In this document: positions 1-64,000 of the stretch, piece after piece
How positions within the stretch are numbered: the stretch's first letter is position 1
Layout of the letters: the number at the start of each line of letters is the position of its first letter
Source of the DNA: Candidatus Zixiibacteriota bacterium
Lineage (GTDB): Bacteria; Zixibacteria; MSB-5A5; JAABVY01; JAHJOQ01
Direction of reading: 5' to 3'
DNA length: 64,000 bases
Assembly: GCA_018820315.1 (NCBI GenBank)
Contig: JAHJOQ010000040.1
Coordinates: forward strand, 1-64,000
Translations under genes and position numbers: made by a program
The notes under the pieces: model-generated
Databases searched by the model: none
Told to the model about the DNA's origin: nothing
The model's input: the letters and a program-made list of their open reading frames with translations, nothing else

Positions 1-813
1 AAGCTCGAACTCCGATGGAGAGAGCGTATCGAAATAGACACCATCTTCAGAAAAGACCTGCACCACCGGCACGAAATTGAAACTGTAGTTCGGCGTCAGA
101 TAGACAAACTGCGCGCTGTCGCCGGTGGCTGAGAATTCCTTCGGGAACAGATTCGCCTTCCGGTCCGATATCTGGTACTCACCGATCGGAACATAGAAAT
201 AGAAGTACTGCCTGTTCTCGAGTAGTTGCCTGTTCAGGAACAGCTCCGCGGTGCGCAGCACGTACTTATCCTCGTCGCTATAGCAGCCCTTCCTGACGAT
301 GAGATCAATTGGATTGTCAGTCAGCTTTTTCAGCGGCACGAGTTCATTGAACGCATTGCACTCAGCGAACTTCCCCATCCATTCTTCTTCAATGAATGCA
401 AGCTGCTCACCGTAGGAGAGAGTTGTCGACGAATCGATGTACGCTTTATACGATGGAAGCAGCGTTTCGAGCTCGGTCAATCCCCACTCGACCCATGAGG
501 GGTTATCGAGATGATATTGCAGCAGGATGAAGCGCGTGTATGACGATCCCATCAGGCTGTTCCAGTTCTCATCTCTGAGAGGAGTGCTGCTCCATAGCAC
601 CCACTGCTTGCGAATGTTTTGGACCGCCATCTCCGAAATGAAGATACGGTCATTCGGTTCGGAATGAAGCCGCGCCGCCTCGAGATACTGCTGCAGATCG
701 AGGTTGAGATCCGTCATCTCCCGATTCGATGCGTAGACCGAGGAAGACAGCGAACACACCACAGCCAGGAAAACAAGAGCGAACAGGCATGTTTTGAAAG
801 CCCTAACGACCAT
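1..813 (-). CDS. Exported protein of unknown function, 3' end cut by the window edge
   Basis: The minus-strand frame runs open from an ATG at 813 to the window edge without a stop, about 271 codons. The start is supported by a strong ribosome site (TAAGGAGG, 5-6 bases ahead). Residues 1-28 form a signal peptide (MVVRAFKTCLFALVFLAVVC, then small residues and YAS). The mature part is rich in aromatic and acidic residues and looks mostly helical at first (NREMTDLNLDLQQYLEAARL), becoming beta-like near the cut (YFYVPIGEYQI). I recognise no family. It starts 10 bp after the stop of the preceding gene and is the last visible member of the ExbB/ExbD/TonB-like operon, so it may be an envelope partner of that motor. 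Confidence 0.8.
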   Translation of the reverse strand, partial: MVVRAFKTCLFALVFLAVVCSLSSSVYASNREMTDLNLDLQQYLEAARLHSEPNDRIFISEMAVQNIRKQWVLWSSTPLRDENWNSLMGSSYTRFILLQYHLDNPSWVEWGLTELETLLPSYKAYIDSSTTLSYGEQLAFIEEEWMGKFAECNAFNELVPLKKLTDNPIDLIVRKGCYSDEDKYVLRTAELFLNRQLLENRQYFYFYVPIGEYQISDRKANLFPKEFSATGDSAQFVYLTPNYSFNFVPVVQVFSEDGVYFDTLSPSEFEL

Positions 814-823
814 CGCTACCTCC

Positions 824-1993
824 TTAGTTCTCCGGGCCAGTGCCATACTGACTATCAGGTTCGAGTAGTTCATAGAAGCCCTGAATCTGTCTAAACAGTT
901 CGTCAGCATTGGCGAATTTCCCGCCGTCCTGCAGCTTGCGGATAGACTTTTCACCCCAGAATATGGCTTCCTTGGTTACATTCTCGGCCTTGCCACGGTC
1001 GAGCATATCGAGATCGATTAGATATTTCGCGCTTGCTGCAATTTCCGGATAGCGGCCGTTATCGAAGAGATACTCCGAATAGGCAGGGAAAAACGCGACC
1101 GCTGTGGCAAGATATATTTCCTGATTGTAATTGCGATCATAGAATCCAGTCGTGGAAATATACCCATTCCTGAAGAGGTCAACGCATTTCTGGAAGTACT
1201 CCCACGCCATGTCGTTGGAAACATTTGCGTATGTCTCGGCGAGCAGGAAGTACGAGATTGATTTTCCGTAATCCGACTTGAGCGTGTCGGACGCTATCGC
1301 AGCATAGTAGCTGACCGACTCTCTCAGTGAATCCTTCCGGGCATCGTTGGCATCGGTATTCATGAACTGATCGTTGAGCCAGACTGCCTTAACCAGATTC
1401 GCAACGCCGAAGAGATTCGGATATTCGAGCGACATCATGTCGGCGACGCTGGCCACGAAACTGTTTTCCTCATTGTAGAGCTTATCCTGTTTGGCTCTGC
1501 GAAGAACATTCTTGAGCAGCGGCGAGCACGAGTTTGCATTCTGAATGAATGTCGCCGCCATAAGAATGTCCTTGAACAAGAACGCCGTGTTTCCGGGGAT
1601 GTTGGATGCGTGGATATCCGGTGTTTCCACTCTGTAATAGGCGTCTAGGTACCTGCTGTAGAGTTGGAGCATCAGCCCTTTCAGCTTCTCCACTTCCTCG
1701 ACGCTGTTGGGATCTTTCCTGAGATCTTCCAATGCGAGCAGGTATTGAATTTCGGTGTTGTAATAATACCCCTGGAACCTCAGCGCCGCTGATGTATCCA
1801 GGTCGCTCTTGATCGAGTTCTGTGCTTGCATTAGGTACGACACGTCATAGGTTTTGTAGTACGCATCGAGAAAATCGAGATAGCCTTCACCCTCTCCCGC
1901 CTGAGCGACACTGCCCCATGATACGAGCAGGATGCAGACACAGACAAGTGCGGCCACCGGCGACAACCTTTCTGAGCATTTGGCTGTAATCAT
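824..1993 (-). CDS. Exported helical-repeat protein of unknown function
   Basis: About 389 residues. The ATG at 1993 is preferred because AGAGGTG sits 6-8 bases ahead; a GTG three codons upstream lies inside that ribosome site. A signal peptide is clear (LSPVAALVCVCILLVSWGSVAQAG). The rest is alpha-helical with Tyr-rich helices (YLDFLDAYYKTYD, ALRFQGYYYNTEIQYLLALEDL, YFLLAETYANVSND, AWEYFQKCVDLF) that suggest TPR-like hairpins, without a clear repeat consensus. It lies 15 bp downstream of the TonB-like gene and 10 bp upstream of another exported protein. It is probably a periplasmic scaffold or partner of the proton-driven complex encoded upstream; the function is unknown. Confidence 0.85.
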   Translation of the reverse strand: MITAKCSERLSPVAALVCVCILLVSWGSVAQAGEGEGYLDFLDAYYKTYDVSYLMQAQNSIKSDLDTSAALRFQGYYYNTEIQYLLALEDLRKDPNSVEEVEKLKGLMLQLYSRYLDAYYRVETPDIHASNIPGNTAFLFKDILMAATFIQNANSCSPLLKNVLRRAKQDKLYNEENSFVASVADMMSLEYPNLFGVANLVKAVWLNDQFMNTDANDARKDSLRESVSYYAAIASDTLKSDYGKSISYFLLAETYANVSNDMAWEYFQKCVDLFRNGYISTTGFYDRNYNQEIYLATAVAFFPAYSEYLFDNGRYPEIAASAKYLIDLDMLDRGKAENVTKEAIFWGEKSIRKLQDGGKFANADELFRQIQGFYELLEPDSQYGTGPEN

Positions 1994-2017
1994 GTGTGAC
2001 ACCTCTTTTCCTGGAGG

Positions 2018-2992
2018 CTAGAGTTTATCGTAACAGTTATCATAACCAAGCAGCATGCAAAGTTTGCGCGTCACCTCCTCCAACAACATATTGACCTCAT
2101 CGCCAGCAACCTGACGACCCGGTATATCAACAAAACTCAGATTCGAAATATTGCCAATCTCCTGTGCGTTCACATCAAAACGGACCCATCTTCCTTTGAA
2201 CAAAATCGAAAATTTGTCATCGCTGCCTCGAACGATCTTAAGCCATTGTTCGGACTGGTCCATCTCTGTCTGGCTCACACCTGAATGTGTGAACATGCTC
2301 TTGACACAGAGTCGGAGACAGAGATTCACCATCTGATAATGATATGGGTCGAGTTTTATTCGTGAAATGCCCTCTTCGGGCAAATTTCTATCCGTGGTTC
2401 CGGAAGCTACAACGTTCCTGAATCCGCCGATTGTATCGGCCGCGGCTGAGACGGCTGCATAGCGAAGACCTTCGGATACTTCATTCCTGTCGACGACGTC
2501 GGTTTCGATTTCCACAACAGGTGTCTGAACCGCAGGCAGAGCTCTCTTCTCTGTTGATTCATGGATCACCGACCTGTCATTTTCTTTGGCCATATCGCGC
2601 GAATCCGCCACGATAATCTGCTTCTCCGTGGTCATGGTGTTATCCGGTATGCTGCGCAGTCGTTCTGTCGGCTTCGGTTTCGGAGGTTCCACTTTCGGTT
2701 GTGGTTTTGGCTTAGGTTTCTCGAGTGGAGGGATTTCGATTATGAAACCCGCCTTGCTTATTTTCTTCTCAGGCTTTGACGCGGTCTCAGGCGGATTGGC
2801 GGAGCCGAGATGTACGGCTGCCAGATATCCGGCAATTGTCAGCACTATAGCCAGACCCACTATGTTGAGTATCCGTCGCCATGTGGGGCCATTCCTCAAT
2901 TCAGCCGCATTAAAATCGGCTCCTGAGTGTGACCTGGTGACGAATGTCTCGAGCTCAAGCTGAGCATCGAACCTGTCAAAGTAAGCTTGCAT
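2018..2992 (-). CDS. TonB-like energy transducer with atypical C-terminal domain
   Basis: 324 residues. A cytoplasmic N-terminal part of about 45 residues is followed by one membrane helix (ILNIVGLAIVLTIAGYLAAV, about 42-62). Then comes a Pro/Lys-rich linker (PPLEKPKPKPQPKVEPPKPKP, about 88-110) like the periplasm-spanning part of TonB. The C-terminal domain (about 210-324, with KLDPYHYQMVNLCLRLCVKSM and LCMLLGYDNCYDKL) does not resemble the TonB domain I know and carries four cysteines. The long N-terminal cytoplasmic extension is also unusual. Position directly after exbB/exbD-like genes supports a role as force transducer to the outer membrane or to the two exported proteins that follow. 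Family assignment rests on architecture and context. Confidence 0.7.
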   Translation of the reverse strand: MQAYFDRFDAQLELETFVTRSHSGADFNAAELRNGPTWRRILNIVGLAIVLTIAGYLAAVHLGSANPPETASKPEKKISKAGFIIEIPPLEKPKPKPQPKVEPPKPKPTERLRSIPDNTMTTEKQIIVADSRDMAKENDRSVIHESTEKRALPAVQTPVVEIETDVVDRNEVSEGLRYAAVSAAADTIGGFRNVVASGTTDRNLPEEGISRIKLDPYHYQMVNLCLRLCVKSMFTHSGVSQTEMDQSEQWLKIVRGSDDKFSILFKGRWVRFDVNAQEIGNISNLSFVDIPGRQVAGDEVNMLLEEVTRKLCMLLGYDNCYDKL

Positions 2993-3032
2993 GTTATGCT
3001 CTGTATCCCGGTATTACTACCATTGGGCGTGA

Positions 3033-3521
3033 CTATCCGGCATCTGTCCTATAGACCAAATTGCACGGATAGTCGAGCTGATTGCACGCCGCTATTGTTA
3101 TCGCGATCAATCCGTAGTAGGAATAAGCCGAACTGAAAATGTCGATTCGAATTGAGTCCGCGACGGCCTCTCTGGTTTGGACGAATTCTCCCAGTTGCCC
3201 CGTTATCTGCTGGTAGCCGCCGACCTCAGCCAGCGACTGATTGTCGATGGTGACGAACAGCGTCTCCGGAGGCATGGATCGTTCGAAAATGAACGCCATC
3301 CGACACGAATCCGAGGTGACGTCCTTTTCGTAAATCTCGACTCTGAATGGCGATTGAGTCGTCTTGTCGACAGCATTCGCCTGCTTGTACGGCATGTCGA
3401 TTCGCTCAACCCTCTGTGCTCCGCTTCCTACTATGATGAAGAAGAACAGAAGGATGAACGCGAGATCGGACGCTCCGATGATGTATGGCGTTAGATATCT
3501 CTTGTTATTGCTGGTGGACAC
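3033..3521 (-). CDS. ExbD/TolR-like proton-channel subunit
   Basis: 162 residues starting at GTG 3521, with AGGAG about 6 bases ahead. A short cytoplasmic N-terminus precedes a single membrane helix containing the family's conserved aspartate (ASDLAFILLFFFIIVGSGAQ, Asp at about 19), the proton-binding residue in ExbD/TolR/MotB-type stators. The periplasmic part (about 40-162) contains the VTIDNQSLAEVGGY and LGEFVQTREAVADSIRIDIFS segments, which follow the usual ExbD beta-alpha pattern only loosely. The start overlaps the end of the ExbB-like gene by 17 bp, which suggests coupled translation and fixed stoichiometry. It is divergent enough that automated annotation may call it hypothetical. Confidence 0.75.
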   Translation of the reverse strand: MSTSNNKRYLTPYIIGASDLAFILLFFFIIVGSGAQRVERIDMPYKQANAVDKTTQSPFRVEIYEKDVTSDSCRMAFIFERSMPPETLFVTIDNQSLAEVGGYQQITGQLGEFVQTREAVADSIRIDIFSSAYSYYGLIAITIAACNQLDYPCNLVYRTDAG

Positions 3522-4467
3522 CCTCTATCTCCTTTACAGTCTGATTTCTGCTCACTACTTCCGGAACCGGTGATTTCAAGGACTCGACAACTTCACACAC
3601 TGCAACCGCACGCACGACCATCTGCTGATGAATCTGCGATGCGACGCGCTTCGTGAAGTAGCTGCAAACAATCGACAAGCCAAGATTGAAAAGTCCCCAG
3701 AGACTTGTGATGATTGCGACTTTCATCCCGATGGAAAAAGCCGGAGATTGCGATATGCTCGACATGTAGCCCTGCGACTGGCTGAAGATGAACAGCAGCC
3801 CTACCAGAGTTCCGAAGAATCCGGCAGCAGGTGAAGCTGATGCGATCGACTCATAGAGTGACGTCTCATTGAGATACTCAGAGATTCGGTCGATTCGATT
3901 ACGGAAGTGCAGGTACAGATGATCGTACCGTCCGGATGCATTGGTGACTTTTATCGAATCTTTCAGAATCCGCCAGAAGCGAGATTTGCGATGGTCCTGA
4001 TTAAGTACAGAATCGTAAAACTCCTGCCATGTTTGCGGTTTGTGACCAAGGAAGAAGCCGAGGCTGACATCGTCAGGATAGTACTTCTTTCTTCGAATAG
4101 ACATCGCCAGAAAAGTAAGAAATCGAGCCAGTGTGGATAGAGTCAGGGCGGCGAGCAGGAAGTACACGACGAGAACGATCTTGTCGTAGTTCGCCTGCAT
4201 GTAATTCGCCAGATCGAATCCAACCGGGTCGGTTTTCGCAATCTCCCCGAGTTCCGCCGTGTGAGTGCTGTCGATTCCTCCGTGCGAGCTTGCTCTGTAG
4301 GATTTGTCCATCATTGTGTTGATCTTCTCCACGGAGTTCGCACGAAGCTGCCAAATCAGAAAGACCGCCGCAACAAGTACTACTACCGTAACGATGCTCG
4401 ATATCAGAAATTCGCGGTTTCGATATGCTGGCTGGTCACCGGTCGGCTTATCGTGAGTCTGAGTCAT
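3505..4467 (-). CDS. MotA/TolQ/ExbB-family proton channel protein
   Basis: 320 residues, ATG with a CTGGAGGG ribosome site. Membrane helices lie at about 20-42 and 95-118, and a pair in the C-terminal third carries the family core (ASPAAGFFGTLVGLLFIFSQSQG and AIITSLWGLFNLGLSIVCSYF). The cytoplasmic loop between helices 2 and 3 is long (FLGHKPQTWQEFYDSVLNQDHRKSRF). The small-residue stretch at about 210-220 matches the MotA_ExbB domain. With the overlapping ExbD-like gene it would form a proton-motive-force motor in the inner membrane. It is the first gene of the operon. It could serve TonB-type transport, a Tol-like or a gliding-type system; the sequence alone does not decide. Confidence 0.85.
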   Translation of the reverse strand: MTQTHDKPTGDQPAYRNREFLISSIVTVVVLVAAVFLIWQLRANSVEKINTMMDKSYRASSHGGIDSTHTAELGEIAKTDPVGFDLANYMQANYDKIVLVVYFLLAALTLSTLARFLTFLAMSIRRKKYYPDDVSLGFFLGHKPQTWQEFYDSVLNQDHRKSRFWRILKDSIKVTNASGRYDHLYLHFRNRIDRISEYLNETSLYESIASASPAAGFFGTLVGLLFIFSQSQGYMSSISQSPAFSIGMKVAIITSLWGLFNLGLSIVCSYFTKRVASQIHQQMVVRAVAVCEVVESLKSPVPEVVSRNQTVKEIEGVHQQ

Positions 4468-5001
4468 CTAACCCTCCAGAGTTGGGATCACATTTCGGGA
4501 TTCTGGAAATCGCAAACCCAAAGACTGATTCCTGTTTGTAAATCGTTTTTATCAAAGTTATGTATTGCTACAGTACCAACGACACTCTGCTACGGCACAG
4601 GGCGCGTGACTCTACCCCGTGAAGTCTTCGGTCGGCCGAGTGTCCCACATTAAAACTTATCGCCATTTCCAGGAGGTTTCTTTAGGCTGGGCCGGAAAAC
4701 GCCGTTCGCGCTATCATTCAAACCAGCAATGCCTTAACTCAGACAACAGGGGTCTGACCTGCAACATTGTGCATAACATTGTCTACTGTTCAGCCAAGTG
4801 TTCATTTTGGAAGCGATCAGTGCTCAGAAATGAAACGGTTGAGCTGAGAAGGAGGCTTGTCTTGAATGAAATCGTGCGCGTCTCGGTACAGTAATTAAGT
4901 CACAATTCCGTCAGAGTGTGACTGCCGTCTGGAAACCCTTTCTGACAGATATATAGTCGGTGTGCGCGGACGGACATCGACCACATCGATCTTCTCTGGC
5001 A
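4468..5001. other. Intergenic region, no gene recognised
   Basis: 534 bp upstream of the ExbB-like operon and downstream of the acetyltransferase gene, both on the minus strand. It must contain the operon promoter, but I see no convincing -35/-10 pair. An open frame at 4619-4894 on the plus strand has no ribosome site and a composition unlike a protein. I find no RNA gene or clear repeat here. Confidence 0.5.
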
Positions 5002-5931
5002 TCAGAACCAGTTCAATCTGCTGATCGTGAAACTTTTATCGAAAATATTGCTGAATGTCTCTGAACCGAGAGGTTTGTACATCAACACATCGAATGTGCC
5101 GTAGTCAGCTTTGTAGCCACTTTCCAGCATCACTCCCTGTGCTTTGGGATCGAAAACCTGATAAGATATTGCGCTCTGTCTAGCTCGGGATTCAGCGATT
5201 CTCAGTAAATCGCGGTAAGCTCTCTTGCTGCGAGCGAGAATCTCCACGTACCGTATTGAATCAAAGCTCTTAAGCAGGAGGGCATAGCCTCCATCGACCG
5301 CGACAGAGAGCTTACGGTCAATGAGTCCATCTAACTCGCGTACTTTCAGGTCGTTCTGATTGCGAATCACGAAACCGCATTTGTCGCGAGTGTACCAGTC
5401 GAATATTGGCGAGACTTTCGTGAGGTCGATCTTGACGTCGGAAGCGGGTTTCTTCGCTGATAGAGACTTATTGGAATGATGAAGGATCTTGTATAGAAAA
5501 GGGAGCTTAGCCATCGACTCCACCTCTTTGTAGCCAACATCACAATACCATCGGTGAGCCACGATTGCGCGCGAGGTGCTCAGCATCGAGAGTCTTATGC
5601 CATTCTCACGCATATACTGCTCACTCGCATTCAGAAGCTTGCGTCCGATGCCGCTCCTTCGGTGCGATGGTCTTGTGGCGATCGAATATATGCCCCCGAT
5701 CTGCTCCACTTCTCCGTGTCTGTTCCGGGTAGGGATCAGCATGATGCCGACAAAGCCGACCAGCTCGCCGTTGATAATACCGCACATGCCAATCGGCCCG
5801 CTCGATAGACGAGAATCGTATTTGCGCAGTTTCTCGAACCAATCAGCAGTAGCCATCCACCCGAACGACTTCACCCACAGCACGAGGATATCGTCTTTGT
5901 TCTCCAAGTCGCAATACGGTACGATCTTCAT
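5002..5931 (-). CDS. GNAT-family N-acetyltransferase
   Basis: About 309 residues. ATG 5931 is chosen because AGGGA lies 9-10 bases upstream; a TTG three codons earlier is too close to that site. The N-terminal half is a GNAT domain. Motif A with the acetyl-CoA pyrophosphate loop is clear (IYSIATRPSHRRSGIGRKLL, about 86-105), followed by the helix LNASEQYMRENGIRLSMLST and the aromatic strand WYCDVGYKEV. The C-terminal 150 residues are less conserved and could be a second, degenerate GNAT or SCP2-like domain as in Eis-type enzymes. The substrate is unknown. It is a single-gene unit with long gaps on both sides. Confidence 0.85.
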   Translation of the reverse strand: MKIVPYCDLENKDDILVLWVKSFGWMATADWFEKLRKYDSRLSSGPIGMCGIINGELVGFVGIMLIPTRNRHGEVEQIGGIYSIATRPSHRRSGIGRKLLNASEQYMRENGIRLSMLSTSRAIVAHRWYCDVGYKEVESMAKLPFLYKILHHSNKSLSAKKPASDVKIDLTKVSPIFDWYTRDKCGFVIRNQNDLKVRELDGLIDRKLSVAVDGGYALLLKSFDSIRYVEILARSKRAYRDLLRIAESRARQSAISYQVFDPKAQGVMLESGYKADYGTFDVLMYKPLGSETFSNIFDKSFTISRLNWF

Positions 5932-6258
5932 ATCATACAATCCCTAAATACAGTTGATACTGTAATAGTGTGTATCCTTGACTCGTTAGAATAGGGCATT
6001 TGATATGATTACACAAGCGAAGTGATTCGGTAGCGCAGACTAGACGGTGAACATCGTCGGCAGTGTCAGCGACCTTGCTACGCATGGCTTAGGCCACGCT
6101 GGAGCTCGGAATCAACGGACTGTATGCCAAATGCCACAATGTTGTAAGTCAAGATCATTCCGCTTCGCTTCGGATCGCTGCCCTGCGCGTTTGATCGAGA
6201 ATGTTTCGTGTTATATCCAACGGCAGGCTTCGGGGAATCCTGCCCTACCTGCTACGCA
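5932..6258. other. Intergenic region with decayed palindromic repeats and a short dyad
   Basis: A short dyad (ACAGT-TGAT-ACTGT, 5950-5963) lies just upstream of the acetyltransferase start and could be an operator. Between 6168 and 6244 are fragments of the variable-arm repeat family: 6168-6183 read on the minus strand (GGGCAGCGATCCGAAG) is identical to a stretch at 14693, and 6222-6244 forms a small hairpin with GGCAGG/CCTGCC arms. I see no gene. Confidence 0.5.
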
Positions 6259-6810
6259 CTACTCTTCTATCAGAATCGCGGATGCGACCACTGTGGTCCA
6301 GAGGCCTTTGGAGTCTCCCTGCGCAGATTGTGTGGAGTTTCGAGTATGGACTATCACGCCCTTGATCTTCCACTCTTCCTTGTTTTCATCCCAGCTCTTG
6401 TCGACATCGAAAGGCAATCCAAGAGTCGTCGCAAGCATCTCGGCCGCAAGATCCTCGGCATAATCGCCAGCCACTTTGGAGGTCTGCCCGAATCCGTGAT
6501 GCTCGGACAGGTATCCGAAACATGACGGGTCTTTGGGAATCGCGACTCCAATCGATGCTGATATCAATCGGTTTGGCTCATTGGTGTCGTTCCTGCTCAT
6601 AACCGCGTGAACTATCTGTCCCGGTTTCAGGAATTTCAATCCTGCCTTTTTGCTGACGATTTTGGCTCTGGGTGGGAAAATCGAGGAGACGGTGACGATA
6701 TTAAACTGCGCTATCGATGCATCCCGCAACGCCATCTCAAACGAATTCAATTGCTCTTTGTGTCTGCCGACTCCCTTGGTCAAGAACAGTTTTGTCGGGA
6801 TTATTGACAT
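6259..6810 (-). CDS. pdaD: Pyruvoyl-dependent arginine decarboxylase
   Basis: 183 residues. ATG 6810 is chosen because AGGAGG lies 7 bases ahead; a GTG two codons upstream abuts the ribosome site. The family decarboxylates arginine to agmatine, the first step of a polyamine route, using a pyruvoyl group made by self-cleavage. The cleavage motif is visible as TVSSIFPP, so Ser42-Ser43 should be the scissile pair, giving a small beta and a larger alpha chain. Other family segments are [30 protein letters not shown] and the C-terminal [12 protein letters not shown]. Length fits the roughly 160-195 residues of the family. No other polyamine gene is nearby, so it stands alone here. Confidence 0.93.
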
Positions 6811-6956
6811 CGCCACACCTCCTGATTAATGGGCGACAAATATAACCATCCTGACCGAATATCGCAATCAGTATTCTTGCGCATCAGGATTTGAATCCAG
6901 CCGACAGGAAAGGCCTCCTGACGGCGCTGCAAGAATCAGAACCCATTCAGCTAGAT

Positions 6957-9266
6957 CTACCACCAGGACCAGAATTCGACCCTGAAGAACCGGAACACTC
7001 TGCGGAGAAGCTTTCCTCCAAGACTCATTTTGCCGCAATAGACTTTTACATATCCGGTCATCCCCGGTTTGAGAAGACCATCATCATTCGGGATGACGCT
7101 GATTGCGGTGAATACATTCTCCTGCGCGCCTGCTGTTGCCGTTTCGTTGACCTTGACAACCATGCCATCGATACTCTTAGTCGGGTATGAAGATACTTTC
7201 AGCACCGACCTGAGTCCGGTTGCGATGATATCATAGTCTTCCTCCGGCACGGCGATGACTGCTTCTAACGTATCGGTGCGCACCATTGTCAGGATTTCAT
7301 CGGCACCACCGTTGGAGCTGACTCTCCCGACAAAAGGTGCTACAAAGGTCGAGGCTTCGATCTGCTCCAGTAAATAATTCTTTCTTGCTTCAAGTCGGCC
7401 GATTTCGGCATCGACGACCAATAGCTCTTCTGCTTTCGGGCCCGATATGAGAAGCTCGTACTTGGATTTGGCGATATCAACCTGGGCCTCTGCGATGCTC
7501 ATAGCAGTCCGGGCTCTCTCCCACTCCTCTTTCGGGATCAGCCCTCCGTTGAGCATCTTGTCAGCGCGATTGAATTCGTTGACTTTGTCGATGTGCTTCA
7601 GTTGGGCTTCAGTGACCTCGTTCTTCGCGCGGGCAATGTCGGCAGCTTTCGGATCAGACAACAGCAGATTGTATTCAGCACTCGCCTTTTTCAACTCAGA
7701 CTCGATCTGGGCTAGATCGCCCTTGTATAGATTCGACGAAACCGTAAGCAGTGTATCACCCTCGTTAACCGTCTCGCCTTCCTGGAACAATGGCTCTAAT
7801 TTGAACACCGAGAAATCGAGTGTGGCGAGCTGACACACACCCGTATTCTGCGTCTGATGCTTTCCGCCCAGGAAGTAGATCGATTCGAGAACATTCTTTT
7901 CGGGAGCCCTGATCGTGAAACTCTCAATAGGCCGCAGGCGGGCAGATGACGACACGCGCTGTTCTGTCTTGACCAGAACCAACACAAGTACCAGAACAAC
8001 CAACAAGCCGCCCCAGATAAACCATCTTGTTCGACTTACTCGCGAAATGGCGTCCTCCCTGACAGCCTCTTTCACTTGTCTCGCTGTGCTCATTAGCAGT
8101 GGTTTGAAGATAATGAGGAGCAGCGCGGCAAACAAGAGAAATCCTGCCCCCTGCCACTTCTCCACGAGCGCGTTCATAAGCTTCGATCCGAGGAAATAGA
8201 GCAGCAGGACAGAGTACGTGACCGCCAGAATGCTATATACAACGAATATTCGCCGCTCCCGGCGAGAATGCGGTTGTGTATCTGACGATATCCCGAACGC
8301 TGCTTTCACAAATAGCCTTTTCAGGTACGCAAACGCCTTTTGTCTCAGATTCGGAATGTTTACGAGATCGGTGAGAAAATAGTACCCGTCGAGTTTCAGG
8401 AGAGGGTTAAGATTAAATATCAGTGTCCCGAACGAAACAAGCACAACAACGAAAAGAAAATCTGAAACCAGCGTACCCTGCTTGATAATTCTCCAGAGCA
8501 CGACGCTGACCGCCCCTATCAGAACCTGCATATACATCCCGGCCAGAATTGTATATATCTTCTGAGATTTCTTCGGAAACATGTATGAATCCGAGAGATT
8601 GCAGTAGAAGGCGGGCTGGAAGTAGATCAGCAGGAAGCCCATCTCGCGGACTCGCCCTCCGAAATGATGGCAGACCAGCGCATGAGCGAATTCGTGCAGG
8701 ACTATCACGACGAACAGTGCAGCGATCAGACTTGCGATGGTCGATACCTGCAGCAGGTCGACTGCACTGTAAGGAATTCTGCCCGGCAGTGAAAATAGCA
8801 CCCATATTCCGAGCAGAATCAGCAGAGATGCCGCGATCACGAAATGCGGCGAGAAAGCAAACCGCAGTTTCTTATATAGTCTGTCGAGCAGTTGCTCTGG
8901 ATTAAACGTCTCGAATCTGAGATGCAGGATCGACTTGCGACGCGACTTCTTCTTGTCCTCTTCAGATTTTTTGGAAAGAACATATTCGATTCTCGGCGTG
9001 TCGAGGAAAAGCATGTCGTCGAATTTGGTGGCGAATTTCTCGACGGCTTCCGGGGGAACCTTGATGTTGAGCCGGTTTTGCAGAATCCCGGCGATCTCTT
9101 CGGCAGTTGCCTGACCATCGAGAGATTCGAATATCACATATTCCGGCTCCCGCAATCGTATATACCTGCCGGTTACAGGATCGCTGATGATATAGAATGT
9201 CTGTCCCGATGCTTCCTGCTTCGCGACGCGAAGGTCTTCGCGTGTTTTTGGAAGGCTATTTGACAT
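6957..9266 (-). CDS. PqqD-like / M50 metalloprotease / HlyD adaptor fusion protein
   Basis: 769 residues from ATG 9266, whose A is shared with the stop of the ClC gene (TGATG overlap); a GTG one codon upstream is less likely. Order of parts: a PqqD-like winged-helix region (about 22-95, YIISDPVTGRYIRLREPEYV), a multi-helix M50 site-2-protease-like domain with zinc motif HEFAH (His191, Glu192, His195) and third ligand in NLNPLLKLDGYYFLTDL, further helices to about 430, then a HlyD/MacA-type adaptor (LATLDFSVFKLEPLFQEGETVNEGDTL, coiled coil about 520-620, barrel EAVIAVPEEDYDIIATGL). Such fusions are known as peptidase M50/HlyD efflux proteins. The intact zinc ligands suggest active proteolysis coupled to export. 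No dedicated ABC partner or substrate is adjacent. Confidence 0.85.
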   Translation of the reverse strand: MSNSLPKTREDLRVAKQEASGQTFYIISDPVTGRYIRLREPEYVIFESLDGQATAEEIAGILQNRLNIKVPPEAVEKFATKFDDMLFLDTPRIEYVLSKKSEEDKKKSRRKSILHLRFETFNPEQLLDRLYKKLRFAFSPHFVIAASLLILLGIWVLFSLPGRIPYSAVDLLQVSTIASLIAALFVVIVLHEFAHALVCHHFGGRVREMGFLLIYFQPAFYCNLSDSYMFPKKSQKIYTILAGMYMQVLIGAVSVVLWRIIKQGTLVSDFLFVVVLVSFGTLIFNLNPLLKLDGYYFLTDLVNIPNLRQKAFAYLKRLFVKAAFGISSDTQPHSRRERRIFVVYSILAVTYSVLLLYFLGSKLMNALVEKWQGAGFLLFAALLLIIFKPLLMSTARQVKEAVREDAISRVSRTRWFIWGGLLVVLVLVLVLVKTEQRVSSSARLRPIESFTIRAPEKNVLESIYFLGGKHQTQNTGVCQLATLDFSVFKLEPLFQEGETVNEGDTLLTVSSNLYKGDLAQIESELKKASAEYNLLLSDPKAADIARAKNEVTEAQLKHIDKVNEFNRADKMLNGGLIPKEEWERARTAMSIAEAQVDIAKSKYELLISGPKAEELLVVDAEIGRLEARKNYLLEQIEASTFVAPFVGRVSSNGGADEILTMVRTDTLEAVIAVPEEDYDIIATGLRSVLKVSSYPTKSIDGMVVKVNETATAGAQENVFTAISVIPNDDGLLKPGMTGYVKVYCGKMSLGGKLLRRVFRFFRVEFWSWW

Positions 9267-11035
9267 CACGACTTCGATATCTTGTCGAGCAACTTCTTGT
9301 GATACGATCTGAATATATGATTTTTGTTCAGTATGCCAACCAATTTGCGATCGTCTTCGCGCGATACGACAGGCAGGAATTCGAGATCGCGCAGGGCGAA
9401 TTTCTCCAGAGCAGCATCGAGAGAGTTGTCAGGGTGGAGCACCGGAGGATTACTATGGCAAATATCCTGTGCTATCACAAGGCCAGCCAGCTCACGGCGA
9501 TTCACAAGGATCGATCGAAGATCCTGAAAGGATAGAGTTCCGACCAGATTGCCTTTATAGTCGATTACCGGGAAGAAGCTCGAACGAGAATTCTCCATCA
9601 CATTGAATACCTGATCGAGAGAGAGCACATCCCCAATAGTATCATAGTCAGAATCCATAACTTCGCTGACTTTGATCGACTCCATTACATCTTTGTCACG
9701 ACCACCCCGCAGATTGATTCCTCTCCTGATCAGCTTGAGTGTATAGATAGACTCGTTAGTTATACGGCTCGCAACAAGAGTCGCTGAGACAACGACGATC
9801 ATCAGCGGGAGTACAATCCTGTAGTCACCGGTCATCTCGAATATTATCAAAAGCGCGGTTATCGGGGCATACGTCGTGCCTGACACCACCGCCGCCATAC
9901 CAACAAGAGCATAAGCCCCGGACGATGCGGTCACAGCCGGAAAGAGGTAATGTACAGCCTCACCGTAAAGCCCGCCTGCGATCGCGCCCATGAAGAGCGA
10001 TGGCGCAAAGATCCCTCCGGAATTGCCGGAACCGAGTGTGAAAGACGTCGCGGCGATTTTGAGCAGCACCAGCCCAGCCAGCAGTTTGATCGAGAGATCG
10101 CCATTGAGTGCGTTGATGATTGTCTCGTAACCGTCTGAGAAGACCTGAGGAAAGAAAAATCCTATCGCACCGACCGCAAGTCCACCGATTATCGGTTTGA
10201 TAGCACCCGGAATCTTGAGGCTGTCGAAGCGATCCTCAGTGAAGTAGAGCGTGTGGGTGAATGCCAGCGCCACGAACGCTCCTATTACGCCGAGGCCTAT
10301 GTACAACGGAATCTCCCATGCCGAAACGAGGCTGTATGCGGGTACGACAAACGCCGGGTGATTGCCGAGAAATGCCCGCGAGATTACCGATGCGATCACC
10401 GACGAGAAGATCACCGGGCTGAATGTTCTGACGGCGTAATCACCTAGTATTATCTCGAGAGAGAATATCACGCCTGCGATTGGGGCGTTAAATACGGCTG
10501 ATATGCCCGCTGCGGCTCCGCAGCCGACAAGAATCTTCACGCGTGAGCCGGACATATTAAAGAGTTGGCCGATTGTTGAGCCTATTGTCGAACCGATCTG
10601 GATGATCGGACCTTCCCGACCCGCAGATCCACCCGATCCGATGCAGACAGCCGATGCGAGCGATTTGGCTACTGCAACGCGCGGGCGAATGATGCCTCCC
10701 TTGAGCGCGACAGCTTCCATGACTTCGGGAACACCGTGCCCCCGGGCTTCCTTTGCAAAATTATATACGATGGGTCCTGCAATCGCACCGCCGATTGCCG
10801 GTATCAGAATCACCCAGAAATCACCGCTGGTAACCATGTGATTGAGGTAGAAAACACTGCGGCCGAAGAAGAGCTCCTTGGCGTTCTGGATAAGCCAGAT
10901 AAACGCTACCGCCGCGAGGCCGGTCGATATCCCGACGACCGATGCGAGCACCAATATCAGCGCGGTTTCCGACCTTGTAACCTTTCGCGCAAACCGCTTG
11001 TAGAGCAGCCTTGCTAATCTCATGTAATACGCCAT
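9266..11035 (-). CDS. ClC-type chloride channel or antiporter with C-terminal CBS pair
   Basis: 589 residues. The ClC signature segments are present: GSGGSAGREGP with gating Glu141 (the external glutamate), GSGNSGGIFAPSLF, and helix-rich stretches throughout about 22-430. Two CBS domains follow (about 455-580, VMDSDYDTIGDVLSLDQVF and ICHSNPPVLHPDNSLDAAL), which usually bind nucleotides and gate transport. At the position of the internal proton glutamate of E. coli ClC the sequence reads FSLEIILGD, so the aligned residue appears to be Ile rather than Glu; this may mean channel-like or uncoupled activity (inference). Its stop overlaps the start of the M50-HlyD gene, so the two are co-translated. 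Confidence 0.93.
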   Translation of the reverse strand: MAYYMRLARLLYKRFARKVTRSETALILVLASVVGISTGLAAVAFIWLIQNAKELFFGRSVFYLNHMVTSGDFWVILIPAIGGAIAGPIVYNFAKEARGHGVPEVMEAVALKGGIIRPRVAVAKSLASAVCIGSGGSAGREGPIIQIGSTIGSTIGQLFNMSGSRVKILVGCGAAAGISAVFNAPIAGVIFSLEIILGDYAVRTFSPVIFSSVIASVISRAFLGNHPAFVVPAYSLVSAWEIPLYIGLGVIGAFVALAFTHTLYFTEDRFDSLKIPGAIKPIIGGLAVGAIGFFFPQVFSDGYETIINALNGDLSIKLLAGLVLLKIAATSFTLGSGNSGGIFAPSLFMGAIAGGLYGEAVHYLFPAVTASSGAYALVGMAAVVSGTTYAPITALLIIFEMTGDYRIVLPLMIVVVSATLVASRITNESIYTLKLIRRGINLRGGRDKDVMESIKVSEVMDSDYDTIGDVLSLDQVFNVMENSRSSFFPVIDYKGNLVGTLSFQDLRSILVNRRELAGLVIAQDICHSNPPVLHPDNSLDAALEKFALRDLEFLPVVSREDDRKLVGILNKNHIFRSYHKKLLDKISKS

Positions 11036-11043
11036 AACGGATT

Positions 11044-11071
11044 AGTATACAATCTTTTGAATTTGTGACAA
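11044..11071 (-). promoter_or_regulatory. Sigma-70-like promoter for the ClC operon, near-leaderless
   Basis: On the minus strand TTGTCA is followed after 16 bp by TATACT. Only 8 bases separate the -10 box from the ATG at 11035, so the transcript would start at or just before the start codon. No Shine-Dalgarno sequence is seen ahead of that ATG, which fits leaderless translation. Confidence 0.5.
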
Positions 11072-11234
11072 GTTGAAATTGTGCGATCTCCAGCCATACT
11101 CAGAATGCACTAAGACAGGTATCACCACAAAACCGCTTGCTCTCGCCGTCAATGTCCATTACGTTGTTGGTCAATCTGACGGCGTCGGAGGCAAGGCTTG
11201 CTCAATACAAGGCAAATTAGGGAGAAATAGCTTC

Positions 11235-11804
11235 ATGCCGAAATTCGACAAACTGCTGGTGCTCGATATCGATGAGACACTGGTTTACGCCACCAAAGAG
11301 AAGCTCGAACGAGATGAGGATTTTACGGTCGGGCCGTACGCAGTCTACAAACGGCCGGGGGTCGATGAATTCCTGACAAAATGCCTCGATTTGTTTGAGG
11401 TCGGCGTCTGGACTTCGGCGTCAGAAGACTACGCCACCGAAGTGATAGATCATCTGTTTGATGGCAAGAGAGAGCCGTCGTTTCTCTGGACGAGTGACAG
11501 GTGTACGAAATCATACGACTATGAACTGCAGCATCTTCAGTATATAAAGGACATCAAGAAGTTGAAACGCAAAGGGTACCGAAAAGAGAGCATCATCATT
11601 GTCGAGGACTCGAAAGAGAAGATGCAGCGTAACTACGGAAATGCCATTCTGGTCGGTGAGTACCTGGGCGATCGCAACGATTCCGAGTTGTCCGAGCTGC
11701 TGAAGTACCTCGAAGAACTCGGCTCGGTCGAAGATGTCCGCGCGGTTGACAAACTCAGATGGAAGAAAAAGACAAAATCAAAAGGTGATTATCTCAGTAA
11801 GTAG
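11235..11804 (+). CDS. FCP1/SCP-like HAD phosphatase (NLI-interacting factor-like)
   Basis: 189 residues from ATG 11235, preceded by GGGAGAAATAG; an upstream in-frame TTG at 11073 lacks a ribosome site. The HAD catalytic motif is LVLDIDETLVYA with nucleophile Asp11, Asp13 and Thr15 (DxDxT, typical of FCP1/Dullard-like phosphatases). Motif II is GVWTSASEDYA and the late acid pair is IIIVEDSKEKM. In eukaryotes this family removes phosphate from serines of protein targets; bacterial members are common but poorly characterised, so the substrate is unknown. The C-terminus is basic (KLRWKKKTKSKGDYLSK). It is divergent from the ClC gene and convergent with the NHL gene, and stands alone. Confidence 0.85.
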   Translation: MPKFDKLLVLDIDETLVYATKEKLERDEDFTVGPYAVYKRPGVDEFLTKCLDLFEVGVWTSASEDYATEVIDHLFDGKREPSFLWTSDRCTKSYDYELQHLQYIKDIKKLKRKGYRKESIIIVEDSKEKMQRNYGNAILVGEYLGDRNDSELSELLKYLEELGSVEDVRAVDKLRWKKKTKSKGDYLSK

Positions 11805-11839
11805 GCAGAACCACTCCGCTCTACTTCGGGATTCTGCCC
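11805..11839. repeat. Palindromic repeat, variable-arm family
   Basis: GGCAGAACC at one end pairs with GGGATTCTGCC at the other, around a loop containing CTCCGCTCTACTTC (GAAGTAGAGCGGAG on the other strand). It lies between two convergent genes and may also act as a terminator-like structure. Related copies are at 14691-14740 and 39654-39714. Confidence 0.5.
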
Positions 11840-11934
11840 TGCTATCTCAACCTGAAATGTGCGGCTGATGTGGACACAAGTCCTGAGTTTCGAAGGATCT
11901 GCCGCCCACAAGAACAACCTGATCGGCAAACCAA

Positions 11935-12939
11935 TCACTGCGTTGTCTTCGCATCGACATTCACCGTGATCGCATCCGAACCGTCAGCCGCCACATCGAC
12001 CGGCAGCTTCACGCGAATGTTGTCGAACATGCAGAGGCTCGATTTGTCGGGGCAGAAGTATATCACCGCGTCGATCTGCACCTCGGTCATTCCAGTGTGA
12101 GCATCGAGCTGAATCTCGTAAGGAAATGTCACCTCGGATGGTCTGTCGGCGACCTTGACGATGGAATTATCCGATGTTCTGACATCCACAAAAAACGGTG
12201 CGCCTTCGGAGAAGTGGTATCCTTTTGGAAGATCTACATCCAATACAATCCGTCCAGTTCCCGGTTTGATCTTCTGCGATGACAACTCGACCACTCTGCC
12301 CGCAAATGTCTCCATATCGTCGGGATGCAGCTTCTCAAGCCCGGAAAGCGGCAGTGTCGAGACTTCGCCGGTCTTGATGTCGACCACTCTGATCAGGTGA
12401 TTATTGGTATCGGAGATATAGAGCTTGCCTCCAAGCACCGTGATTCCGCCCGGCTCGCTGAACTGAGCATCTGATGCTTTGCCATCGACATAACCGTGCT
12501 TTCCCGTCCCCGCGAATGTTCTACTGGTCTTCTCCCTGGGATCGATGATCTTGATCTTCGAATTGTAAGTGTCGGTGATGTATAGCAAACCGTCATGATA
12601 GACCACACCGAGGGGATGCTGAAGCCTGACCTTGCTGCCTTTGCCGTCAATATCACCATATTCGAACAGATCTTCACCGACAATCGTAGTCACATTGCCG
12701 TCAGGATCGAAATCCGCCGAGCGAATCGAACTCGTCTCGCTATCTGTAAAATAGAGCTTGTTGCCATCGGTGGAGAGGCCACTCGGTTGAGCGAGCGCAG
12801 CCTGCAACAACGGACCATCGATTCGCGCCTCACGCGCCGATCCGGCGAACGGTTCAGCATGCAGAGTCTTGAGGTCTGCCGACCAGAGTTGATGCGAACC
12901 TGCCATTGCAATATAGATAATGTCATCGTGAACCAGCAT
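11935..12939 (-). CDS. C-terminal part of a frame-broken NHLRC2-like protein
   Basis: 334 residues from the first ATG, but the true reading continues upstream in this frame: codons before the ATG spell [11 protein letters not shown], the expected bridge from the preceding segment. It contains the second half of an NHL-type beta-propeller (YFTDSETSSIRSADFD, HPLGVVYHDGLLYITDTYNSKIKII, EPGGITVLGGKLYISDTNNHLIRVVD). A beta-rich C-terminal domain follows (about 225-334, DLPKGYHFSEGAPFFVDV, YFCPDKSSLCMFDNI), as in NHLRC2 homologues. The upstream segment (12960-13928) carries the lipobox and thioredoxin domain. One base is missing relative to a continuous gene near 12960. Whether this is a mutation, a sequencing error or programmed -1 frameshifting cannot be told here. 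Confidence 0.85.
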   Translation of the reverse strand: MLVHDDIIYIAMAGSHQLWSADLKTLHAEPFAGSAREARIDGPLLQAALAQPSGLSTDGNKLYFTDSETSSIRSADFDPDGNVTTIVGEDLFEYGDIDGKGSKVRLQHPLGVVYHDGLLYITDTYNSKIKIIDPREKTSRTFAGTGKHGYVDGKASDAQFSEPGGITVLGGKLYISDTNNHLIRVVDIKTGEVSTLPLSGLEKLHPDDMETFAGRVVELSSQKIKPGTGRIVLDVDLPKGYHFSEGAPFFVDVRTSDNSIVKVADRPSEVTFPYEIQLDAHTGMTEVQIDAVIYFCPDKSSLCMFDNIRVKLPVDVAADGSDAITVNVDAKTTQ

Positions 12940-12959
12940 GTCCCACGGAGAATTGAGCG

Positions 12960-13928
12960 CTACACTGCGGCCATAGCAAGCTGGTTATAACCCCGCGCCT
13001 GAGAGCCGGTACCGAGGATCGTTGTCACCTCGCGGCTCTTGAGATCAGCCGCTCGAATCAGATGATTCTCTGTGTCTGCAATATAAAGAGTGTCGCCAGC
13101 GAGCGATACACCCTGCGGATGATTGAACGTAGCCATCTCAAACGAGCCATTTTCGCTGCCCACAGATCCATTGCCGATGACATCAAGTATCTCACCATCG
13201 GGGGAGATTATCAGGATGCGATTGTTATTGGAATCGGTGATGAACAACCGATTGCCTTTAGCATCAGCCTTCACTTTACCGGGATACGACAATACTGTGT
13301 TTGGTTTGTTTGATTTCTCGAGCGCGAACTCAACCGGACCGCGCTTCAATTCGCCTTTCGCACCGAAATAGTCGACTGCATTCTGAATGATCGGACCGAA
13401 CACATCGTATGGTCCCTCGCCCGAATGAGTGCCGATTATTCTGCCGTTCGGGTTGATGAGCACAAACGTCGGCCATGCGCGAGCGCCGAAGAGATTCCAT
13501 ACGGCGAAGTCTTTGTCGTTAATCACAGGATGTTCGATTTCGTACCGCAGAATCGCCTGCCTGATCGATTCGGTCCCCTTCTCATTGGTGAACTTGGCAG
13601 AATGCACGCCAATGACCACCAGCTCATCGGCATATTTCTTTTCAAGCCGTTTCAGGTCAGGGATCACATGCATGCAGTTGATGCAGCAGAAGGTCCAGAA
13701 GTCGAGAAGGACAACTTTGCCTTTCAGGTCTTCAACCGTTAGTGGATGATCCGTGTTGAGCCATTCGAGGTTTGTCGGAAAGTCCGGCGCATGGACAGTC
13801 CCATCCAATAATTCGTCTTTCACTGTCGTATCTCCATCCGTTTGTTCCCCGCCACTAACTCCGCATGCTGTAAATAGAAAAGTCGTCAAAGATATGATCG
13901 CCACAATCCTGGCATCTCGAATAGTCAT
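12960..13928 (-). CDS. N-terminal part of NHLRC2-like thioredoxin/NHL-repeat lipoprotein
   Basis: ATG 13928 has GAGGTAGGA directly ahead and is preferred over a TTG at 13946. A lipoprotein signal with lipobox ([10 protein letters not shown]) points to export and membrane anchoring. Residues about 45-190 form a thioredoxin-like domain with [15 protein letters not shown]; the CCINC active site is characteristic of NHLRC2-type proteins. NHL repeats begin at about 205 ([59 protein letters not shown]). The frame ends in TAG after [10 protein letters not shown], in mid-propeller, and the rest is in the -1 frame at 11935. Likely role: envelope thiol-disulfide chemistry combined with a propeller scaffold; the substrate is unknown. 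Confidence 0.87.
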
Positions 13929-14077
13929 TCCTACCTCACTTGTCAAAACTCACCTACCGTGATTCAGGAACATATTGTGGACCGATATAGTTCACACAAA
14001 AGCGGGACTATTCCCGCTCTAATACAGTCGGGGGATTGACACAATGATAAGTGACATAACAAGATACAAATTCAGAC

Positions 14078-14105
14078 TTGACTTCACTGATGAATTATAT
14101 ATCTT
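14078..14105 (+). promoter_or_regulatory. Candidate promoter for the HesB/IscA-like gene
   Basis: TTGACT, 16 bp, TATCTT. The start codon is 52 bp downstream, with AGGAGG between. The surrounding region is AT-rich. Assigned from box similarity and position only. Confidence 0.4.
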
Positions 14106-14157
14106 GGATTGCACTTATCCACAATTGTGAGTGTATGTGGACAATGTAGGAGGTAGC

Positions 14158-14559
14158 ATGGCTGGATGTTGTGGTAGCGGAGGCGATAGCCGGAGCGCTG
14201 TAGATCAGAGAGAAGCTCCCGCCGACCGCACTGGGATTGATATTACAAAGAACGCAGCTTCGAAGATAAAGTCATTCCTTAAGACCGAGAAACTGCCTGT
14301 AGCCGATTATGGGCTCAGGTTGTCGGTTGACGGGGGCGGCTGCTCCGGATTTTCCTATTCGCTCGAATTAGATAAAGCAAAGGACGGGGACCTCGTATTC
14401 GAACGTCATGGCGCGCGAGTCATGATGCACCCGGAGACTTTGCAGTATGTTGACGGTTCGGTGTTTGATTATGTCGAGACTGTGCAGGGGGCCGGTTTCG
14501 CGGTTGACAATCCGAAGATCAAGCGATCTTGCGGCTGCGGCAACTCATTCGCCGTTTAG
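14158..14559 (+). CDS. HesB/IscA-type iron-sulfur cluster assembly or carrier protein
   Basis: 133 residues from ATG 14158, with an AGGAGG ribosome site. The A-type carrier domain covers about 27-133. The three conserved cysteines are present: Cys62 in GGGCSGFSY and Cys125/Cys127 in the C-terminal CGCGNSF, which bind and hand on Fe-S clusters in IscA/ErpA/SufA. An additional N-terminal extension of about 25 residues includes a vicinal pair (MAGCCGSGG), absent from standard family members and possibly an extra metal or cluster ligand. It is a single gene after the NHL gene and is not in an isc or suf operon here, so I do not give a specific symbol. Confidence 0.92.
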   Translation: MAGCCGSGGDSRSAVDQREAPADRTGIDITKNAASKIKSFLKTEKLPVADYGLRLSVDGGGCSGFSYSLELDKAKDGDLVFERHGARVMMHPETLQYVDGSVFDYVETVQGAGFAVDNPKIKRSCGCGNSFAV

Positions 14560-14659
14560 TCGCTCACATAGACTCTTTTCGTTTGCCTCTTTTCCAGATA
14601 CGGCACCGATCATTAACGGTGCTGTTTTGATTTTGCACGTGATCAATCTGACATGTGGG

Positions 14660-14740
14660 CGGGGCAGACGTCCCGTCTGCCCGAATCATGTAGGGCAGCG
14701 ATCCGAAGTCACGCAAGGCGTGACGGAGCGATCCTGCCTA
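14660..14740. repeat. Two adjacent palindromic elements downstream of the HesB/IscA gene
   Basis: First, a perfect 9-bp stem (GGGCAGACG-TCC-CGTCTGCCC, 14662-14682). Second, 14691-14740 has outer arms TAGGGCAG/CTGCCTA, each followed or preceded by CGATCC, with an inner hairpin TCACGC-AAG-GCGTGA. The second unit belongs to the variable-arm repeat family. The first could act as a terminator stem but has no U-tract. Confidence 0.55.
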
Positions 14741-14799
14741 TTTCTTTGTCACGCAGAGGAATAAAATAATCAGAATCGCAGGGGTCGCGGCCCATAGGA

Positions 14800-15633
14800 C
14801 TAGCCCTTGACGATCTTCGATTCCGGCTCCCGCCGCAGAAGATCCCGATCGTAATCATATGGCTTCTGCGGGCAGAGAAAATCTGGTACAAGAACCCACC
14901 GACAGTTCTCAAATCTCCAGCGCTGTATGGGCGACCTATACATTTTGCGATATATCCGACGCCATTTTAGGAGTGGATGGCGATAAGGATAAAACCTCCT
15001 ATAATGCATGCATGATTCGAGTAGAATTTCTTTGTCTCGCAGGTTCACGCTATCGCCGAGGATTTCCCTAATTCGTTTCATAAGGTTTATGTTCCCCCGC
15101 ATTTCCTTGTTGGTAGCTGGAAAATACCATATCCTGTGTCCCGAATAAGCGCCGATGCCGGCATCATCGCAGTGATGTGCTACGCCATCGATCAACAGCC
15201 TGAGAATGACGGTACCTTCAGCGTCAGTCTTTGAGGTGTTTTCTATTCGCGGTCTTGTGCTTTTCACGCACGAACCATCATCCGGAACCAGTATTGTCAG
15301 AGTAGGTCTACTCATATGGTCGATATGGAACAATGCGACGCACACAGCCAAAAGAAGGAGCGCCCACGAAACGCACGTTGTCCAATCAAATGTACTTGAT
15401 GAATGTTCCCCAGCGTTGCTATCATTAAGTATTACTTTAGTATTATATTCACGGGATTTCCCGTTAACAGGCAGTCGATCTGCAAGACTCGGCGCGAGCG
15501 CCGACACACCGCAGGAATCGACAATGTTTGAATCAGAGTTGACAGCGACGGGGGCCGAAAGGCCTTCCGCTTGCGCTGCAACAATACATAAGGCGACTAC
15601 GATTATGAAATGCAAAAAGTGAGAACAATGCAT
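14800..15633 (-). CDS. Membrane protein of unknown function, paired with the AbiGi-like gene
   Basis: 277 residues; ATG 15633 with GAGG 9 bases ahead. There is an N-terminal signal peptide (MHCSHFLHFIIVVALCIVAAQAEG), a low-complexity exported stretch, then a membrane helix at about 85-102 (CVSWALLLLAVCVALFHI). The region after it begins with LTILVPDDG and TVILRLLIDG strands like an Ig-type fold, and ends with a basic, Tyr/Arg-rich part (MHYRRFYPYRHPLLKWRRIYRKMYRS). I do not recognise a family. Its promoter region (15708-15824) is a near-identical copy of that upstream of the AbiGi-like gene, so the two genes should respond to the same signal. It may be an effector or partner of that gene; this is inference from the shared control only. 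Confidence 0.7.
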   Translation of the reverse strand: MHCSHFLHFIIVVALCIVAAQAEGLSAPVAVNSDSNIVDSCGVSALAPSLADRLPVNGKSREYNTKVILNDSNAGEHSSSTFDWTTCVSWALLLLAVCVALFHIDHMSRPTLTILVPDDGSCVKSTRPRIENTSKTDAEGTVILRLLIDGVAHHCDDAGIGAYSGHRIWYFPATNKEMRGNINLMKRIREILGDSVNLRDKEILLESCMHYRRFYPYRHPLLKWRRIYRKMYRSPIQRWRFENCRWVLVPDFLCPQKPYDYDRDLLRREPESKIVKG

Positions 15634-15707
15634 AAGTTATGACCTCGCTTACGATTGGCCGTCAGGAACTCTTGCTTGACGACACAGTACCGTCGGTCAG
15701 CATCCTT

Positions 15708-15824
15708 GCGATGCTGACTACTCTCTCTGCATCACCAATCCCTGTCCGCGATAATATCTTCGAAATCACAATTATCATACAACGATCTCACTATCGTGTC
15801 AAGGCAAATGCTGCTGCGCTGAGT
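15708..15824 (-). repeat. 117-bp promoter-leader module, copy 1
   Basis: About 111 of 117 positions match the module at 16650-16766, by eye; the first 73 bases appear identical. The differences cluster in the promoter spacer, where both copies nevertheless keep an inverted repeat. At 15694-15716 a strong 9-bp hairpin (GTCAGCATC-CTTGC-GATGCTGAC), partly outside the shared unit, lies in the leader of the membrane-protein gene. Confidence 0.85.
15774..15802 (-). promoter_or_regulatory. Promoter-operator for the membrane-protein gene (module copy 1)
   Basis: On the minus strand TTGACA, 17 bp, TATGAT, a near-consensus sigma-70 promoter. The spacer contains the inverted repeat ACGAT-AGTGAG-ATCGT, a likely repressor operator placed to block polymerase. 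The leader to the ATG is about 135 bases, unusually long. Confidence 0.75.
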
Positions 15825-15861
15825 GCTGCGTTGGCGCACGAGGATGTACGTCCACCGCAGA

Positions 15862-16608
15862 CTATGGGACTACGGAGTATTTGAGTTTTAACCGTTGTCT
15901 TGCATTGATAAGCTTCTCCGCGTACCACTTTGCATTTCGTGTCGGATCAATAAATTTGAATCCCAAGTTCATATCATCGAAGTGATCGATCTCCTCATGT
16001 GGACAGAAGCCAATAAATACGTCATTGGCTTCGAATCCCAATTGTCCCTCTGACTTCGGTTGTCGCCATTCCCTCTCCCAGATGAAGTTCACATCTCCGC
16101 TCTGTGGATTAGATGCAGCAGGAGGCTGGATCTTCTTTCCGAATACCGCCATAAGCGGCAACAGTCTCTTGGCCTCATTCCGGCGAGTCTCACAAAGGGT
16201 ACACATAGCCTGGAATAGTGCGTCAGAGTTTCCGCGTATATTGTTGATGTATAACACTGGACTTACTCCTCGGTCCGCGAGACGTTCTTTCAAGAATGCC
16301 AGCCCGTATGGTTTGAGGTCGACTCCTCGATACGATATCTCAAGAAGTGAATGCACTTCGTTTAATGGGGTCTCGGTGAAGCAAATCGCTGAGAATAAGT
16401 CCTGCTTTTCTGCCTCCGTAAGGCTTGATGTCAACATACCGAATCGAGCATCGCTGATAAGTTGATCGCTGCAGAGTAGTTGCTTTTCCGTCAGGATTTT
16501 CGTCAAATTTTCTTTCGCCGATCTACCGCCAGATTCATCCTTTGTCAAGTGAACCAGAAAGGGAGACAGATCTGAGCGGAACCGAAGTATGCTGTCTATG
16601 TCGCGCAT
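15862..16608 (-). CDS. Putative AbiGi-family (abortive infection) protein
   Basis: 248 residues; ATG 16608 with GGAAGG about 6 bases ahead. Segments that recall the AbiGi family (Pfam AbiGi, named after the antitoxin half of lactococcal AbiG) are FLVHLTKDESGG near the start, the helix ENLTKILTEKQLL, AICFTETPLNEVHSLLE (about 75-90), YGLAFLKERLADRGVSPVLYI (101-121) and FIWEREWR (about 175-182). AbiG systems limit phage by abortive infection, the AbiGii partner acting as toxin. I see no AbiGii-like gene beside it. Assignment is from memory of motifs and is moderate; DUF2971-like proteins share the ETPL and EREWR features. Confidence 0.6.
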   Translation of the reverse strand: MRDIDSILRFRSDLSPFLVHLTKDESGGRSAKENLTKILTEKQLLCSDQLISDARFGMLTSSLTEAEKQDLFSAICFTETPLNEVHSLLEISYRGVDLKPYGLAFLKERLADRGVSPVLYINNIRGNSDALFQAMCTLCETRRNEAKRLLPLMAVFGKKIQPPAASNPQSGDVNFIWEREWRQPKSEGQLGFEANDVFIGFCPHEEIDHFDDMNLGFKFIDPTRNAKWYAEKLINARQRLKLKYSVVP

Positions 16609-16649
16609 CCGTCACCTTCCTGTCGACCGAACTGCGGGCCGGAATCCCA

Positions 16650-16766
16650 GCGATGCTGACTACTCTCTCTGCATCACCAATCCCTGTCCGCGATAATATC
16701 TTCGAAATCACAATTATCATACCACGATTCCGCAATCGTGTCAAGCCAAATGCTGCTGCGCTGAGT
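16650..16766 (-). repeat. 117-bp promoter-leader module, copy 2
   Basis: Direct repeat of the module at 15708-15824, displaced by 942 bp, so the AbiGi-like gene sits exactly between the two copies. This is the arrangement expected after a tandem duplication followed by replacement of one coding unit, or after gene insertion next to a promoter. Confidence 0.85.
16716..16744 (-). promoter_or_regulatory. Promoter-operator for the AbiGi-like gene (module copy 2)
   Basis: On the minus strand TTGACA, 17 bp, TATGAT. The spacer and flanks hold a perfect 7-bp dyad (CACGATT-GCGG-AATCGTG). Compared with copy 1 the dyad is longer but the core ACGAT/ATCGT is kept while the loop has changed, which supports selection on the inverted repeat. 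Confidence 0.75.
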
Positions 16767-17177
16767 ACTCGTCGTTACGCGAGACCTGCACCGACCACAA
16801 TGAGAGGTCGGGATAGATTCCGTTTTGCAACGGAATGACAACGCGTACCGCGTTGTCTCGGCCTTGTGCGCGGTCTTGTGCGCGTCATTCCGGCGAACGG
16901 CATTGTGGATAAACCCCGAACCACGTCATTGTGAGCGAAGAGTGGCAATCTCGGTCAGATGTGGACATCTGCCGCGCACTTGATGTGCGAGCAGAGGCTG
17001 TGCCTCTGCGTTCTTCTATGAAATATTCACAGGAGCACAGCCCCTGTGTGCACTTTGATGCGGCATAGAGATCGCCACGTCGCTTCGCTCCTCGCGATGA
17101 CGATTTCTCCGGGAATGGTGACCTATCAACAAGCTCGAACGCCGGAATCCAGAAGTACATCTCCACTCAAACAAGAA
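16767..17177. repeat. Palindrome-rich intergenic region with a decayed MITE copy
   Basis: No gene. Consecutive perfect hairpins are seen at 16817-16836 (ATTCCGTT-TTGC-AACGGAAT), 16838-16856 (ACAACGCG-TAC-CGCGTTGT) and 16991-17009 (GCAGAGGC-TGT-GCCTCTGC). The stretch from about 16900 to 17110 resembles a degenerate copy of the MITE-like family: CGTCATTGTGAGCGAAGAG TGGCAATCTC at one end and GATCGCCACGTCGCTTCGCTC at the other. Small open frames here are translated repeats. Confidence 0.6.
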
Positions 17178-17203
17178 AAGCTCCCGCGATTATGCGGGAG
17201 CTT
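17178..17203 (-). terminator. Intrinsic terminator of groES-groEL
   Basis: Perfect 10-bp stem AAGCTCCCGC with a 6-base loop, followed on the minus strand by TTCTTG and on the plus strand by CTTTCT. It lies 29 bp after the groEL stop and could stop transcription from both sides. Confidence 0.85.
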
Positions 17204-17231
17204 CTTTCTATCCAATAGAAATCAATTCGGC

Positions 17232-18872
<1,641 letters not shown>

Positions 18873-18888
18873 CTATATCTCCTATTCG

Positions 18889-19176
18889 TTACTGAATGAT
18901 TGCCAGGACATCGCTTTCGCGCATGATCAAGTACTCTTGATCCTCAAACGTGACCTCGGTTCCGGAGTACTTTCCGTAAAGAACCTTGTCGCCGACCTTC
19001 ACATCGAGGTTGATCTTCTTACCGTCGTCTGTTATGCGGCCGGGACCGGCTGCGACGACTTCACCCTGCACTGGCTTTTCCTTGGCCGTATCGGGAATGA
19101 TGATTCCACCCTTCTTGACCTCAGTCTGCTCAAGCGCTCTGATCATGATTCGATCTGCCAACGGCTTGATATTCAT
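18889..19176 (-). CDS. groS: Co-chaperonin GroES
   Basis: 95 residues from ATG 19176, which has GGAGG 8 bases ahead and gives the usual family length; a GTG five codons upstream lies within the ribosome site. It forms the heptameric lid of the GroEL cage. Typical elements are [17 protein letters not shown], the mobile-loop region [20 protein letters not shown], the [18 protein letters not shown] strand and the C-terminal [11 protein letters not shown]. It is the first gene of the groES-groEL operon. Confidence 0.98.
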
Positions 19177-19247
19177 TCCAATTTCCTCCACATAGTGTTA
19201 CTGGGATTCCTGTATCCATTCAAAGCTGTCTAATAAACTCACTCTTG

Positions 19248-19274
19248 TTAGCACTCACTTGCATCGAGTGCTAA
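19248..19274. promoter_or_regulatory. CIRCE heat-shock operator (HrcA binding site)
   Basis: Perfect TTAGCACTC-N9-GAGTGCTAA inverted repeat, 72 bp upstream of the groES start and 10 bp downstream of the -10 box. It predicts repression by HrcA; hrcA itself is not in this window. Confidence 0.97.
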
Positions 19275-19283
19275 CAATTGGCG

Positions 19284-19311
19284 AATATAAAGGTTCCAGA
19301 AATCTTGTCAA
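19284..19311 (-). promoter_or_regulatory. Sigma-70-type promoter of groES-groEL
   Basis: On the minus strand TTGACA, 16 bp, TATATT. The CIRCE operator covers the expected transcription start, the normal HrcA arrangement. Confidence 0.8.
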
Positions 19312-19330
19312 GCGATTTTTCGCGATTATT

Positions 19331-20467
19331 CTAGCTGGAGATTAGACTCGCAACTCTTTCAGCAGCTTTCGCATACGCGCCTCCCTCGCCTAACAACACT
19401 GGAATTCGCGCGATTTTGGAGCGAATTGCGTCTGAATTAGCATCATTTTCAAGGATTTTCCGGATTTCCGCAGAAATTTGCCCCGGATCGACATCCTCCT
19501 GGATCAATTCCGGATAGACAGTCTCACCGCTTATGAGATTGGCCAATGCGATGTTATTCACCGTAACTACACTCCTGGCAATCAGATACGTCAGCCAGTT
19601 GGTGCGATATAGCACAATTGCAGGTGTCTGGCAGATCGCCGTATCGACCGTGGCTGTGCCGGATGCCACAAGTGCAAGGTCGGAAGCGCTCAGCAGCGTA
19701 TGAAGATTCCCGTTGAAGGTATCCGCTTCGACACCATTCTCGGAGATGAACCTGGAAACAAGATCGTTCTGCTGAGAGTTTGCAGGGCGGCAGAGGATTT
19801 TCACCTCATGTCCCTGCAGTCGATACAGTCGCAATCCCGCCAGCATTCGTGGTAGGATTCTCACAATCTCCTGCAATCTCGATCCCGGAAGAACCGCAAT
19901 CAGTTTCTCATCCTGACCAAGACCGATGGACTTCCGAAATTCATTCCGGCTCAAATCCGGCTTGGCGAGGTCAATCAGCGGATGACCGAAATACTCGACA
20001 TTGAGACCATGTTGCTCAAAAAACTCCGGCTCGAAGGGAAGAATCGAGATGAATTTCGCATTCCACCGTTTCATTCTTTCGATCCTGCTCTTATGCCACG
20101 CCCAGACCTGAGGAAGGATGTAATAGACAAACGGAATCTCGAGTTCGTTCAGCTTCTCGGCGAATTTGAAATTCATGCCGGGATAGTCGACCAGAACCGC
20201 AGCATCGGGAGGATTGTCAGAAAGACGCCCATTAACCTCATGAACGACCCGTCGGAAGTATGGGAGCTTTCTTATTATCTCGACAAATCCCATAGTAGAG
20301 AGCTGATCGACATGATAGAGTTCGTCGATGCCTTCTGCTTTGAGTCTGTCACCACCAAGCCCCCAGAATGAAAGATCGGGTAGGAGCTTCTTCAATTCAC
20401 CGACAAGTCCGGCGGCATGCAGGTCTCCCGAAATCTCACCCGCCGATATGAATATTCGTTTTGTCAC
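19331..20467 (-). CDS. lpxB: Lipid-A-disaccharide synthase
   Basis: 378 residues. A GT19 glycosyltransferase that joins UDP-2,3-diacylglucosamine and lipid X into the lipid A disaccharide at the inner membrane. Recognised by the N-terminal ISAGEISGDLHAAGLVGEL, FWGLGGDRLKAEGIDELYHVDQLSTMGFVEI, DYPGMNFKFAEKL, YYILPQVWAWHKSRI, LPGSRLQEIVRILPRML and the nucleotide-binding ASGTATVDTAICQTPAIVLYRTN. Its presence shows that the organism makes lipid A. The start overlaps the stop of the upstream oxidoreductase gene by 4 bp (ATGA), so both are translated as a unit. Confidence 0.97.
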   Translation of the reverse strand: MTKRIFISAGEISGDLHAAGLVGELKKLLPDLSFWGLGGDRLKAEGIDELYHVDQLSTMGFVEIIRKLPYFRRVVHEVNGRLSDNPPDAAVLVDYPGMNFKFAEKLNELEIPFVYYILPQVWAWHKSRIERMKRWNAKFISILPFEPEFFEQHGLNVEYFGHPLIDLAKPDLSRNEFRKSIGLGQDEKLIAVLPGSRLQEIVRILPRMLAGLRLYRLQGHEVKILCRPANSQQNDLVSRFISENGVEADTFNGNLHTLLSASDLALVASGTATVDTAICQTPAIVLYRTNWLTYLIARSVVTVNNIALANLISGETVYPELIQEDVDPGQISAEIRKILENDANSDAIRSKIARIPVLLGEGGAYAKAAERVASLISS

Positions 20468-21474
20468 CTGAGCTGCAATTGGAGTTTGTCGAGTCCAGCC
20501 TGTGCGATTTTCTCGATCTCGGCGGCGATTGTCAGCGCCCGGAGACCATCCTCACCCGACACCGCAACAGGTCCATCGTTAGTGACCGCATCGATGAAAG
20601 ATTCGAGTTCTGCGGTCAGCATGTCGTACGGTTCAATGTTCGGCTTGCTGTACGCGATCTTCTTTCCGGCATCGCCGTAGTCGACCGTGGTCGTGAATCC
20701 CGGAGCTTCCGCCATCGTTTCACCGCTGTCGAGAAGATTGTAGACTGCCGCCGACGGTGCGCTGAAATCGATCGAGATGTAGCCTTTGGTCTGGAATATC
20801 CGCAGTTTCCGCATCGGTTTTGCGGAGATTCGCGAGGCGGTAAGATTCGCGACACATCCCGACTCGAATGTCAGCCGCGCATTCGCGATATCCATGTGAT
20901 CAGACACGACCGCAGCCGCCGAAGCCTGTATATCGACCACTTTCGATTTTGTCAGAAAGAGGCAGAGATCGATGTCGTGAATCATCAGATCGAAAATGAC
21001 GGCGACATCGAGGCCGCGAAAATTAAACGGCGCGAGGCGATGTCCCTCGATGAATGTCGGATGTGAAATCTTGTCTGCGAGCGCGATCACCGCCGGATTG
21101 AACCGTTCAATATGCCCAACAGCCAGCTTGAGGTTCAGCTTGTCGGCCAGATTGATCATCTCGCGAGCTTCATCGACCGTGGCCGCGATCGGTTTCTCGA
21201 CGAAGAGATGTTTGCCCGCGTTGAGTATTTCTATTGCGCATTTGTAATGCTCCGATGTCGGCGCCACAAGCGATATCGCGTCGCACTCGGCAATCAACTC
21301 CTGCGCATCTGTGAATGCCTTTGTGTTGTTGTCTGCCGCTGCCGCCTCAGACTTCTCGCTGAGTATATCATAGCACCCGACCAGTTCGCACGATTCGAGG
21401 TTCGACAGAACCCGCACATGCGCTTTGCCGAGATGCCCGACCCCTATCACACCGATTCTTGGTTTATCTGTCAC
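20464..21474 (-). CDS. Gfo/Idh/MocA-family oxidoreductase, coupled to lpxB
   Basis: 336 residues, GTG start with AGGGAGGACGT ahead. The N-terminal Rossmann fold is clear (RIGVIGVGHLGKAHVRVLSNL, then acidic CYD), followed by the family's HLFVEKPIAATVDEAREMINLA motif with the catalytic EKP Lys, and the C-terminal substrate domain (GHIERFNPAVIALA, DLMIHDIDLCL). It would oxidise or reduce a sugar or sugar nucleotide with NAD(P). Translational coupling to lpxB points to lipid A or another envelope sugar. One candidate role is UDP-GlcNAc 3-dehydrogenase (GnnA-like), the first step to 3-amino lipid A sugars, but no GnnB aminotransferase is visible here, so this remains a guess. Confidence 0.88.
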   Translation of the reverse strand: MTDKPRIGVIGVGHLGKAHVRVLSNLESCELVGCYDILSEKSEAAAADNNTKAFTDAQELIAECDAISLVAPTSEHYKCAIEILNAGKHLFVEKPIAATVDEAREMINLADKLNLKLAVGHIERFNPAVIALADKISHPTFIEGHRLAPFNFRGLDVAVIFDLMIHDIDLCLFLTKSKVVDIQASAAAVVSDHMDIANARLTFESGCVANLTASRISAKPMRKLRIFQTKGYISIDFSAPSAAVYNLLDSGETMAEAPGFTTTVDYGDAGKKIAYSKPNIEPYDMLTAELESFIDAVTNDGPVAVSGEDGLRALTIAAEIEKIAQAGLDKLQLQLR

Positions 21475-21494
21475 ACGTCCTCCCTGTGCGAGTC

Positions 21495-21523
21495 AGAATA
21501 CGCAAAGCGGGAGCGATTGTCAA
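21495..21523 (-). promoter_or_regulatory. Promoter of the oxidoreductase-lpxB operon
   Basis: On the minus strand TTGACA, 17 bp, TATTCT, 20 bp upstream of the GTG start. Spacing and boxes are near consensus. Confidence 0.65.
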
Positions 21524-21542
21524 AGGTAAGTTGGGGGAGCAC

Positions 21543-21584
21543 GTAGGTCAAACCCCTGCGGTTTTGACATCTTCAATTCATTCG
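21543..21584 (+). repeat. REP-like element, copy 1
   Basis: Hairpin GTCAAACC-CCTGC-GGTTTTGAC preceded by GTAG and followed by ATCTTCAATTCATTCG. The same hairpin and tail recur at 23393-23435 next to the Y1 transposase, so this is a solo member of that REP family. Confidence 0.8.
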
Positions 21585-21760
21585 TGCTCCAACGAAATGA
21601 GCGGCATCAAGGCATTTACCTTGACAGAGTTGGGCGATGGCGATATTATGAATCTGATTTCGTGATTGTATTGACATTTAAGGGCTGGTAACATCAGTGG
21701 AATGGTAAGGTTTGCAGGAAATATGACCAGCAAAGCCCTCTGGGCATGGGAGCACACCGC

Positions 21761-22372
21761 ATGACCAAAGACCCAGCAAGCAAGAGCGGTGGCTTCGGAT
21801 GTAGCATCGGCTGCGGAACGTTCATAGTAATCTGTCTGTTCGCCTCCCTGATCTTCGGTGTGAACGTGGATGAAATGCCTCACGCAGTTTACTACGTCGC
21901 TGTCTTGATTGCGGTTGTCGTTGCTGTTCTTGCATACCGGTACCAACGTGGATTGTACACAGACCTTGAGAAGGTCGATCTGCTCGATGACGAAGTGGAA
22001 TTGTACAGGACACCGGCCACTTACTATGGTGGTCACAAGACGCAGGGTGAGAAGGCTGATGTCCAGTTGATACTGACATCAAAGCGAGTCATCGCGAGAC
22101 CTCTCGGCGCACCCGTCTTTCTGATGTATGTTGACTTGACATCCGTTACGGATTTTGGAATGGACACGAAGGAAAGACTGACCGCAGCTCGAATGCTTCT
22201 CGTAGGTATTCTTGCGTTTGCTATGAAGAAGCAGGATAAATACTTGTGGATCAAATATACAGATCGAAATGGATTCGAGCAGAATCCGGTGTTCGGCAGT
22301 GATTTTCACCACCAGCTTTCGGAATTTCAGAGTAAGTTGTATAGCGCGATCGCAAATGCACGCGCCGAATGA
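21761..22372 (+). CDS. Small membrane protein with a possible bacterial PH-like domain
   Basis: 203 residues. ATG 21761 is preferred (GGGAG 8 bases ahead) over an ATG five codons earlier. Two adjacent membrane helices occupy about 15-60 (GCGTFIVICLFASLIFGV, AVYYVAVLIAVVVAVLAY). The cytoplasmic part reads as alternating strands (EVELYRTPATYYGG, VQLILTSKRVIARPLG, VFLMYVDLTSVTDFG, YLWIKYTD), the pattern of bPH/GRAM-like domains: a strand pair with TSKRVI then a VDLTSV strand. Function unknown. It lies between two directly repeated REP elements with the next gene. Confidence 0.75.
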   Translation: MTKDPASKSGGFGCSIGCGTFIVICLFASLIFGVNVDEMPHAVYYVAVLIAVVVAVLAYRYQRGLYTDLEKVDLLDDEVELYRTPATYYGGHKTQGEKADVQLILTSKRVIARPLGAPVFLMYVDLTSVTDFGMDTKERLTAARMLLVGILAFAMKKQDKYLWIKYTDRNGFEQNPVFGSDFHHQLSEFQSKLYSAIANARAE

Positions 22373-22481
22373 CGTATCTGGCTGCCAACAGGTCATGTGT
22401 ATGTCGGAGTGCGATTGACACTGAGTCTACCCGGGGAGTGGATGAGTATTCACTGAGAGCGGGAAATTCAAGGCCAGCATC

Positions 22482-23387
22482 ATGAAAGCTAATGATCTTG
22501 ACTACGTTGTTGAGTCTGACGGTCTCCGGTTCGAACTTTCAGGCAAACCAATATTACTGCACAATCAGCACAGGTGGATATTGTCAATAATTCACTGGGC
22601 GCAGCAGCAAAACATTCTGTACCAGCCCTGTACAATAGTAAGTCTTGATGCGCATCGCGACTGGGCAGGGTATCGCAAGTACACCGGTACTGAATCCAGT
22701 CTCTGGAAGAAGATACTAAGTGAAGGAGTATCTCATCGGCAACTGCAGGAGTATCTGACGGATGACATAGATGACAATGGACAGTGGATAGTAACTGGTG
22801 CAGACTTCGGTCTAATAGACAATGCATTCTTGATTGGCGGACAGCTCGAACATGATGACGACAAAAGACCATTCTGGCATAGGAGTACCGATCACAATTC
22901 CTTGGATCGAGATCTGAGCTTGTTTCTAGCTGACTATAATGATGTCAGACATGAAGTGATTCCCCTTCGGATTTACGTCGAGGAAGAGCTCGGCGGCCAG
23001 TGCATTAATGTGTTGGCTGAGACCTTCGACTCTGATATCGAGAAAAGGAGATGGTTACTCTGTCGCGACCGGATCAAACAGATGAAGAGCTGTCAGTTTC
23101 TGGCCACAATAGACTTGGATTTCTTCATAGCCAAGTCCGACAGTAAGCACAGCGAGCTCTGGACAGAGCAAGCTCTAATCAGGTTTCTATCGATGGACCT
23201 AGGCGACAACGTTGGCAGAGAATCTATGACTATCGGTGACATGTTAAGGGAGGTTATTCACGAAGCGGCCTTAGTTGTGATCGCTGCGGAACCGAAATAC
23301 ACCGGTAGTCAAGCTAACATCCACACTGCCCTGCGATGGATAGAGAATCATCTAGGCTTGGCTCTTCCTCGCAGTTGGACTTCCTAG
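22482..23387 (+). CDS. UPF0489-family protein (arginase-like fold suspected)
   Basis: 301 residues. No strong ribosome site is seen at ATG 22482. Motifs match what I recall of the UPF0489/C5orf22 family: HNQHRWILSIIHWA, VSLDAHRDWAGY (Asp56, His58, Asp60), an ATIDLDFFIAK strand with two aspartates (about 213-218) and the late AAEPKYTGSQANIHTALRWIE. The DxHxD and DLDFF motifs resemble metal-binding motifs of ureohydrolases, suggesting a metal-dependent hydrolase; no activity is established for the family as far as I know. It follows the PH-like membrane protein by 109 bp, and REP elements flank the pair. Confidence 0.65.
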   Translation: MKANDLDYVVESDGLRFELSGKPILLHNQHRWILSIIHWAQQQNILYQPCTIVSLDAHRDWAGYRKYTGTESSLWKKILSEGVSHRQLQEYLTDDIDDNGQWIVTGADFGLIDNAFLIGGQLEHDDDKRPFWHRSTDHNSLDRDLSLFLADYNDVRHEVIPLRIYVEEELGGQCINVLAETFDSDIEKRRWLLCRDRIKQMKSCQFLATIDLDFFIAKSDSKHSELWTEQALIRFLSMDLGDNVGRESMTIGDMLREVIHEAALVVIAAEPKYTGSQANIHTALRWIENHLGLALPRSWTS

Positions 23388-23392
23388 GCGAT

Positions 23393-23435
23393 GTAGGTCA
23401 AAACCCCTGTGGTTCTGACATCTTCAATTCATTCG
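23393..23435 (+). repeat. REP-like element, copy 2, overlapping the transposase stop codon
   Basis: GTAGGTCAAAACC-CCTGT-GGTTCTGAC followed by ATCTTCAATTCATTCG. The tail runs into the 3' end of the Y1 transposase gene on the other strand and supplies its TGA stop (23429-23431). Confidence 0.85.
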
Positions 23436-23932
23436 CCAAATTCCCCAGAAAGATATTCCGGCTCCCGCACACCCCAATCTGGCGCATAGTATCCTCTCTG
23501 GAGATAATCGTGAATCGATGAATGCGGCCAATCGAAAGGGCTTCTTACCAAACCATGCTTCACCGGATTGTAATGGATGTAATCAATGTGTCGATTCATG
23601 TCATTCTGATCGCGAATGATATGATCCCAGAATCGATACTGCCAGATTCGTCCGGAGACCATCCCGATGCGACCTCTCAGGCGTGTTGAATATGAGAGCT
23701 TGAGCCGGCACATTAGCGCAGATGGATTCTCCCTTTCTGCCAGCACAATCATGTGGAAGTGGTCGGGGAGGATCACCCACGCGATCGCCTCAAACGGACT
23801 GCGTTGCTGCGTAGATTCGATTGCTTCGCGGAAGAGATCGATATGTTTTGCGAGGAGGGGTTTGCGGTCGAGTGTGACATTTGTGAGAAACACAGGATTT
23901 CCCTCATTGAAATACCGACGTAAATTTGACAT
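23429..23932 (-). CDS. REP-associated tyrosine transposase (RAYT, Y1 HUH family)
   Basis: About 167 residues from ATG 23932; the upstream extension to 23959 is REP sequence. HUH single-strand transposases of this group bind and cut REP hairpins. The HUH motif is DHFHMIVL (about 62-69) and the catalytic-tyrosine helix is MNRHIDYIHYNPVKHGLV (about 120-137). Other family segments are NPVFLTNVT near the start, RFWDHIIRDQNDM and the C-terminal WPHSSIHDYLQRGYY. Length and motifs look intact, so it may be active. It is bracketed by oppositely oriented REP copies (23393-23435 and 23934-23970), the standard genomic setting of RAYTs. Confidence 0.93.
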   Translation of the reverse strand: MSNLRRYFNEGNPVFLTNVTLDRKPLLAKHIDLFREAIESTQQRSPFEAIAWVILPDHFHMIVLAERENPSALMCRLKLSYSTRLRGRIGMVSGRIWQYRFWDHIIRDQNDMNRHIDYIHYNPVKHGLVRSPFDWPHSSIHDYLQRGYYAPDWGVREPEYLSGEFGE

Positions 23933-23933
23933 G

Positions 23934-23970
23934 CGATCAGATGAAGACGTCAAAACCACAGGTGTTTTGA
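23934..23970 (-). repeat. REP-like element, copy 3, at the transposase start
   Basis: Read on the minus strand, TCAAAACACC-TGT-GGTTTTGAC then GTCTTCATCTGATCG, ending immediately before the transposase ATG. It is inverted relative to copy 2. The tail differs slightly from the other two copies. Confidence 0.75.
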
Positions 23971-24039
23971 TATTATGAGAAGGCCGCTCGGCCAGGATAT
24001 ATTATCCTGACCGTGTAAACCCTTAGCAGAGGAGCGGCC

Positions 24040-24282
24040 ATGTTGGATACATATCTTGGTATCGACGTACACAAGAAACTGTGTGTATACACAGAGCTTG
24101 ATTCAAGGGGTAATGTAGTAAGTAGGGGGAAGTTCGGCAACAACATAAGTGAGGTGAGTGACTTTTCCGCGCGGGCAGGAATCCTTTCCTGCTCGGAATA
24201 CATACAGGTCAGGAATCTCAGCATTGCATGCAGGCACTCCGCTCCCGCGCATCGTTCAAATTACCTCTTGAATTTGAAGTAG
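24040..24282 (+). pseudogene. IS110-family transposase remnant, broken by a palindromic repeat
   Basis: The first 42 or so residues (MLDTYLGIDVHKKLCVYTEL, RGNVVSRGKFGNN) match the N-terminus of IS110-type DEDD transposases, including the first catalytic aspartate in GIDVHKK. The match ends at about residue 43, where a GGCAGGAA hairpin (24175-24192) begins; the remainder reads as repeat. Full transposases of this family have 300-400 residues. Upstream, an inverted pair GGCCGCTC (23982-23989) and GAGCGGCC (24032-24039) may belong to the original insertion-sequence end. The product is surely non-functional. Confidence 0.85.
24175..24192. repeat. GGCAGGAA hairpin inside the IS110 remnant
   Basis: GCAGGAA-TCCT-TTCCTGC, a member of the hairpin family also seen at 35040-35065 and inside the MITE-like elements at 36610 and 39407. 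Confidence 0.75.
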
Positions 24283-24368
24283 CGAGTCGGTACATTCCCG
24301 ATCAAAGTTAGTATGCCGCAAATGGGCTGGTTTCAGTTCCTGAACCAACTGCACTCGTGAGGAAGAAG

Positions 24369-25718
24369 ATGAAAGCCGGTAGAAGCCACGATCCTTCGAA
24401 GTTTGCTCTTGCAGTATTCGTAGCGCTGGTCATATTCTGTATTGCGCAGCTTTCATGGTGGATTGTCTTCCAGATTGAGCGCACAAGCGAAGTAACTCAG
24501 ACTCAGCTCGAGTTGCTCAATCTCAGGATTGGTCAAGTCATAAACATAGCAAATAACGACTTCCTGAACTGTGTCAAGATCGCTGACGAGGCAGTGAGGC
24601 TCTCATCCGGGGACACCGAACTGCTGCAGAGCGAGCTTGACCGCCTCCTCTCCGATCCGGCAGTAATCGGTTATTCGATAACTGATTCAGGTGCAGCCCA
24701 ACGATCTGGTGGTAGAATAGACTCGACCCTTCACGCTATAGTCTCCAATGGCTGCATCATCTACTTCGATGCCGAGTATCCCCGCCTTCTCTTCCCGAGT
24801 CAGCTTGCCGAGGATCTGGCTTTTTCGATTGAGGGCATCCATGACGGCAGCGAATCGACGTGGGTCGCATCCGATATGATTCAGGTGCCCGATGCCATTC
24901 AAGAGAGTCTCGACTCTGAAGCGCACCGTCGCATTATGATGTTCCTCTCGGAGGGCGGCTTCTTCCTGCTCTTGATTCTGTTCGGTGCGTATCTGATTTA
25001 TCGCGCTCTGCAGCGATCGGAAGATCTAAAGTTCCGTCAGCAGCATTTTCTGCAGGCTGTCACTCACGAGTTTCGCGCACCGTTGACATCGCTGCGCCTT
25101 TATCTTGAAGCCCTTCAATCGGGAAATGTCGATGAGCAGCTCGCGGCGGAGCTGTTTCCCAAGATGCTCGATGATTGCGAGCGTCTCGATGGACTTATTG
25201 ACAATGTTCTCGAAGCAGGTCACTTCGGAAAATCAGGCTACGAACTCAACCTTTCGGAGACTGACCTGTCTGACGATCTCAACGAATACCTCGATGGTCT
25301 CGAACCGCTGGTAACAAGACTTGATGGAAAGATGCACAGGAGTGTAGAAGAGAAGGTCACGGTGAAATCGGACTATCAGGCTCTGAGACGAGTAGTCCGG
25401 GCGCTGATCGACAATGCGCTCAGATACTCGCCGCCAGACAAACGCACAATTGAGGTCAGTTTGAAGAGGGTGGAAGAGTCTGCAGAGATACGCATTACCG
25501 ATCATGGCATAGGAGTTTCTAAAGACGAACAAGCCAGGATATTTGATCGATTCTATCGTGTGAGCGACAATTATGCACGAGGCGTCAGCGGCACCGGTCT
25601 CGGTTTGTTCCTGGCACGAGAAATTATCGAGGCGCACGGAGGGAATATTGTGGTGCACTCGAAAGGGCAGGACCATGGGTCTGCATTCATCATTACACTG
25701 CCGTTGCAGGAAAAATGA
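24369..25718 (+). CDS. Membrane sensor histidine kinase
   Basis: 449 residues from ATG 24369, with AGGA 5 bases ahead; a GTG four codons upstream lies in that site. Membrane helices at about 12-36 and 195-213 enclose a periplasmic sensor of about 155 residues with no recognised fold. The kinase core has HisKA with His233 (VTHEFRAPLTSL), N-box ALIDNALRYSP, G1 ITDHGIGV and G2 GTGLGLFLAREIIEAHGG. It overlaps the response regulator gene by 4 bp (ATGA), giving a cognate pair. Downstream MscS and SLC12-type genes suggest that it senses osmotic or ionic stress; that is inference from position. Confidence 0.93.
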   Translation: MKAGRSHDPSKFALAVFVALVIFCIAQLSWWIVFQIERTSEVTQTQLELLNLRIGQVINIANNDFLNCVKIADEAVRLSSGDTELLQSELDRLLSDPAVIGYSITDSGAAQRSGGRIDSTLHAIVSNGCIIYFDAEYPRLLFPSQLAEDLAFSIEGIHDGSESTWVASDMIQVPDAIQESLDSEAHRRIMMFLSEGGFFLLLILFGAYLIYRALQRSEDLKFRQQHFLQAVTHEFRAPLTSLRLYLEALQSGNVDEQLAAELFPKMLDDCERLDGLIDNVLEAGHFGKSGYELNLSETDLSDDLNEYLDGLEPLVTRLDGKMHRSVEEKVTVKSDYQALRRVVRALIDNALRYSPPDKRTIEVSLKRVEESAEIRITDHGIGVSKDEQARIFDRFYRVSDNYARGVSGTGLGLFLAREIIEAHGGNIVVHSKGQDHGSAFIITLPLQEK

Positions 25719-26428
25719 AGAAGAGAATTCTAGTCGTCGAGGACGAAGAACACATTGCAGATGGCCTGAGAATCACTCTCGAGGCTGAAGGTTATGAGAC
25801 TGTGGTCGCGGCCGACGGTAACGCTGCCCTGGAGTTATGGCGAAATGGAGCTTTTGACCTCATAATCCTCGATGTTATGCTTCCCGGCACAGATGGCCTC
25901 GAAATCTGCAAGACCATCCGCGGTAGCGGGGACAGGATTCCAATCCTGTTCCTTACGGCGCGAGACCGTGAGGACGATCGCATTGCCGGACTGCTGGCGG
26001 GTGCCGACGACTATCTCACAAAGCCTTTCAATCTGAAGGAGTTGCTGTTAAGAGTGGCTGCTATGTTCCGCAGGCAGGTCTGGTACGGCACATCAACACT
26101 CGACAGCGAGCGATATTCGTTTGCCGATTTCTGGATTGACTTCAAATCATATCGCGCAAAGGGTGTTTCAGGGGAGGAGGAGTTGTCGCAGAAGGAATGC
26201 ATGATCATGAAATTCCTGGTCGAACATGCCGAAGAAGTTGTCACGCGCGACATGATCCTCGACGCCGTCTGGGGATACAATCTCTATCCATCGTCCCGCA
26301 CTGTCGACAATTTCATTGTGCGACTGAGAAAACTTTTCGAAGAGAACCCCTCGCATCCGCGTTATCTCCACACTGTTCGAGGCGCGGGCTACAGATTCAC
26401 ACCATCGGGTGACACAGATAATCAGTAG
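25715..26428 (+). CDS. OmpR/PhoB-family response regulator
   Basis: 237 residues. Receiver domain with acidic pocket VEDEEH (Asp10-Glu11), phospho-acceptor Asp53 (LIILDVMLPG) and Lys in YLTKPFN. A winged-helix DNA-binding domain follows (about 135-232, YNLYPSSRTVDNFIVRLRKLF, YLHTVRGAGYRF). Its start overlaps the histidine kinase stop. Likely a transcription factor for nearby transport genes, but I find no clear binding repeats in the 180 bp before the MscS gene. Confidence 0.95.
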   Translation: MKKRILVVEDEEHIADGLRITLEAEGYETVVAADGNAALELWRNGAFDLIILDVMLPGTDGLEICKTIRGSGDRIPILFLTARDREDDRIAGLLAGADDYLTKPFNLKELLLRVAAMFRRQVWYGTSTLDSERYSFADFWIDFKSYRAKGVSGEEELSQKECMIMKFLVEHAEEVVTRDMILDAVWGYNLYPSSRTVDNFIVRLRKLFEENPSHPRYLHTVRGAGYRFTPSGDTDNQ

Positions 26429-26607
26429 TTGACTGGACATCATCACGGGAAGCAACTGATCGTGGCGATCTCAAATCCGAATGCACGCCGGAACTTTTTG
26501 TATGAAGTCTAAGTTTTTGTTGTCAACTGATATAGTAATCGCTGTAACTTGTACCGCGTGGTTCAACTGAGCGTGTCTCTCAATATCGTTTCCGGGATAA
26601 TTCGAGT

Positions 26608-27570
26608 ATGGACGGTCTGAAAGAGAATTTTGCGAGAATTTGGGAGCTTGACCCGAATCTGACCAGTAAGCTAATCGCTTCAGCGATTGTGGTAGTTATT
26701 CTGGTTATCATACATCTTGTCATTATCAGGGTACTCAATAGAAAAATCGAGGACATCCGCGTCCGCTATAACTGGCGCAAAACCACAACGTATGTTCTGG
26801 TTTTAGTCGGCATGTTGATTACAGGCAGAATTTGGTATTCCGGATTTCAGCCTCTGCTCACATACCTCGGTCTTCTCTCTGCCGGCATCGCGATTGCTTT
26901 ACGTGATCCTCTGGTCAATCTTGCGGCTTGGCTTTTCATTGTCTGGCGACGTCCCTTCACGGTCGGCGACAGAATAGAGGTTGGAACATACAAAGGGGAC
27001 GTGGTCGACCTGCGCATTTTCCAATTCACTCTTATGGAAATAGGCAACTGGGTCGACGGGGATCAGTCCACAGGCCGTGTGATCCGTATTCCCAATGGCA
27101 AAGTCTTCACCGAGATGCTCGCCAATTACAGCAAAGGCTTCCGATACATATGGGACGAGGTACCGGTGCTGGTAACTTTCGAGAGCAACTGGAAGAGGGC
27201 CAAGGAGATTCTGACTGAAATCGGAAAGAAACACGCCGAGCATTTGACAGAAACCGCCGCGAACAAGGTGCGAGAAGCCTCCTCTCGCATGATGATTTTC
27301 TACAAGACGCTTACGCCTACAGTTTATACATCTGTAAGAGATTACGGTGTACTGCTGACTATTCGTTATCTATGCAAACCGCGTGAACGGCGTGGCGCGC
27401 AGCATGCAATCTGGGAAGATATCCTGAACAAGTTCGCGGAGTGCAACGACATTGATTTCGCGTATCCAACGATGCGCCGCTACAACAATACTCAAGAGGG
27501 CAAACCGGGAGCTCGCGCGAGTCTTCCCGGCCTAACACCCGGCCAGCCTCAAATTCCTGACGAAGATTAG
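26608..27570 (+). CDS. MscS-family mechanosensitive channel
   Basis: 320 residues. Three membrane helices (about 20-46, 60-80, 85-115) end in the pore-lining third helix and the MscS signature region (GLLSAGIAIALRDPLVNLAAWLFIVWRRPFTVGDRIEV), followed by the beta domain (GDVVDLRIFQFTLMEI, RVIRIPNGKVFTEMLANYSKGF) and the C-terminal alpha-beta part. It would release solutes on hypo-osmotic shock. The tail (about 290-320) is Pro/Gly-rich. It is followed after 13 bp by the SLC12-type transporter, so both are probably one transcript. Confidence 0.93.
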   Translation: MDGLKENFARIWELDPNLTSKLIASAIVVVILVIIHLVIIRVLNRKIEDIRVRYNWRKTTTYVLVLVGMLITGRIWYSGFQPLLTYLGLLSAGIAIALRDPLVNLAAWLFIVWRRPFTVGDRIEVGTYKGDVVDLRIFQFTLMEIGNWVDGDQSTGRVIRIPNGKVFTEMLANYSKGFRYIWDEVPVLVTFESNWKRAKEILTEIGKKHAEHLTETAANKVREASSRMMIFYKTLTPTVYTSVRDYGVLLTIRYLCKPRERRGAQHAIWEDILNKFAECNDIDFAYPTMRRYNNTQEGKPGARASLPGLTPGQPQIPDED

Positions 27571-27583
27571 CGAGGTTTGACTA

Positions 27584-29791
27584 TTGGAGCAGAACACGAA
27601 AGGGGAATTAGGTACATTTCTGGGTGTATACACGCCCACAATCCTCACCATTCTCGGCGTGATTATGTATCTGCGCTTTGGATGGATTGTGGGAAATCTC
27701 GGCTTAGTCAAGACACTGGTCATAGTTGTTGCAGCAAACTTGATCACTCTCGTGACAACTCTCTCTTTTTCCTCGATGGCAACAAACATGAGAGTCGGCG
27801 GTGGCGGGGCGTACTTCATCATCTCCCGCAGTCTCGGTCTCGGCATTGGCGCAGCAATCGGCATACCGTTGTTTCTATCGCAGGCAGTATCCATAACGCT
27901 TTACTCGTACGGTCTTGCTGAAGCACTGGGAATCATCTGGCCTGCAGTGTCGCTGCTTCCAGCGTGCATCATAATCATCCTCGTCGTGACAGCGGTCTCG
28001 TTGTATGGAGCGAGATTCGCGCTCAAAACGCAGGTGCCTTTGCTGATTCTGGTAGGCATTTCGCTTGTCGCGTTGGCCATAGGTGCCGCTACAATCATGA
28101 GATCAACAGAGGTTCCGATTGCTGTCGAACCAATGAGCAACATAGATTTCTGGTACGGCTTCGCAGTTTTCTTCCCGGCTGTTACGGGAGTCATGGCAGG
28201 TCTCAGCTTGTCAGGTGATCTCAAGAACCCCACCAAAGCGATTCCGTTCGGTGCAATTGCCGCGACTCTTACCGGCTTCGCCGTTTACATGATAATACCG
28301 ATACTCCTGTTCTTTTCCGCCACTGCGGAACAATTGCAGACCGATGCTCTAATATGGCTCAAGATCGCTCCGTTCAGTGTTTTTCTGATCCTTCCCGGTC
28401 TATGGGGAGCTATCCTTTCATCAGCGGTAGGATCCGTGCTGGGTGCGCCTCGCACACTGCAGGCCATTGTCAGAGATCAGGTTTCAAAACAGAGTGTGCG
28501 ATCATTCGTATCAGGCAATGCGGGAATCAGAGTCGCGCTACTTCTCTCAGCCTCAATCGCAATAGCTTCGGTCTTTCTCGGTGACCTCAATGCGGTGGCT
28601 CAGGTAGTCACGATGTTCTTTCTCACCGTCTACGGCACGATCAACATTGTCGCCGGTCTGGAATCCCTCAGCGGTGATCCATCATGGCGACCCAGGTTCC
28701 GGATTCCATGGTTTGTCAACATCGCCTGCGGTCTGGCTTGCTTGTGGGTGATGTTTCTTATCAGTCCTCTCGCGAGCGTAGTTGCGATTGCGATAGAGAT
28801 CTTCCTCTGGCTCTTCTTTGCAAGAAGAGAGCAGAGAGCGACATGGGGAGATGCAAGACGTGGCCTGTATGAAGCAGTTCTGCGCTGGGCGCTCATCAGG
28901 CTGTCCAGACGCTCCATGAGCGCGCGAAATTGGCGTCCGCACGTGCTGGTTTTTGTGGATGACGCACGGAAGAAACTCGATCTTATTAAGTTTGCTTCAT
29001 GGTTCAGCCAGAATCGCGGCGTGGTCACTGTCTGTGAGTTGGTCGTAGGCGATCTTCTGCAAGAAAGTATCGACACCGAAAGCAGGCAACAAACGACGAC
29101 CGAGCTCATGCTATCTGAAGACCTTACCGTGTTTGTAGAGGTCGACGTGGTCGACAATGTTGTTCATGGCATCGTGGACGTTTCGCAAGCGAACGGTATT
29201 GCCGGTTTCGCGAGCAATACGATCGTACTCGGCTGGCCAAAAGACCCAAATCGTCTCGCGGAGTTCATTGTGACTGCGAGGCGGCTGGAAAGAATTCAGA
29301 AATCGGTGATTATCGGGAAAATCAATCCTCAGCACATATTCCCGATCAGGAAAGCCTCCCGGGAGATTCATGTCTGGTGGGGCGGTTTGAAACAGAACGG
29401 CGATCTCATGCTTCTGCTGGCATACCTGCTAACCCGCAATCCAGAGTGGCGAGGGACAGAGCTCAAAATCATGTGCGCCGCCTCCAATGAGTTTTCCCAG
29501 CAGAACACTGTTCGATATCTGGAGTCACTGCTTAAGCAGATTCGAATCGATGCGGAGTGCGATGTTTTCATCCGACCTGAAGGTGTCAAGATAGGTCAAT
29601 TGATTCAGGAACGCAGTGCAGATGCTGACGCTGTGTTTCTCGGCCTGGCTGTCCCGGAGCCGGGAGAGGAACTGAACTACGCCCACCGTCTCGAAGGCAT
29701 CTGCGGCGACCTCCCTGTAGTCTTCTTCGTCAAGAATTCCTGCGTATTCGTGGGAGAATTGCTCGAACCTGACGAACTCGAACCGGAGTAG
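27584..29791 (+). CDS. Cation-chloride cotransporter-like permease (SLC12/APC superfamily)
   Basis: 735 residues, TTG start with GAGG about 8 bases ahead. The N-terminal segment LGVYTPTILTILGVIMYLRFGWIVG is the hallmark of SLC12 cotransporters, and the glycine run VGGGGAYFIISRSLGL fits helix 3. Twelve membrane helices are plausible to about residue 420. The C-terminal half (WRPHVLVFVDDARKKLDLIKFASWF) matches the cytoplasmic SLC12 regulatory domain. Bacterial homologues are little studied; Na/K/Cl or amino acid symport are both possible. Coupling with MscS and a two-component system points to volume or ion regulation. Confidence 0.9.
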   Translation: MEQNTKGELGTFLGVYTPTILTILGVIMYLRFGWIVGNLGLVKTLVIVVAANLITLVTTLSFSSMATNMRVGGGGAYFIISRSLGLGIGAAIGIPLFLSQAVSITLYSYGLAEALGIIWPAVSLLPACIIIILVVTAVSLYGARFALKTQVPLLILVGISLVALAIGAATIMRSTEVPIAVEPMSNIDFWYGFAVFFPAVTGVMAGLSLSGDLKNPTKAIPFGAIAATLTGFAVYMIIPILLFFSATAEQLQTDALIWLKIAPFSVFLILPGLWGAILSSAVGSVLGAPRTLQAIVRDQVSKQSVRSFVSGNAGIRVALLLSASIAIASVFLGDLNAVAQVVTMFFLTVYGTINIVAGLESLSGDPSWRPRFRIPWFVNIACGLACLWVMFLISPLASVVAIAIEIFLWLFFARREQRATWGDARRGLYEAVLRWALIRLSRRSMSARNWRPHVLVFVDDARKKLDLIKFASWFSQNRGVVTVCELVVGDLLQESIDTESRQQTTTELMLSEDLTVFVEVDVVDNVVHGIVDVSQANGIAGFASNTIVLGWPKDPNRLAEFIVTARRLERIQKSVIIGKINPQHIFPIRKASREIHVWWGGLKQNGDLMLLLAYLLTRNPEWRGTELKIMCAASNEFSQQNTVRYLESLLKQIRIDAECDVFIRPEGVKIGQLIQERSADADAVFLGLAVPEPGEELNYAHRLEGICGDLPVVFFVKNSCVFVGELLEPDELEPE

Positions 29792-29863
29792 CCTCATATT
29801 AGAATGACAGGAATGCCCCCGCCCCGGATAACCTCATTGCATACCGCCTGAGCAACTTCCCTC

Positions 29864-29891
29864 TTGACAAGCAGACCGTATTATCTATACT
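29864..29891 (+). promoter_or_regulatory. Promoter of the dockerin-bearing beta-repeat protein
   Basis: TTGACA, 16 bp, TATACT, with the start codon 67 bp downstream and a GGAGG ribosome site before it. Confidence 0.65.
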
Positions 29892-29958
29892 TTCTCGTAG
29901 ATTGTTCTTAGTCGCATAATTAGTAACAGCACATTTCTAATATCTATCGGAGGTTGCC

Positions 29959-31644
29959 ATGAAACGCGAAGCCCTGCGTAATTTCAGGACACTTGCTGTC
30001 ATGTCATTAGTGACAGTGGTGTTGCTGCTGACTGTGCCCGTAATGGCGCAGGACATTGGATATCCCGACACGGTTCGATACAGCCCACAACAGTCTACAT
30101 GGACACTTGATACTTACGGAGAAACACATTCAATCGAGCTATGGACGCGGTGCGATGACATCAATGTATTCGGAGCTACACTCGGATTCAGGCTGACAAC
30201 CAGCACCGGCGGCGGCACCGGACATGATGATTCACTGATTGTCGTCGACACATTCCTGTTCTCTATGAGTGCAGACTTTCTTATGTGCAACCTGAGCGCA
30301 CTCGATTCTGCCAGCCTGCCTCAGTCAGTTCACAGTCAGTTCAACGGATGCATGCTGGATATTGTAAACGTTTTCAGCGGTCCGCTCTTCTTTCCGCCCG
30401 GCAATACCACCAAAATCGGTACTATGAAGATCAGGTCCCTCAATCCAACACAACTTCCACAGCAATTTGATATAACAGTAGATTCAACCTGGTTTCCACC
30501 TAATACCGAGTTCGTCTTCGCACCGTCCCCCGGAACTCCCTTTCCACCTCAGTTTACCGGTGCGACCGTCCATGTCGATAACATTCTCGGCGGCACCGAT
30601 CCGGTCATTCAACTCGACCCAACCACAATCGAGTTCATAGCCACCGAAGGCGAAGGCAATCCCCCGACTCAGGTGGTCAATATATCCAACGCTGGCACGG
30701 GATTACTCCAGTGGACAGCAGGTGATGATGCTCCATGGCTGGTGTTATCGCCTACCTCAGGTATGGGCGACGGTTCAATAACGCTTCACGCATATACCTA
30801 CGGATACACTCCTGGAACATACTTGGCGATGATGACGGTTGCGGCGTATGCCGAAAATAGCCCACAATATGTGACCGTATCACTGACAATCAACGAAGCG
30901 ATCCCGGTTATAGAGCTTGATAAGTCGAGCATGTATTTTAGTGGAATCACGCTTGGTCCCAACCCAGCCACTCAGACGTTCTCTATAACAAACGTCGGTG
31001 ACGGCACTCTCGACTGGGCCGCTACCGACGACGCAACATGGCTGACTTGTGATCCCTCTTCCGCAGTGGGTGATCGGACGGTTACAGTAGAGATCGATAA
31101 AACCGGGCTATCTGCCGGGATACACACTGCGACAATCAGTGTCGAAGATCCTTCAGCGTCGAACTCCCCTCAGGAGATCGCAGTGACATTAGAGCTTCTT
31201 GATACGCCACCGGTGATAGCAGTCGACAAGAGCTTCCTGTTTTTCGAGAAAGTGATTGGCGAGCCCGATCCGTCTGCACAGACACTAACGATCTCGAACG
31301 TCGGCGGACAATCCCTCGATTGGACAGCCACCAAGACCAACCTTTGGGTCGTGTTGAGTGCCAGTTCCGGCATCGCACCATCGACTATCAATGTCAGTGT
31401 CACCATCACGCCGACAACGACGGATTATTACTTTGATACGATCATGGTGAGTGGTGATGCGTTGAATTCGCCGGAAATGACGATTATCTGTCTCTATGTT
31501 AATCAAGGGCCGTTCGATTGGGGAGACGCCGATTGTTCGGGCGCGGTCGACATCGACGATGTCGTATATATGATCGCATACATTTTCGCAGGCGGCCCGC
31601 CCCCCGGCGACCCGGATGATAATGGCATACAAGATTGCTCATAA
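29959..31644 (+). CDS. Exported protein with three BACON-like repeats and a C-terminal dockerin-like module
   Basis: 561 residues; signal peptide about 1-30 (LVTVVLLLTVPVMAQ). The N-terminal domain (about 35-205) is beta-rich and resembles a cohesin-like or choice-of-anchor fold. Three repeats follow (about 215-310, 315-410, 415-505), each with a VIxLDxxxxxF start, an NISNxGxGxLxW core and a WLxxxPxSG segment, like BACON or related Ig-like domains. The end (DADCSGAVDIDDVVYMIAYI, then FAGGPPPGDPDDNGIQDCS) is a single dockerin-like calcium repeat. Likely a cell-surface or secreted binding protein. The same tail occurs in two other window genes, which suggests a sorting or anchoring signal. Confidence 0.88.
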   Translation: MKREALRNFRTLAVMSLVTVVLLLTVPVMAQDIGYPDTVRYSPQQSTWTLDTYGETHSIELWTRCDDINVFGATLGFRLTTSTGGGTGHDDSLIVVDTFLFSMSADFLMCNLSALDSASLPQSVHSQFNGCMLDIVNVFSGPLFFPPGNTTKIGTMKIRSLNPTQLPQQFDITVDSTWFPPNTEFVFAPSPGTPFPPQFTGATVHVDNILGGTDPVIQLDPTTIEFIATEGEGNPPTQVVNISNAGTGLLQWTAGDDAPWLVLSPTSGMGDGSITLHAYTYGYTPGTYLAMMTVAAYAENSPQYVTVSLTINEAIPVIELDKSSMYFSGITLGPNPATQTFSITNVGDGTLDWAATDDATWLTCDPSSAVGDRTVTVEIDKTGLSAGIHTATISVEDPSASNSPQEIAVTLELLDTPPVIAVDKSFLFFEKVIGEPDPSAQTLTISNVGGQSLDWTATKTNLWVVLSASSGIAPSTINVSVTITPTTTDYYFDTIMVSGDALNSPEMTIICLYVNQGPFDWGDADCSGAVDIDDVVYMIAYIFAGGPPPGDPDDNGIQDCS

Positions 31645-31665
31645 GAGCATAGTTCGCTTCGCAAT

Positions 31666-31693
31666 GGTCGGTGTACATTCATGTGCACCGACC
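31666..31693 (+). terminator. Stem-loop between the two dockerin-bearing genes
   Basis: GGTCGGTGTACA-TTCA-TGTGCACCGACC, 12-bp stem with one T-G pair. It has no U-tract, so termination is uncertain; it may be a processing or stability element. Confidence 0.45.
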
Positions 31694-31907
31694 GTTGTTG
31701 GCACACTTGGAGCGTTGGTCGATTCCACGTTCATCGCTCGCGTCTCACCCAAGGCTGTCGACCTGCAACTGCGCCTCGGCGCAGTTGATTTCCCTTGGAA
31801 TATTCGGGGCAATCCGTTATAGAGATAGTAGGCAGGTTGATCCTTAATTGTGTGCGGGCAACACGGTTGTCCGCACGGGCTTGCCGGGACTTGAAAGGGA
31901 GGAACAG

Positions 31908-34900
31908 ATGAGACAGTTCATCATCACATCTATTCTCGTAATCTCTGTGAGTGTGCTTGCACTCGCGGATGATTACATCCGCATCGACTCCGACTCGGTC
32001 GGCGCCGGTACGACAGCGAATCTCGATTTCTACATCACTCGCCAGTGCGTGGTGGAGGGCTACCCGGATCTGCCAGGCGCTTCGAATGGCTTTTCACTAA
32101 CCGCTACCGGCGGCGCGACATTTACGTACGACAGCTTGATTAAGCATCACGACACGGATTGGTTCACCATGACTGGTCTTTTGTTCAATCACACTTTCAC
32201 AGGCGGGGAAGACACCTATGCGACCTTCCTCGCTGGTGGTCTTGCGGTGTTTACTGGCGGTATTCCAATCGTCACAGAAGAGCCCTACTTCACAGTCAGG
32301 CTCGATATTGGCACCGATCCCGGAGCTATCTACATCGATTCAGCTTTCTTCCCGCCCGCCGGCCCCTGGAAATGGTCTGAATTAACTTGTGGCGGGGGAT
32401 CTACTGGGAACCGCCCCGGCTTCCTTGACAAGAACTTCAATCCCGGAAGCCCGTTCATGATTACGGTCTATCAGACAACCTGCCAGCCGCCGGTGATCAC
32501 CAACAAGCCGCCGAACGACACACTGGTGGCAGATAATTGCAACGCATTGACATATCAGTTTCAAGCCGATCCTGGTGGCGTTGGCGGCAATGGCTCGATC
32601 TATTGGGAGCTGTTGGGGGGTGGTGGGTTCGCCGACATTGACAGCCTCACCGGGCTTTTTACATTCCAATCGGATCAGGCGTTCGACTACGGAATGCAAG
32701 TACAGGTAGTTAATGACTGCTCTCCACCGCAGGCGGACACCTATTTCTTTACCGTCCGAGCAGAGACGGCGAAAGAGGTAGTGAAAAAGGAACGCGATGG
32801 ATTGCCGACGCTTCCGTGGGTACGGTCAAACTATGTTTTTGGACCTGCTGAAGCGGAAAGCGTTGGTGTTTGGATAGAAACGAACGGCTCAACCGCAGAG
32901 TTGGAGGCAATGGGTATCAGACTTGGAAATCCCCGCCGTACGAACCTATATACAGCGACTCTCAGCGTCGAGGAGTTAATCGAAGTCAAAAAACTAAAGT
33001 CCGTAATTAAGATCTCGCTGATGCGTCGAGGGGGCGATGTTGAATGGGCACTCGACATTCAATCGTCGCCGCAATCGCCGGACTTGGACACAAGCACAGC
33101 ATATTTCTTTGCTGATTCAGCGAGGGCACTGTATGGAGTGGATGGCACCGGTGTACTGATAGGCGTCATTGACCGGGAGTGCGACCCGTTGAACGAAGAT
33201 TTCTTTTTCGGTTCAAATGATTCAAAGGTGCTTTACTTCTGGGACCAGGATGGAAGCGGTGGCGACGCTTCCTCGGTGCCATATGGGTGCGAATGGACAA
33301 AATCAGATTTTGACATCGGCAACTACTCGCAAGTCGACACGACACTGGGTAGCACGCAGGCCTGGGGCCATGGCACTCTTGTTGCCGGTATCGCGGCGGG
33401 GAGCGGTCGCAGTTCTGCTCCTCCGCCCCACTTCGTCGGTGTTGCTCCTGGTGCAAATCTGATACTTGTGTCACTACCAAGCTCTAGTCAAACGGCGGAC
33501 ACGAACTACTTAAATGCACTTGAGTACATCGTGTCTAAAGCCGCAGATGAATCGATGCCCTGCATCGTGAACATGTCAGTCGGGAGAAATCTTGATGGTC
33601 CGCGTGATGGCTCCTCGTACCTTGAATTGGAGATTTCCGATATCCTCTGGGATGCTCCCTATCTCACCGATCATGCCTTCCTGTGCGCTGCCTCAGCTGG
33701 CAATAAAGGTTGGGACGGTCTCAATCCCGAAGTGCGCCACAATTACGATGGATGGGCCGATCATCGATCTCACGCACACGGCATCGGCGCTGGTTCGTTC
33801 AAGCTCGATGTTCCCACCTCAAACACAAATCCCATCACTTCCGACTCGATAGAATACTTCAATGTCGCGATCTGGTACGACGGCCTTTTCTGCTCAATCA
33901 GAGTTTGTTCACCGACGGACACGACAGACTGGGTACCGAAGGGAGGATCGCAATCGTCGGTTTGCGGAGACGACTATCAACGAGACTATTTTCGCGACGG
34001 CCTCGGGCACTTCACCTTAGAAAACGAGATTTGGAATCATGCTGGGGTATATGATCCGTATCCAGGAAGGGCGTCACATTTCTGCAGACTCTCATTTGGA
34101 GATGGAATATCTGCTTTCACGGGCACCCCATACCACATTCCGGCTGGAAAGTGGACTGTGGAGTTGTCCGGCTATCCGGGCGAGTGGGACGCCTATATTT
34201 ATGATTCCAGGACAACGGTCGCCCCGCTTTGCGTTCAGGTCGATAGCTCCGATTACGATGTCACACGCACCATCACCGAGCCTGCCTGCGTTCCGGAGGT
34301 GATCACGGTTGCATCCGTGAATACGAAATGCGCATGGACAAGCTGCTACACGGGCCGGGAGCCTGCATCTTCATCCATGTTTGATAGCTCAGGGTATGAT
34401 CTGGGAGACATAAGTTTCTTCTCGTCCCGAGGGCCATCTCGACTCAACGGCGGCTCTCCAGCCAAGCCTGAGGCATTTGCGCCGGGAGCGTGGATTGCGT
34501 CGACTGAGCACAACAATGTCTTCTATCCAGGCTGGCAATACGCTGATGACTACGCGCATGTGCACGCACAGGGAACCAGCGTTTCTTCACCGCACGTGGC
34601 GGGCGCAATTGCTCTTGCGCTGGAGGCGGACTCCACACTCACCTCCGACAGCGTGCGGACGATCCTGGCGCGCCTGCCGACCGTGGACGGGAGTTGCTTC
34701 AATGTTGTGGACTTCATGCAACAGGTCGCTTCGCCTGAGTGCATTCCGGGCGATGCCAACGCCAGCGACGCAGTGGACATCGACGATATCATATACTTAA
34801 TTGCCTATATATTCACTGGGGGACCGGCCCCGGTGCCGCTTGTGTGTTGTGCCGATTCGGACGGGAGTTGTAGCGTTGACTTGGATGATGTGGTTTACAC

Positions 34901-34961
34901 GATTGCCTATGTCTTTACTGGCGGGCCACAACCGGTTCCGTCGTGCTATACATGTCCGTAG
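31908..34961 (+). CDS. Secreted subtilisin-like serine protease (S8) with two dockerin-like repeats
   Basis: 1017 residues from ATG 31908, with GGGAGGAACAG ahead; an upstream in-frame start has no ribosome site. Signal peptide 1-20. A beta-rich N-terminal domain (about 22-185) and an Ig-like CUPxx-type stretch precede the protease. The catalytic triad is visible: Asp422 (GTGVLIGVIDREC), His488 (AWGHGTLVAGIAAG) and Ser891 (QGTSVSSPHVAGA), with oxyanion Asn in CAASAGNKG. The long insert between His and Ser contains a beta domain. The C-terminus has two calcium-type repeats (DAVDIDDIIYLIAYIFTGG and CSVDLDDVVYTIAYVFTGG). Expected to degrade protein outside the cell or at its surface. Confidence 0.93.
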   Translation: MRQFIITSILVISVSVLALADDYIRIDSDSVGAGTTANLDFYITRQCVVEGYPDLPGASNGFSLTATGGATFTYDSLIKHHDTDWFTMTGLLFNHTFTGGEDTYATFLAGGLAVFTGGIPIVTEEPYFTVRLDIGTDPGAIYIDSAFFPPAGPWKWSELTCGGGSTGNRPGFLDKNFNPGSPFMITVYQTTCQPPVITNKPPNDTLVADNCNALTYQFQADPGGVGGNGSIYWELLGGGGFADIDSLTGLFTFQSDQAFDYGMQVQVVNDCSPPQADTYFFTVRAETAKEVVKKERDGLPTLPWVRSNYVFGPAEAESVGVWIETNGSTAELEAMGIRLGNPRRTNLYTATLSVEELIEVKKLKSVIKISLMRRGGDVEWALDIQSSPQSPDLDTSTAYFFADSARALYGVDGTGVLIGVIDRECDPLNEDFFFGSNDSKVLYFWDQDGSGGDASSVPYGCEWTKSDFDIGNYSQVDTTLGSTQAWGHGTLVAGIAAGSGRSSAPPPHFVGVAPGANLILVSLPSSSQTADTNYLNALEYIVSKAADESMPCIVNMSVGRNLDGPRDGSSYLELEISDILWDAPYLTDHAFLCAASAGNKGWDGLNPEVRHNYDGWADHRSHAHGIGAGSFKLDVPTSNTNPITSDSIEYFNVAIWYDGLFCSIRVCSPTDTTDWVPKGGSQSSVCGDDYQRDYFRDGLGHFTLENEIWNHAGVYDPYPGRASHFCRLSFGDGISAFTGTPYHIPAGKWTVELSGYPGEWDAYIYDSRTTVAPLCVQVDSSDYDVTRTITEPACVPEVITVASVNTKCAWTSCYTGREPASSSMFDSSGYDLGDISFFSSRGPSRLNGGSPAKPEAFAPGAWIASTEHNNVFYPGWQYADDYAHVHAQGTSVSSPHVAGAIALALEADSTLTSDSVRTILARLPTVDGSCFNVVDFMQQVASPECIPGDANASDAVDIDDIIYLIAYIFTGGPAPVPLVCCADSDGSCSVDLDDVVYTIAYVFTGGPQPVPSCYTCP

Positions 34962-35039
34962 TCAGCAAAGTTGCAATCTGGAGCGATTCGCTATACATGC
35001 TTCTAACAAACTGAAATGAACTAAACAGCACTCTTCATG

Positions 35040-35065
35040 GCGGGCAGGAATCCTTTCCTGCCCGC
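35040..35065. repeat. GGCAGGAA hairpin
   Basis: GCGGGCAGGAA-TCCT-TTCCTGCCCGC, a perfect 11-bp stem 79 bp after the protease stop. Best-preserved solo copy of this hairpin family; it might double as a terminator for the protease gene although no U-tract follows. Confidence 0.75.
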
Positions 35066-35229
35066 TACGCTTCGCTGTCGGGATTCCCATCCTCACAGCG
35101 CGCCTGCCTCCTGGTCACCAGTTTTTGTGACTTTTTTCTCCATCTGTGACACTCCCATGACAAACAAATCAAATCTTGTAGTATGTTCTCCCGCAAGATG
35201 CCGACAACAATGTCAGGGAGAGAAACAGC

Positions 35230-36522
35230 TTGAGTGAATTAGGGATAATTGGCACCTCGATCTGGCAACAGAACATGCCGCTCCTGGAATGCCTCACAGT
35301 CAATCGGGACGACACACGCGATGTCCTGCCACGACTTAAGGCCGCGCTTGATCTTGAGGAACTCGTCTATATCGCCACCTGCAACCGGGTCGAATTCATC
35401 TATTTGACCTCCGGCGAAGGGGAATGGCGCGGAGCCAATCTGCTGCACCGATTGATAGACTTTTTCTTCGTCGGAAGCCGCAAAACGAGCTTCTTCCCCA
35501 ACGATTTTTATCATTACACAGGCCGCGAAGCTGTCACGCATATCTTTCGGACGACTTCCTCCCTCGATTCGCTCGTAATCGGCGAAACCCAAATCGCCGG
35601 TCAGGTAAAGACCGCTCATCAGGAGGCTGCCGAGTCCGGTCTATGCGGCCCAGCTCTCGAAAAGCTAATCAGTGAGGCGTTGAATGTGGCGCGAAAAGTC
35701 AAGAGAGAAACATCGATTGGCGAAGGCGCGCTATCGATGGCGTCGCTTGCTACTTACGAACTTCAGGAAGCGCTCGGATCAGAAGAGAATCCGCTGATCG
35801 CGCTGATCGGTTCCGATGCTATGCGCACCAAGATCGCGAAGTATATCAACGGTTCGCTCGGTGGCAATCTCGTATTCGTGAACCGTACTATTGAACGCGC
35901 AAAAATACTCGCCGAACAGTTTGGCGGCACGGCGATGACTCTCGATGATTTTCGGGAGAATCCGGGTCCGGTTCAAGCGGTGGTGTCATCGACAGCCGCG
36001 ACAGAGCCGGTTTTCGATTCGGCATTTCTCGACAAGCTCAATCATCTCGGTTCGCCAGTAGTCTGCATCGACTTGGCTGTGCCGCGAGATTTCTCGATCG
36101 ATTTCAACGATAGCGGCCTGGTGAAACTGATCGACATCCCGATGCTGAAATCGAAAGGGAAGGGTTCGTTGCGCAACAAATTTGTAGAGGCGAGCAAAGC
36201 CAACGAGATCGTGCGATCCTCGGTGAATCAATTTCTGTCGAGTCAGATAGAGACATCGATAAAGCCGATTTTCTACAACAGCTACAAAGAGGCGCTTCAA
36301 CTGGCTGAGAAGGCTCTCGACGATCTGTTCGACAAGAGGGCAAAGGCGCTCGGTCGTGAGGAGCGGATGGCTGTCACTCGCCTTGTGACAAAACTAATCG
36401 GCCATTCATCATTCCAGCCGGCGAAGATGCTCTCCAACTTCCTTGTCGAAGTTCAGTCCGATCTCAGTTTCGGCGAGTTATTCCCGCAACCGAGGAAGGC
36501 GAAGCATAAGAAAGCCGTATGA
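35230..36522 (+). CDS. hemA: Glutamyl-tRNA reductase
   Basis: 430 residues, TTG start with GGGAG upstream. It reduces glutamyl-tRNA to glutamate-1-semialdehyde, the first step of the C5 route to tetrapyrroles. The catalytic cysteine is Cys51 (ATCNRVEFIY); SLVIGETQIAGQVKTAH and the AADP-binding region with VFVNRTIERAKILAEQFGG and VVSSTAATEP are present, as is the C-terminal dimerisation helix. The extreme N-terminus lacks the usual RE motif after the first strand (LLECLTVNRDD). hemL and hemE lie downstream, separated by a 514-bp repeat-filled gap. Confidence 0.95.
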   Translation: MSELGIIGTSIWQQNMPLLECLTVNRDDTRDVLPRLKAALDLEELVYIATCNRVEFIYLTSGEGEWRGANLLHRLIDFFFVGSRKTSFFPNDFYHYTGREAVTHIFRTTSSLDSLVIGETQIAGQVKTAHQEAAESGLCGPALEKLISEALNVARKVKRETSIGEGALSMASLATYELQEALGSEENPLIALIGSDAMRTKIAKYINGSLGGNLVFVNRTIERAKILAEQFGGTAMTLDDFRENPGPVQAVVSSTAATEPVFDSAFLDKLNHLGSPVVCIDLAVPRDFSIDFNDSGLVKLIDIPMLKSKGKGSLRNKFVEASKANEIVRSSVNQFLSSQIETSIKPIFYNSYKEALQLAEKALDDLFDKRAKALGREERMAVTRLVTKLIGHSSFQPAKMLSNFLVEVQSDLSFGELFPQPRKAKHKKAV

Positions 36523-36534
36523 TTTTCTGCAGTT

Positions 36535-36606
36535 GTAGGTCAGGATCCCTGCCTGTCTCAAGCGGAGCGAGGAGCAGGTCCGAACGTAAGTAAGGAGATC
36601 CTGACA
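36535..36606. repeat. Palindromic repeat, variable-arm family
   Basis: Outer arms TGTAGGTCAGGATC and GATCCTGACA, inner loop with CAAGCGGAGCGAGGAG. It lies directly after hemA and before the MITE-like element. Confidence 0.6.
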
Positions 36607-36609
36607 CAA

Positions 36610-36811
36610 TGCTTATTGAAATACCCCAAACCGCGTCACTGCGAGCGAAGCGTGGCAATCTCAGCATATTCTGCGTGGGCAGGAATCCTTTCCTGCACGA
36701 TTCACGTAGCTGTCAGGAAAGGATTCCTGACAGCGGTGGGCTATGTTGCTGGATACCGATTTTCGGGCTTTTCGCTCGCAGTGACATCATTTAGGGTTTT
36801 TCAACATGCCC
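36610..36811. mobile_element. MITE-like element between hemA and hemL (with nested hairpins)
   Basis: The right end reads TTTAGGGTTTTTCAACATGCCC; the left end (TGCTTATTGAAATACCCCAAA) is its degenerate inverse. Inside each end is GCGTCACTGCGAGCGAAGCG or its inverse. The centre carries two tandem hairpins: GCAGGAA-TCCT-TTCCTGC (36679-36696) and a perfect 11-bp GCTGTCAGGAA-AGGA-TTCCTGACAGC (36709-36734). It codes for nothing; it relates to the elements at 39407, 58772 and 63920. Confidence 0.75.
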
Positions 36812-36963
36812 TTTCATCGGTATGACAGCGCTTCGCGCTGTACTTGGGGTGTGTGCGCGGTAGATCCTTCGGGACTCAGGAGGCCTGTCCACATCTGCCC
36901 GAATGCATGCATTCGGGAACGCACAGACAATATCGCCTGTTCAGATGCAATACACGATTGGGA
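36812..36963. other. Intergenic sequence upstream of hemL
   Basis: Contains a perfect 20-bp palindrome (CCCGAATGCA/TGCATTCGGG, 36898-36917) and a GTCCACATCTGCC word also present near 16960 in altered form. No gene. Confidence 0.4.
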
Positions 36964-36990
36964 TTGACAGATAGAGCTGATAACTATACT
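36964..36990 (+). promoter_or_regulatory. Candidate promoter for hemL-hemE
   Basis: TTGACA, 15 bp, TATACT, 46 bp upstream of the hemL start. The spacer is shorter than ideal. It implies that hemL-hemE are transcribed separately from hemA. Confidence 0.45.
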
Positions 36991-37036
36991 TAGAGAGCAG
37001 GATCACAGAACCAGAGGCTCAAACACGGAATGAGAC

Positions 37037-38332
37037 ATGTCAAGCACGGAAAAATCTGAGAGATTGTTGGAGTTATCGAAGAAGGTAATGCCGGGAGGTG
37101 TCAACTCTCCCGTGCGAGCATTCAAATCGGTTGGAGGCATTCCGCGCTTCATCGAACGTGGCGAAGGTGCATATCTGGTCGATGTCGACGGTAATCGTTA
37201 TCTCGACTTCTGTTGCTCATGGGGACCACTCATTCTCGGCCACGCCGACGCTGATGTTGTCGCGGCAGTCAAACAGCAAGTCGACAAGGGAATGACCTAC
37301 GGCGCATCGACCGAGCTCGAATGCCAAATGGCGGAGTTCATTGTCGGGAGCATCGACGCTGTCGAGAAAGTCAGATTCGTCTCGTCAGGCACCGAAGCCG
37401 TGATGTCTGCGATTCGTCTCGCGCGAGGATTCACCAGGCGTGATCTGATTCTCAAATTCGACGGCTGCTATCACGGACACAGTGACCACCTGCTGGTCAG
37501 CGCCGGATCGGGGCTGGTTACTTTCGGACAGCCATCATCGGCAGGCGTTCCCGATGCGATGACCGGACAGACTGCGGTTCTGCCTCTCGATGACGATGCG
37601 GCACTCGAAAAGTTTTTCGCGGAGCATGGTGACAGGCTGGCGGCTGCGATCATCGAGGGAATTCCCGCGAACAACGGACTGCTGGTGCAGCGACACGATT
37701 TCGTGCGGCTTCTGCGATCACTCACCGAAAAACATGGCGCGCTGATGATATTTGACGAAGTCATCACCGGCTTCCGCGTTGGAGTGGGGGGCGCGGCGGC
37801 ATATTACGGTATAAGCCCCGATCTGCTGACATACGGCAAAATTATCGGTGGCGGCATGCCGGTTGGTGCATTTGGCGGTCGTGCCGATGTCATGAATTTG
37901 CTTTCGCCAGATGGCCCGGTCTATCAGGCGGGGACGCTGTCGGGAAACCCGGTTGCTATGGTTGCAGGCTTGACTACATTGAAGAAGCTTGCCGACGGTC
38001 GCATACACAGCAAACTTGAGCAGAAGAATAGAAAGTTTGTAAGTGAAGTTACGTCACAGCTTGACAGCAGCGCGATAAACATTGCCGGTGTGGCATCCAT
38101 GTTCTGGATTGTCTTTCAGCGCGACCTGCCGCGATCAGCCGAAGCTATCAGCAAAGATGGAATATCTCACTACAATCGCATGCACAGCAAAGTTCTCGAC
38201 AGCGGACTCTATATGCCACCATCAGGTTACGAAGTCTGCTTCATATCTGCTGCTCACACCGATGAGATGCTGACGGACGCCGCCGCCAAACTTGCATCGC
38301 TAATCAGAGAGGAAGCTCACGAGTGGTCATAG
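37037..38332 (+). CDS. hemL: Glutamate-1-semialdehyde 2,1-aminomutase
   Basis: 431 residues. A PLP enzyme of the class-III aminotransferase fold that converts glutamate-1-semialdehyde to 5-aminolevulinate in the cytoplasm. Visible landmarks: MPGGVNSPVRAFKSVGG at the N-terminus, SSGTEAVMSAIRLARGFT (phosphate binding), the PLP ring aspartate Asp240 (LMIFDEVITGFRV) and the Schiff-base Lys268 (YGKIIGGGMPVGAFGG), then AGTLSGNPVAM. It overlaps hemE by 10 bp, an operon arrangement. Confidence 0.97.
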   Translation: MSSTEKSERLLELSKKVMPGGVNSPVRAFKSVGGIPRFIERGEGAYLVDVDGNRYLDFCCSWGPLILGHADADVVAAVKQQVDKGMTYGASTELECQMAEFIVGSIDAVEKVRFVSSGTEAVMSAIRLARGFTRRDLILKFDGCYHGHSDHLLVSAGSGLVTFGQPSSAGVPDAMTGQTAVLPLDDDAALEKFFAEHGDRLAAAIIEGIPANNGLLVQRHDFVRLLRSLTEKHGALMIFDEVITGFRVGVGGAAAYYGISPDLLTYGKIIGGGMPVGAFGGRADVMNLLSPDGPVYQAGTLSGNPVAMVAGLTTLKKLADGRIHSKLEQKNRKFVSEVTSQLDSSAINIAGVASMFWIVFQRDLPRSAEAISKDGISHYNRMHSKVLDSGLYMPPSGYEVCFISAAHTDEMLTDAAAKLASLIREEAHEWS

Positions 38333-39345
38333 AGAATAGCAGTTTTATCCGAGCCTGTTACGGACGTAATGATGGTAGAATCCCTATCTGGATAATGCGT
38401 CAGGCAGGAAGGTATCTGCCGGAGTATCGCAGTGTCCGTAAGAAAGTCTCCTTTCTTGAGTTATGCCGCTCGCCTGAGCTTATTGCCGAGGTGGTTCGCC
38501 AACCGATAGAGAGATTCGATCTTGATGCCGCAATTCTATTCTCTGATATTCTGACTCCGTTCGAACCGATGGGAGTCAAGGTCGATTTCCCGGAGGGTGG
38601 ACCACAGCTTGAATTCACTATCAACGAGCCCAAAGATGTAAAAAGACTTTCCGATTTTGATATTGAGAAAGAACTCTCGTTCGTGTTCGATGGCATACGC
38701 GAGATAAAGAAGATCCTCGCCGGAAAGCCGTTGATCGGCTTTGCCGGATCGCCATTTACGCTGGCCTCCTATTTGATCGAGGGGCAGGCATCGAAGAATT
38801 TCAACAACGCAAAGAAATTCATTTATCAGCACCCTAAAGCAGCAGAGGAAATGCTAGAGCTGCTCACCGATGTGGTCGCACGTTATCTTGAAGCGCAGAT
38901 CGACGCAGGCGCCGATGTTGTGCAGGTCTTCGATAGCTGGGGGGGCATACTGTCGAATGACGACTATCTGCGGTGGTCAGCAAGACCGGTCGAAAAGATA
39001 TTCAGTCAGCTTGCCAACAAGAAAGTCCCGCGAATACTATTCGTCAACAATCTCGCACCGTACATAGATATTGTCAGAGATATCGATTGCGAGGTTGTGG
39101 GGGTTGACTATCGCATGGAAATCTCCGACGCCGCGAAGTCTCTGCCGGGGAAATCAGTGCAGGGGAATCTCGATCCTTCCGTGCTGTTCGGCACCACGGA
39201 AAACGTCGTCAGGCAGACTAAACGTATCATTGACAGCATCAAGAATCCGAATCGATTGATATTTAATCTGGGTCACGGAATCCTGCCGGAGACACCGATC
39301 GAAGCAGTCCAGGCACTCGTCGATACAGTCCACAACTATCGTTAG
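38323..39345 (+). CDS. hemE: Uroporphyrinogen decarboxylase
   Basis: 340 residues, GTG start inside the end of hemL. It removes four carboxylates from uroporphyrinogen III to give coproporphyrinogen III. The signatures are MRQAGRYLPEYR near residue 25, LFSDILTPFEPMG (catalytic Asp region), IGFAGSPFTLASYLIEGQ, VVQVFDSWGGILS and FNLGHGILPETP at the C-terminus. Together with hemL and hemA it shows a C5 haem route; hemB, hemC and hemD are not in the window. Confidence 0.97.
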   Translation: MVIENSSFIRACYGRNDGRIPIWIMRQAGRYLPEYRSVRKKVSFLELCRSPELIAEVVRQPIERFDLDAAILFSDILTPFEPMGVKVDFPEGGPQLEFTINEPKDVKRLSDFDIEKELSFVFDGIREIKKILAGKPLIGFAGSPFTLASYLIEGQASKNFNNAKKFIYQHPKAAEEMLELLTDVVARYLEAQIDAGADVVQVFDSWGGILSNDDYLRWSARPVEKIFSQLANKKVPRILFVNNLAPYIDIVRDIDCEVVGVDYRMEISDAAKSLPGKSVQGNLDPSVLFGTTENVVRQTKRIIDSIKNPNRLIFNLGHGILPETPIEAVQALVDTVHNYR

Positions 39346-39406
39346 TGCGTGTCGGTCAGATTTCCGTAGCAAAGCCTATCTTCCTGCTTCCTATATACCG
39401 TTTTTC

Positions 39407-39611
39407 GGGCGTGTTGAAAAAGTCACTGACCGCGGAACGTGGTCATCGCGAGGAGCGAAGCGACGTGGCGATCTTTTTCCTCTGCGCTGTCAGGAACCCC
39501 TTCCTGACAGCTGAATAAATCGGGCAGGAAAGGATTCCTGCCCGCGCATAATACGACGACATTGCCACGCTTCGCTCGCTATGACATCATTTAGGGTTTT
39601 TCAACAAGCCC
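39407..39611. mobile_element. MITE-like element with terminal inverted repeats and nested hairpins
   Basis: 205 bp, from GGGCGTGTTGAAAAAGTC to the inverse-type end TTTAGGGTTTTTCAACAAGCCC. Sub-terminal arms are CATCGCGAGGAGCGAAGCGA and its loose inverse CATTGCCACGCTTCGCTCGC. The core has hairpins GCTGTCAGGAA-CCCC-TTCCTGACAGC (39486-39511) and CGGGCAGGAA-AGGA-TTCCTGCCCG (39521-39544). The same pair of hairpins in inverted order occupies the element at 36610. It does not encode a protein. Confidence 0.8.
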
Positions 39612-39653
39612 TTTCAACGGTTTGACATAGCTCTGCGCTTTCTATTTCAGAAG

Positions 39654-39714
39654 CAGGGCAGAATCCCGTAGCGAAGCGGAGCGGCAAGCCCTGAGCTTCG
39701 AAGGGTTCTGCCTG
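39654..39714. repeat. Palindromic repeat, variable-arm family
   Basis: Arms CAGGGCAGAATCCC and GGGTTCTGCCTG around GTAGCGAAGCGGAGCGGC. It ends 5 bp before the stop codon of the sigma-54 regulator gene on the other strand and may work as its 3' end structure. Confidence 0.65.
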
Positions 39715-39718
39715 TTCA

Positions 39719-41071
39719 CTACTCGATTCCGAATTCTTCAAGCTTGCGGTAAAGGGAAGAGAGACCTATCCCGAGGATTTTCGCGGCGAGTCTCTTGTCA
39801 TTGTCGCAGTGTGTAAGAGTCTTTAAGATCAGATCCTTCTCGAAACTCTTCACAGCGGTCTTGTACTCCGTCGTTCGATTCTGCTCCGGAACATTTAGAG
39901 TGATATCATCGGGGAGATTCTGCAGTTGAATCTCCTCATCGTTGCACATCACGACTGCGCGTTCCACCACATTCCGCAACTCGCGAATATTGCCCGGCCA
40001 TCTGTGATTTTCCAGAGCGGTCATCGCTACCAGCGAGAAACTTCGAACAGGCGAGACGATTCGTTCAGTTGTTTCTTTCAGGAAAAACTCTGCAAGTTCC
40101 GGAATGTCGCCCGTTCTGCGGCGCAACGGAGGAACAGCGATCTCGATGATGTTCAGCCTGAAGAAAAGCTCCTCGCGGAAAGTCCCCTCGGCAACCTGCT
40201 CTCGCAAGTCCTTCGCACAGGCTGAGACGATCGTAAGATCGATAGACACCGGTTTGGTCTTTCCGATTGGAGTGATTTCGCGCTCCTCGATAGCCCGGAG
40301 AAGTTTTGCCTGCATCGGCAATGGCAGATATGCGATCTCGTCAAGAAACAGAGTACCTTTGTGCGCGGACTCGAAAACGCCCTTTGTTTCAGCAATAGCA
40401 CCCGTGAATGCTCCTGCGGAATGTCCGAAAAACTCAGATTCAAGCAACTGCTCCGGAATTGCCGCGCAGTTGACAGCGATGAATGGATGACTCTTGCGAT
40501 TAGATTCGAAATGAAGTGCTTTTGCGACAAGCTCCTTGCCGGTGCCACTCTCACCGATTATCAACGCATGAGAATCGGCCCTGGCAACTCGCTTGATCAA
40601 CTCTTTCAGCCCCTGCACTTGTATGCTGCTTCCGATTATCTTATCGATAGCAAACTGCTCAGCTGCCGCAGTCTTTGCGGAGGCTGTTGTCCCGTCTGGA
40701 CGATTCGACATGATCCGTTCAATTTTCTGTTGGATATCCTCGAATACAATCGGCTTCAATACATAATCCTGCGCGCCCGACTTGATTGCCTCTACAGCCG
40801 TTTCGACCGTTCCGAATGAAGTGAACATGATGACATCGATGTCGCGGTAGTCCGACCGCAGATGCTCAAGAAGCTCCATGCCGCCCATGTTTGGCATTTT
40901 GATATCTGAGATAACGACGTCAATCTTCCTTGTCTTGAGCTTCATGAGAGCGTCCCTGCCGTCAGCGGCGGTTGTCACGCTCATTCCGACAGTTCGCAAG
41001 TACTCAGCGAGCGGTTCCCGAACGTCCTGTTCGTCTTCGACAATCATGACCCTTGCGGATTTGATGCTCAA
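39719..41071 (-). CDS. Sigma-54-dependent response regulator (NtrC/AtoC type), partner of the di-haem kinase
   Basis: 450 residues. Receiver domain with Asp56 (VVISDIKMPN) and Lys in YVLKPIVFEDI. The central AAA+ domain has Walker A GESGTGKELVAKAL, the sigma-54 contact loop FFGHSAGAFTGAIAET, Walker B GTLFLDEIAYLPL and ELFFRLNIIEIAVPPLRRR. The C-terminal Fis-type helix-turn-helix is KRLAAKILGIGLSSLYRKLEEF. It overlaps the upstream kinase gene by 4 bp. Its targets are not evident in this window; candidates would be genes with -24/-12 promoters that respond to the redox or gas signal sensed by the kinase. Confidence 0.95.
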   Translation of the reverse strand: MSIKSARVMIVEDEQDVREPLAEYLRTVGMSVTTAADGRDALMKLKTRKIDVVISDIKMPNMGGMELLEHLRSDYRDIDVIMFTSFGTVETAVEAIKSGAQDYVLKPIVFEDIQQKIERIMSNRPDGTTASAKTAAAEQFAIDKIIGSSIQVQGLKELIKRVARADSHALIIGESGTGKELVAKALHFESNRKSHPFIAVNCAAIPEQLLESEFFGHSAGAFTGAIAETKGVFESAHKGTLFLDEIAYLPLPMQAKLLRAIEEREITPIGKTKPVSIDLTIVSACAKDLREQVAEGTFREELFFRLNIIEIAVPPLRRRTGDIPELAEFFLKETTERIVSPVRSFSLVAMTALENHRWPGNIRELRNVVERAVVMCNDEEIQLQNLPDDITLNVPEQNRTTEYKTAVKSFEKDLILKTLTHCDNDKRLAAKILGIGLSSLYRKLEEFGIE

Positions 41072-43023
41072 TGCGACCTCTTTCTCGGCAGTTTGATCAA
41101 AAAGGTGGCGCCTTCACCGGGCCTGCTTCTCGCCGTAATCTCTCCCCCCATGTCGGTGATAATTCTATAAGTGACAGACAAACCGAGGCCGGTACCCTTG
41201 CCGACCGGTTTGGTTGAGTAGAACGGCTCGAATATCTGCTTGGCATCATTGGTTCTGATCCCTTCGCCGTTGTCGGTTACGGAAATCACGACCTCTCTGT
41301 CGCTATCGGTGGACTCGACTAGCACACTCAGACTTGGGTGCTGCACGTCTTCCATTGCATCGAACGCATTTATGATAACGTTCATAATCGCTTGTACAAG
41401 TTGATCGCGGCGAACCTCCAGCATAATCCGAGCGGGTGGATAGTTGAATTTGATGGAGACATTCTTAGCTCTGGCATCAAAACTCGCAATTTCGATCGCC
41501 CCTCTTACAATTTCGATAATGTCGGTGGCGATCATTCTCTCGTCAGGAACCCGTGCAAAATCCGAGAGGTTGCGCACAATCTTTCTGATTCTGTCTATAT
41601 GATAAGTAATGAGATCGAGATTGTGCGATTGTTTTTCGGGGTCACTGATCTTTTGTGTTATCTGAACGAGTGACGATATGGCCGCAAGTGGATTGCCAAC
41701 TTCATGCGCGACACCTGCTGCAAGCTGCCCGATCGATGCAAGTCGCTCATGGCGTTCCTGATTCTGCATCATCTGCCGCTGTTCGGTGATATCGGCCAGC
41801 ATCACCAGCAGGGATTCATCCGTCTCACCGCTTACCATCAACGCGCTGACCTCGAAGTATCGTGGATCGTCGCCACCGGCGTTCACGAGCTCTACTCCCG
41901 AAGCAACCTCGCTTGAGCTGAGAGCTCGACGGACCGCTTCGCCGCGAAATATCTGGCGTAACAGCTCGAAATCATCAACCGCTCGATTGAGCAGCGCATC
42001 GCAGTTTGATCCAACCAGTTTGCAGAACTGTCTATTCGCAAAACGAATCTGTCCTGATTTTGTTAGTCCAAGAAGCCCCTGAGGCGAATGCTCCAGAATG
42101 AATTGGAGCTTGTTCTTCTCTTCTTCCAGCGCACTCTGTGACTCCCTCAGAGATTGAGTGCGTTCTTCGACCCGAAGTTCCAGGTCCTCATAGAGCCGCT
42201 CCAGTTGGCCTGCAGTCTCATCGATTTGATATCCGATGAAACCCGTAAGATCACTTCTGGGATTTGAGGGTACTCTCGAGAAATCTCCTCCGGCGATCCG
42301 CTTGAGCCTCCCAGCGATCGCTACCAACGGCTTGTATGCAACAAGGCGCAGGAGGAAATAGACCGAAACCGACACTACCACGAGGAGAAACCCAAATATC
42401 ATTAAATGATTGACGCGAGTGGCGAGAATGTCTTTGTCGAGCTGTGCCAGCGAGAAATCCACAACGAGTGTGCCGCGTCGTTTCGATTCATCCAGATGAC
42501 ACAGCGCACATCGCGGCTGGTTCTCGATCGGCTTCACAAAATGATAAGTTCGAACTCCTTCATCAGAAAGGTAAATCAATTCACGTTCTTCGGGTCTGGA
42601 GACGAGCGCGTGGCAGGACTTGCAGTCCGGGATTGACAGGAGATGAAGCTTCTTCCCGAGCTCCGCTGAGTCCTTTGAGAATACGACAGTGGTGTCGAGA
42701 GAGACCATACGGAGCGCATTGAAGATTGTGTCCTGTCCTATCTTTTCGAGATATGCCTGCGCACGCTCCTTCTTGTTGCCTGATTCATCCAGCATGATCG
42801 ATTCAAAGACGTCTGTGATCGTTTCCACCTGCCGATCCATCTCCAGTCGCTTCTGTTCAGAATATCGTCTATCGATAATAAACCCGGCTGCGAGAAGTAT
42901 GATGACAAACAGGGATGAAATGGCGACCACTGCCTTGAGAAGCAGTCTGTAGGTAAGCTTCTTCTCGTCGGAGAATACTGCCGATTGTCTCTGGCTGGGT
43001 GTCAGGTTTTCAGGTTCACTCAT
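41068..43023 (-). CDS. Sensor histidine kinase with two periplasmic c-type haem motifs
   Basis: 651 residues. Membrane helices at about 30-50 and 205-226 enclose a periplasmic sensor of about 155 residues that holds two CxxCH motifs: Cys134-Cys137-His138 (IPDCKSCHAL) and Cys172-Cys175-His176 (QPRCALCHLD). A HAMP domain (about 225-280), a coiled coil and a PAS domain (about 310-420) follow. The kinase core has the phospho-acceptor His in LAAGVAHEVGNPLAAISSL, N-box AIMNVIINAFDAM and GKGTGLGLSVTYRII. The haem motifs predict attachment of two haems c outside the cytoplasm and sensing of redox state, oxygen, NO or a similar ligand. The ATGA overlap with the sigma-54 regulator makes them a cognate pair. 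Confidence 0.93.
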   Translation of the reverse strand: MSEPENLTPSQRQSAVFSDEKKLTYRLLLKAVVAISSLFVIILLAAGFIIDRRYSEQKRLEMDRQVETITDVFESIMLDESGNKKERAQAYLEKIGQDTIFNALRMVSLDTTVVFSKDSAELGKKLHLLSIPDCKSCHALVSRPEERELIYLSDEGVRTYHFVKPIENQPRCALCHLDESKRRGTLVVDFSLAQLDKDILATRVNHLMIFGFLLVVVSVSVYFLLRLVAYKPLVAIAGRLKRIAGGDFSRVPSNPRSDLTGFIGYQIDETAGQLERLYEDLELRVEERTQSLRESQSALEEEKNKLQFILEHSPQGLLGLTKSGQIRFANRQFCKLVGSNCDALLNRAVDDFELLRQIFRGEAVRRALSSSEVASGVELVNAGGDDPRYFEVSALMVSGETDESLLVMLADITEQRQMMQNQERHERLASIGQLAAGVAHEVGNPLAAISSLVQITQKISDPEKQSHNLDLITYHIDRIRKIVRNLSDFARVPDERMIATDIIEIVRGAIEIASFDARAKNVSIKFNYPPARIMLEVRRDQLVQAIMNVIINAFDAMEDVQHPSLSVLVESTDSDREVVISVTDNGEGIRTNDAKQIFEPFYSTKPVGKGTGLGLSVTYRIITDMGGEITARSRPGEGATFLIKLPRKRSH

Positions 43024-43301
43024 ATCAGCTTATTTGGCATTCATTCTGTTTTGGAAAATCCCCTCGGATTCTGATTGCGACAAAATACGTCACCTATTTA
43101 CATCTTTTTCGGGGAAATGCAACAGCATTCATACTGTTTGTCGGGCACTTATGCAACTCCATAGACAAAACATACCATATATCCATGTTTCTACCATAGA
43201 ATGGCCTTTTTCGCAGGATGTTCCTTCAAATCAGGATTATTGCGGATTGCTCCGGAGCTCACATCCGGCGTGTGACGGTGTGTGGTTTGCAATCTATGTG
43301 A

Positions 43302-44654
43302 TTAGAATCTCAGTGTGAAGGCAGTCTCGTTGCCGGGAGTCGATTTGACGCTGATGCCCCCTTTGTGTAATCGCATAACTTGTCGTGAGATAGATAACCC
43401 GATACCTGAACCATCCTTCCGCGTCGTAAAGAATGGCGTGAAAATCTTGTCAATGACTTCGCTGTCGATTCCAGGACCATTATCAGCAACAGTGATGACC
43501 GCCCTGCCGCGACTGTCCAGGCCGGATCTCAGTTCAATAGAGGGATTCTGTTTGTCGGCGAGTGCATGGATTGAGTTCAGCACGAGGTTGATAAGCACTT
43601 GCTCGATCAGTTCCGGGTCTGCCCTAAGCTGGATGTTTGGAGACTCGATCTTGATTTTCAGGTCAATACTATGAGACTCCGATTGCTCAGCCATCAGTTG
43701 ACCAACTCTTCTGAGTAAGTCCGACACAGAAACCAACTGAATGTTGGGTTTGGGGATGCGAGCCAGACTTCTATATGCTGCAACAAAGCGCAGCAGCCCT
43801 CTGCTTCGCTTCTCGATCGTTGTGGCAGCATCCTGGATATCATTTCGAGCATCCTCAGATAGTTCAGATTCGGCGGATTCTGTACCCGATCTCTTGACAA
43901 TATCATCGATTGTCGAAGCCAGTGAAGCAATCGGTGTGACGGAATTCATTATCTCGTGCGTCAGAACTCGAATCAGCTTCTGCCAAGCTTCCATCTCCTG
44001 CTCGGAAAGTTCACTCTCGATATTCTGCATGGACACGAGTCTCATCGTCTGATTGTGAAGCCTGAATTCGGTAGCATAAATGCTCAGACGAAGCGTTTCG
44101 GTTGGAAGCTCGATTTTCACCAGAGCCTTATCCCCCGATCTCAATTCATGCAGAGTCTTTGCAAGCTTCTCAGAGACAGCTTTCAGATTGCTGATGTTCC
44201 GCAGGCTCGGCAGGCCGAAAAGTCGCCTCGCTGCGTTGTTGATCAGGTCGACATTGCCATCTTTGTCATAGGACATGATTCCGAGACCGATGTGTTGGAC
44301 AACTGTCTGGAGATAGCGATACTGCTCTTCCTTCTCCGTGCGGGCTTTCTGAAACTCGGCGATTACACTCGAAAAAGCCTCGTTCAGCTCCTCGAAAGAC
44401 TTGCCCTTGGCACTCCTGGAGAAACTCTGTGAAAAATCTGAATACTTGATGGACAGTAGAAATCGAGTCAATCCACGATTTGTCTCTTCTATATAGTGGA
44501 TAAGTGACATAATCTGCAATACGATGGCAACACCGACAATCAGGCTCGTGGCATAGAGTGTGGTTTCTGTCAGGAGATAGATGATCAGGTAGATCGAAGC
44601 CGCCAGAAAGATCACCCTCGTGACGCAGACTGCGCGAAAAAGTCTATAAGTCAT
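43302..44654 (-). CDS. Sensor histidine kinase (NtrY-like), partner of the exporter regulator
   Basis: 450 residues. Two closely spaced membrane helices (about 12-28 and 33-53) with almost no periplasmic loop, so the signal is probably sensed in the membrane or cytoplasm. A linker, a PAS domain (about 112-205, HIGLGIMSYDKDGNVDLINNAARRLFGL), and then the kinase core with His233 (RVLTHEIMNSVTPIASLAST), N-box VLINLVLNSIHAL, G1 VADNGPGI and G2 SGIGLSISRQVMRLHKGG. It overlaps the end of the sigma-54 regulator gene by 11 bp. Its gene order (regulator first, then kinase) is the reverse of the neighbouring di-haem pair. Confidence 0.94.
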   Translation of the reverse strand: MTYRLFRAVCVTRVIFLAASIYLIIYLLTETTLYATSLIVGVAIVLQIMSLIHYIEETNRGLTRFLLSIKYSDFSQSFSRSAKGKSFEELNEAFSSVIAEFQKARTEKEEQYRYLQTVVQHIGLGIMSYDKDGNVDLINNAARRLFGLPSLRNISNLKAVSEKLAKTLHELRSGDKALVKIELPTETLRLSIYATEFRLHNQTMRLVSMQNIESELSEQEMEAWQKLIRVLTHEIMNSVTPIASLASTIDDIVKRSGTESAESELSEDARNDIQDAATTIEKRSRGLLRFVAAYRSLARIPKPNIQLVSVSDLLRRVGQLMAEQSESHSIDLKIKIESPNIQLRADPELIEQVLINLVLNSIHALADKQNPSIELRSGLDSRGRAVITVADNGPGIDSEVIDKIFTPFFTTRKDGSGIGLSISRQVMRLHKGGISVKSTPGNETAFTLRF

Positions 44655-46020
44655 GTTTTCGCATTCTTCTGTAGAGAGATGTTCTCGTCAGACCCAGTTC
44701 CTTGGCTGCGTGGGAAACATTTCCGTCATGCTTAATCATAGCGTTCCTGATAACTTCCCGCTCCACTTCCTCAAGGTTGGAACTGTCGAACGCATGGTTC
44801 TTCCCCCTCGTTTCCCTGGATGCAAGGAAGAAATCTCCCGGCCCCAGGGTGTTGGAGTCACTCATAATTACTGCTCGTTCAACAGCATGCTGCAGCTCGC
44901 GCACATTTCCGGGCCAGTCGTATTTCTCAAGTCGTTTCAACGCGCTGACCAGGACTCTCGACCTGCTCTTGCCATACTTCTTGCAGAATATCTCAAGAAA
45001 ATGCTCGACCAGCAAATGGATATCTTCGCCCCGCTGTCTCAGCGGGGGGATTCTAATCTCGACAGTGTTAATCCTGTAGAGAAGATCCTGCCGAAATCGA
45101 TCCTCCGCTACCATGCTGTGGATAGGCAAGTTGGTCGCACAGACCAGTCGGATATCTATCGGAATGCTTGCATTCGAGCCGATCCGCGTAACCTGACGAT
45201 TCTGCAGAACCGATAGAAGTTTTGCCTGCAGCGGAAGCGGGAGATTCCCGATTTCGTCGAGGAAAAGCGTGCCTCCGGATGCTATCTCGAAACGTCCGGA
45301 TCGATCCTCCCTTGCATCGGTGAATGCGCCCTTCTTGTGGCCGAAGAGTTCACTTTCGAAGAGAGTCTCTGTAATTGCTCCCATGTCGACCGATATGAAG
45401 ACTTCATTTGCACGTTTTGACTGCCTGTGAATCTCCCGCGCGACCAGCTCTTTTCCGGTGCCATTCTCCCCAAGAATAAGCACATTGGCATCGGTGCCCG
45501 CGATCTTCTCGATCGTTGTGAACACTTCTTGCATGACCGATGAGGAGGCTATAAAATCGCTGAACTTTCGGTCAATGTCGTCGGATAGCATTTTCTCGCG
45601 AGTCTTCAGGCTCGCTACCTGAGTGCGCAGGCGTTTCAAGTCCAGGCCGGCAGATATCGTCGCCAGTAGCTTCTCATTCTGCCACGGCTTCAGCACGAAA
45701 TCAGTCGCGCCTTCTTTGATCGCCCGGACCGCCATCTCAACATCACCGTAAGCTGTGATCAGTATCACAACAGCGGAGGGATCTACTTGAAGAATCTGCT
45801 CCAGCCAGTGAAAACCCTCCCGACCGCTGCTGACATCATCAGAGAAGTTCATATCGAGCAATATAAGCGAGTAGTCTCTGGCAGTAAGGAGGTCTGGAAT
45901 CCTGGATGGATCGGTTTCGGTGTGGACTTCCTTAAGATGCTGCTTCAGAAAGATGCGTGCTGCCTGAAGGACATCCTCGTCATCATCCACAACCAGTATT
46001 CGGGCATCAATCTCAGTCAC
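44644..46020 (-). CDS. Sigma-54-dependent response regulator, divergent from the ABC exporter operon
   Basis: 458 residues. Receiver with acidic triad VDDDEDVL and Asp56 (LILLDMNFSDDV), Lys in FVLKPWQNEK. AAA+ core with Walker A GENGTGKELVAREIH, a sigma-54 loop in the variant form GAFTDA (HKKGAFTDAREDRSGRFE), Walker B GGTLFLDEIGNLPL and C-terminal Fis-type helix-turn-helix (SHAAKELGLTRTSLYRRMRKH). It is transcribed away from the exporter genes from a shared 246-bp gap that contains a sigma-54 promoter facing the exporter. This makes it the likely activator of that operon. Confidence 0.95.
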   Translation of the reverse strand: MTEIDARILVVDDDEDVLQAARIFLKQHLKEVHTETDPSRIPDLLTARDYSLILLDMNFSDDVSSGREGFHWLEQILQVDPSAVVILITAYGDVEMAVRAIKEGATDFVLKPWQNEKLLATISAGLDLKRLRTQVASLKTREKMLSDDIDRKFSDFIASSSVMQEVFTTIEKIAGTDANVLILGENGTGKELVAREIHRQSKRANEVFISVDMGAITETLFESELFGHKKGAFTDAREDRSGRFEIASGGTLFLDEIGNLPLPLQAKLLSVLQNRQVTRIGSNASIPIDIRLVCATNLPIHSMVAEDRFRQDLLYRINTVEIRIPPLRQRGEDIHLLVEHFLEIFCKKYGKSRSRVLVSALKRLEKYDWPGNVRELQHAVERAVIMSDSNTLGPGDFFLASRETRGKNHAFDSSNLEEVEREVIRNAMIKHDGNVSHAAKELGLTRTSLYRRMRKHDL

Positions 46021-46116
46021 GAGTTTTGAAATCCTCCTCGCTCACTCTCGAATATCCGCAATGTAGATTCCGCCTATATGTAATGAAAGGGAAATCTCTT
46101 CAATCCTGTACGAAAA

Positions 46117-46150
46117 CGAACACTATTTGTTGCAGAATCGGACACTGTTT
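46117..46150 (+). promoter_or_regulatory. Candidate enhancer: two direct repeats spaced 22 bp
   Basis: CGAACACTATTT (46117-46128) and CGGACACTGTTT (46139-46150) differ at two positions and repeat with a 22-bp period, two helical turns. A looser inverted pair CGAAAAC/GTTTTCG spans the same stretch. They lie 50-83 bp upstream of the -24 box, a usual place for NtrC-type activator sites. Confidence 0.5.
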
Positions 46151-46198
46151 TCGAGCTTGTGAGATATAACATATTGTCATACTGCATCTTACAATTGT

Positions 46199-46214
46199 AG
46201 GCATTCGTATTGCT
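46199..46214 (+). promoter_or_regulatory. Sigma-54 (-24/-12) promoter of the ABC exporter operon
   Basis: AGGCAT-N5-TTGCT: GG at 46200-46201 and GC at 46212-46213 are exactly 12 bp apart as in the consensus TGGCAC-N5-TTGCW. Predicted transcription start is near 46225, about 40 bp before the adaptor gene. A sigma-54 activator gene lies on the other side of the gap. Confidence 0.75.
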
Positions 46215-46266
46215 TATACCATAGTATAGACAGAAATCCGTAATCGAAAAGGAATTGGTCACTTGG

Positions 46267-47523
46267 ATGGATAGACCTATTCAAAAGAAGAAATGGCCCC
46301 CCAAAAGGATCGCGCTGTTTTCAGTCACTGGCCTGATTGTATTCCTTCTTGTCTATGTGTTCTATTCGACGAGCGGAAGCTCGACGTTGAAGATCGATTC
46401 CCAGAAGATCACCATCTCTGAGGTTATTTCCGGAAAGTTTCAGGAGTATATCCCGATCAACGGCACAGTCATGCCGATCAGCACATTCTATCTCGACGCC
46501 TCTGAAGGGGGAAGAGTCGAGCAGACATACCTTGAGGAAGGTTCATTTGTAAATGCGGGCGACAGTATTATGCGGCTTGACAATACCGATCTTCACCTCG
46601 ATATAATGTATCGCGAGGCACAACTCTTCGAGCAGATCAACAATCTTAGAAATACGAGACTGGCAATAGAGCAGAACAGTCTGACTCTGCGCGGTCAGCT
46701 TGTAGAGATCGAGTATCAAATCCAGAAATCAAAAAGGCGGTTCGATCAGTCAGTCGGTCTGAAAGAGAAGAATCTGATTTCTGAAGATGAATTCGAGCAG
46801 GCGAGAGATGATTTTGAATACTGGACCAGCAGGCGAGACCTCACATTCGAGACCCAGAGACAGGATTCCATCCTGCGTGCAATTCAGATAAGCCAGCTTG
46901 AAGTTTCTGTCGAAAGGATGCAGGCGAATCTTGAAGTTGTAAAAAGCAAACTCGACAATCTTGTTCTCAGAGCACCGGTCGCCGGACAGCTCACTTCGCT
47001 GATCGCAGAAATCGGAGAATCGAAATCGCGGGGCGAACGACTCGGTCAGATTGACATACTCGATGGATTCAAAATCCGAGCCGCTGTCGATGAATACTAC
47101 ATCTCGCGAATCAGCAAGGGACAGGAAGGCACAGTCAAGATAGCCAGCGAAGAATATGATCTGATAATCAGAAAAGTCTATCCCGAAGTCAGAGAGGGGC
47201 GTTTCCAAATCGACATGGAATTCAACGGGCCGGAACCGGATGGAATTCGCAGGGGACAGACCGTTCAAATCAGGCTTGCCCTCGGCGACTTAGCCGACGC
47301 CGTGATGCTTGCAAGAGGAGGTTTCTACCAGAAGACCGGCGGCAACTGGGTTTACGTGGTCGATAAGTCGGGAAGATTCGCGACTAAGAGAAACATATCA
47401 CTCGGCATGTACAACCCGCAGGTCTACCAGGTGCTGGAACATCTGGAGCCGGGAGAGAAAGTCATCACATCATCCTACGATAACTTTGGAGATTATGATA
47501 AGCTGATATTCAAAGACCAATAG
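46267..47523 (+). CDS. HlyD/MacA-type periplasmic adaptor of an ABC exporter
   Basis: 418 residues from ATG 46267; the ribosome site is weak (AAAAGGA lies 14 bases ahead), and a TTG four codons upstream is possible. A single N-terminal membrane anchor (about 14-34, RIALFSVTGLIVFLLVYVFY) is followed by a lipoyl-like half-motif (GGRVEQTYLEEGSFVNAGDSIMRL), a coiled-coil hairpin (about 110-235, with RRFDQSVGLKEKNLISEDEFEQA), the return half-motif LVLRAPVAGQLTSL, and a beta-barrel and membrane-proximal domain. It would bridge the inner-membrane ABC transporter to the outer membrane. It is the first gene of the sigma-54-controlled operon. Confidence 0.9.
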   Translation: MDRPIQKKKWPPKRIALFSVTGLIVFLLVYVFYSTSGSSTLKIDSQKITISEVISGKFQEYIPINGTVMPISTFYLDASEGGRVEQTYLEEGSFVNAGDSIMRLDNTDLHLDIMYREAQLFEQINNLRNTRLAIEQNSLTLRGQLVEIEYQIQKSKRRFDQSVGLKEKNLISEDEFEQARDDFEYWTSRRDLTFETQRQDSILRAIQISQLEVSVERMQANLEVVKSKLDNLVLRAPVAGQLTSLIAEIGESKSRGERLGQIDILDGFKIRAAVDEYYISRISKGQEGTVKIASEEYDLIIRKVYPEVREGRFQIDMEFNGPEPDGIRRGQTVQIRLALGDLADAVMLARGGFYQKTGGNWVYVVDKSGRFATKRNISLGMYNPQVYQVLEHLEPGEKVITSSYDNFGDYDKLIFKDQ

Positions 47524-47587
47524 TATACGCCGTCGCCTATCTATGCAAGGCGACCGAATCTGAAAGATACTAATACGGAGATAGACA

Positions 47588-48277
47588 ATGATACGTACGA
47601 ACAACCTTTACAGAATTTACACAACAGAAGAAGTCGAGACTACCGCACTTAGAGATATCAATGTCGAGATAAAGGCGGGCGAATTCGTTGCAATAATGGG
47701 GCCGTCGGGATGTGGCAAGTCGACGCTTCTGAATCTGCTCGGAATGCTGGACAATCCTACATCGGGAGAGTACTTTTTCCTCGACAAGGACGTATCAAAG
47801 CTATCCGAGCGGCAAAGAGCAGGAGTTCGCAAGGGCAACATAGGCTTCGTGTTCCAGAGCTTCAATCTCATAGATGAGTTAACCGTATATGAAAACGTAG
47901 AACTCCCGCTGCTCTATCTCGGAACGCACGGACAAGAAAGAAAACAGCGAGTCATGGCGGTGCTCGAGCAGATGGAGATCATGGCGCGCAAGAATCATTT
48001 CCCGCAGCAGTTATCTGGCGGGCAGCAGCAGAGAGTTGCTGTCGCTCGCGCAGTCGTATCTGACCCAAAAGTCATCCTTGCCGACGAGCCAACAGGCAAC
48101 CTTGACTCCGCACACGGCGACGAAGTCATGAGTCTGCTCAGTTCGCTCAACGAAGCCGGCACGACAATTGTCATGGTGACACACTCTCCCGCTTACGCAG
48201 AATTTGGCCACCGTTTGATCAACTTGTTCGATGGTCAGATAGTTACCGAGAATATCAGAAACGCTTTCCATGTTTAG
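47588..48277 (+). CDS. ABC transporter ATPase (MacB/LolD type)
   Basis: 229 residues. Canonical nucleotide-binding domain: Walker [10 protein letters not shown] (38-46), Q-loop [25 protein letters not shown], signature [14 protein letters not shown], Walker [13 protein letters not shown] with D-loop, and switch His in [11 protein letters not shown]. The FVFQSFNL and ELPLLY segments are typical of the MacB/LolD/FtsE group that energises FtsX-fold permeases. The stop overlaps the start of the first permease by 8 bp. Its intact motifs contrast with the second ATPase of the operon. Confidence 0.96.
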
Positions 48278-50648
48278 AAGCCATCTGATAGTCGCTCTGC
48301 GCAGTATCTCGAGGCAGAAGGCATACTCTTTCATTAATATTGCGGGGCTTGCGACCGGGATGGCATGTTTTCTACTGATCTGTACGTTCGTTATTTCGCA
48401 TCTGAGTTTCGACAGATTCCACGCCAATGCAGATCGAATCTATCGGGTCGCCGAGCGGATGAGCCGCCCCGACGGCTTCTGCCGGCAACGTGTAACCACC
48501 GGTACGCCTCTTGCACCTGCTATGCTTGCAGAGATGCCGGCAGTCGAGAAGGCGGTACGGTTCGTCATGGCCGGCGCAATACTCCGGTCCGAAGACAAGA
48601 TATTCAGAGAATCAAACATGTGCTATGTGGATGGCGATCTGTTCGATGTATTCTCGTTCAATCTTCTCAGAGGAAATCCGGCTACTGCGCTGAGAGAGCC
48701 GAACACGGCGGTTGTGACTGCAGAAGTTGCTCGAAAATACTTCGGTGATGCTGATCCTATCGGAAGAACGTTAACACTGGAAAACGAAACACAGCTCACT
48801 GTGACGGGGATCCTCGAGAACATCACCGACGTCTCTCACATCAAGTTCGACATTGCTGTTTCAATCGAGACACTTCTGCAGCGATCTTCCGGCTTCAGGG
48901 GCCACTGGGACGAAGCGGTTTGGACCTACGTACTCCTTGGGAAGTCTCACCATCCATCTGAGATCAAGGCAGGATTTCCCTCTCTGGTGAGGAAGTACCG
49001 TGAAGATAGCCAAACGGCTGAAATAGATTATTGGCTGCAGCCGTTGACAAGCATCCACCTGCATTCCGACTATGGTGGAGAGATGGGACCTCCGATGAGC
49101 CTTCAGAATCTGTACATATTCCTCGCTATCGGCTTGTTCATTCTCTTGATAGCGTGCATCAACTACATCAACCTGTCGACGGCACGCTACGCGGATCGCG
49201 CAAGAGAAGTGGGAGTGAGAAAAGTGCTCGGGGCGGCACAGAGCAACCTCATGCGGCAGTTCCTTGTAGAATCGCTGCTTTTTTCGGTGATTGCGTCATG
49301 CCTTGCGATTGTTATGGCGGAAGTGTTGTTGCCCGTATTCAATTCGGTTGCCGGTTCACAATTGAATCTCGGATACCTCAGCAATCCCATGATAGTGACA
49401 TGCCTTATCTTCGCGACCCTGATTGTGGCGGTCATATCCGGAGGATTTCCCGCATTCTATCTTTCTGCAATAAAACCTGTCGATTCCGTCAGACCTTCCG
49501 GAGGAGGAGGCTTGAAGCGATCAATATTGCGACGAAGCCTTGTTGTCTTTCAATTTGCGATATCAATAATACTGGTGGTCAGCACTCTGACGATTATCGG
49601 TCAAATGAGTTATCTAACAAGCAAAGAACTCGGTTTCGATGAAGACCAATTGGTGGTTCTGCCGGTTCTTCGCGGTTCTGCGGGTGACAAATACGATACT
49701 CTCAAAAGAGAGTTTCTGACCGATCCACGGATATTAGCTATGACCATCTCCTCCGACATACCTGGATGGGATGATTGCAGAGGTTTGAGTTACGCCGCGG
49801 AAGGATCGGACGAACCGGTCAATCTTCCGACACTGTTCGTGGATCGCGATTACGTGAGGACGCTCGGACTGATAATTGCAGAGGGACGAGACTTCACTGA
49901 CAACGGCACAAGCGGTGTCAACGGATTCATCATCAACGAGATGGCGGCAGAACGATTCGGGTGGAATTCGCCGATCGGAAAACGGATCGAAGCGTTTGCC
50001 GGAGATGATCTGCTACGCGATAATCGCGTGATTGGAGTGGTGAAGGATTATCACTTTCGACTCCTTCGCACTCGACTACAACCGCTTGTCCTGGTAGTCG
50101 ATCCTGATCGATGCGACTTTCCCATAGTCAGAATAGACAAACACGATATGCAGGGTGCTATCGCTTCGATGAGAGATAAGTGGAATCGACTGATTCCCGG
50201 TAGGCCGTTCGAGTTCAATTTCGTCGATCAATACATAGCGAGCCAGTACCGGAAAGAACAGCAATTCGGCTCACTTCTCGGATACGCTTGTCTGTTGTCG
50301 CTCGGAATCGCGTGTCTCGGTTTGCTCGGACTCGCATCATTCACGTCTCAACAACGCACCAAAGAGATCGGCATCCGTAAGGTACTCGGAGCTTCAACGA
50401 TCAAGATTGTTCGGCTGCTGACGAGAGAATATGCAATTCTCATCGCGGTATCAAATGTGATCGCGTGGCCGGTCGCTTACTATCTGATGAGGAACTGGCT
50501 GCAGAATTGTCCCTACAGAAACGACATCGGTTTCAGCACTCTTATACTGTCAGGCGCTCTTGCCCTGGCAGTAGCGCTGATAACGGTCAGTTTTCAGGCA
50601 ATCAAGGCCGCGCTTGCAAATCCTGTCGAATCATTGAGACACGAATGA
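48270..50648 (+). CDS. Duplicated FtsX/MacB-type ABC permease, first of three
   Basis: 792 residues, about twice a LolC/E unit. Layout: membrane helix about 20-43, MacB_PCD-like periplasmic domain to about 275, three helices with the FtsX signature (YADRAREVGVRKVLGA, about 300-320), then a second helix about 428-448, a second periplasmic domain, and a final three-helix FtsX unit (SQQRTKEIGIRKVLGAS, about 695-710). This eight-helix form is common in FCB and acidobacterial genomes. MacB-type systems extrude substrates from the periplasm by mechanotransmission rather than direct channelling. Substrate unknown. Confidence 0.93.
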   Translation: MFRSHLIVALRSISRQKAYSFINIAGLATGMACFLLICTFVISHLSFDRFHANADRIYRVAERMSRPDGFCRQRVTTGTPLAPAMLAEMPAVEKAVRFVMAGAILRSEDKIFRESNMCYVDGDLFDVFSFNLLRGNPATALREPNTAVVTAEVARKYFGDADPIGRTLTLENETQLTVTGILENITDVSHIKFDIAVSIETLLQRSSGFRGHWDEAVWTYVLLGKSHHPSEIKAGFPSLVRKYREDSQTAEIDYWLQPLTSIHLHSDYGGEMGPPMSLQNLYIFLAIGLFILLIACINYINLSTARYADRAREVGVRKVLGAAQSNLMRQFLVESLLFSVIASCLAIVMAEVLLPVFNSVAGSQLNLGYLSNPMIVTCLIFATLIVAVISGGFPAFYLSAIKPVDSVRPSGGGGLKRSILRRSLVVFQFAISIILVVSTLTIIGQMSYLTSKELGFDEDQLVVLPVLRGSAGDKYDTLKREFLTDPRILAMTISSDIPGWDDCRGLSYAAEGSDEPVNLPTLFVDRDYVRTLGLIIAEGRDFTDNGTSGVNGFIINEMAAERFGWNSPIGKRIEAFAGDDLLRDNRVIGVVKDYHFRLLRTRLQPLVLVVDPDRCDFPIVRIDKHDMQGAIASMRDKWNRLIPGRPFEFNFVDQYIASQYRKEQQFGSLLGYACLLSLGIACLGLLGLASFTSQQRTKEIGIRKVLGASTIKIVRLLTREYAILIAVSNVIAWPVAYYLMRNWLQNCPYRNDIGFSTLILSGALALAVALITVSFQAIKAALANPVESLRHE

Positions 50649-50681
50649 CAATATAGTGACACCTATTATCAGGATTGGAAC

Positions 50682-53129
50682 ATGTTAAGAAATTACATGA
50701 AGACTGCATACCGAAGTCTCATTCGGAGTCCGCTCTATACTGCAATCAGCATAACGGGGCTATCGGTAGGCATCGCGTGCTGCCTGTTGATTTCACTGTA
50801 TGTCCAAAATGAGTTGTCTTTTGACACGTTTCACGCGAATTCCGATCACATCCATCGAATGATTCAGATTGAAGGCGTATCCGGCGAATTGTCTGAGGGC
50901 ACGACTTCCACATCTGCATTGCTGATGCCGGAATTGAAGTCCTCCTTTCCCGAAATCGAGCGTGCGACCCGCGTCTCCGGTTCTCAACTGGTAGTATCCA
51001 GAGATGACAAGTCATTTACGCAGTTGGTTGTGCATGTCGATCCCGACTTCTTTTCAATGTTCAGCTTTCCGATCATTCGCGGAGATGCTGCCTCTCCTCT
51101 GGGGCATCCAGAATCTGTGGTTCTGACTCCGGAGATGGCGGAGAAGTTCTTCGGAGACGATGATGCTGTCGGCAAGACGCTGTCGATCCAACTCGGAGAC
51201 ACAAAGCACGAGTTTCTCGTGTCCGGCATTATCGAGAGTGCGCCGTCCAATTCGAGCATTCAGTATGACATGCTGATTTCGACCGACCTTCTGAAATTCA
51301 CAATCCCGGAGGATTACCTGCAAACATGGAACATGATCCTGTTCTCTACCTTTGTTCAGGTTTCTCCCGACGCAGATTTGTCTGCTCTTGAAGAGAGAAT
51401 ATCGGCTCACATCACAAAGCTGTCAGGCCACCATGAAAGTGGAGATTTGATATCCTTCCATTTCCAGCCCTTGCTACGGTTACATCTCAATCCAAAGCTG
51501 GATGGCGAGATGGTCCCGAGCAGTGATCCGATCTACTCGATAATCCTCTCGGCTATTGCATTCGCGGTGCTTGTGATTGCATGTATCAACTTCATGACGC
51601 TCGCCGTAGGCCGCTCCGGCACGCGTGCGCGTGAGATCGGTCTCAGGAAGGTCCTCGGAGCTCAGCGGGGCAGACTGATGATGCAGTTCTGGGGAGAGTC
51701 GCTGCTCATGAGCATAGGCGCTCTCGTTCTCGGTGTCATACTTACCGAGGCATTGCTTCCAAAGTTCAATGATCTTGCACAGAAACATCTCACTCTCAGT
51801 ATGATCCTGGATTTCAAACTTCTGGCGGTTCTTATTGGGCTGACACTGCTGACTGCTTTCATGGCTGGCATTTATCCTGCACTTTTGTTGTCCAAACGAT
51901 CACCAGTGGAGGCAATGCTTGGCGAGGTGCTGCGCGGTCGCAAGAATCGAATTGTGCAGGGTCTTGTGGTTTTCCAGTTCGTGATTTCCGTCTTTCTGAT
52001 CGCAGGTACTTTCATTATGTCATCACAGATGGATTACGTTGGAGGAGCCTATCTAGGCTATGACAGAGAACATGTAGTGCTGTTTCCAACCGGTACTGAA
52101 CAAGAGGATGCAGCGAGCCTGCTGGAGCGATTCCGATCCCGCGTAGCAGGACTGCCATCTGTGGTTGATGTAACCGGATACACCTACCAGTTTGGAGAGT
52201 CATGGCTGTATTTAAGTGCGGAAGAAGAGGGATGGAATGCATTGATTGGAGAAAACATCACCGCACCGGGTTACGCCAGCAAACTCTCCGACGATTCATA
52301 TTACTTCTATATGAATTGGATCGATCCTCACTTCATTCCAACAATGGGAATCAATGTCGTCGACGGTCGCAATTTCTCGGACGACTACCTATCCGACAGC
52401 AACGATGCCATAATTATAAACCAGACTGCCCTAAGAGAATTTGGTCTCGATGATGCGGTCGGACAGAAGCTGCCGAAGGGATTTGGCAGCGCAACAATAG
52501 TCGGTGTCGTAGAGGACTTCCATTTCTACCCCCTCCAGAGGTCGATCGAGCCTCTTGTACTGCACATGCCGAGACATGACGATATGAGCAGCGTCAGATA
52601 CATCGCCGTGCGAATCAGCGGAGAGGGGATTCCGGCTACGCTGTCAATGCTCGAACATGCATGGTCTGAAGCCAGCAATGGGATGCCGTTCGACTACAAA
52701 GTTCTGGATGATGAAGTCAACTCCCAGTATGTGGCGGAGCAGCGGTGGAAACGCATTGTGGAGTATTCGTCCATACTCTCCGTTCTCATAACGTGCCTTG
52801 GGTTGTTCGGTTTGACATCGCTATCGGTGGCCAAACGGACGCGGGAAGTCGGTATTCGCAAGACTTTCGGTGCCTCTGTACCTCGAGTTGTCGCTATGTT
52901 CATAGGCCTTTTCGCCAGACTGGCATTGATCGGCAATCTAATCGCGTGGCCGCTGGCGTACCTGGTAATGACCCGGTGGCTCGAGCACTTTGCTTATCGA
53001 ACCAGCATAAGCATAGCAGCATTTATGTTTACTGGATTGCTGACAATGGCCGTGGCGATGCTTACCGTTATTTATCAAGCCGCAAGGGCGGCGTTGGCGA
53101 ATCCCGTGGATGCACTGCGGCATGAATAA
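50682..53129 (+). CDS. Duplicated FtsX/MacB-type ABC permease, second of three
   Basis: 815 residues with the same double layout as its neighbours. Signature segments are TAYRSLIRSPLYTAISITGLSVGIACCLLISLYV (first helix), GTRAREIGLRKVLGAQRG in the first FtsX unit and AKRTREVGIRKTFGAS in the second. The periplasmic domain contains FFSMFSFPIIRGDAASPL, typical of MacB_PCD in this group. It lies 33 bp after the first permease. The three permeases are clearly paralogous and may form homo- or heterodimers with the shared ATPases. Confidence 0.92.
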   Translation: MLRNYMKTAYRSLIRSPLYTAISITGLSVGIACCLLISLYVQNELSFDTFHANSDHIHRMIQIEGVSGELSEGTTSTSALLMPELKSSFPEIERATRVSGSQLVVSRDDKSFTQLVVHVDPDFFSMFSFPIIRGDAASPLGHPESVVLTPEMAEKFFGDDDAVGKTLSIQLGDTKHEFLVSGIIESAPSNSSIQYDMLISTDLLKFTIPEDYLQTWNMILFSTFVQVSPDADLSALEERISAHITKLSGHHESGDLISFHFQPLLRLHLNPKLDGEMVPSSDPIYSIILSAIAFAVLVIACINFMTLAVGRSGTRAREIGLRKVLGAQRGRLMMQFWGESLLMSIGALVLGVILTEALLPKFNDLAQKHLTLSMILDFKLLAVLIGLTLLTAFMAGIYPALLLSKRSPVEAMLGEVLRGRKNRIVQGLVVFQFVISVFLIAGTFIMSSQMDYVGGAYLGYDREHVVLFPTGTEQEDAASLLERFRSRVAGLPSVVDVTGYTYQFGESWLYLSAEEEGWNALIGENITAPGYASKLSDDSYYFYMNWIDPHFIPTMGINVVDGRNFSDDYLSDSNDAIIINQTALREFGLDDAVGQKLPKGFGSATIVGVVEDFHFYPLQRSIEPLVLHMPRHDDMSSVRYIAVRISGEGIPATLSMLEHAWSEASNGMPFDYKVLDDEVNSQYVAEQRWKRIVEYSSILSVLITCLGLFGLTSLSVAKRTREVGIRKTFGASVPRVVAMFIGLFARLALIGNLIAWPLAYLVMTRWLEHFAYRTSISIAAFMFTGLLTMAVAMLTVIYQAARAALANPVDALRHE

Positions 53130-53134
53130 CAACG

Positions 53135-55576
53135 ATGGGGACTATGTATAGAAACTATCTGACAGTAGCCTATCGGTCACTCGCCCGACAGAAAGTACAT
53201 TTTGCAATCAACATCGTCGGGCTCTCAGTGGCGATTGCATGCCTGCTGCTCATATCGCTGTTCATCAGGGACGAGCGCAGCTTCGATTCATTTCACACAA
53301 ACGCTGACACAATCTACAGAGTGATCGACTGCACGAAAGAGCAGGATGCGAGCATACGCGGCGGTACGGTAGTCGCCACACCGGTCGGACCAGCTCTCAT
53401 GCAAAACTTTCCGCAGGTGGAAAGAGCCGTTAGAATCCTGTGGGCACCTCCTGCTGTGGTGAAGTACGGCGATAAGATATTCGGAGAGGACGTGCGTTGT
53501 GTAGATGACGAGTTCTTTCAGATGTTCTCATTTCCGCTGCTCGCGGGAGATTCGATCAGCGCGCTGAAGGAGCCGTACTCCGTTGTAATCAATGAAGAGA
53601 TCGCTGTCAAGTATTTCGGGAATGACGATCCTCTCGGAAAAACACTTACACTCTCGCTGGGAGGTGAGCCGTCCGAATACACGGTGACTGCTGTTTCAAA
53701 GCAACCTCCGGATAATTCGACCATTGACTTCAGCTTTCTAATCCCCATCGAAAGACATCCCGATTATCAGCGGTTATCGAACAAATGGAACAGCAGTTCC
53801 TGCGTGACATACGTTCAGATCTCAGACCCGCTGGAGGCAGAACAACTCGAAAAGGCGATACCTGAATTCCTCGCAAGGATGCGTGGATACAACACGCCTC
53901 CCACAACGATCGATAGCAATGGTGAAACCAGGGAGTATCCCCACTTCCTCGGCTTTCAGCCACTGCGAGATATGCATCTCAATCCTCACAGCAAATATGG
54001 CATCGGCAGCAGCAGCACTCCTGAGAGATCTTACATCCTCGCAGGAATCGCTCTTCTGATACTGCTTATGGCTTGCATAAACTTCACCACACTCGCAATC
54101 GGCCGACTGACCGCACGGGTTCTCGAAGTCGGTGCTCGGAAAGCTCTCGGCGCAAACAGAACCCAACTTGCGGGGCAGTTCATGACCGAGACCCAACTGC
54201 TTAGTTTTGTAGCTATGATCGTGGGCGTGGCACTTGCCGAGCTCCTTCTTCCGGTATTCAACTCTCTTTCTGGCAAACATTTGTCAATCGGCCTCTTCTC
54301 CGGCATTGAAACGCCAGTCAGCCTGCTAGTGATAGCGGTTATCGTAGGCTTATTGGCCGGTTGCTATCCGGCCCTTGTCATGTCAAAACTCGGTGTCGTC
54401 GACGCACTGCGCGGTCGGAGTACTGTGGGTAACAAAAATCTCGTCATGCGCGGACTCGTCGTGCTGCAGTTTGCGCTGTCGATATTCCTCGTAGCCTCGA
54501 CTGCAGTAATGTCAAGCCAAATGCAATTCATACGGGACACGGATCTCGGATACGATTCCAATCAGCTATTATCGATCCCGACATATACGGGGTGGGGGGA
54601 CGAAGGCGAGAAGCTGCTTTCACGATACAGGAATCGCCTCGCGGGAGTTCCCTCGGTTACCGGTGTTACGGGAATGGACTACTCGTTCAGCAGAGGATAT
54701 GATCAAGAGGGCTGGATGGCGAACGGGGAGTCTCGTACGGCGCTCGCTTACAGGGTCGATCCCGATTTTATTGCTATTGTTGGGGCAGAACTTGTAGACG
54801 GACGAGATTTCTCCGGATGTCTTCCAATCGATGCAACCGGAGCGATCATAGTCAACGAAACACTCGTGAGAGAATTCGGCCTGGACCGCGCAGTCGGCGA
54901 GCCACTGACCGGTTGGGGTAGAGATGTTATGCGCGATTCCATTGACCCGACAATTGTCGGAGTGATATCGGACATTCATTTCGGATCACTGCGCCGAAAG
55001 ATCACGCCGGTCGTCCTTCATCTGAACTCGAAGATGTCTATCTCCAACATTCTCGTCAGAATCTCTCCTGAGAATATCCAGTCTACGCTTTACCAACTGG
55101 AGAAAGAATGGCGAATCGCCGCTCCGGACAAGCCCTTCGATTACGCATTCGTGGATGAGCACGTCGCCATGCAATATCGTGATGTGCGCCGGTGGGAACA
55201 AGTCATCGGCTATTCTTCTGCGTTTGCTATTGTGATTGCAGGTCTTGGGCTTTTCGGCCTGGCATCATTTGCCGCTGAGCAAAGAACCAAAGAGATTGGG
55301 ATCAGAAAGGTGCTCGGGGCAACGGCGTCCGGAATAGTAGCCATGATCTCGAAAGAATTCCTGATTCTGGTGACCATCGCAAACATCATTGCATGGCCTG
55401 TCGCATATCATTTCATGAACCACTGGTTGCAGAATTTCGCATATCGCACGAACATCGGTATCGAGACATTCTTGCTGGCGGGCTCAGTTGCTCTGACAAT
55501 TGCTTTGATCACCGTAAGCTCTCAGGCATTTAAGGCTGCAAGGACCAATCCGGTTGATTCACTGAAGCATGAATGA
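53135..55576 (+). CDS. Duplicated FtsX/MacB-type ABC permease, third of three
   Basis: 813 residues; ATG 53135 or ATG 53144 could be the start. It has the same eight-helix arrangement: first helix HFAINIVGLSVAIACLLLISLFI, first FtsX unit LTARVLEVGARKALGANR, second unit EQRTKEIGIRKVLGATAS. The first FtsX motif (VLEVGARKALG) is more diverged than in the other two. It begins 5 bp after the second permease and overlaps or abuts the second ATPase, so the whole set is one transcript. Confidence 0.92.
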   Translation: MGTMYRNYLTVAYRSLARQKVHFAINIVGLSVAIACLLLISLFIRDERSFDSFHTNADTIYRVIDCTKEQDASIRGGTVVATPVGPALMQNFPQVERAVRILWAPPAVVKYGDKIFGEDVRCVDDEFFQMFSFPLLAGDSISALKEPYSVVINEEIAVKYFGNDDPLGKTLTLSLGGEPSEYTVTAVSKQPPDNSTIDFSFLIPIERHPDYQRLSNKWNSSSCVTYVQISDPLEAEQLEKAIPEFLARMRGYNTPPTTIDSNGETREYPHFLGFQPLRDMHLNPHSKYGIGSSSTPERSYILAGIALLILLMACINFTTLAIGRLTARVLEVGARKALGANRTQLAGQFMTETQLLSFVAMIVGVALAELLLPVFNSLSGKHLSIGLFSGIETPVSLLVIAVIVGLLAGCYPALVMSKLGVVDALRGRSTVGNKNLVMRGLVVLQFALSIFLVASTAVMSSQMQFIRDTDLGYDSNQLLSIPTYTGWGDEGEKLLSRYRNRLAGVPSVTGVTGMDYSFSRGYDQEGWMANGESRTALAYRVDPDFIAIVGAELVDGRDFSGCLPIDATGAIIVNETLVREFGLDRAVGEPLTGWGRDVMRDSIDPTIVGVISDIHFGSLRRKITPVVLHLNSKMSISNILVRISPENIQSTLYQLEKEWRIAAPDKPFDYAFVDEHVAMQYRDVRRWEQVIGYSSAFAIVIAGLGLFGLASFAAEQRTKEIGIRKVLGATASGIVAMISKEFLILVTIANIIAWPVAYHFMNHWLQNFAYRTNIGIETFLLAGSVALTIALITVSSQAFKAARTNPVDSLKHE

Positions 55577-55586
55577 GGATAGAGTT

Positions 55587-56249
55587 ATGATACGCATGAA
55601 GGGCATCACAAAGCGATATACGACCAAGTCGGTGACAACACACGTTCTCAGAGGAATCGACCTCGCAGTAGATGCGGGGGAGTTTGTTACGATCATGGGG
55701 CCGTCCGGTGCCGGCAAGTCAACGCTTCTGCACATCATCGGCATGCTCGATGACCCAACCGAGGGTGAATACTATCTTTCCGGTGAGGCCGTCCATCAAC
55801 TGAGCGACAAGCGACGTTCGCAGCTCCATAAGGAATTCGTCGGGTTTATTTTCCAGGCCTATCATCTGATCGATGACCTGACAGTGTACGAGAATCTGGA
55901 GACGCCGCTTCTGTATCAGAAGATCAAGTCAGCCGAGCGGAAAAGCAGGGTCTGCGATATTCTGGACAGATTCCAGATTGTCGGCAAGAAAGATCTGTTT
56001 CCGAGTCAACTGTCAGGCGGCCATCAGCAGTTGGTCGGAGTGGCACGCGCTGTGATTTCGGAGCCAAAGCTGATTTTGGCTGATGAACCCACCGGCAGTC
56101 TTCATTCCGCTCAGGGCAAAGAGATCATGGAGTTGCTGAAGAAACTTAACTACGACGGCACAACGATCATCCAGGTCACGCATTCCGATGAATGCGCAGC
56201 CTGCAGCAAGAGAGTTGTTAGATTACTTGACGGTTGGATCACTAAGTAA
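55587..56249 (+). CDS. Second ABC ATPase with altered signature motif
   Basis: 220 residues from ATG 55587, which has GAGG 8 bases ahead and aligns with the start of the first ATPase; an ATG at 55569 inside the permease is the alternative. Walker A GPSGAGKST, Q-loop GFIFQAYHLIDDLTVYENL and Walker [11 protein letters not shown] are intact, as is the switch THS. The signature reads LSGGHQQLVGVARA instead of [14 protein letters not shown], and the D-loop is SLHS rather than NLDS. Such changes would be expected to lower ATP turnover, so it may act as an asymmetric or regulatory partner of the first ATPase in a heterodimer. It ends the exporter operon. Confidence 0.92.
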   Translation: MIRMKGITKRYTTKSVTTHVLRGIDLAVDAGEFVTIMGPSGAGKSTLLHIIGMLDDPTEGEYYLSGEAVHQLSDKRRSQLHKEFVGFIFQAYHLIDDLTVYENLETPLLYQKIKSAERKSRVCDILDRFQIVGKKDLFPSQLSGGHQQLVGVARAVISEPKLILADEPTGSLHSAQGKEIMELLKKLNYDGTTIIQVTHSDECAACSKRVVRLLDGWITK

Positions 56250-56254
56250 CATTG

Positions 56255-56275
56255 TCAGGATCACTTGTATCCTGA
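56255..56275. terminator. Stem-loop between convergent exporter and receptor genes
   Basis: TCAGGAT-CACTTGT-ATCCTGA in the 42-bp gap between two convergent stops. The short stem and missing U-tract make termination efficiency uncertain. Confidence 0.45.
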
Positions 56276-56291
56276 ACTGCGGAGCAGGATC

Positions 56292-58601
56292 TCACCACTC
56301 AGGTTCCATTCGTAGCGAAATCGAAAACGATCGTCCTGCGGAATATACACCGGAGCCATGCTCCTTGTACTCTGAGTCAGTGATGTTCTGTATTCCAGCA
56401 TTAAGAGTAATGTCACCAAACCTGATCTCTGAACGCAGATTGAGTGTAGCCCAAGACGGTGTGCCATTCTCCGCAATGCGGGTGTCGTCGATATCACGCT
56501 GGGAGAGCCGCCTTTGCGATCCCGCCGCACGCACATACCCCTCAATCCAGGAGTTCATACTCGTGTGTGCTCTGAGTGATAACATCCCCATCAGCGGGGG
56601 AATTCTGCTCAGAGGTTCATGGTCAGTCTGATTCTCGCCGAATGTCCAGAAGCTATTCGCGCGTAGCTCCAGCGTGCGAGTGATCCACGCCGCATAATCA
56701 AATTCGAACCCATAGATGCGAGAATCCCCGACATTAGTCCGCTGGTATATATCGTACTCACTGGGGTCTTTCTCTCCATCGCCATTCTCATCATAGAATG
56801 TCTTTCCGTCGTAAACACCCGGCTTTCGATCGATTAGACCACTGAGCTGATTGTAGTACAGAAGGAGGCTGCCGTTCATAGATGATCTCTGAAGTTTGAC
56901 GCCTGCTTCGAAGTTGCTGCTGATTTCCGGATTCAAACCGAAACTCGGGGCATCGACTCCGCTACTCGATTTCTTAAGGACTACAGCATCGTTCAAACTC
57001 GGCGCGCGGAATCCTCGAGACCAGCTTGCCATAAGATTTGCAGTCGGCAGAAGCTCATAGCAGAGCGCGGCAGCTCCGGTCAGGTTTTGATACGATTCCA
57101 GGAAGAGTCCAAATGGATCTTCGAGAGGCGATTCCATTTCGAAATAGCTGTATCTCGCTCCGAGTGTGAAACGCAGCCGACGCCTGATAGTGTACTCATC
57201 CTGAATGAAGAATCCGGCCGATCGATAGCGTGAATCATCTGGGTACGCACCCCGTTCACAGGTCTTTGTGCCGTTGCTGACGGTGTATCTTTCGCTGTTG
57301 ATCTTGTCGGAATAGTATTCCCACCCGACGCTGAGCCAATGACTAGGCAAAATCATCGTGGACATCTGGAAAGCGTTGCCCCAGGTCGCTATCCTGTCCA
57401 TATCCGTGGTGATGTCCGATTTGCCGGTGCGCTGCTGAATTCTGCCTTCAATCTCTCTTTGATAAGATACATTCAGACGCACTGAATGAACGAATGAGCA
57501 GAGTAACTTCGATTCGATAGTCAATACACCGAGATCTCGATCCTGCGGATCGTAGACATATTGCTGATAGTCGCCCGTCACATAATTGTCATATCTGGGG
57601 ACATTGTTCTGCCTGACTGCCAGGTAGTCGAGTTTCAGAGTGGTCCGATCAGCAATGCGGTAGGAAGCACAGGTGCGTATGGCAGTTTCCTCCCATCCTG
57701 TCGGTACCTGGTCACCGATTTCTCCTCCTGCGTGAAGGTCCCCGACCTTCCTGTATGTCCCACCAATGGATGCAGACACACGATTGTAGTTTCCGTTCAA
57801 ATTCATGTGAACGCTTCTGCCATTATCTGCACTCGAATATTGGCTGCAGAATCTCGGATGAAGCCTGACTCCCTCCCCGGCAGAGGGCGCCCGCATCGGA
57901 ATCAGATTGATTGTGCCCCCCATCGCTTCACTGCCGTACATAACCGATGACGGTCCTCTGAGCAATTCAATCTTCTCGAGTGAACCGAGATCGATAGTGT
58001 TCAGATATTGATTACCCCCGGATCGAAACGTCGGCTTGTTCAGGCGAACACCATCGTAGAGCAGCAGAACATGCTTGCCGATAAGACCGCGCACTATAGG
58101 CGCACCATGACCGGCAGTAGTCTTCTGCACGAGCACGCCCGGTTCCTCGCGGAGAACCTCTGCGGTAGTCGTTGCGAACCGTTCGGCGAACTTCTCTCTC
58201 GGAGTGACCGACACTCCGGCAGGCACGACGAATTTGTCTTCGGAAAAAGGCGTCGCCGTCACTGTGATGCCGTCAACGGGAATCGTCCTCGGTTCAAGGA
58301 ATATCGCAATATGCCCGGTAGCATTCCTTCGAAGAGACACATAGCGGATAACTTCGTGATACCCCACATGCGATACGGATACTTGATATTCTGCCGAATC
58401 GAGATCGGAGATGATAAATCTGCCATCCTCATCGGCAGCGCTGAGAATGGACCTTCCATCGATTTCTATCGTAGCGCCTGCAATCGGCCTACGGGTAGTC
58501 AGGTCGAGGACTCTCCCTTCAATCGAGTGGAGTGTCTGAGACATTACCGGCTCGTATAAAAGCAAGTATGCCAGAAGCAGAGCTAATAGACGCGGTGTCA
58601 T
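56292..58601 (-). CDS. TonB-dependent outer-membrane receptor with carboxypeptidase-like N-terminal domain
   Basis: 769 residues from ATG 58601, which directly opens a signal peptide (MTPRLLALLLAYLLLYEPVMSQ). The frame is open to an ATG at 58655, so a longer start is possible; neither has a strong ribosome site. A CarboxypepD_reg-like domain (about 24-105, IEGRVLDLTTRRPIAGATIEIDGR) precedes the plug (VLREEPGVLVQKTTAGHGAPIVRGLIG, LRGPSSVMYGSEAMGGTINLI) and a 22-strand-type barrel ending in NITDSEYKEHGSGVY. It would import a chelated metal, cobalamin-like or organic ligand using TonB energy. No substrate hint is adjacent. The nearest ExbB/D/TonB-like genes are 52 kb away at 1-4467. Confidence 0.93.
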   Translation of the reverse strand: MTPRLLALLLAYLLLYEPVMSQTLHSIEGRVLDLTTRRPIAGATIEIDGRSILSAADEDGRFIISDLDSAEYQVSVSHVGYHEVIRYVSLRRNATGHIAIFLEPRTIPVDGITVTATPFSEDKFVVPAGVSVTPREKFAERFATTTAEVLREEPGVLVQKTTAGHGAPIVRGLIGKHVLLLYDGVRLNKPTFRSGGNQYLNTIDLGSLEKIELLRGPSSVMYGSEAMGGTINLIPMRAPSAGEGVRLHPRFCSQYSSADNGRSVHMNLNGNYNRVSASIGGTYRKVGDLHAGGEIGDQVPTGWEETAIRTCASYRIADRTTLKLDYLAVRQNNVPRYDNYVTGDYQQYVYDPQDRDLGVLTIESKLLCSFVHSVRLNVSYQREIEGRIQQRTGKSDITTDMDRIATWGNAFQMSTMILPSHWLSVGWEYYSDKINSERYTVSNGTKTCERGAYPDDSRYRSAGFFIQDEYTIRRRLRFTLGARYSYFEMESPLEDPFGLFLESYQNLTGAAALCYELLPTANLMASWSRGFRAPSLNDAVVLKKSSSGVDAPSFGLNPEISSNFEAGVKLQRSSMNGSLLLYYNQLSGLIDRKPGVYDGKTFYDENGDGEKDPSEYDIYQRTNVGDSRIYGFEFDYAAWITRTLELRANSFWTFGENQTDHEPLSRIPPLMGMLSLRAHTSMNSWIEGYVRAAGSQRRLSQRDIDDTRIAENGTPSWATLNLRSEIRFGDITLNAGIQNITDSEYKEHGSGVYSAGRSFSISLRMEPEW

Positions 58602-58771
58602 TTCGTGAACTCGATCGATTCTCAGCTCATGAGCTGTGGGTCGATGTCTCCTCATCCAGCGCAGACGGATCTGTTACGCAAACATCAGCAATTTAATATA
58701 TAATCGCCTGTTTCACAAGTCATCTGTCGCAACTTTCTGGGAGTCGGAACCTAAAAGGTACCCCCCTTCTG

Positions 58772-58923
58772 GGGCATGTTGAAAAAGTCACGGACCGTGG
58801 AACGTCGTCATCGCGAGGAGCGAAGCGACGTGGCGATCTCTATGTCAATCAAAGCTATTGTGAAATGCGGAGATTGCCACGCTTCGCTCGCAATGACAGC
58901 GTTTGGGGTTTTTCAACAAGCCC
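58772..58923. mobile_element. MITE-like element, compact form
   Basis: 152 bp with ends GGGCATGTTGAAAAAGTCAC and the inverse-type GGGGTTTTTCAACAAGCCC. Sub-terminal arms CATCGCGAGGAGCGAAGCGA / GCTTCGCTCGCAATGA form a long imperfect hairpin. It lacks the GGCAGGAA hairpins present in the two longer copies, so it probably shows the ancestral form. Confidence 0.8.
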
Positions 58924-58972
58924 TCTGATCTGGGGTCAGGATGGAAAGAGATTGGTAAGGGAATGGTTCAAG

Positions 58973-59017
58973 AGCAGGTAAGTCGGAGAGAGCGTAGCGA
59001 ACGGAGACTTACCTGCT
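58973..59017. repeat. Palindromic repeat, variable-arm family
   Basis: Perfect 12-bp arms AGCAGGTAAGTC / GACTTACCTGCT around GGAGAGAGCGTAGCGAACGG. The arm sequence is unlike the other copies but the loop is the same type. Confidence 0.65.
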
Positions 59018-59099
59018 ACAGACTCAAAACAAGTGGACACATCCCCCATGTCCTGGTTGATTGTATTCAACCAAAAAGACAGCCACCAGGGATGGAGAT

Positions 59100-59378
59100 A
59101 TGTGCCCAATAGGATATTACACAAATATGCGGTTAAGTAAAGACCCAAAATGGCCTCGCTACGAGATGGTCAGATATGCCCGGGAGCATGGAGTCAAACC
59201 TGCGGCCAGAGCATTCAATACGACTCCCAGGACAGTCGGCAAATGGCTTTCAAGATGGGAACCTGGTTCTCTGAGAGGTCTGGAGGATCGAAGGCAGGGA
59301 CCGAACAACAGACGCTACGATCTCAACAAAACAGAAACGGGAACCGATGAATCGGCTCCCGTTATGATTCGCGCTTAG
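59100..59378 (+). pseudogene. Truncated transposase: N-terminal helix-turn-helix of an IS481-like element
   Basis: About 92 residues. The segment PRYEMVRYAREHGVKPAARA followed by FNTTPRTVGKWLSRWEPGSLRGLEDRRQGP is the helix-turn-helix region found at the start of IS481/IS3-like transposases. The DDE catalytic domain is missing; after RRQGPNNR the frame runs into the terminator of the convergent gene. The start is unsure (an ATG at 59100 or later at 59127). It is probably a decayed insertion, not a free-standing regulator. Confidence 0.65.
59338..59361 (-). terminator. Intrinsic terminator of the dockerin-bearing C39-like gene
   Basis: On the minus strand CGGGAGCCGAT-TC-ATCGGTTCCCG followed by TTTCTGTTTTG, 34 bp after the stop. 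The stem has one mismatch; the T-rich run supports termination in this direction. Confidence 0.75.
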
Positions 59379-59394
59379 TATCCAATCAACCGGA

Positions 59395-61944
59395 TCAACA
59401 ATCCGGAATTCCATCATTATTCGGATCGCCAGGCGGAGGGCCGCCTCCGAAGATGTACTGAATCAGATAGACGACATCGTCGATATCAATCGCTCCGGAG
59501 CAGTCGACATCACCAGACTCGATCGGATCAGGTGGCGGGCCACCGGCGAAAATGTATTGAATGACATACACAACATCATCGATGTCGACCGCACCGCTTC
59601 CGTCGCAATCGCCGATCAGGTAGTCGAACGGGAATTCGATCTTCACCATATCCCAGCCGACATGTCCGAGTTCATCGATAATGACAACCTCGACCAGGTA
59701 TGCGTATCCGGGCGGGTACTCTGTCGGATCGGGATCCCATTCGTAGCCATAGGTTCCGGACCCGGGAGGGTCTTCTGTCGGCCAACCAACGCTATCGGGT
59801 ATCTCGACGGTAGAATCCTCTTTCGGAGATATCACGAGCATATCGGTGAGCTTGTGCCCATCGAAACCCTTGCCCCAATCAGTCGATTGCACTTCGGATC
59901 CGGTCGCCGGATCCATGAAGTCGACATAGAACTGGGGATGTACGCAGAATGAATTCGCTGTCACAACGTGATGGTGGTCAGATGGAATTACATCTTCGTC
60001 GTTTTCAAACATCTCCTTGAGATACCGCTTCAGGGTTACATCATTGCCGGTGACATGCTCGACTTTAAACTTACAAGGTCCCAGCTTCCCTTCGATGTAT
60101 TTTAGAGTTCCTGCCTTTGCATTGGCATCATTGGTGCCGGAATTGCGATTGGTTCCCATCGAATCCGCAACTTCGTTCACCATCTGACCGTCGGTCATAG
60201 TGCCGTTGCCATCAAGCCCAGGAAATCCATTGCCCGCCCAATATTTCAGACAGGCGGCGACAGCCGTTGGATAGCAGCCGTAGTTGCTGCCATCATCGGC
60301 ATCGGGATAGAGATCATTCTGATTGAAACTCGGAATCCCCTTGTTGTATCCCTGGAAACAGTCGAGTGGTCCTCGTGGCCGTTTGATTGGTGCCTCATAT
60401 CCCTGCGGCACCGGCAGAACTGTGACGACCATCTCAGCAACATTATCCGCCTGTGTTGTGAACATGATCTCCACCGGGGGAGAGGTCACGTAGTTAAACA
60501 CCTCGGGATAGAATATCGTGGGAACAGGTGGGAACGGATCATAATAAACGGTAATAGTATCCGAAGTCACCAGCCCATTGATTGCTGTCATGGTCGCTCG
60601 GACTGAATAGTAGCCTTCTGTGAGCGGGGGATCCATCTGCGCGGCTACCAGCGTTGCGCTCCAGCCATCGCCACTGGAAGCAGAGTCATAGTCATCTTTC
60701 ATGTAATCGCTGCCGTCGTAATCGATCCCAAACGGCTGCCAGATGCCCTCGTTGTAGATATCAAACGTTGTGTATTGGATTACAGATTCGTTCAGATAGT
60801 CGATAGCTTCGACCATCACAGACTCGCTGAAATAGGGGTGATCGTTCCACCACGCGGTATCGCTTGGGTGCGTAATGACCGTGTACGGTGGCAGTATGTC
60901 ACCCTCACACATCAAAGTGATGATATAATCGTTGCTGGTTCCACAGGGGTAACCATCGAACAGTTGACTCCCTACCCAGAGCCAGTGCTCGCCGGCGGTG
61001 AGATCCATCTGAATAGACGCCTCTTCGCAAGGCGCAGACTGAGCGTACGGCTCCAGCCCGAGAACACACGTGCACTCAGGCGCACCCATAGGACAGCCGG
61101 TGACGTAACCTATCTGGAGCGGTTGTTCGGCCACACCGGTGAATATGATCGTTGCATCCGATTCGAGGAATAATTGATACCAGTCGGTATCACGAAAGTC
61201 GGCATCGGCCCAGATAGTACCACAATCTGTCTCGCCGCAGTTGATCGGCCTGAAAACAACCGGATCAGAACCGCATCCTCCGTTCATGTCATCACCGCAC
61301 GGCTCCCCTTCGTCGGTTGCGCCGGGGGGACATTCGAGAATACATTCCACATGCTCATATATCTCAATCAGATAATCACCAGCGTCGCCACCGTAGCCAT
61401 CGATCACGATATAGTAGCTATTGCCCCCCATAAGACTGAGGCCCCAGAGAGCAGATACATAGCCGGGGCAGGCGTCATCGTTGCAGGCATACGGCGCTCC
61501 GGGTGTGTACACATTTTCATACAGATACAACTTCGTGTCATAAGTCGATCCATTGCAGAGCGTAATATCCACCGTAACATTGAGAGGCGCCGTGTAAACA
61601 TAGACAACATCCGGCGAACCGGGCTCGTTGTAAGGACAAATCTCATCGTAGTCGTCGACATACCCGACAGTGGTACCACCCATTACAAACGGCAGCCCCG
61701 GAATCGGAGTGGCATCGGCGATCTGATCCCCACCTTGGCGGAGAAGGCTGACGTCAGGTTTGTACTGCGGACCGCTGTATGGTCCCTTTGCGGGAAGATT
61801 CGGCGCAGTTGATACACCCGAATGGATGACTCCGAATGGAGTCTCCTCAACGACAGGAACAGCTCTCCCGATGGCAAGCGCTGATAGCGCCACCATGAGA
61901 AGTGCCGCGACAATAGCTATCATTACTCTTTTCTTGACAGACAC
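59395..61944 (-). CDS. Secreted multidomain protein with C39-like peptidase domain and two dockerin-like repeats
   Basis: 849 residues, GTG start with AAGGAGG 6 bases ahead. Signal peptide about 1-26. Two PPC-like beta domains (about 85-200 and 225-345, VYVYTAPLNVTVDITLCNGS, YYIVIDGYGGDAGDYLIEI) and an Ig-like region (350-515) precede a papain-like C39 domain: Gln542 (PSFNQNDLYP), Cys557 (YGCYPTAVAACLKYW), His659 (DHHHVV) and Asp678 (FYVDFMDPATG) fit a Cys-protease quartet. The end carries two calcium-type repeats (CDGSGAVDIDDVVYVIQYIF, CSGAIDIDDVVYLIQYIF) and closes with DCX-like ...GIPDC. Probably a surface or secreted peptidase; the C39 call is inference from residue order. Confidence 0.85.
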   Translation of the reverse strand: MSVKKRVMIAIVAALLMVALSALAIGRAVPVVEETPFGVIHSGVSTAPNLPAKGPYSGPQYKPDVSLLRQGGDQIADATPIPGLPFVMGGTTVGYVDDYDEICPYNEPGSPDVVYVYTAPLNVTVDITLCNGSTYDTKLYLYENVYTPGAPYACNDDACPGYVSALWGLSLMGGNSYYIVIDGYGGDAGDYLIEIYEHVECILECPPGATDEGEPCGDDMNGGCGSDPVVFRPINCGETDCGTIWADADFRDTDWYQLFLESDATIIFTGVAEQPLQIGYVTGCPMGAPECTCVLGLEPYAQSAPCEEASIQMDLTAGEHWLWVGSQLFDGYPCGTSNDYIITLMCEGDILPPYTVITHPSDTAWWNDHPYFSESVMVEAIDYLNESVIQYTTFDIYNEGIWQPFGIDYDGSDYMKDDYDSASSGDGWSATLVAAQMDPPLTEGYYSVRATMTAINGLVTSDTITVYYDPFPPVPTIFYPEVFNYVTSPPVEIMFTTQADNVAEMVVTVLPVPQGYEAPIKRPRGPLDCFQGYNKGIPSFNQNDLYPDADDGSNYGCYPTAVAACLKYWAGNGFPGLDGNGTMTDGQMVNEVADSMGTNRNSGTNDANAKAGTLKYIEGKLGPCKFKVEHVTGNDVTLKRYLKEMFENDEDVIPSDHHHVVTANSFCVHPQFYVDFMDPATGSEVQSTDWGKGFDGHKLTDMLVISPKEDSTVEIPDSVGWPTEDPPGSGTYGYEWDPDPTEYPPGYAYLVEVVIIDELGHVGWDMVKIEFPFDYLIGDCDGSGAVDIDDVVYVIQYIFAGGPPPDPIESGDVDCSGAIDIDDVVYLIQYIFGGGPPPGDPNNDGIPDC

Positions 61945-62339
61945 GTGATTCCTCCTTAGTGCGTGTTTAATATCTCTTCATGCTCCTGATAAAGGACGGC
62001 GCGACAATATGCGCCGTGAAAATGATACGTTCATCGATCACTCTGATACGTTGATACATGTTCTGATCGTTCAGCGATTCCAACGGCCAGGTGCTGGCTT
62101 CGAGTTTAGTGAGTCTATTGATGTCAATTCGATGGATATGGCCTTATAGAGAAAATATACGACTCTGGCACGAGCGGTCAAGGGAAAAAGGGACATATTG
62201 GGACATGCGGGACCCTGCTAGTACGCATTTGTGCGCAATGTTGGTGTTTGTCCGCACGTTTCGAAAGACTATAAAGTGAGTACTCAGGCGCTCTCTTTCC
62301 GTTTGCAGTCTGCAGAAAAAAGCATATAATATTCTCACG
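61945..62339. other. Divergent intergenic region with phased direct repeats
   Basis: 395 bp between the C39-like gene (minus) and nnr (plus). TGATACGTT at 62023-62031 and 62044-62052 and TGATCGTT at 62064-62071 recur at 21- and 20-bp steps, the same face of the helix. They lie 79-127 bp upstream of the C39-like start and could bind a regulator. A small hairpin GGCGC-GACAATAT-GCGCC is at about 61997-62014. I see no gene and no confident promoter boxes. Confidence 0.5.
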
Positions 62340-63884
62340 ATGAAGCTTGTAACAGCGAAACAGATGCAGGTTATTGATGCCGAAGCTATACAGAATCGCG
62401 GCATTCCCAGCATCGAGTTGATGGAGAACGCCGGCAGAGGGATTGCCGAGTTAGCGCGGACTATCCTCGATGACGATGTCACAGTTACCGACATTGCCCT
62501 GTTCTGCGGCAAAGGCAACAATGGCGGTGATGGTTTCGTGATTGGCCGCTACCTTCACGAGTGGGGAGCAAGTGTCCACTTCTACCTCCTCGGAATGATA
62601 GGCGATCTCAAGGGTGATGCCGCAGTCAATTGTAATAGAGCCGTTGAACAGAATCTGCCGATTTCCGAAATAAAGTCCGAGGGCGATCTCCCATATCTAA
62701 TAGCAACTGATCTCGTCATTGATGCGATTTTCGGTACCGGCTTCGAGGGGGAGGTCCGCGGTCTTGCCGCACCATGCATCGAACTGATGAACGCTTCCGG
62801 CGCACCGATTCTCGCCGTCGATGCGCCCTCCGGACTCAACTGCGACACAGGCGAAGTCTCTGGCGTCTGCGTTCAGGCGTTTGCGACCGGGACTCTTGCT
62901 CTTCCCAAGATCGGACAGTTCCTCTATCCCGGCAGATCATATGTCGGCACGCTGGAGGTCATCCCGATCGGCATTCCCGACGATGTCGTAGAACAGGCCG
63001 CCATCAAGATCAACCTGATTGACCAGGAGTCTGTTAATCGGCTGTTGCCAGTACGTCTGCCGACCGCTCACAAGGGCACTTGTGGAAAGCTGTTCATTCT
63101 CGCAGGTTCGAGAGGATATACCGGTGCGGCTTGCCTTGCAGCGGAGAGTTCGATAAGATCTGGAGTTGGATTGTGTTATCTCGGGGTTCCGATGGGTCTG
63201 AACCCGATATTCGAAACAAAACTGACGGAAGTCATCACTCGGCCACTTCCCGACGTCGCCAAGAAACAGTGCCTGGCGTTGCGTGGAATGGGGGAGATTA
63301 GGCAATATCTGAAGGATGCCGACGCTGCAGTGATTGGTCCGGGGCTCGGGACGCACCATGAGACAAGAGAACTTATCAGGCGACTGATACCCGATCTTGC
63401 CATACCGACAATCATAGATGCTGACGGTTTGAATGCAATAGAAAACCATTCTGATGAGCTGTCAAAATGCGGAGCTCCTCTGGTGATAACGCCTCATCCG
63501 GGCGAGCTTTCGCGACTGATTGACGTGGATGTTCCGTCAATCGCCAAAGACAGAATGACTTACGCGCTTGACGCTGCACAGCGATTCGGCTGCGTCGTGC
63601 TGCTCAAGGGTGCACCCACGTTTGTTGCCGATCCTTCGGGAGAGGTCTTCGTTAATCCGACAGGCAATGCAGGCATGGCGACCGGCGGCACAGGAGATAT
63701 CCTGTCAGGGATCATCGGAGCCTTTCTCGCACAAGGGATTAGCCCCCTGAATGCAGCTTGCATCGGTGCATATATTCATGGGCGCGCAGCGGATGTCGCA
63801 GTCCGTGATATCGGCCCTACCGCACTTATTCCGTCCGACATAATATCTTATCTTGCTGAAGTCTACATGTCTTTTAACAGATAG
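62340..63884 (+). CDS. nnr: Bifunctional NAD(P)H-hydrate repair enzyme (epimerase and dehydratase)
   Basis: 514 residues. The N-terminal YjeF_N domain (about 1-215) epimerises R- and S-NAD(P)HX: AKQMQVIDAEAIQNRGIPSIELMENAG, CGKGNNGGDGFVIGRYL (59-71) and DAIFGTGFEGEVRG, VDAPSGLNCDTGEV. The C-terminal ribokinase-like domain (about 235-510) dehydrates S-NAD(P)HX with ADP or ATP: HKGTCGKLFILAGSRGYTGA, VIGPGLGTH, TPHPGELSRL, and NAGMATGGTGDILSGIIGAFLAQG. Length is normal for the fused bacterial form. A housekeeping metabolite-repair gene with no evident link to its neighbours. Confidence 0.97.
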   Translation: MKLVTAKQMQVIDAEAIQNRGIPSIELMENAGRGIAELARTILDDDVTVTDIALFCGKGNNGGDGFVIGRYLHEWGASVHFYLLGMIGDLKGDAAVNCNRAVEQNLPISEIKSEGDLPYLIATDLVIDAIFGTGFEGEVRGLAAPCIELMNASGAPILAVDAPSGLNCDTGEVSGVCVQAFATGTLALPKIGQFLYPGRSYVGTLEVIPIGIPDDVVEQAAIKINLIDQESVNRLLPVRLPTAHKGTCGKLFILAGSRGYTGAACLAAESSIRSGVGLCYLGVPMGLNPIFETKLTEVITRPLPDVAKKQCLALRGMGEIRQYLKDADAAVIGPGLGTHHETRELIRRLIPDLAIPTIIDADGLNAIENHSDELSKCGAPLVITPHPGELSRLIDVDVPSIAKDRMTYALDAAQRFGCVVLLKGAPTFVADPSGEVFVNPTGNAGMATGGTGDILSGIIGAFLAQGISPLNAACIGAYIHGRAADVAVRDIGPTALIPSDIISYLAEVYMSFNR

Positions 63885-63919
63885 CCTTCCGGGGGGCTTC
63901 TTCAGTCATACCTGCTATT

Positions 63920-64000
63920 GGGCTTGTTGAAAAACCCTAAATGACGTCATTGTGAGCGAAGTGTGGCAATCTCCGCGTTTCACAATAGCCTTGATTGACA
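63920..64000. mobile_element. MITE-like element, truncated by the window end
   Basis: It begins GGGCTTGTTGAAAAACCCTA and continues through CGTCATTGTGAGCGAAG and CACAATAGCCTTGATTGACA. This is the inverse complement of the right half of the 58772 element, so the copy is in the opposite orientation. It starts 36 bp after the nnr stop. Confidence 0.75.

Follow-up and report, generated by a model that had tools for sequence, protein, structure and literature searches.

A conserved ExbB/ExbD-type motor operon of Zixibacteria with a TonB-like transducer, two apparently dedicated exported proteins and a sigma-28-like promoter element

The window analyzed here, a 64,000-nucleotide stretch of a Candidatus Zixiibacteriota genome, begins with five co-directional genes that run on the minus strand from position 4467 to position 1. 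They encode, in order, an ExbB-like channel subunit (3505-4467, 320 aa), an ExbD-like subunit (3033-3521, 162 aa, GTG start), a TonB-like transducer, TonBL (2018-2992, 324 aa), and two exported proteins, ExpA (824-1993, 389 aa, with an alternative upstream GTG at 2002) and ExpB (1-813, first 271 aa, its ATG at 813 following an AGGAGG site). The ExbB-like and ExbD-like genes overlap by 17 bp and the later gaps measure 40, 24, and 10 bp, bearing out an earlier note on this DNA that described five same-direction genes separated by at most 41 bp. Because the window starts at the first base of its contig (C40), the truncation of ExpB reflects the end of the assembly and not a pseudogene; full-length ExpB in relatives measures ~361-371 aa, and a search for a second fragment to complete the copy in this genome found none. 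As that note also recognized, no TonB-dependent receptor lies beside the operon, the nearest in the window being located at 56292-58655. Upstream of several operon copies, no leader RNA or riboswitch matches Rfam.

The ExbB-like protein passes the curated cut-off for MotA_ExbB (PF01618, 1.3e-8), which assigns it to the ExbB/TolQ/MotA superfamily, and its motor residue Thr220 is intact. The alignment places Val or Ile, in all seven members, at the position of the TM3 glutamate of E. coli ExbB (Glu176), with an invariant Lys or Arg just before it. Judged by hydropathy only, an extra N-terminal hydrophobic segment is present in 7/7 members; the window copy has four predicted membrane helices, and segments above the hydropathy threshold number four in most members and three in G026, as compared to the three helices of ExbB/TolQ proper. 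The standard ExbB of the same genome also has a double N-terminal hydrophobic segment, so a count of three helices is a soft criterion for ExbB/TolQ. In the PDB, the ExbB-like profile matches MotA, not ExbB, but profile comparison favors ExbB (94%) over MotA (20-61%), and a MotA-like origin of the subunit was rejected on that basis. All seven members of the ExbD-like family match PF02472 (best 8.5e-6), with the window copy falling below threshold (E=0.025). Its membrane Asp19 is invariant, as are Cys146 and Cys153, and Leu155 sits where E. coli ExbD has Leu132. Retention of Asp19 and Thr220 supports the earlier proposal of a specialized ExbB/ExbD-type motor in which the ExbD aspartate is kept.

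TonBL has the architecture of TonB/TolA-type proteins, in which a membrane helix is followed by a periplasmic linker and an end domain. A cytoplasmic segment of ~40 aa precedes the membrane helix (residues 41-61), a Pro/Lys linker, confirmed here from its first description, and a C-terminal domain of ~126 aa (2018-2398) that bears the invariant cysteines Cys229, Cys312, and Cys320. Alignment inspection locates a D-box-like strand between the helix and the linker in 8/8 TonBL proteins (residues 83-87, FIIEI, at 2732-2746 in the window copy); the corresponding strand in G005, FTVEMIK, fits the published D-box pattern. TonB and TolA dock on their motors through a histidine in the membrane helix. 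This residue and the SHLS motif are absent from all eight TonBL proteins, and the histidine is present in the TolA and TonB of the same genome. Lack of the docking histidine, together with replacement of the TM3 glutamate in the ExbB-like subunit, suggests that coupling to the motor may therefore differ. A Pfam domain search of seven TonBL members yields nothing, vWA, FHA, TonB_C, and TPR included; a scan of the genome for TonB_C does not match TonBL; a profile search of the PDB finds no relatives; and hhalign gives the end domain <1% probability against TonB and TolA, in a comparison for which the positive control was weak too. A low-confidence AlphaFold model of this domain from a three-row alignment (pLDDT 59) matches no PDB entry at E<=0.001; its order of elements, with helix, three strands, helix at the C terminus, differs from that of TonB. 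The prior description of a cysteine-containing C-terminal domain unlike TonB thus holds by sequence, with a fold model too weak to carry it further.

ExpA is the most conserved of the five operon proteins and, like ExpB, was initially recognized by its signal peptide. Searches of both proteins return no known family, with neither a TolB nor a Pal/OmpA match and no lipobox, and their profiles find no relatives in the PDB; the predicted structure of ExpB (pLDDT 44, three-row alignment) is unusable. HMMs for ExpA and ExpB match an identical set of 7 of 133 phylum genomes, in which the two genes are always adjacent and never occur away from the locus, and a search of ~250 further genomes found no ExpB. 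In one of the assemblies, G004, the pair lies at a contig edge, and a search for motor genes there found none. Because they are confined to operon genomes and always stand side by side, ExpA and ExpB appear to be two exported proteins dedicated to the motor, as first suggested from the window; unlinked homologues were looked for in relatives without success, a test that does not refute the claim of dedication.

Other Zixibacteria have these five genes in identical order, as found in a check that the earlier note had proposed, with protein identities of 29-63%. All four genes whose distribution was tested co-occur, and the recurrence at this level of divergence places the operon far beyond chance. 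Flanking genes differ from genome to genome, which marks the five genes as the module, and no copy includes a receptor. The genome studied here contains a second five-gene copy and a third, motor-only copy, both on contig C1. It also separately encodes standard Tol-Pal (a complete Tol-Pal-CpoB cluster at G000:C86), Ton (ExbB-ExbD-ExbD-TonB), and two MotAB pairs, so the operon duplicates no standard system. A scan of a genome collection with a single-protein query gave no match, and the same scan with an alignment query gave two loci, both from Zixibacteria and both already in the compared set.

Upstream of the operon lies a sigma-28-like promoter element, TAAAG-N15-GGCGATAA (4657-4684, minus strand), 217 bp from the exbB ATG. 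Each of the five orthologues whose upstream sequence is known has it, at distances of 217-274 bp, with 13/13 defined bases invariant and flanks at background level. The number expected by chance is 0.03 per 64-kb window, and exact matches of this form and spacing across eight genomes all lie upstream of the operon. In four genomes, TAAAG-N14/15-GCCGATWA precedes fliC by 245-282 bp; the promoter of this gene is a poorer match in G000, G002, and G026. Relative to the E. coli sigma-28 consensus, TAAAGTTT-n11-GCCGATAA (PMC2859248), the operon element agrees at 12 of 13 defined bases, with G in place of C at position 2 of the -10 box, and its spacer is longer by one base. Neither of the paralogous copies on contig C1 carries this element. 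The operon is apparently expressed along with the flagellar filament gene by way of this predicted promoter. It is not needed for the flagellum, because the flagellated relatives G001, G006, and G007 do without it. The sigma-28-like promoter common to flagellin genes, the loss of the docking histidine, and the paralogous copies are additions to what the earlier note had described.

The genes, their conserved order and exclusive co-occurrence, their sequence features, and the promoter footprint are the observations to be explained. Our preferred reading, to which we give slightly better than an even chance, is that a proton-driven motor of the ExbB5-ExbD2 type pulls, via TonBL, on a dedicated assembly that ExpA and ExpB form in the periplasm, and that this motor is co-expressed with late flagellar genes. 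Sigma-28 polymerase would transcribe the operon with flagellin, as the conserved promoter suggests, and ion flow past Asp19 of ExbD would turn or move the motor, by analogy with the family. The periplasmic domain of ExbD may then grip the D-box strand of TonBL, given conservation of this strand and of Leu155, allowing the Pro/Lys linker to transmit force to a cysteine-bearing end domain that, to judge from the exclusive linkage, would grip ExpA and/or ExpB in place of a receptor. At the peptidoglycan or outer membrane, ExpA and ExpB might aid motility or surface behavior, a step that is frankly a guess. The sequence data point to a motility-linked machine and not to iron uptake. Of the initial suggestion of a specialized proton-driven machine distinct from general iron uptake, a part is supported: the specialized motor, the dedicated exported proteins, and, by sequence, an end domain unlike TonB.

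Other assignments draw on some of the same features. The operon resembles Ton (ExbB-ExbD-TonB) in its motor genes with the membrane aspartate and in a single-helix transducer with a D-box-like strand and Pro/Lys linker. A divergent Ton system, in which TonBL energizes one or a few TonB-dependent receptors encoded elsewhere and ExpA and ExpB bind the imported compound in the periplasm, could draw on the nine Plug-domain receptors of the genome and on a lone sigma-28-like site 89 bp upstream of the receptor at G000:C16. That site, however, is within chance for the looser pattern (13 matches versus 7 in a reversed control). The transducer, unlike TonB, has neither the docking histidine nor a detectable TonB_C domain, and the receptor-free operon copies have two dedicated exported proteins and a flagellar-type promoter in a genome already equipped with a standard Ton cluster; we regard this option as unlikely. 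Gene order and number also match tolQ-tolR-tolA-tolB-pal (motor, motor, arm, and two exported proteins), and the end domain of E. coli TolA has cysteines as well. A Tol-Pal-like envelope stabilizer, with a TolA-like arm and with ExpA and ExpB playing TolB and Pal, is nevertheless improbable, as the operon encodes neither a TolB propeller nor an OmpA-like Pal lipoprotein, is found in so few genomes of the phylum, and coexists with a genuine TolQRA-TolB-Pal-CpoB system.

An accessory flagellar stator, in which the ExbB-like subunit drives the rotor and TonBL, ExpA, and ExpB substitute for the peptidoglycan anchor of MotB, would accommodate the promoter, membership in the ExbB/MotA superfamily, the PDB match to MotA, and four MotA-like membrane helices. 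A sigma-28 consensus site is also located upstream of an E. coli motA. The B subunit of the operon, in contrast to that of MotAB, lacks an OmpA-like domain for peptidoglycan binding, the genome already has two ordinary MotAB pairs, and the profile comparison lies nearer to ExbB, leaving this model with a poor claim. Weak similarity of the ExbB-like protein to ZorA (E=0.008) raises the prospect of a Zorya-like defense motor (ZorA and ZorB with ZorC/D or ZorE). This match is marginal, ZorB, C, D, and E are absent, and two signal-peptide proteins stand in their place, making such an identity exceedingly improbable.

Two other groups of force transducers are also close to the operon. The vWA transducers encoded beside TolQR-like motors (Williams-Jones et al. 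2025, PMC12204202) share the TonB-like architecture, a non-TonB end domain, and an adjacent motor with an extra gene, but the ~126-aa end domain of TonBL has no vWA match, and the docking histidine found in the TMH-type vWA proteins is missing. The AglRQS-Glt core complex (Luciano et al. 2011, PMC3169522) likewise combines a proton motor, a TonB-like protein, exported partners, and a link to motility, whereas its GltG has FHA and TonB_C domains, and TPRs or barrels are found among its Glt proteins; the operon has none of these features. We tentatively suggest, at somewhat less than an even chance, that, alongside the TonB/TolA and vWA types, the operon represents a third class of force transducer driven by a motor. 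Its end domain would be new and capable of forming disulfides, two periplasmic partners would be dedicated to it, and the whole would make up an envelope motor of the flagellar regulon that is restricted to part of the Zixibacteria and has undergone interfamily horizontal transfer. The ExbBD/TolQR-type motors known to date act on a small number of well-studied outer membrane targets. If correct, this proposal would describe the same engine fitted to another job by a different grip domain, private partners, and flagellar-type control, and would provide a testable case of receptor-free force transfer across the envelope. As for the history of the operon, a tree of ExpA and ExpB nests G002, of family f1, within family f6 with 99/100 support. 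A vertical history was rejected on this placement, which makes it likely that the operon moved by transfer or that the G002 contig is mis-binned.

The window comprises the initial 64 kb of contig C40, from a source genome (G000) of 3.78 Mb, and the operon occupies its minus strand at the very start of the contig. It runs from an ExbB-like gene (4467-3505) through an ExbD-like gene (3521-3033), the gene for the TonB-like force transducer TonBL (2992-2018) and that for the exported protein ExpA (1993-824) to a second exported protein, ExpB, encoded from 813 to the contig end at base 1. From 4467 to 1, one 17 bp overlap is followed by gaps of 40, 24, and 10 bp. ExpB likely starts at ATG 813, with AGGAGG in front; the 318-aa frame from 954 at this gene comes from a mechanical ORF listing. 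BLAST with the five proteins recovers the same gene order in G002, G020, and G026, the same order divided between two contigs in G005, and its last portion in G003. Across the first four relatives, identity to the window is 46-58% for ExbB, 51-54% for ExbD, 29-43% for TonBL, 49-63% for ExpA, and 49-58% for ExpB; the G003 ExpA and ExpB are 61-64% identical. ExpB is the last gene of the complete operons and the neighbors differ, unrelated from genome to genome, so the module consists of five genes.

An earlier note described the motor as dedicated to the two exported proteins, a proposal supported by the outcome of the search for unlinked homologs, one of the note's refuting conditions. As far as visible, ExpA and ExpB never occur away from the operon locus, since their profiles match the same seven of 133 genomes of the phylum and ExpB was not found in ~250 additional genomes of a 387-genome search. 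TonBL and ExbD are matched in six of these seven; in the exception, G004, no motor genes were found in the assembly, in which the contig breaks within ExpA. All carriers of operon genes belong to the class of the window's genome, and the two named operon relatives are MAGs, both labeled Zixibacteria. The motor operon is real, conserved, and lineage-restricted; its gene set, order, co-occurrence, motifs, and promoter footprint are direct observations. In an ExpA+ExpB tree, G002, itself of family f1, nests in family f6 with 99/100 support, and its operon (L024, contig C160) is nearest to those of f6, with an ExpA 77% identical to that of G020. The placement probably reflects horizontal transfer or a mis-binned contig.

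The operon represents a variant form of ExbBD/TolQR-type motors. Whereas ExbB and TolQ of E. coli each have three hydrophobic segments, the ExbB-like protein has four. It retains the TM2 Thr and carries Val/Ile, immediately preceded by an invariant Lys/Arg, where the TM3 Glu is conserved. Profile comparison places it nearest to ExbB (94%), with MotA lower (20-61%); MotA/PomA were the sole returns of a PDB search with the family. The ExbD-like protein retains the membrane Asp at residue 19. Its Leu155 lies, in an alignment by eye, opposite E. coli Leu132, substitution of which by Gln abolishes D-box binding (PMC10907165), and invariant Cys146 and Cys153 are directly ahead of the Leu155 strand.

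TonBL opens with a conserved cytoplasmic segment (MQAYFDR.DA.LE in C40-type orthologs), followed by one membrane helix, a short FIIEI-type strand, a Pro/Lys linker, and a terminal domain in which three Cys are invariant. The strand occupies the position of the TonB D-box, and its G005 version, FTVEMIK, agrees with the published D-box hydrophobic/hydrophilic pattern. TonB and TolA dock onto their motors through an SHLS motif (PMC12204202) that none of the eight TonBL copies contains, whereas the TolA and TonB of G000 itself retain the motif His. The end domain has no match in Pfam, PDB, or hhalign, which is weak evidence of absence, as TonB and TolA, compared by hhalign as a control, themselves scored low (2.8-40%). 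An AlphaFold model of the domain (helix, three strands, helix) has a pLDDT of 59, too low for firm conclusions. The modeled TonBL domain would end in a helix, unlike TonB, whose last element is a strand. The vWA transducers (Williams-Jones et al. 2025, PMC12204202) provide precedent for non-TonB end domains on such arms.

Alignment of upstream DNA reveals a block common to the operons, TAAAG-N15-GGCGATAA, with one occurrence in the window versus 0.03 expected. It lies at -217 in the window, -244 in G002, -239 in G020, and -274 in G005; the G026 element is on a separate contig, one end of which shares 32 nt with the operon contig, and this overlap puts it at -239. The 13 defined bases of these five elements are 100% identical, compared with 52-57% for spacer and flanks. 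Relative to the E. coli sigma-28 (FliA) consensus, TAAAGTTT-n11-GCCGATAA (PMC2859248), the element differs by one base and has a spacer one base longer. In eight genomes, every match to the exact GGCGATAA/N15 form lies upstream of the operon; a pattern widened to take in fliC sites, chosen after sites had been seen, gave 13 matches genome-wide versus 7 for the reversed control. TAAAG-N14/15-GCCGATWA is present 245-282 bp upstream of the flagellin gene, fliC, in G001, G003, G020, and G005 (the last placed through a 141-nt contig overlap), and weaker versions occur at the aligned position in G000, G002, and G026. Flagellins are present in 10 of 10 genomes tested, three of them without the operon.

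Most likely, the operon is motility-linked and not an iron importer. A proton-driven motor would pull via the D-box on ExpA and ExpB as its load, with the operon probably co-expressed with flagellin; confidence in this full model is moderate. The process it serves might be swimming, movement over surfaces, or a change in the envelope around the flagellum.

G000 also encodes a more distant five-gene copy with ExpA/ExpB (C1:4255-9291, by BLAST), followed in tandem by a three-gene, motor-only copy lacking them (C1:9827-12314; together L028:4255-12314). The sigma-28-like element is absent from both. Four further motor systems comprise Tol-Pal with TolB, Pal, and CpoB (contig C86), a standard Ton cluster, ExbB-ExbD-ExbD-TonB-TonB (C12, L054:3138-8343), and two MotAB pairs (C74 and C73). 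Besides its two ExbD and two TonB, the Ton cluster includes a fusion of a TonB domain with a helical repeat-like protein. Within an MttB-like gene (L028:12351-13883) that reads through with no internal stop, L028:13372-13470 matches Rfam PYLIS_3, a pyrrolysine insertion element.

Elsewhere in G000, TAAAG-N15-GCCGATTA (L150:1501-1528; C16:11590) lies 89 bp upstream of a TonB-dependent receptor gene and could be a chance match to the pattern. In Zixibacteria (L121-L127), a conserved 200-250 nt leader extends from the flagellin promoter to the fliC ATG and includes a block, AGACCTTGGCAGACAT...GGATGTGGCT, which is likewise conserved and possibly a regulatory RNA. In the window, a single 770-aa protein (6957-9269) fuses PqqD-like, M50 peptidase, and HlyD-like segments and resembles the daptide metalloprotease model with a score below the model cut-off; its gene adjoins that for a pyruvoyl-dependent arginine decarboxylase (6259-6816).

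Follow-up and report, generated by a model that had tools for sequence, protein, structure and literature searches.

A dispersed, putative promoter-leader repeat upstream of unrelated accessory genes, some of them defence-related, in a Candidatus Zixiibacteriota genome

A promoter-bearing intergenic repeat, hereafter the module, occurs about 14 times in this Candidatus Zixiibacteriota genome (a 173-contig assembly), and it points the same way as the gene behind it in all cases where that gene is readable. The genes that follow it are mutually non-homologous and include Thoeris, TIR-TM, AbiGi, RAYT transposases, membrane proteins and others. We consider it probable, at about 0.62 and judging from sequence comparison, that the module belongs with the putative mobile promoters, as a promoter-leader repeat dispersed over the genome and serving single-gene accessory cassettes that are partly defence cassettes. 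It would provide each unrelated accessory gene with its own strong housekeeping-sigma promoter and a 5′ leader, and such promoters are expected to be active and constitutive. Relevant features of the window, that is, of the whole stretch of 64,000 nucleotides analysed here, are collected in Table 1.

Table 1. Module copies, associated signals and neighbouring genes in the window (R1 and R2, sequence profiles described in the text; strand as reported).
Feature	Position	Strand	Evidence
Module copy upstream of the AbiGi-like gene	16644-16769	-	93%/126 nt to 15702-15827; R2 profile 4.5e-19
Module copy upstream of the membrane-protein gene	15702-15827	-	direct repeat and blastn; R2 profile 2.6e-19
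Third, diverged module copy	21611-21690	+	R1 2.3e-4 (copy not in R1); R2 3.1e-14 (copy in R2)
Sigma70-type promoter TTGACA-17-TATGAT with extended -10 (TGG) and spacer dyad CGATT-N4-AATCG, AbiGi copy	16716-16744	-	
Sigma70-type promoter TTGACA-17-TATGAT with spacer dyad CGAT-N6-ATCG, membrane-gene copy	15774-15802	-	
Hairpin with GTGCGCCAAC motif, between the AbiGi stop codon and the second module copy	15826-15860	-	z -2.9
REP-type palindrome GTCAGCATCCTTGCGATGCTGAC in the leader of the membrane-gene copy	15696-15718	.	chance expectation 0
AbiGi-family protein, 248 aa	15862-16608	-	PADLOC AbiGi 8e-5; Pfam PF10899 0.0012
277-aa protein, two hydrophobic helices and beta-rich C-terminal domain	14800-15633	-	AF2 pLDDT 47, low-confidence model
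Small membrane protein of no family, behind the third copy	21746-22372	+	
Protein after the 21746-22372 gene, possibly co-transcribed	22482-23387	+	UPF0489 resemblance weak, below cut-off

The original prediction drew attention to two of these copies, described as a duplicated promoter module 942 bp apart with a near-consensus promoter in each. A repeat search of the window recovers the same arrangement (15684-15827 and 16626-16769, spacing 942), as does blastn against the genome. Both promoters match 11 of the 12 consensus bases, and the TTGACA-17-TATGAT pattern did not occur once in 100 shuffles of the window; the extended -10 is found in the AbiGi copy only. Measured from where the -35 hexamer begins, the AbiGi-like gene starts 136 nt downstream and the membrane-protein gene 169 nt downstream. 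The two copies had been said to differ in the spacer alone. Differences are indeed concentrated there, with five of nine in the 17-nt spacer (Fisher p=0.002), but the other four of the nine in 126 nt lie outside it, at -23, -2, +95 and +96. Both spacers keep a dyad, as had been noted; taken singly, these dyads are weak, as shuffling the spacers produces one as good in 11% and 1.5% of cases. The modules are near-identical, in agreement with the proposal that the two genes have an expression signal in common. The counterpart of the GTCAGCATCCTTGCGATGCTGAC palindrome in the AbiGi copy, at 16638-16660, is decayed, and the GTGCGCCAAC hairpin motif is also present 5′ of some other module copies.

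A genome-wide search showed that the module is not the two-copy feature it was taken to be. With blastn, four further, weaker places were found. We then rely on two profiles, R1, a sequence-only profile from five copies, and R2, from 12 copies. Outside its own model, R1 matches two copies on contig C30, one each on contigs C117, C45 and C134, two on C75 and the third window copy (21612-21664). R2 gives 14 copies at E<1e-3 and 12 at E<1e-13; since these 12 strong matches are its training set, the independent support is the R1 search. The core of the module is about 85 bp long and reads GCATTTGCCTTGACA-17-TATGAT ... GACAGGGGCTGAT, with conserved -35 and -10 elements (the latter usually preceded by TGG) and a leader that ends in GACAGGGGCTGAT. 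Conservation across the alignment extends over roughly -12 to +70, leader included, and therefore reflects descent rather than convergence on a sigma site only. Identity between copies is mostly 55-75%, so either the spread is old or parts of the module are under selection; closer pairs are the two window copies (C40, 93% over 126 nt), the C75 pair (83%/102), C30a-C117 (86%/65) and C83-C138a (83%/75).

Across a set of 132 further genomes from the phylum, in which the same genus is unrepresented and which doubles as an empirical false-positive control, the module gave no match at E<=1e-4. No copy was found in viral contigs, phages or plasmids. A degenerate pattern run over 84,980 species genomes returned nine matches, which are ordinary sigma70 promoters from Clostridia and one Calditrichaeota. 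As far as can be seen with this comparison set, the module is private to this lineage.

Gene starts behind the modules lie roughly 80-240 nt from the -35. The C117 module precedes a complete Thoeris pair, consisting of ThsB (Pfam 1.2e-19, PADLOC 2.9e-76) and a macro-domain ThsA (Pfam 1.5e-32, PADLOC 1.7e-41), and the C75a module precedes a gene for a TIR-TM protein (PADLOC 1.5e-116). RAYT transposases are directly downstream of the C138a and C134 modules, and a short ORF cut by a REP and an inverted RAYT follows that of C83. Membrane proteins of no known family are encoded behind C45 and C12, other proteins of no known family behind C30a, C30b and C138b, whereas downstream of C75b the contig ends. 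The share of defence genes among these targets is suggestive, in a small sample judged by eye. Two more TIR genes, at C12 and C95, do not have the module, which is therefore not a mark of all defence genes. For forty other proteins of the window, PADLOC returned generic models alone, AAA regulators and ATPases among them.

More than half of the copies (8/14) form four same-strand tandem pairs, 775, 919, 942 and 1605 bp apart. Four pairs within 1.7 kb compare with 0.08 expected (P about 2e-6), under the assumption of uniform placement and with a distance limit that was set after seeing the data; even so, the excess is large. The C40 partners are more similar to each other than to any other copy, and so are the C75 partners, but this does not hold for the other two pairs; the pattern fits better with repeated recombination or copying of the module than with a single simple duplication history. 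In such a module-gene-module-gene layout, an incoming module-gene unit may have recombined with a resident module, or the module may have been copied as a mobile promoter; copies could have spread by either route.

The protein of 15862-16608, already described as AbiGi-like in the original prediction, is related to AbiGi by homology. It scores 19.4 bits against PF10899, slightly below the Pfam cut-off of 22.4, and has plasmid homologues annotated as AbiGi with values up to 5e-17, in addition to the PADLOC match; its AlphaFold model (pLDDT 32) is unusable. Among the phylum genomes, relatives occur in two genomes of the class, G028 (60%) and G094 (54%), in both alone among unrelated genes. The DNA upstream of the G028 homologue is ordinary and does not contain the module; the G094 gene is apparently cut at a contig start. 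Because the downstream genes are non-homologous and the G028 homologue is without the module, genes and promoter would appear to be separable units. For the membrane protein no family was found in Pfam, PADLOC or NCBIfam, and its relatives, weak and distant, are in G055, G027 and G125, standing alone where inspected (G055, G027).

These results bear directly on the idea that the AbiGi-like protein and a membrane effector, both controlled by the duplicated promoter, form a two-gene system of a defence or toxin-antitoxin-like type. The two genes are adjacent and co-directional and their promoters are near-identical, but their relatives are found in different genomes, homologues of each stand alone, and the same promoter lies upstream of many unrelated genes. 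No other genome among the 133 of the phylum has both, and therefore a two-gene system is not supported; we regard it as highly improbable. An AbiGii-type partner is likewise absent beside the AbiGi-like gene, whose neighbour matches no such model in PADLOC, Pfam or NCBIfam. The original prediction itself named many copies upstream of unrelated genes as an outcome that would count against it, and 14 copies are what the genome holds. A coordinated regulon, with modules kept alike by selection and one regulator acting on defence and accessory genes through the spacer dyad or the leader, is in our view unlikely, if less so. It would account for leader conservation that extends past the promoter (for example, GACAGGGGCTGAT), and for two bona fide defence loci, Thoeris and TIR-TM, and one AbiGi among about 10 readable non-RAYT targets. 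It would also account for the CGAT-N6-ATCG dyad centred in the spacer of four related copies, namely, the two window copies, C138a and C134. However, the dyad is missing in the remaining 10 of the 14 and is therefore not a general operator. The module alignment has no common symmetry centre, RNAalifold found no common RNA structure in the leader, and no Rfam family matches the module; RAYT transposases are among the targets, and TIR genes exist without it. A general repressor-operator, through which the single regulator first envisaged would act, is therefore not supported; the dyad-bearing copies may have a subfamily operator.

The module could also be the left end of a mobile element, be it an integron-like site, an IS200/605-like end or a RAYT-mobilised unit, with the genes as passengers. 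The tandem arrangement, a GTTGG...CCAAC hairpin upstream of some copies, and RAYTs directly behind C138a and C134 and next to C83 would all agree with this, but of five copies tested, only three have a hairpin that is clearly more stable than shuffled sequences. In integrons, attC sites of the form RYYYAAC ... GTTRRRY are located at the 3′ end of each cassette; here the upstream hairpin has, by eye, the reverse order, GTT...AAC, and the 3′ flanks of the module-gene units share neither an attC nor any other right end apart from REPs. With no integron integrase in the genome above cut-off (the best, TIGR02249, reaches 73.5 bits against 265), we rejected an integron, and likewise an IS200/605-like element with left and right ends, given the inconsistent hairpin and the lack of a common right end. 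RAYTs and REPs surround several modules and some REPs are inserted in module leaders; nonetheless, at five RAYT loci the position directly upstream holds no module, which makes it likelier that the RAYT is often a neighbour of the module than that it moves it. For the same reason we dropped an early notion, suggested by RAYTs next to three of the first blastn neighbours, that the module is a RAYT promoter; copies also precede Thoeris, TIR and other genes. Altogether we hold the mobile-element end to be very doubtful. We also think it improbable that the module acts as a recombination anchor, at which incoming single-gene cassettes for defence and accessory functions, with the same promoter-leader, integrate by homologous recombination into resident modules. 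The tandem arrays so built would then be expressed at once, and the module would do the work of an integron by means of a promoter, with no integrase dedicated to it. Under the preferred reading, a dispersed promoter-leader repeat, the module stands before unrelated genes from which it is separable, and the AbiGi-like and membrane genes would therefore be two independent cassettes that came to lie side by side between a HesB-like iron-sulphur gene and groEL. Comparison with family and order relatives for an empty site showed that synteny is not conserved on the groEL flank. Both genes may act in defence.

RAYT (Y1_Tnp) genes number eight in this genome, at 23429-23959 of the window and at seven other loci, and there are several REP classes. 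The sequence at 21540-21600, just 5′ of the third module copy, matches the 23429 RAYT in its 3′ end and REP, and is probably what remains of a RAYT or REP. Behind the ThsA gene, and again behind the membrane-protein gene (window 14680-14760), lies a REPIN-like repeat of 60 bp, the two copies being 90% identical.

Putative mobile promoters are characterised by a high mutual similarity, of about 80% or more. They were reportedly described by Matus-Garcia, Nijveen and van Passel in 2012 (NAR 40:10032) and by van Passel et al. in 2014 (Genetics 197:291). Where the class calls for at least two similar promoter regions in one genome, here there are 14, and the downstream genes are non-homologous. 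According to papers that cite this work (PMC8049555, PMC9208149), such promoters are, like the module, short intergenic sequences that carry a promoter, are repeated in a single genome and stand before genes that are not homologous. The module differs in that its copies are mostly 55-75% identical over the core, with only some pairs above 80%, in its tandem module-gene units and in the notable share of defence targets. In horizontal regulatory transfer, regulatory region and coding sequence act as separate units, and what strains switch is the intergenic region of a single gene (PMC5890482); the likeness to our case lies in the separation, whereas here one type of region serves many genes within one genome. 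REPs or REPINs and RAYTs (TnpA-REP) (PMC3116915, PMC8266576) are both in this genome, with REPs in several leaders and RAYTs after two or three modules. Unlike them, the module is a promoter and not a palindrome, and it has only about 14 copies, most without a RAYT. The AbiGi-like protein is related by homology to the AbiGi family (PF10899; PADLOC PDLC02331), but in contrast to the AbiGi/AbiGii system its neighbour is an unrelated membrane protein. The tandem module-gene layout is unusual, as is the fact that the targets include Thoeris, TIR-TM and AbiGi. In the literature searched, of which coverage is incomplete, no earlier description of such a promoter family was found.

If confirmed, the module would be a simple handle on the genes that this lineage acquires and expresses, and a case of a promoter-leader spreading apart from coding sequences. 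By association with Thoeris, TIR-TM and AbiGi, the genes behind it, including those for membrane proteins of no family, would become candidate defence or stress genes, and the structure of the arrays would suggest how single-gene cassettes get captured and switched on.

Some individual loci deserve mention. At C95, a Mrr-like nuclease domain (recognised by eye) is fused to a TIR_2 domain (L102:1036-2391); 3′ of it, at 2506-3315, an ORF resembles DUF4062 proteins, and this defence-like locus does not have the module. Behind the C45 module, the gene for the membrane protein (L038:616-1274) has an apparent frameshift, with two overlapping ORFs. At C83 (L040:2699-2960) the ORF behind the module starts with MNVFRIHIRPKGG, and a REP together with an inverted RAYT truncates it, which suggests a RAYT insertion into a cassette gene.
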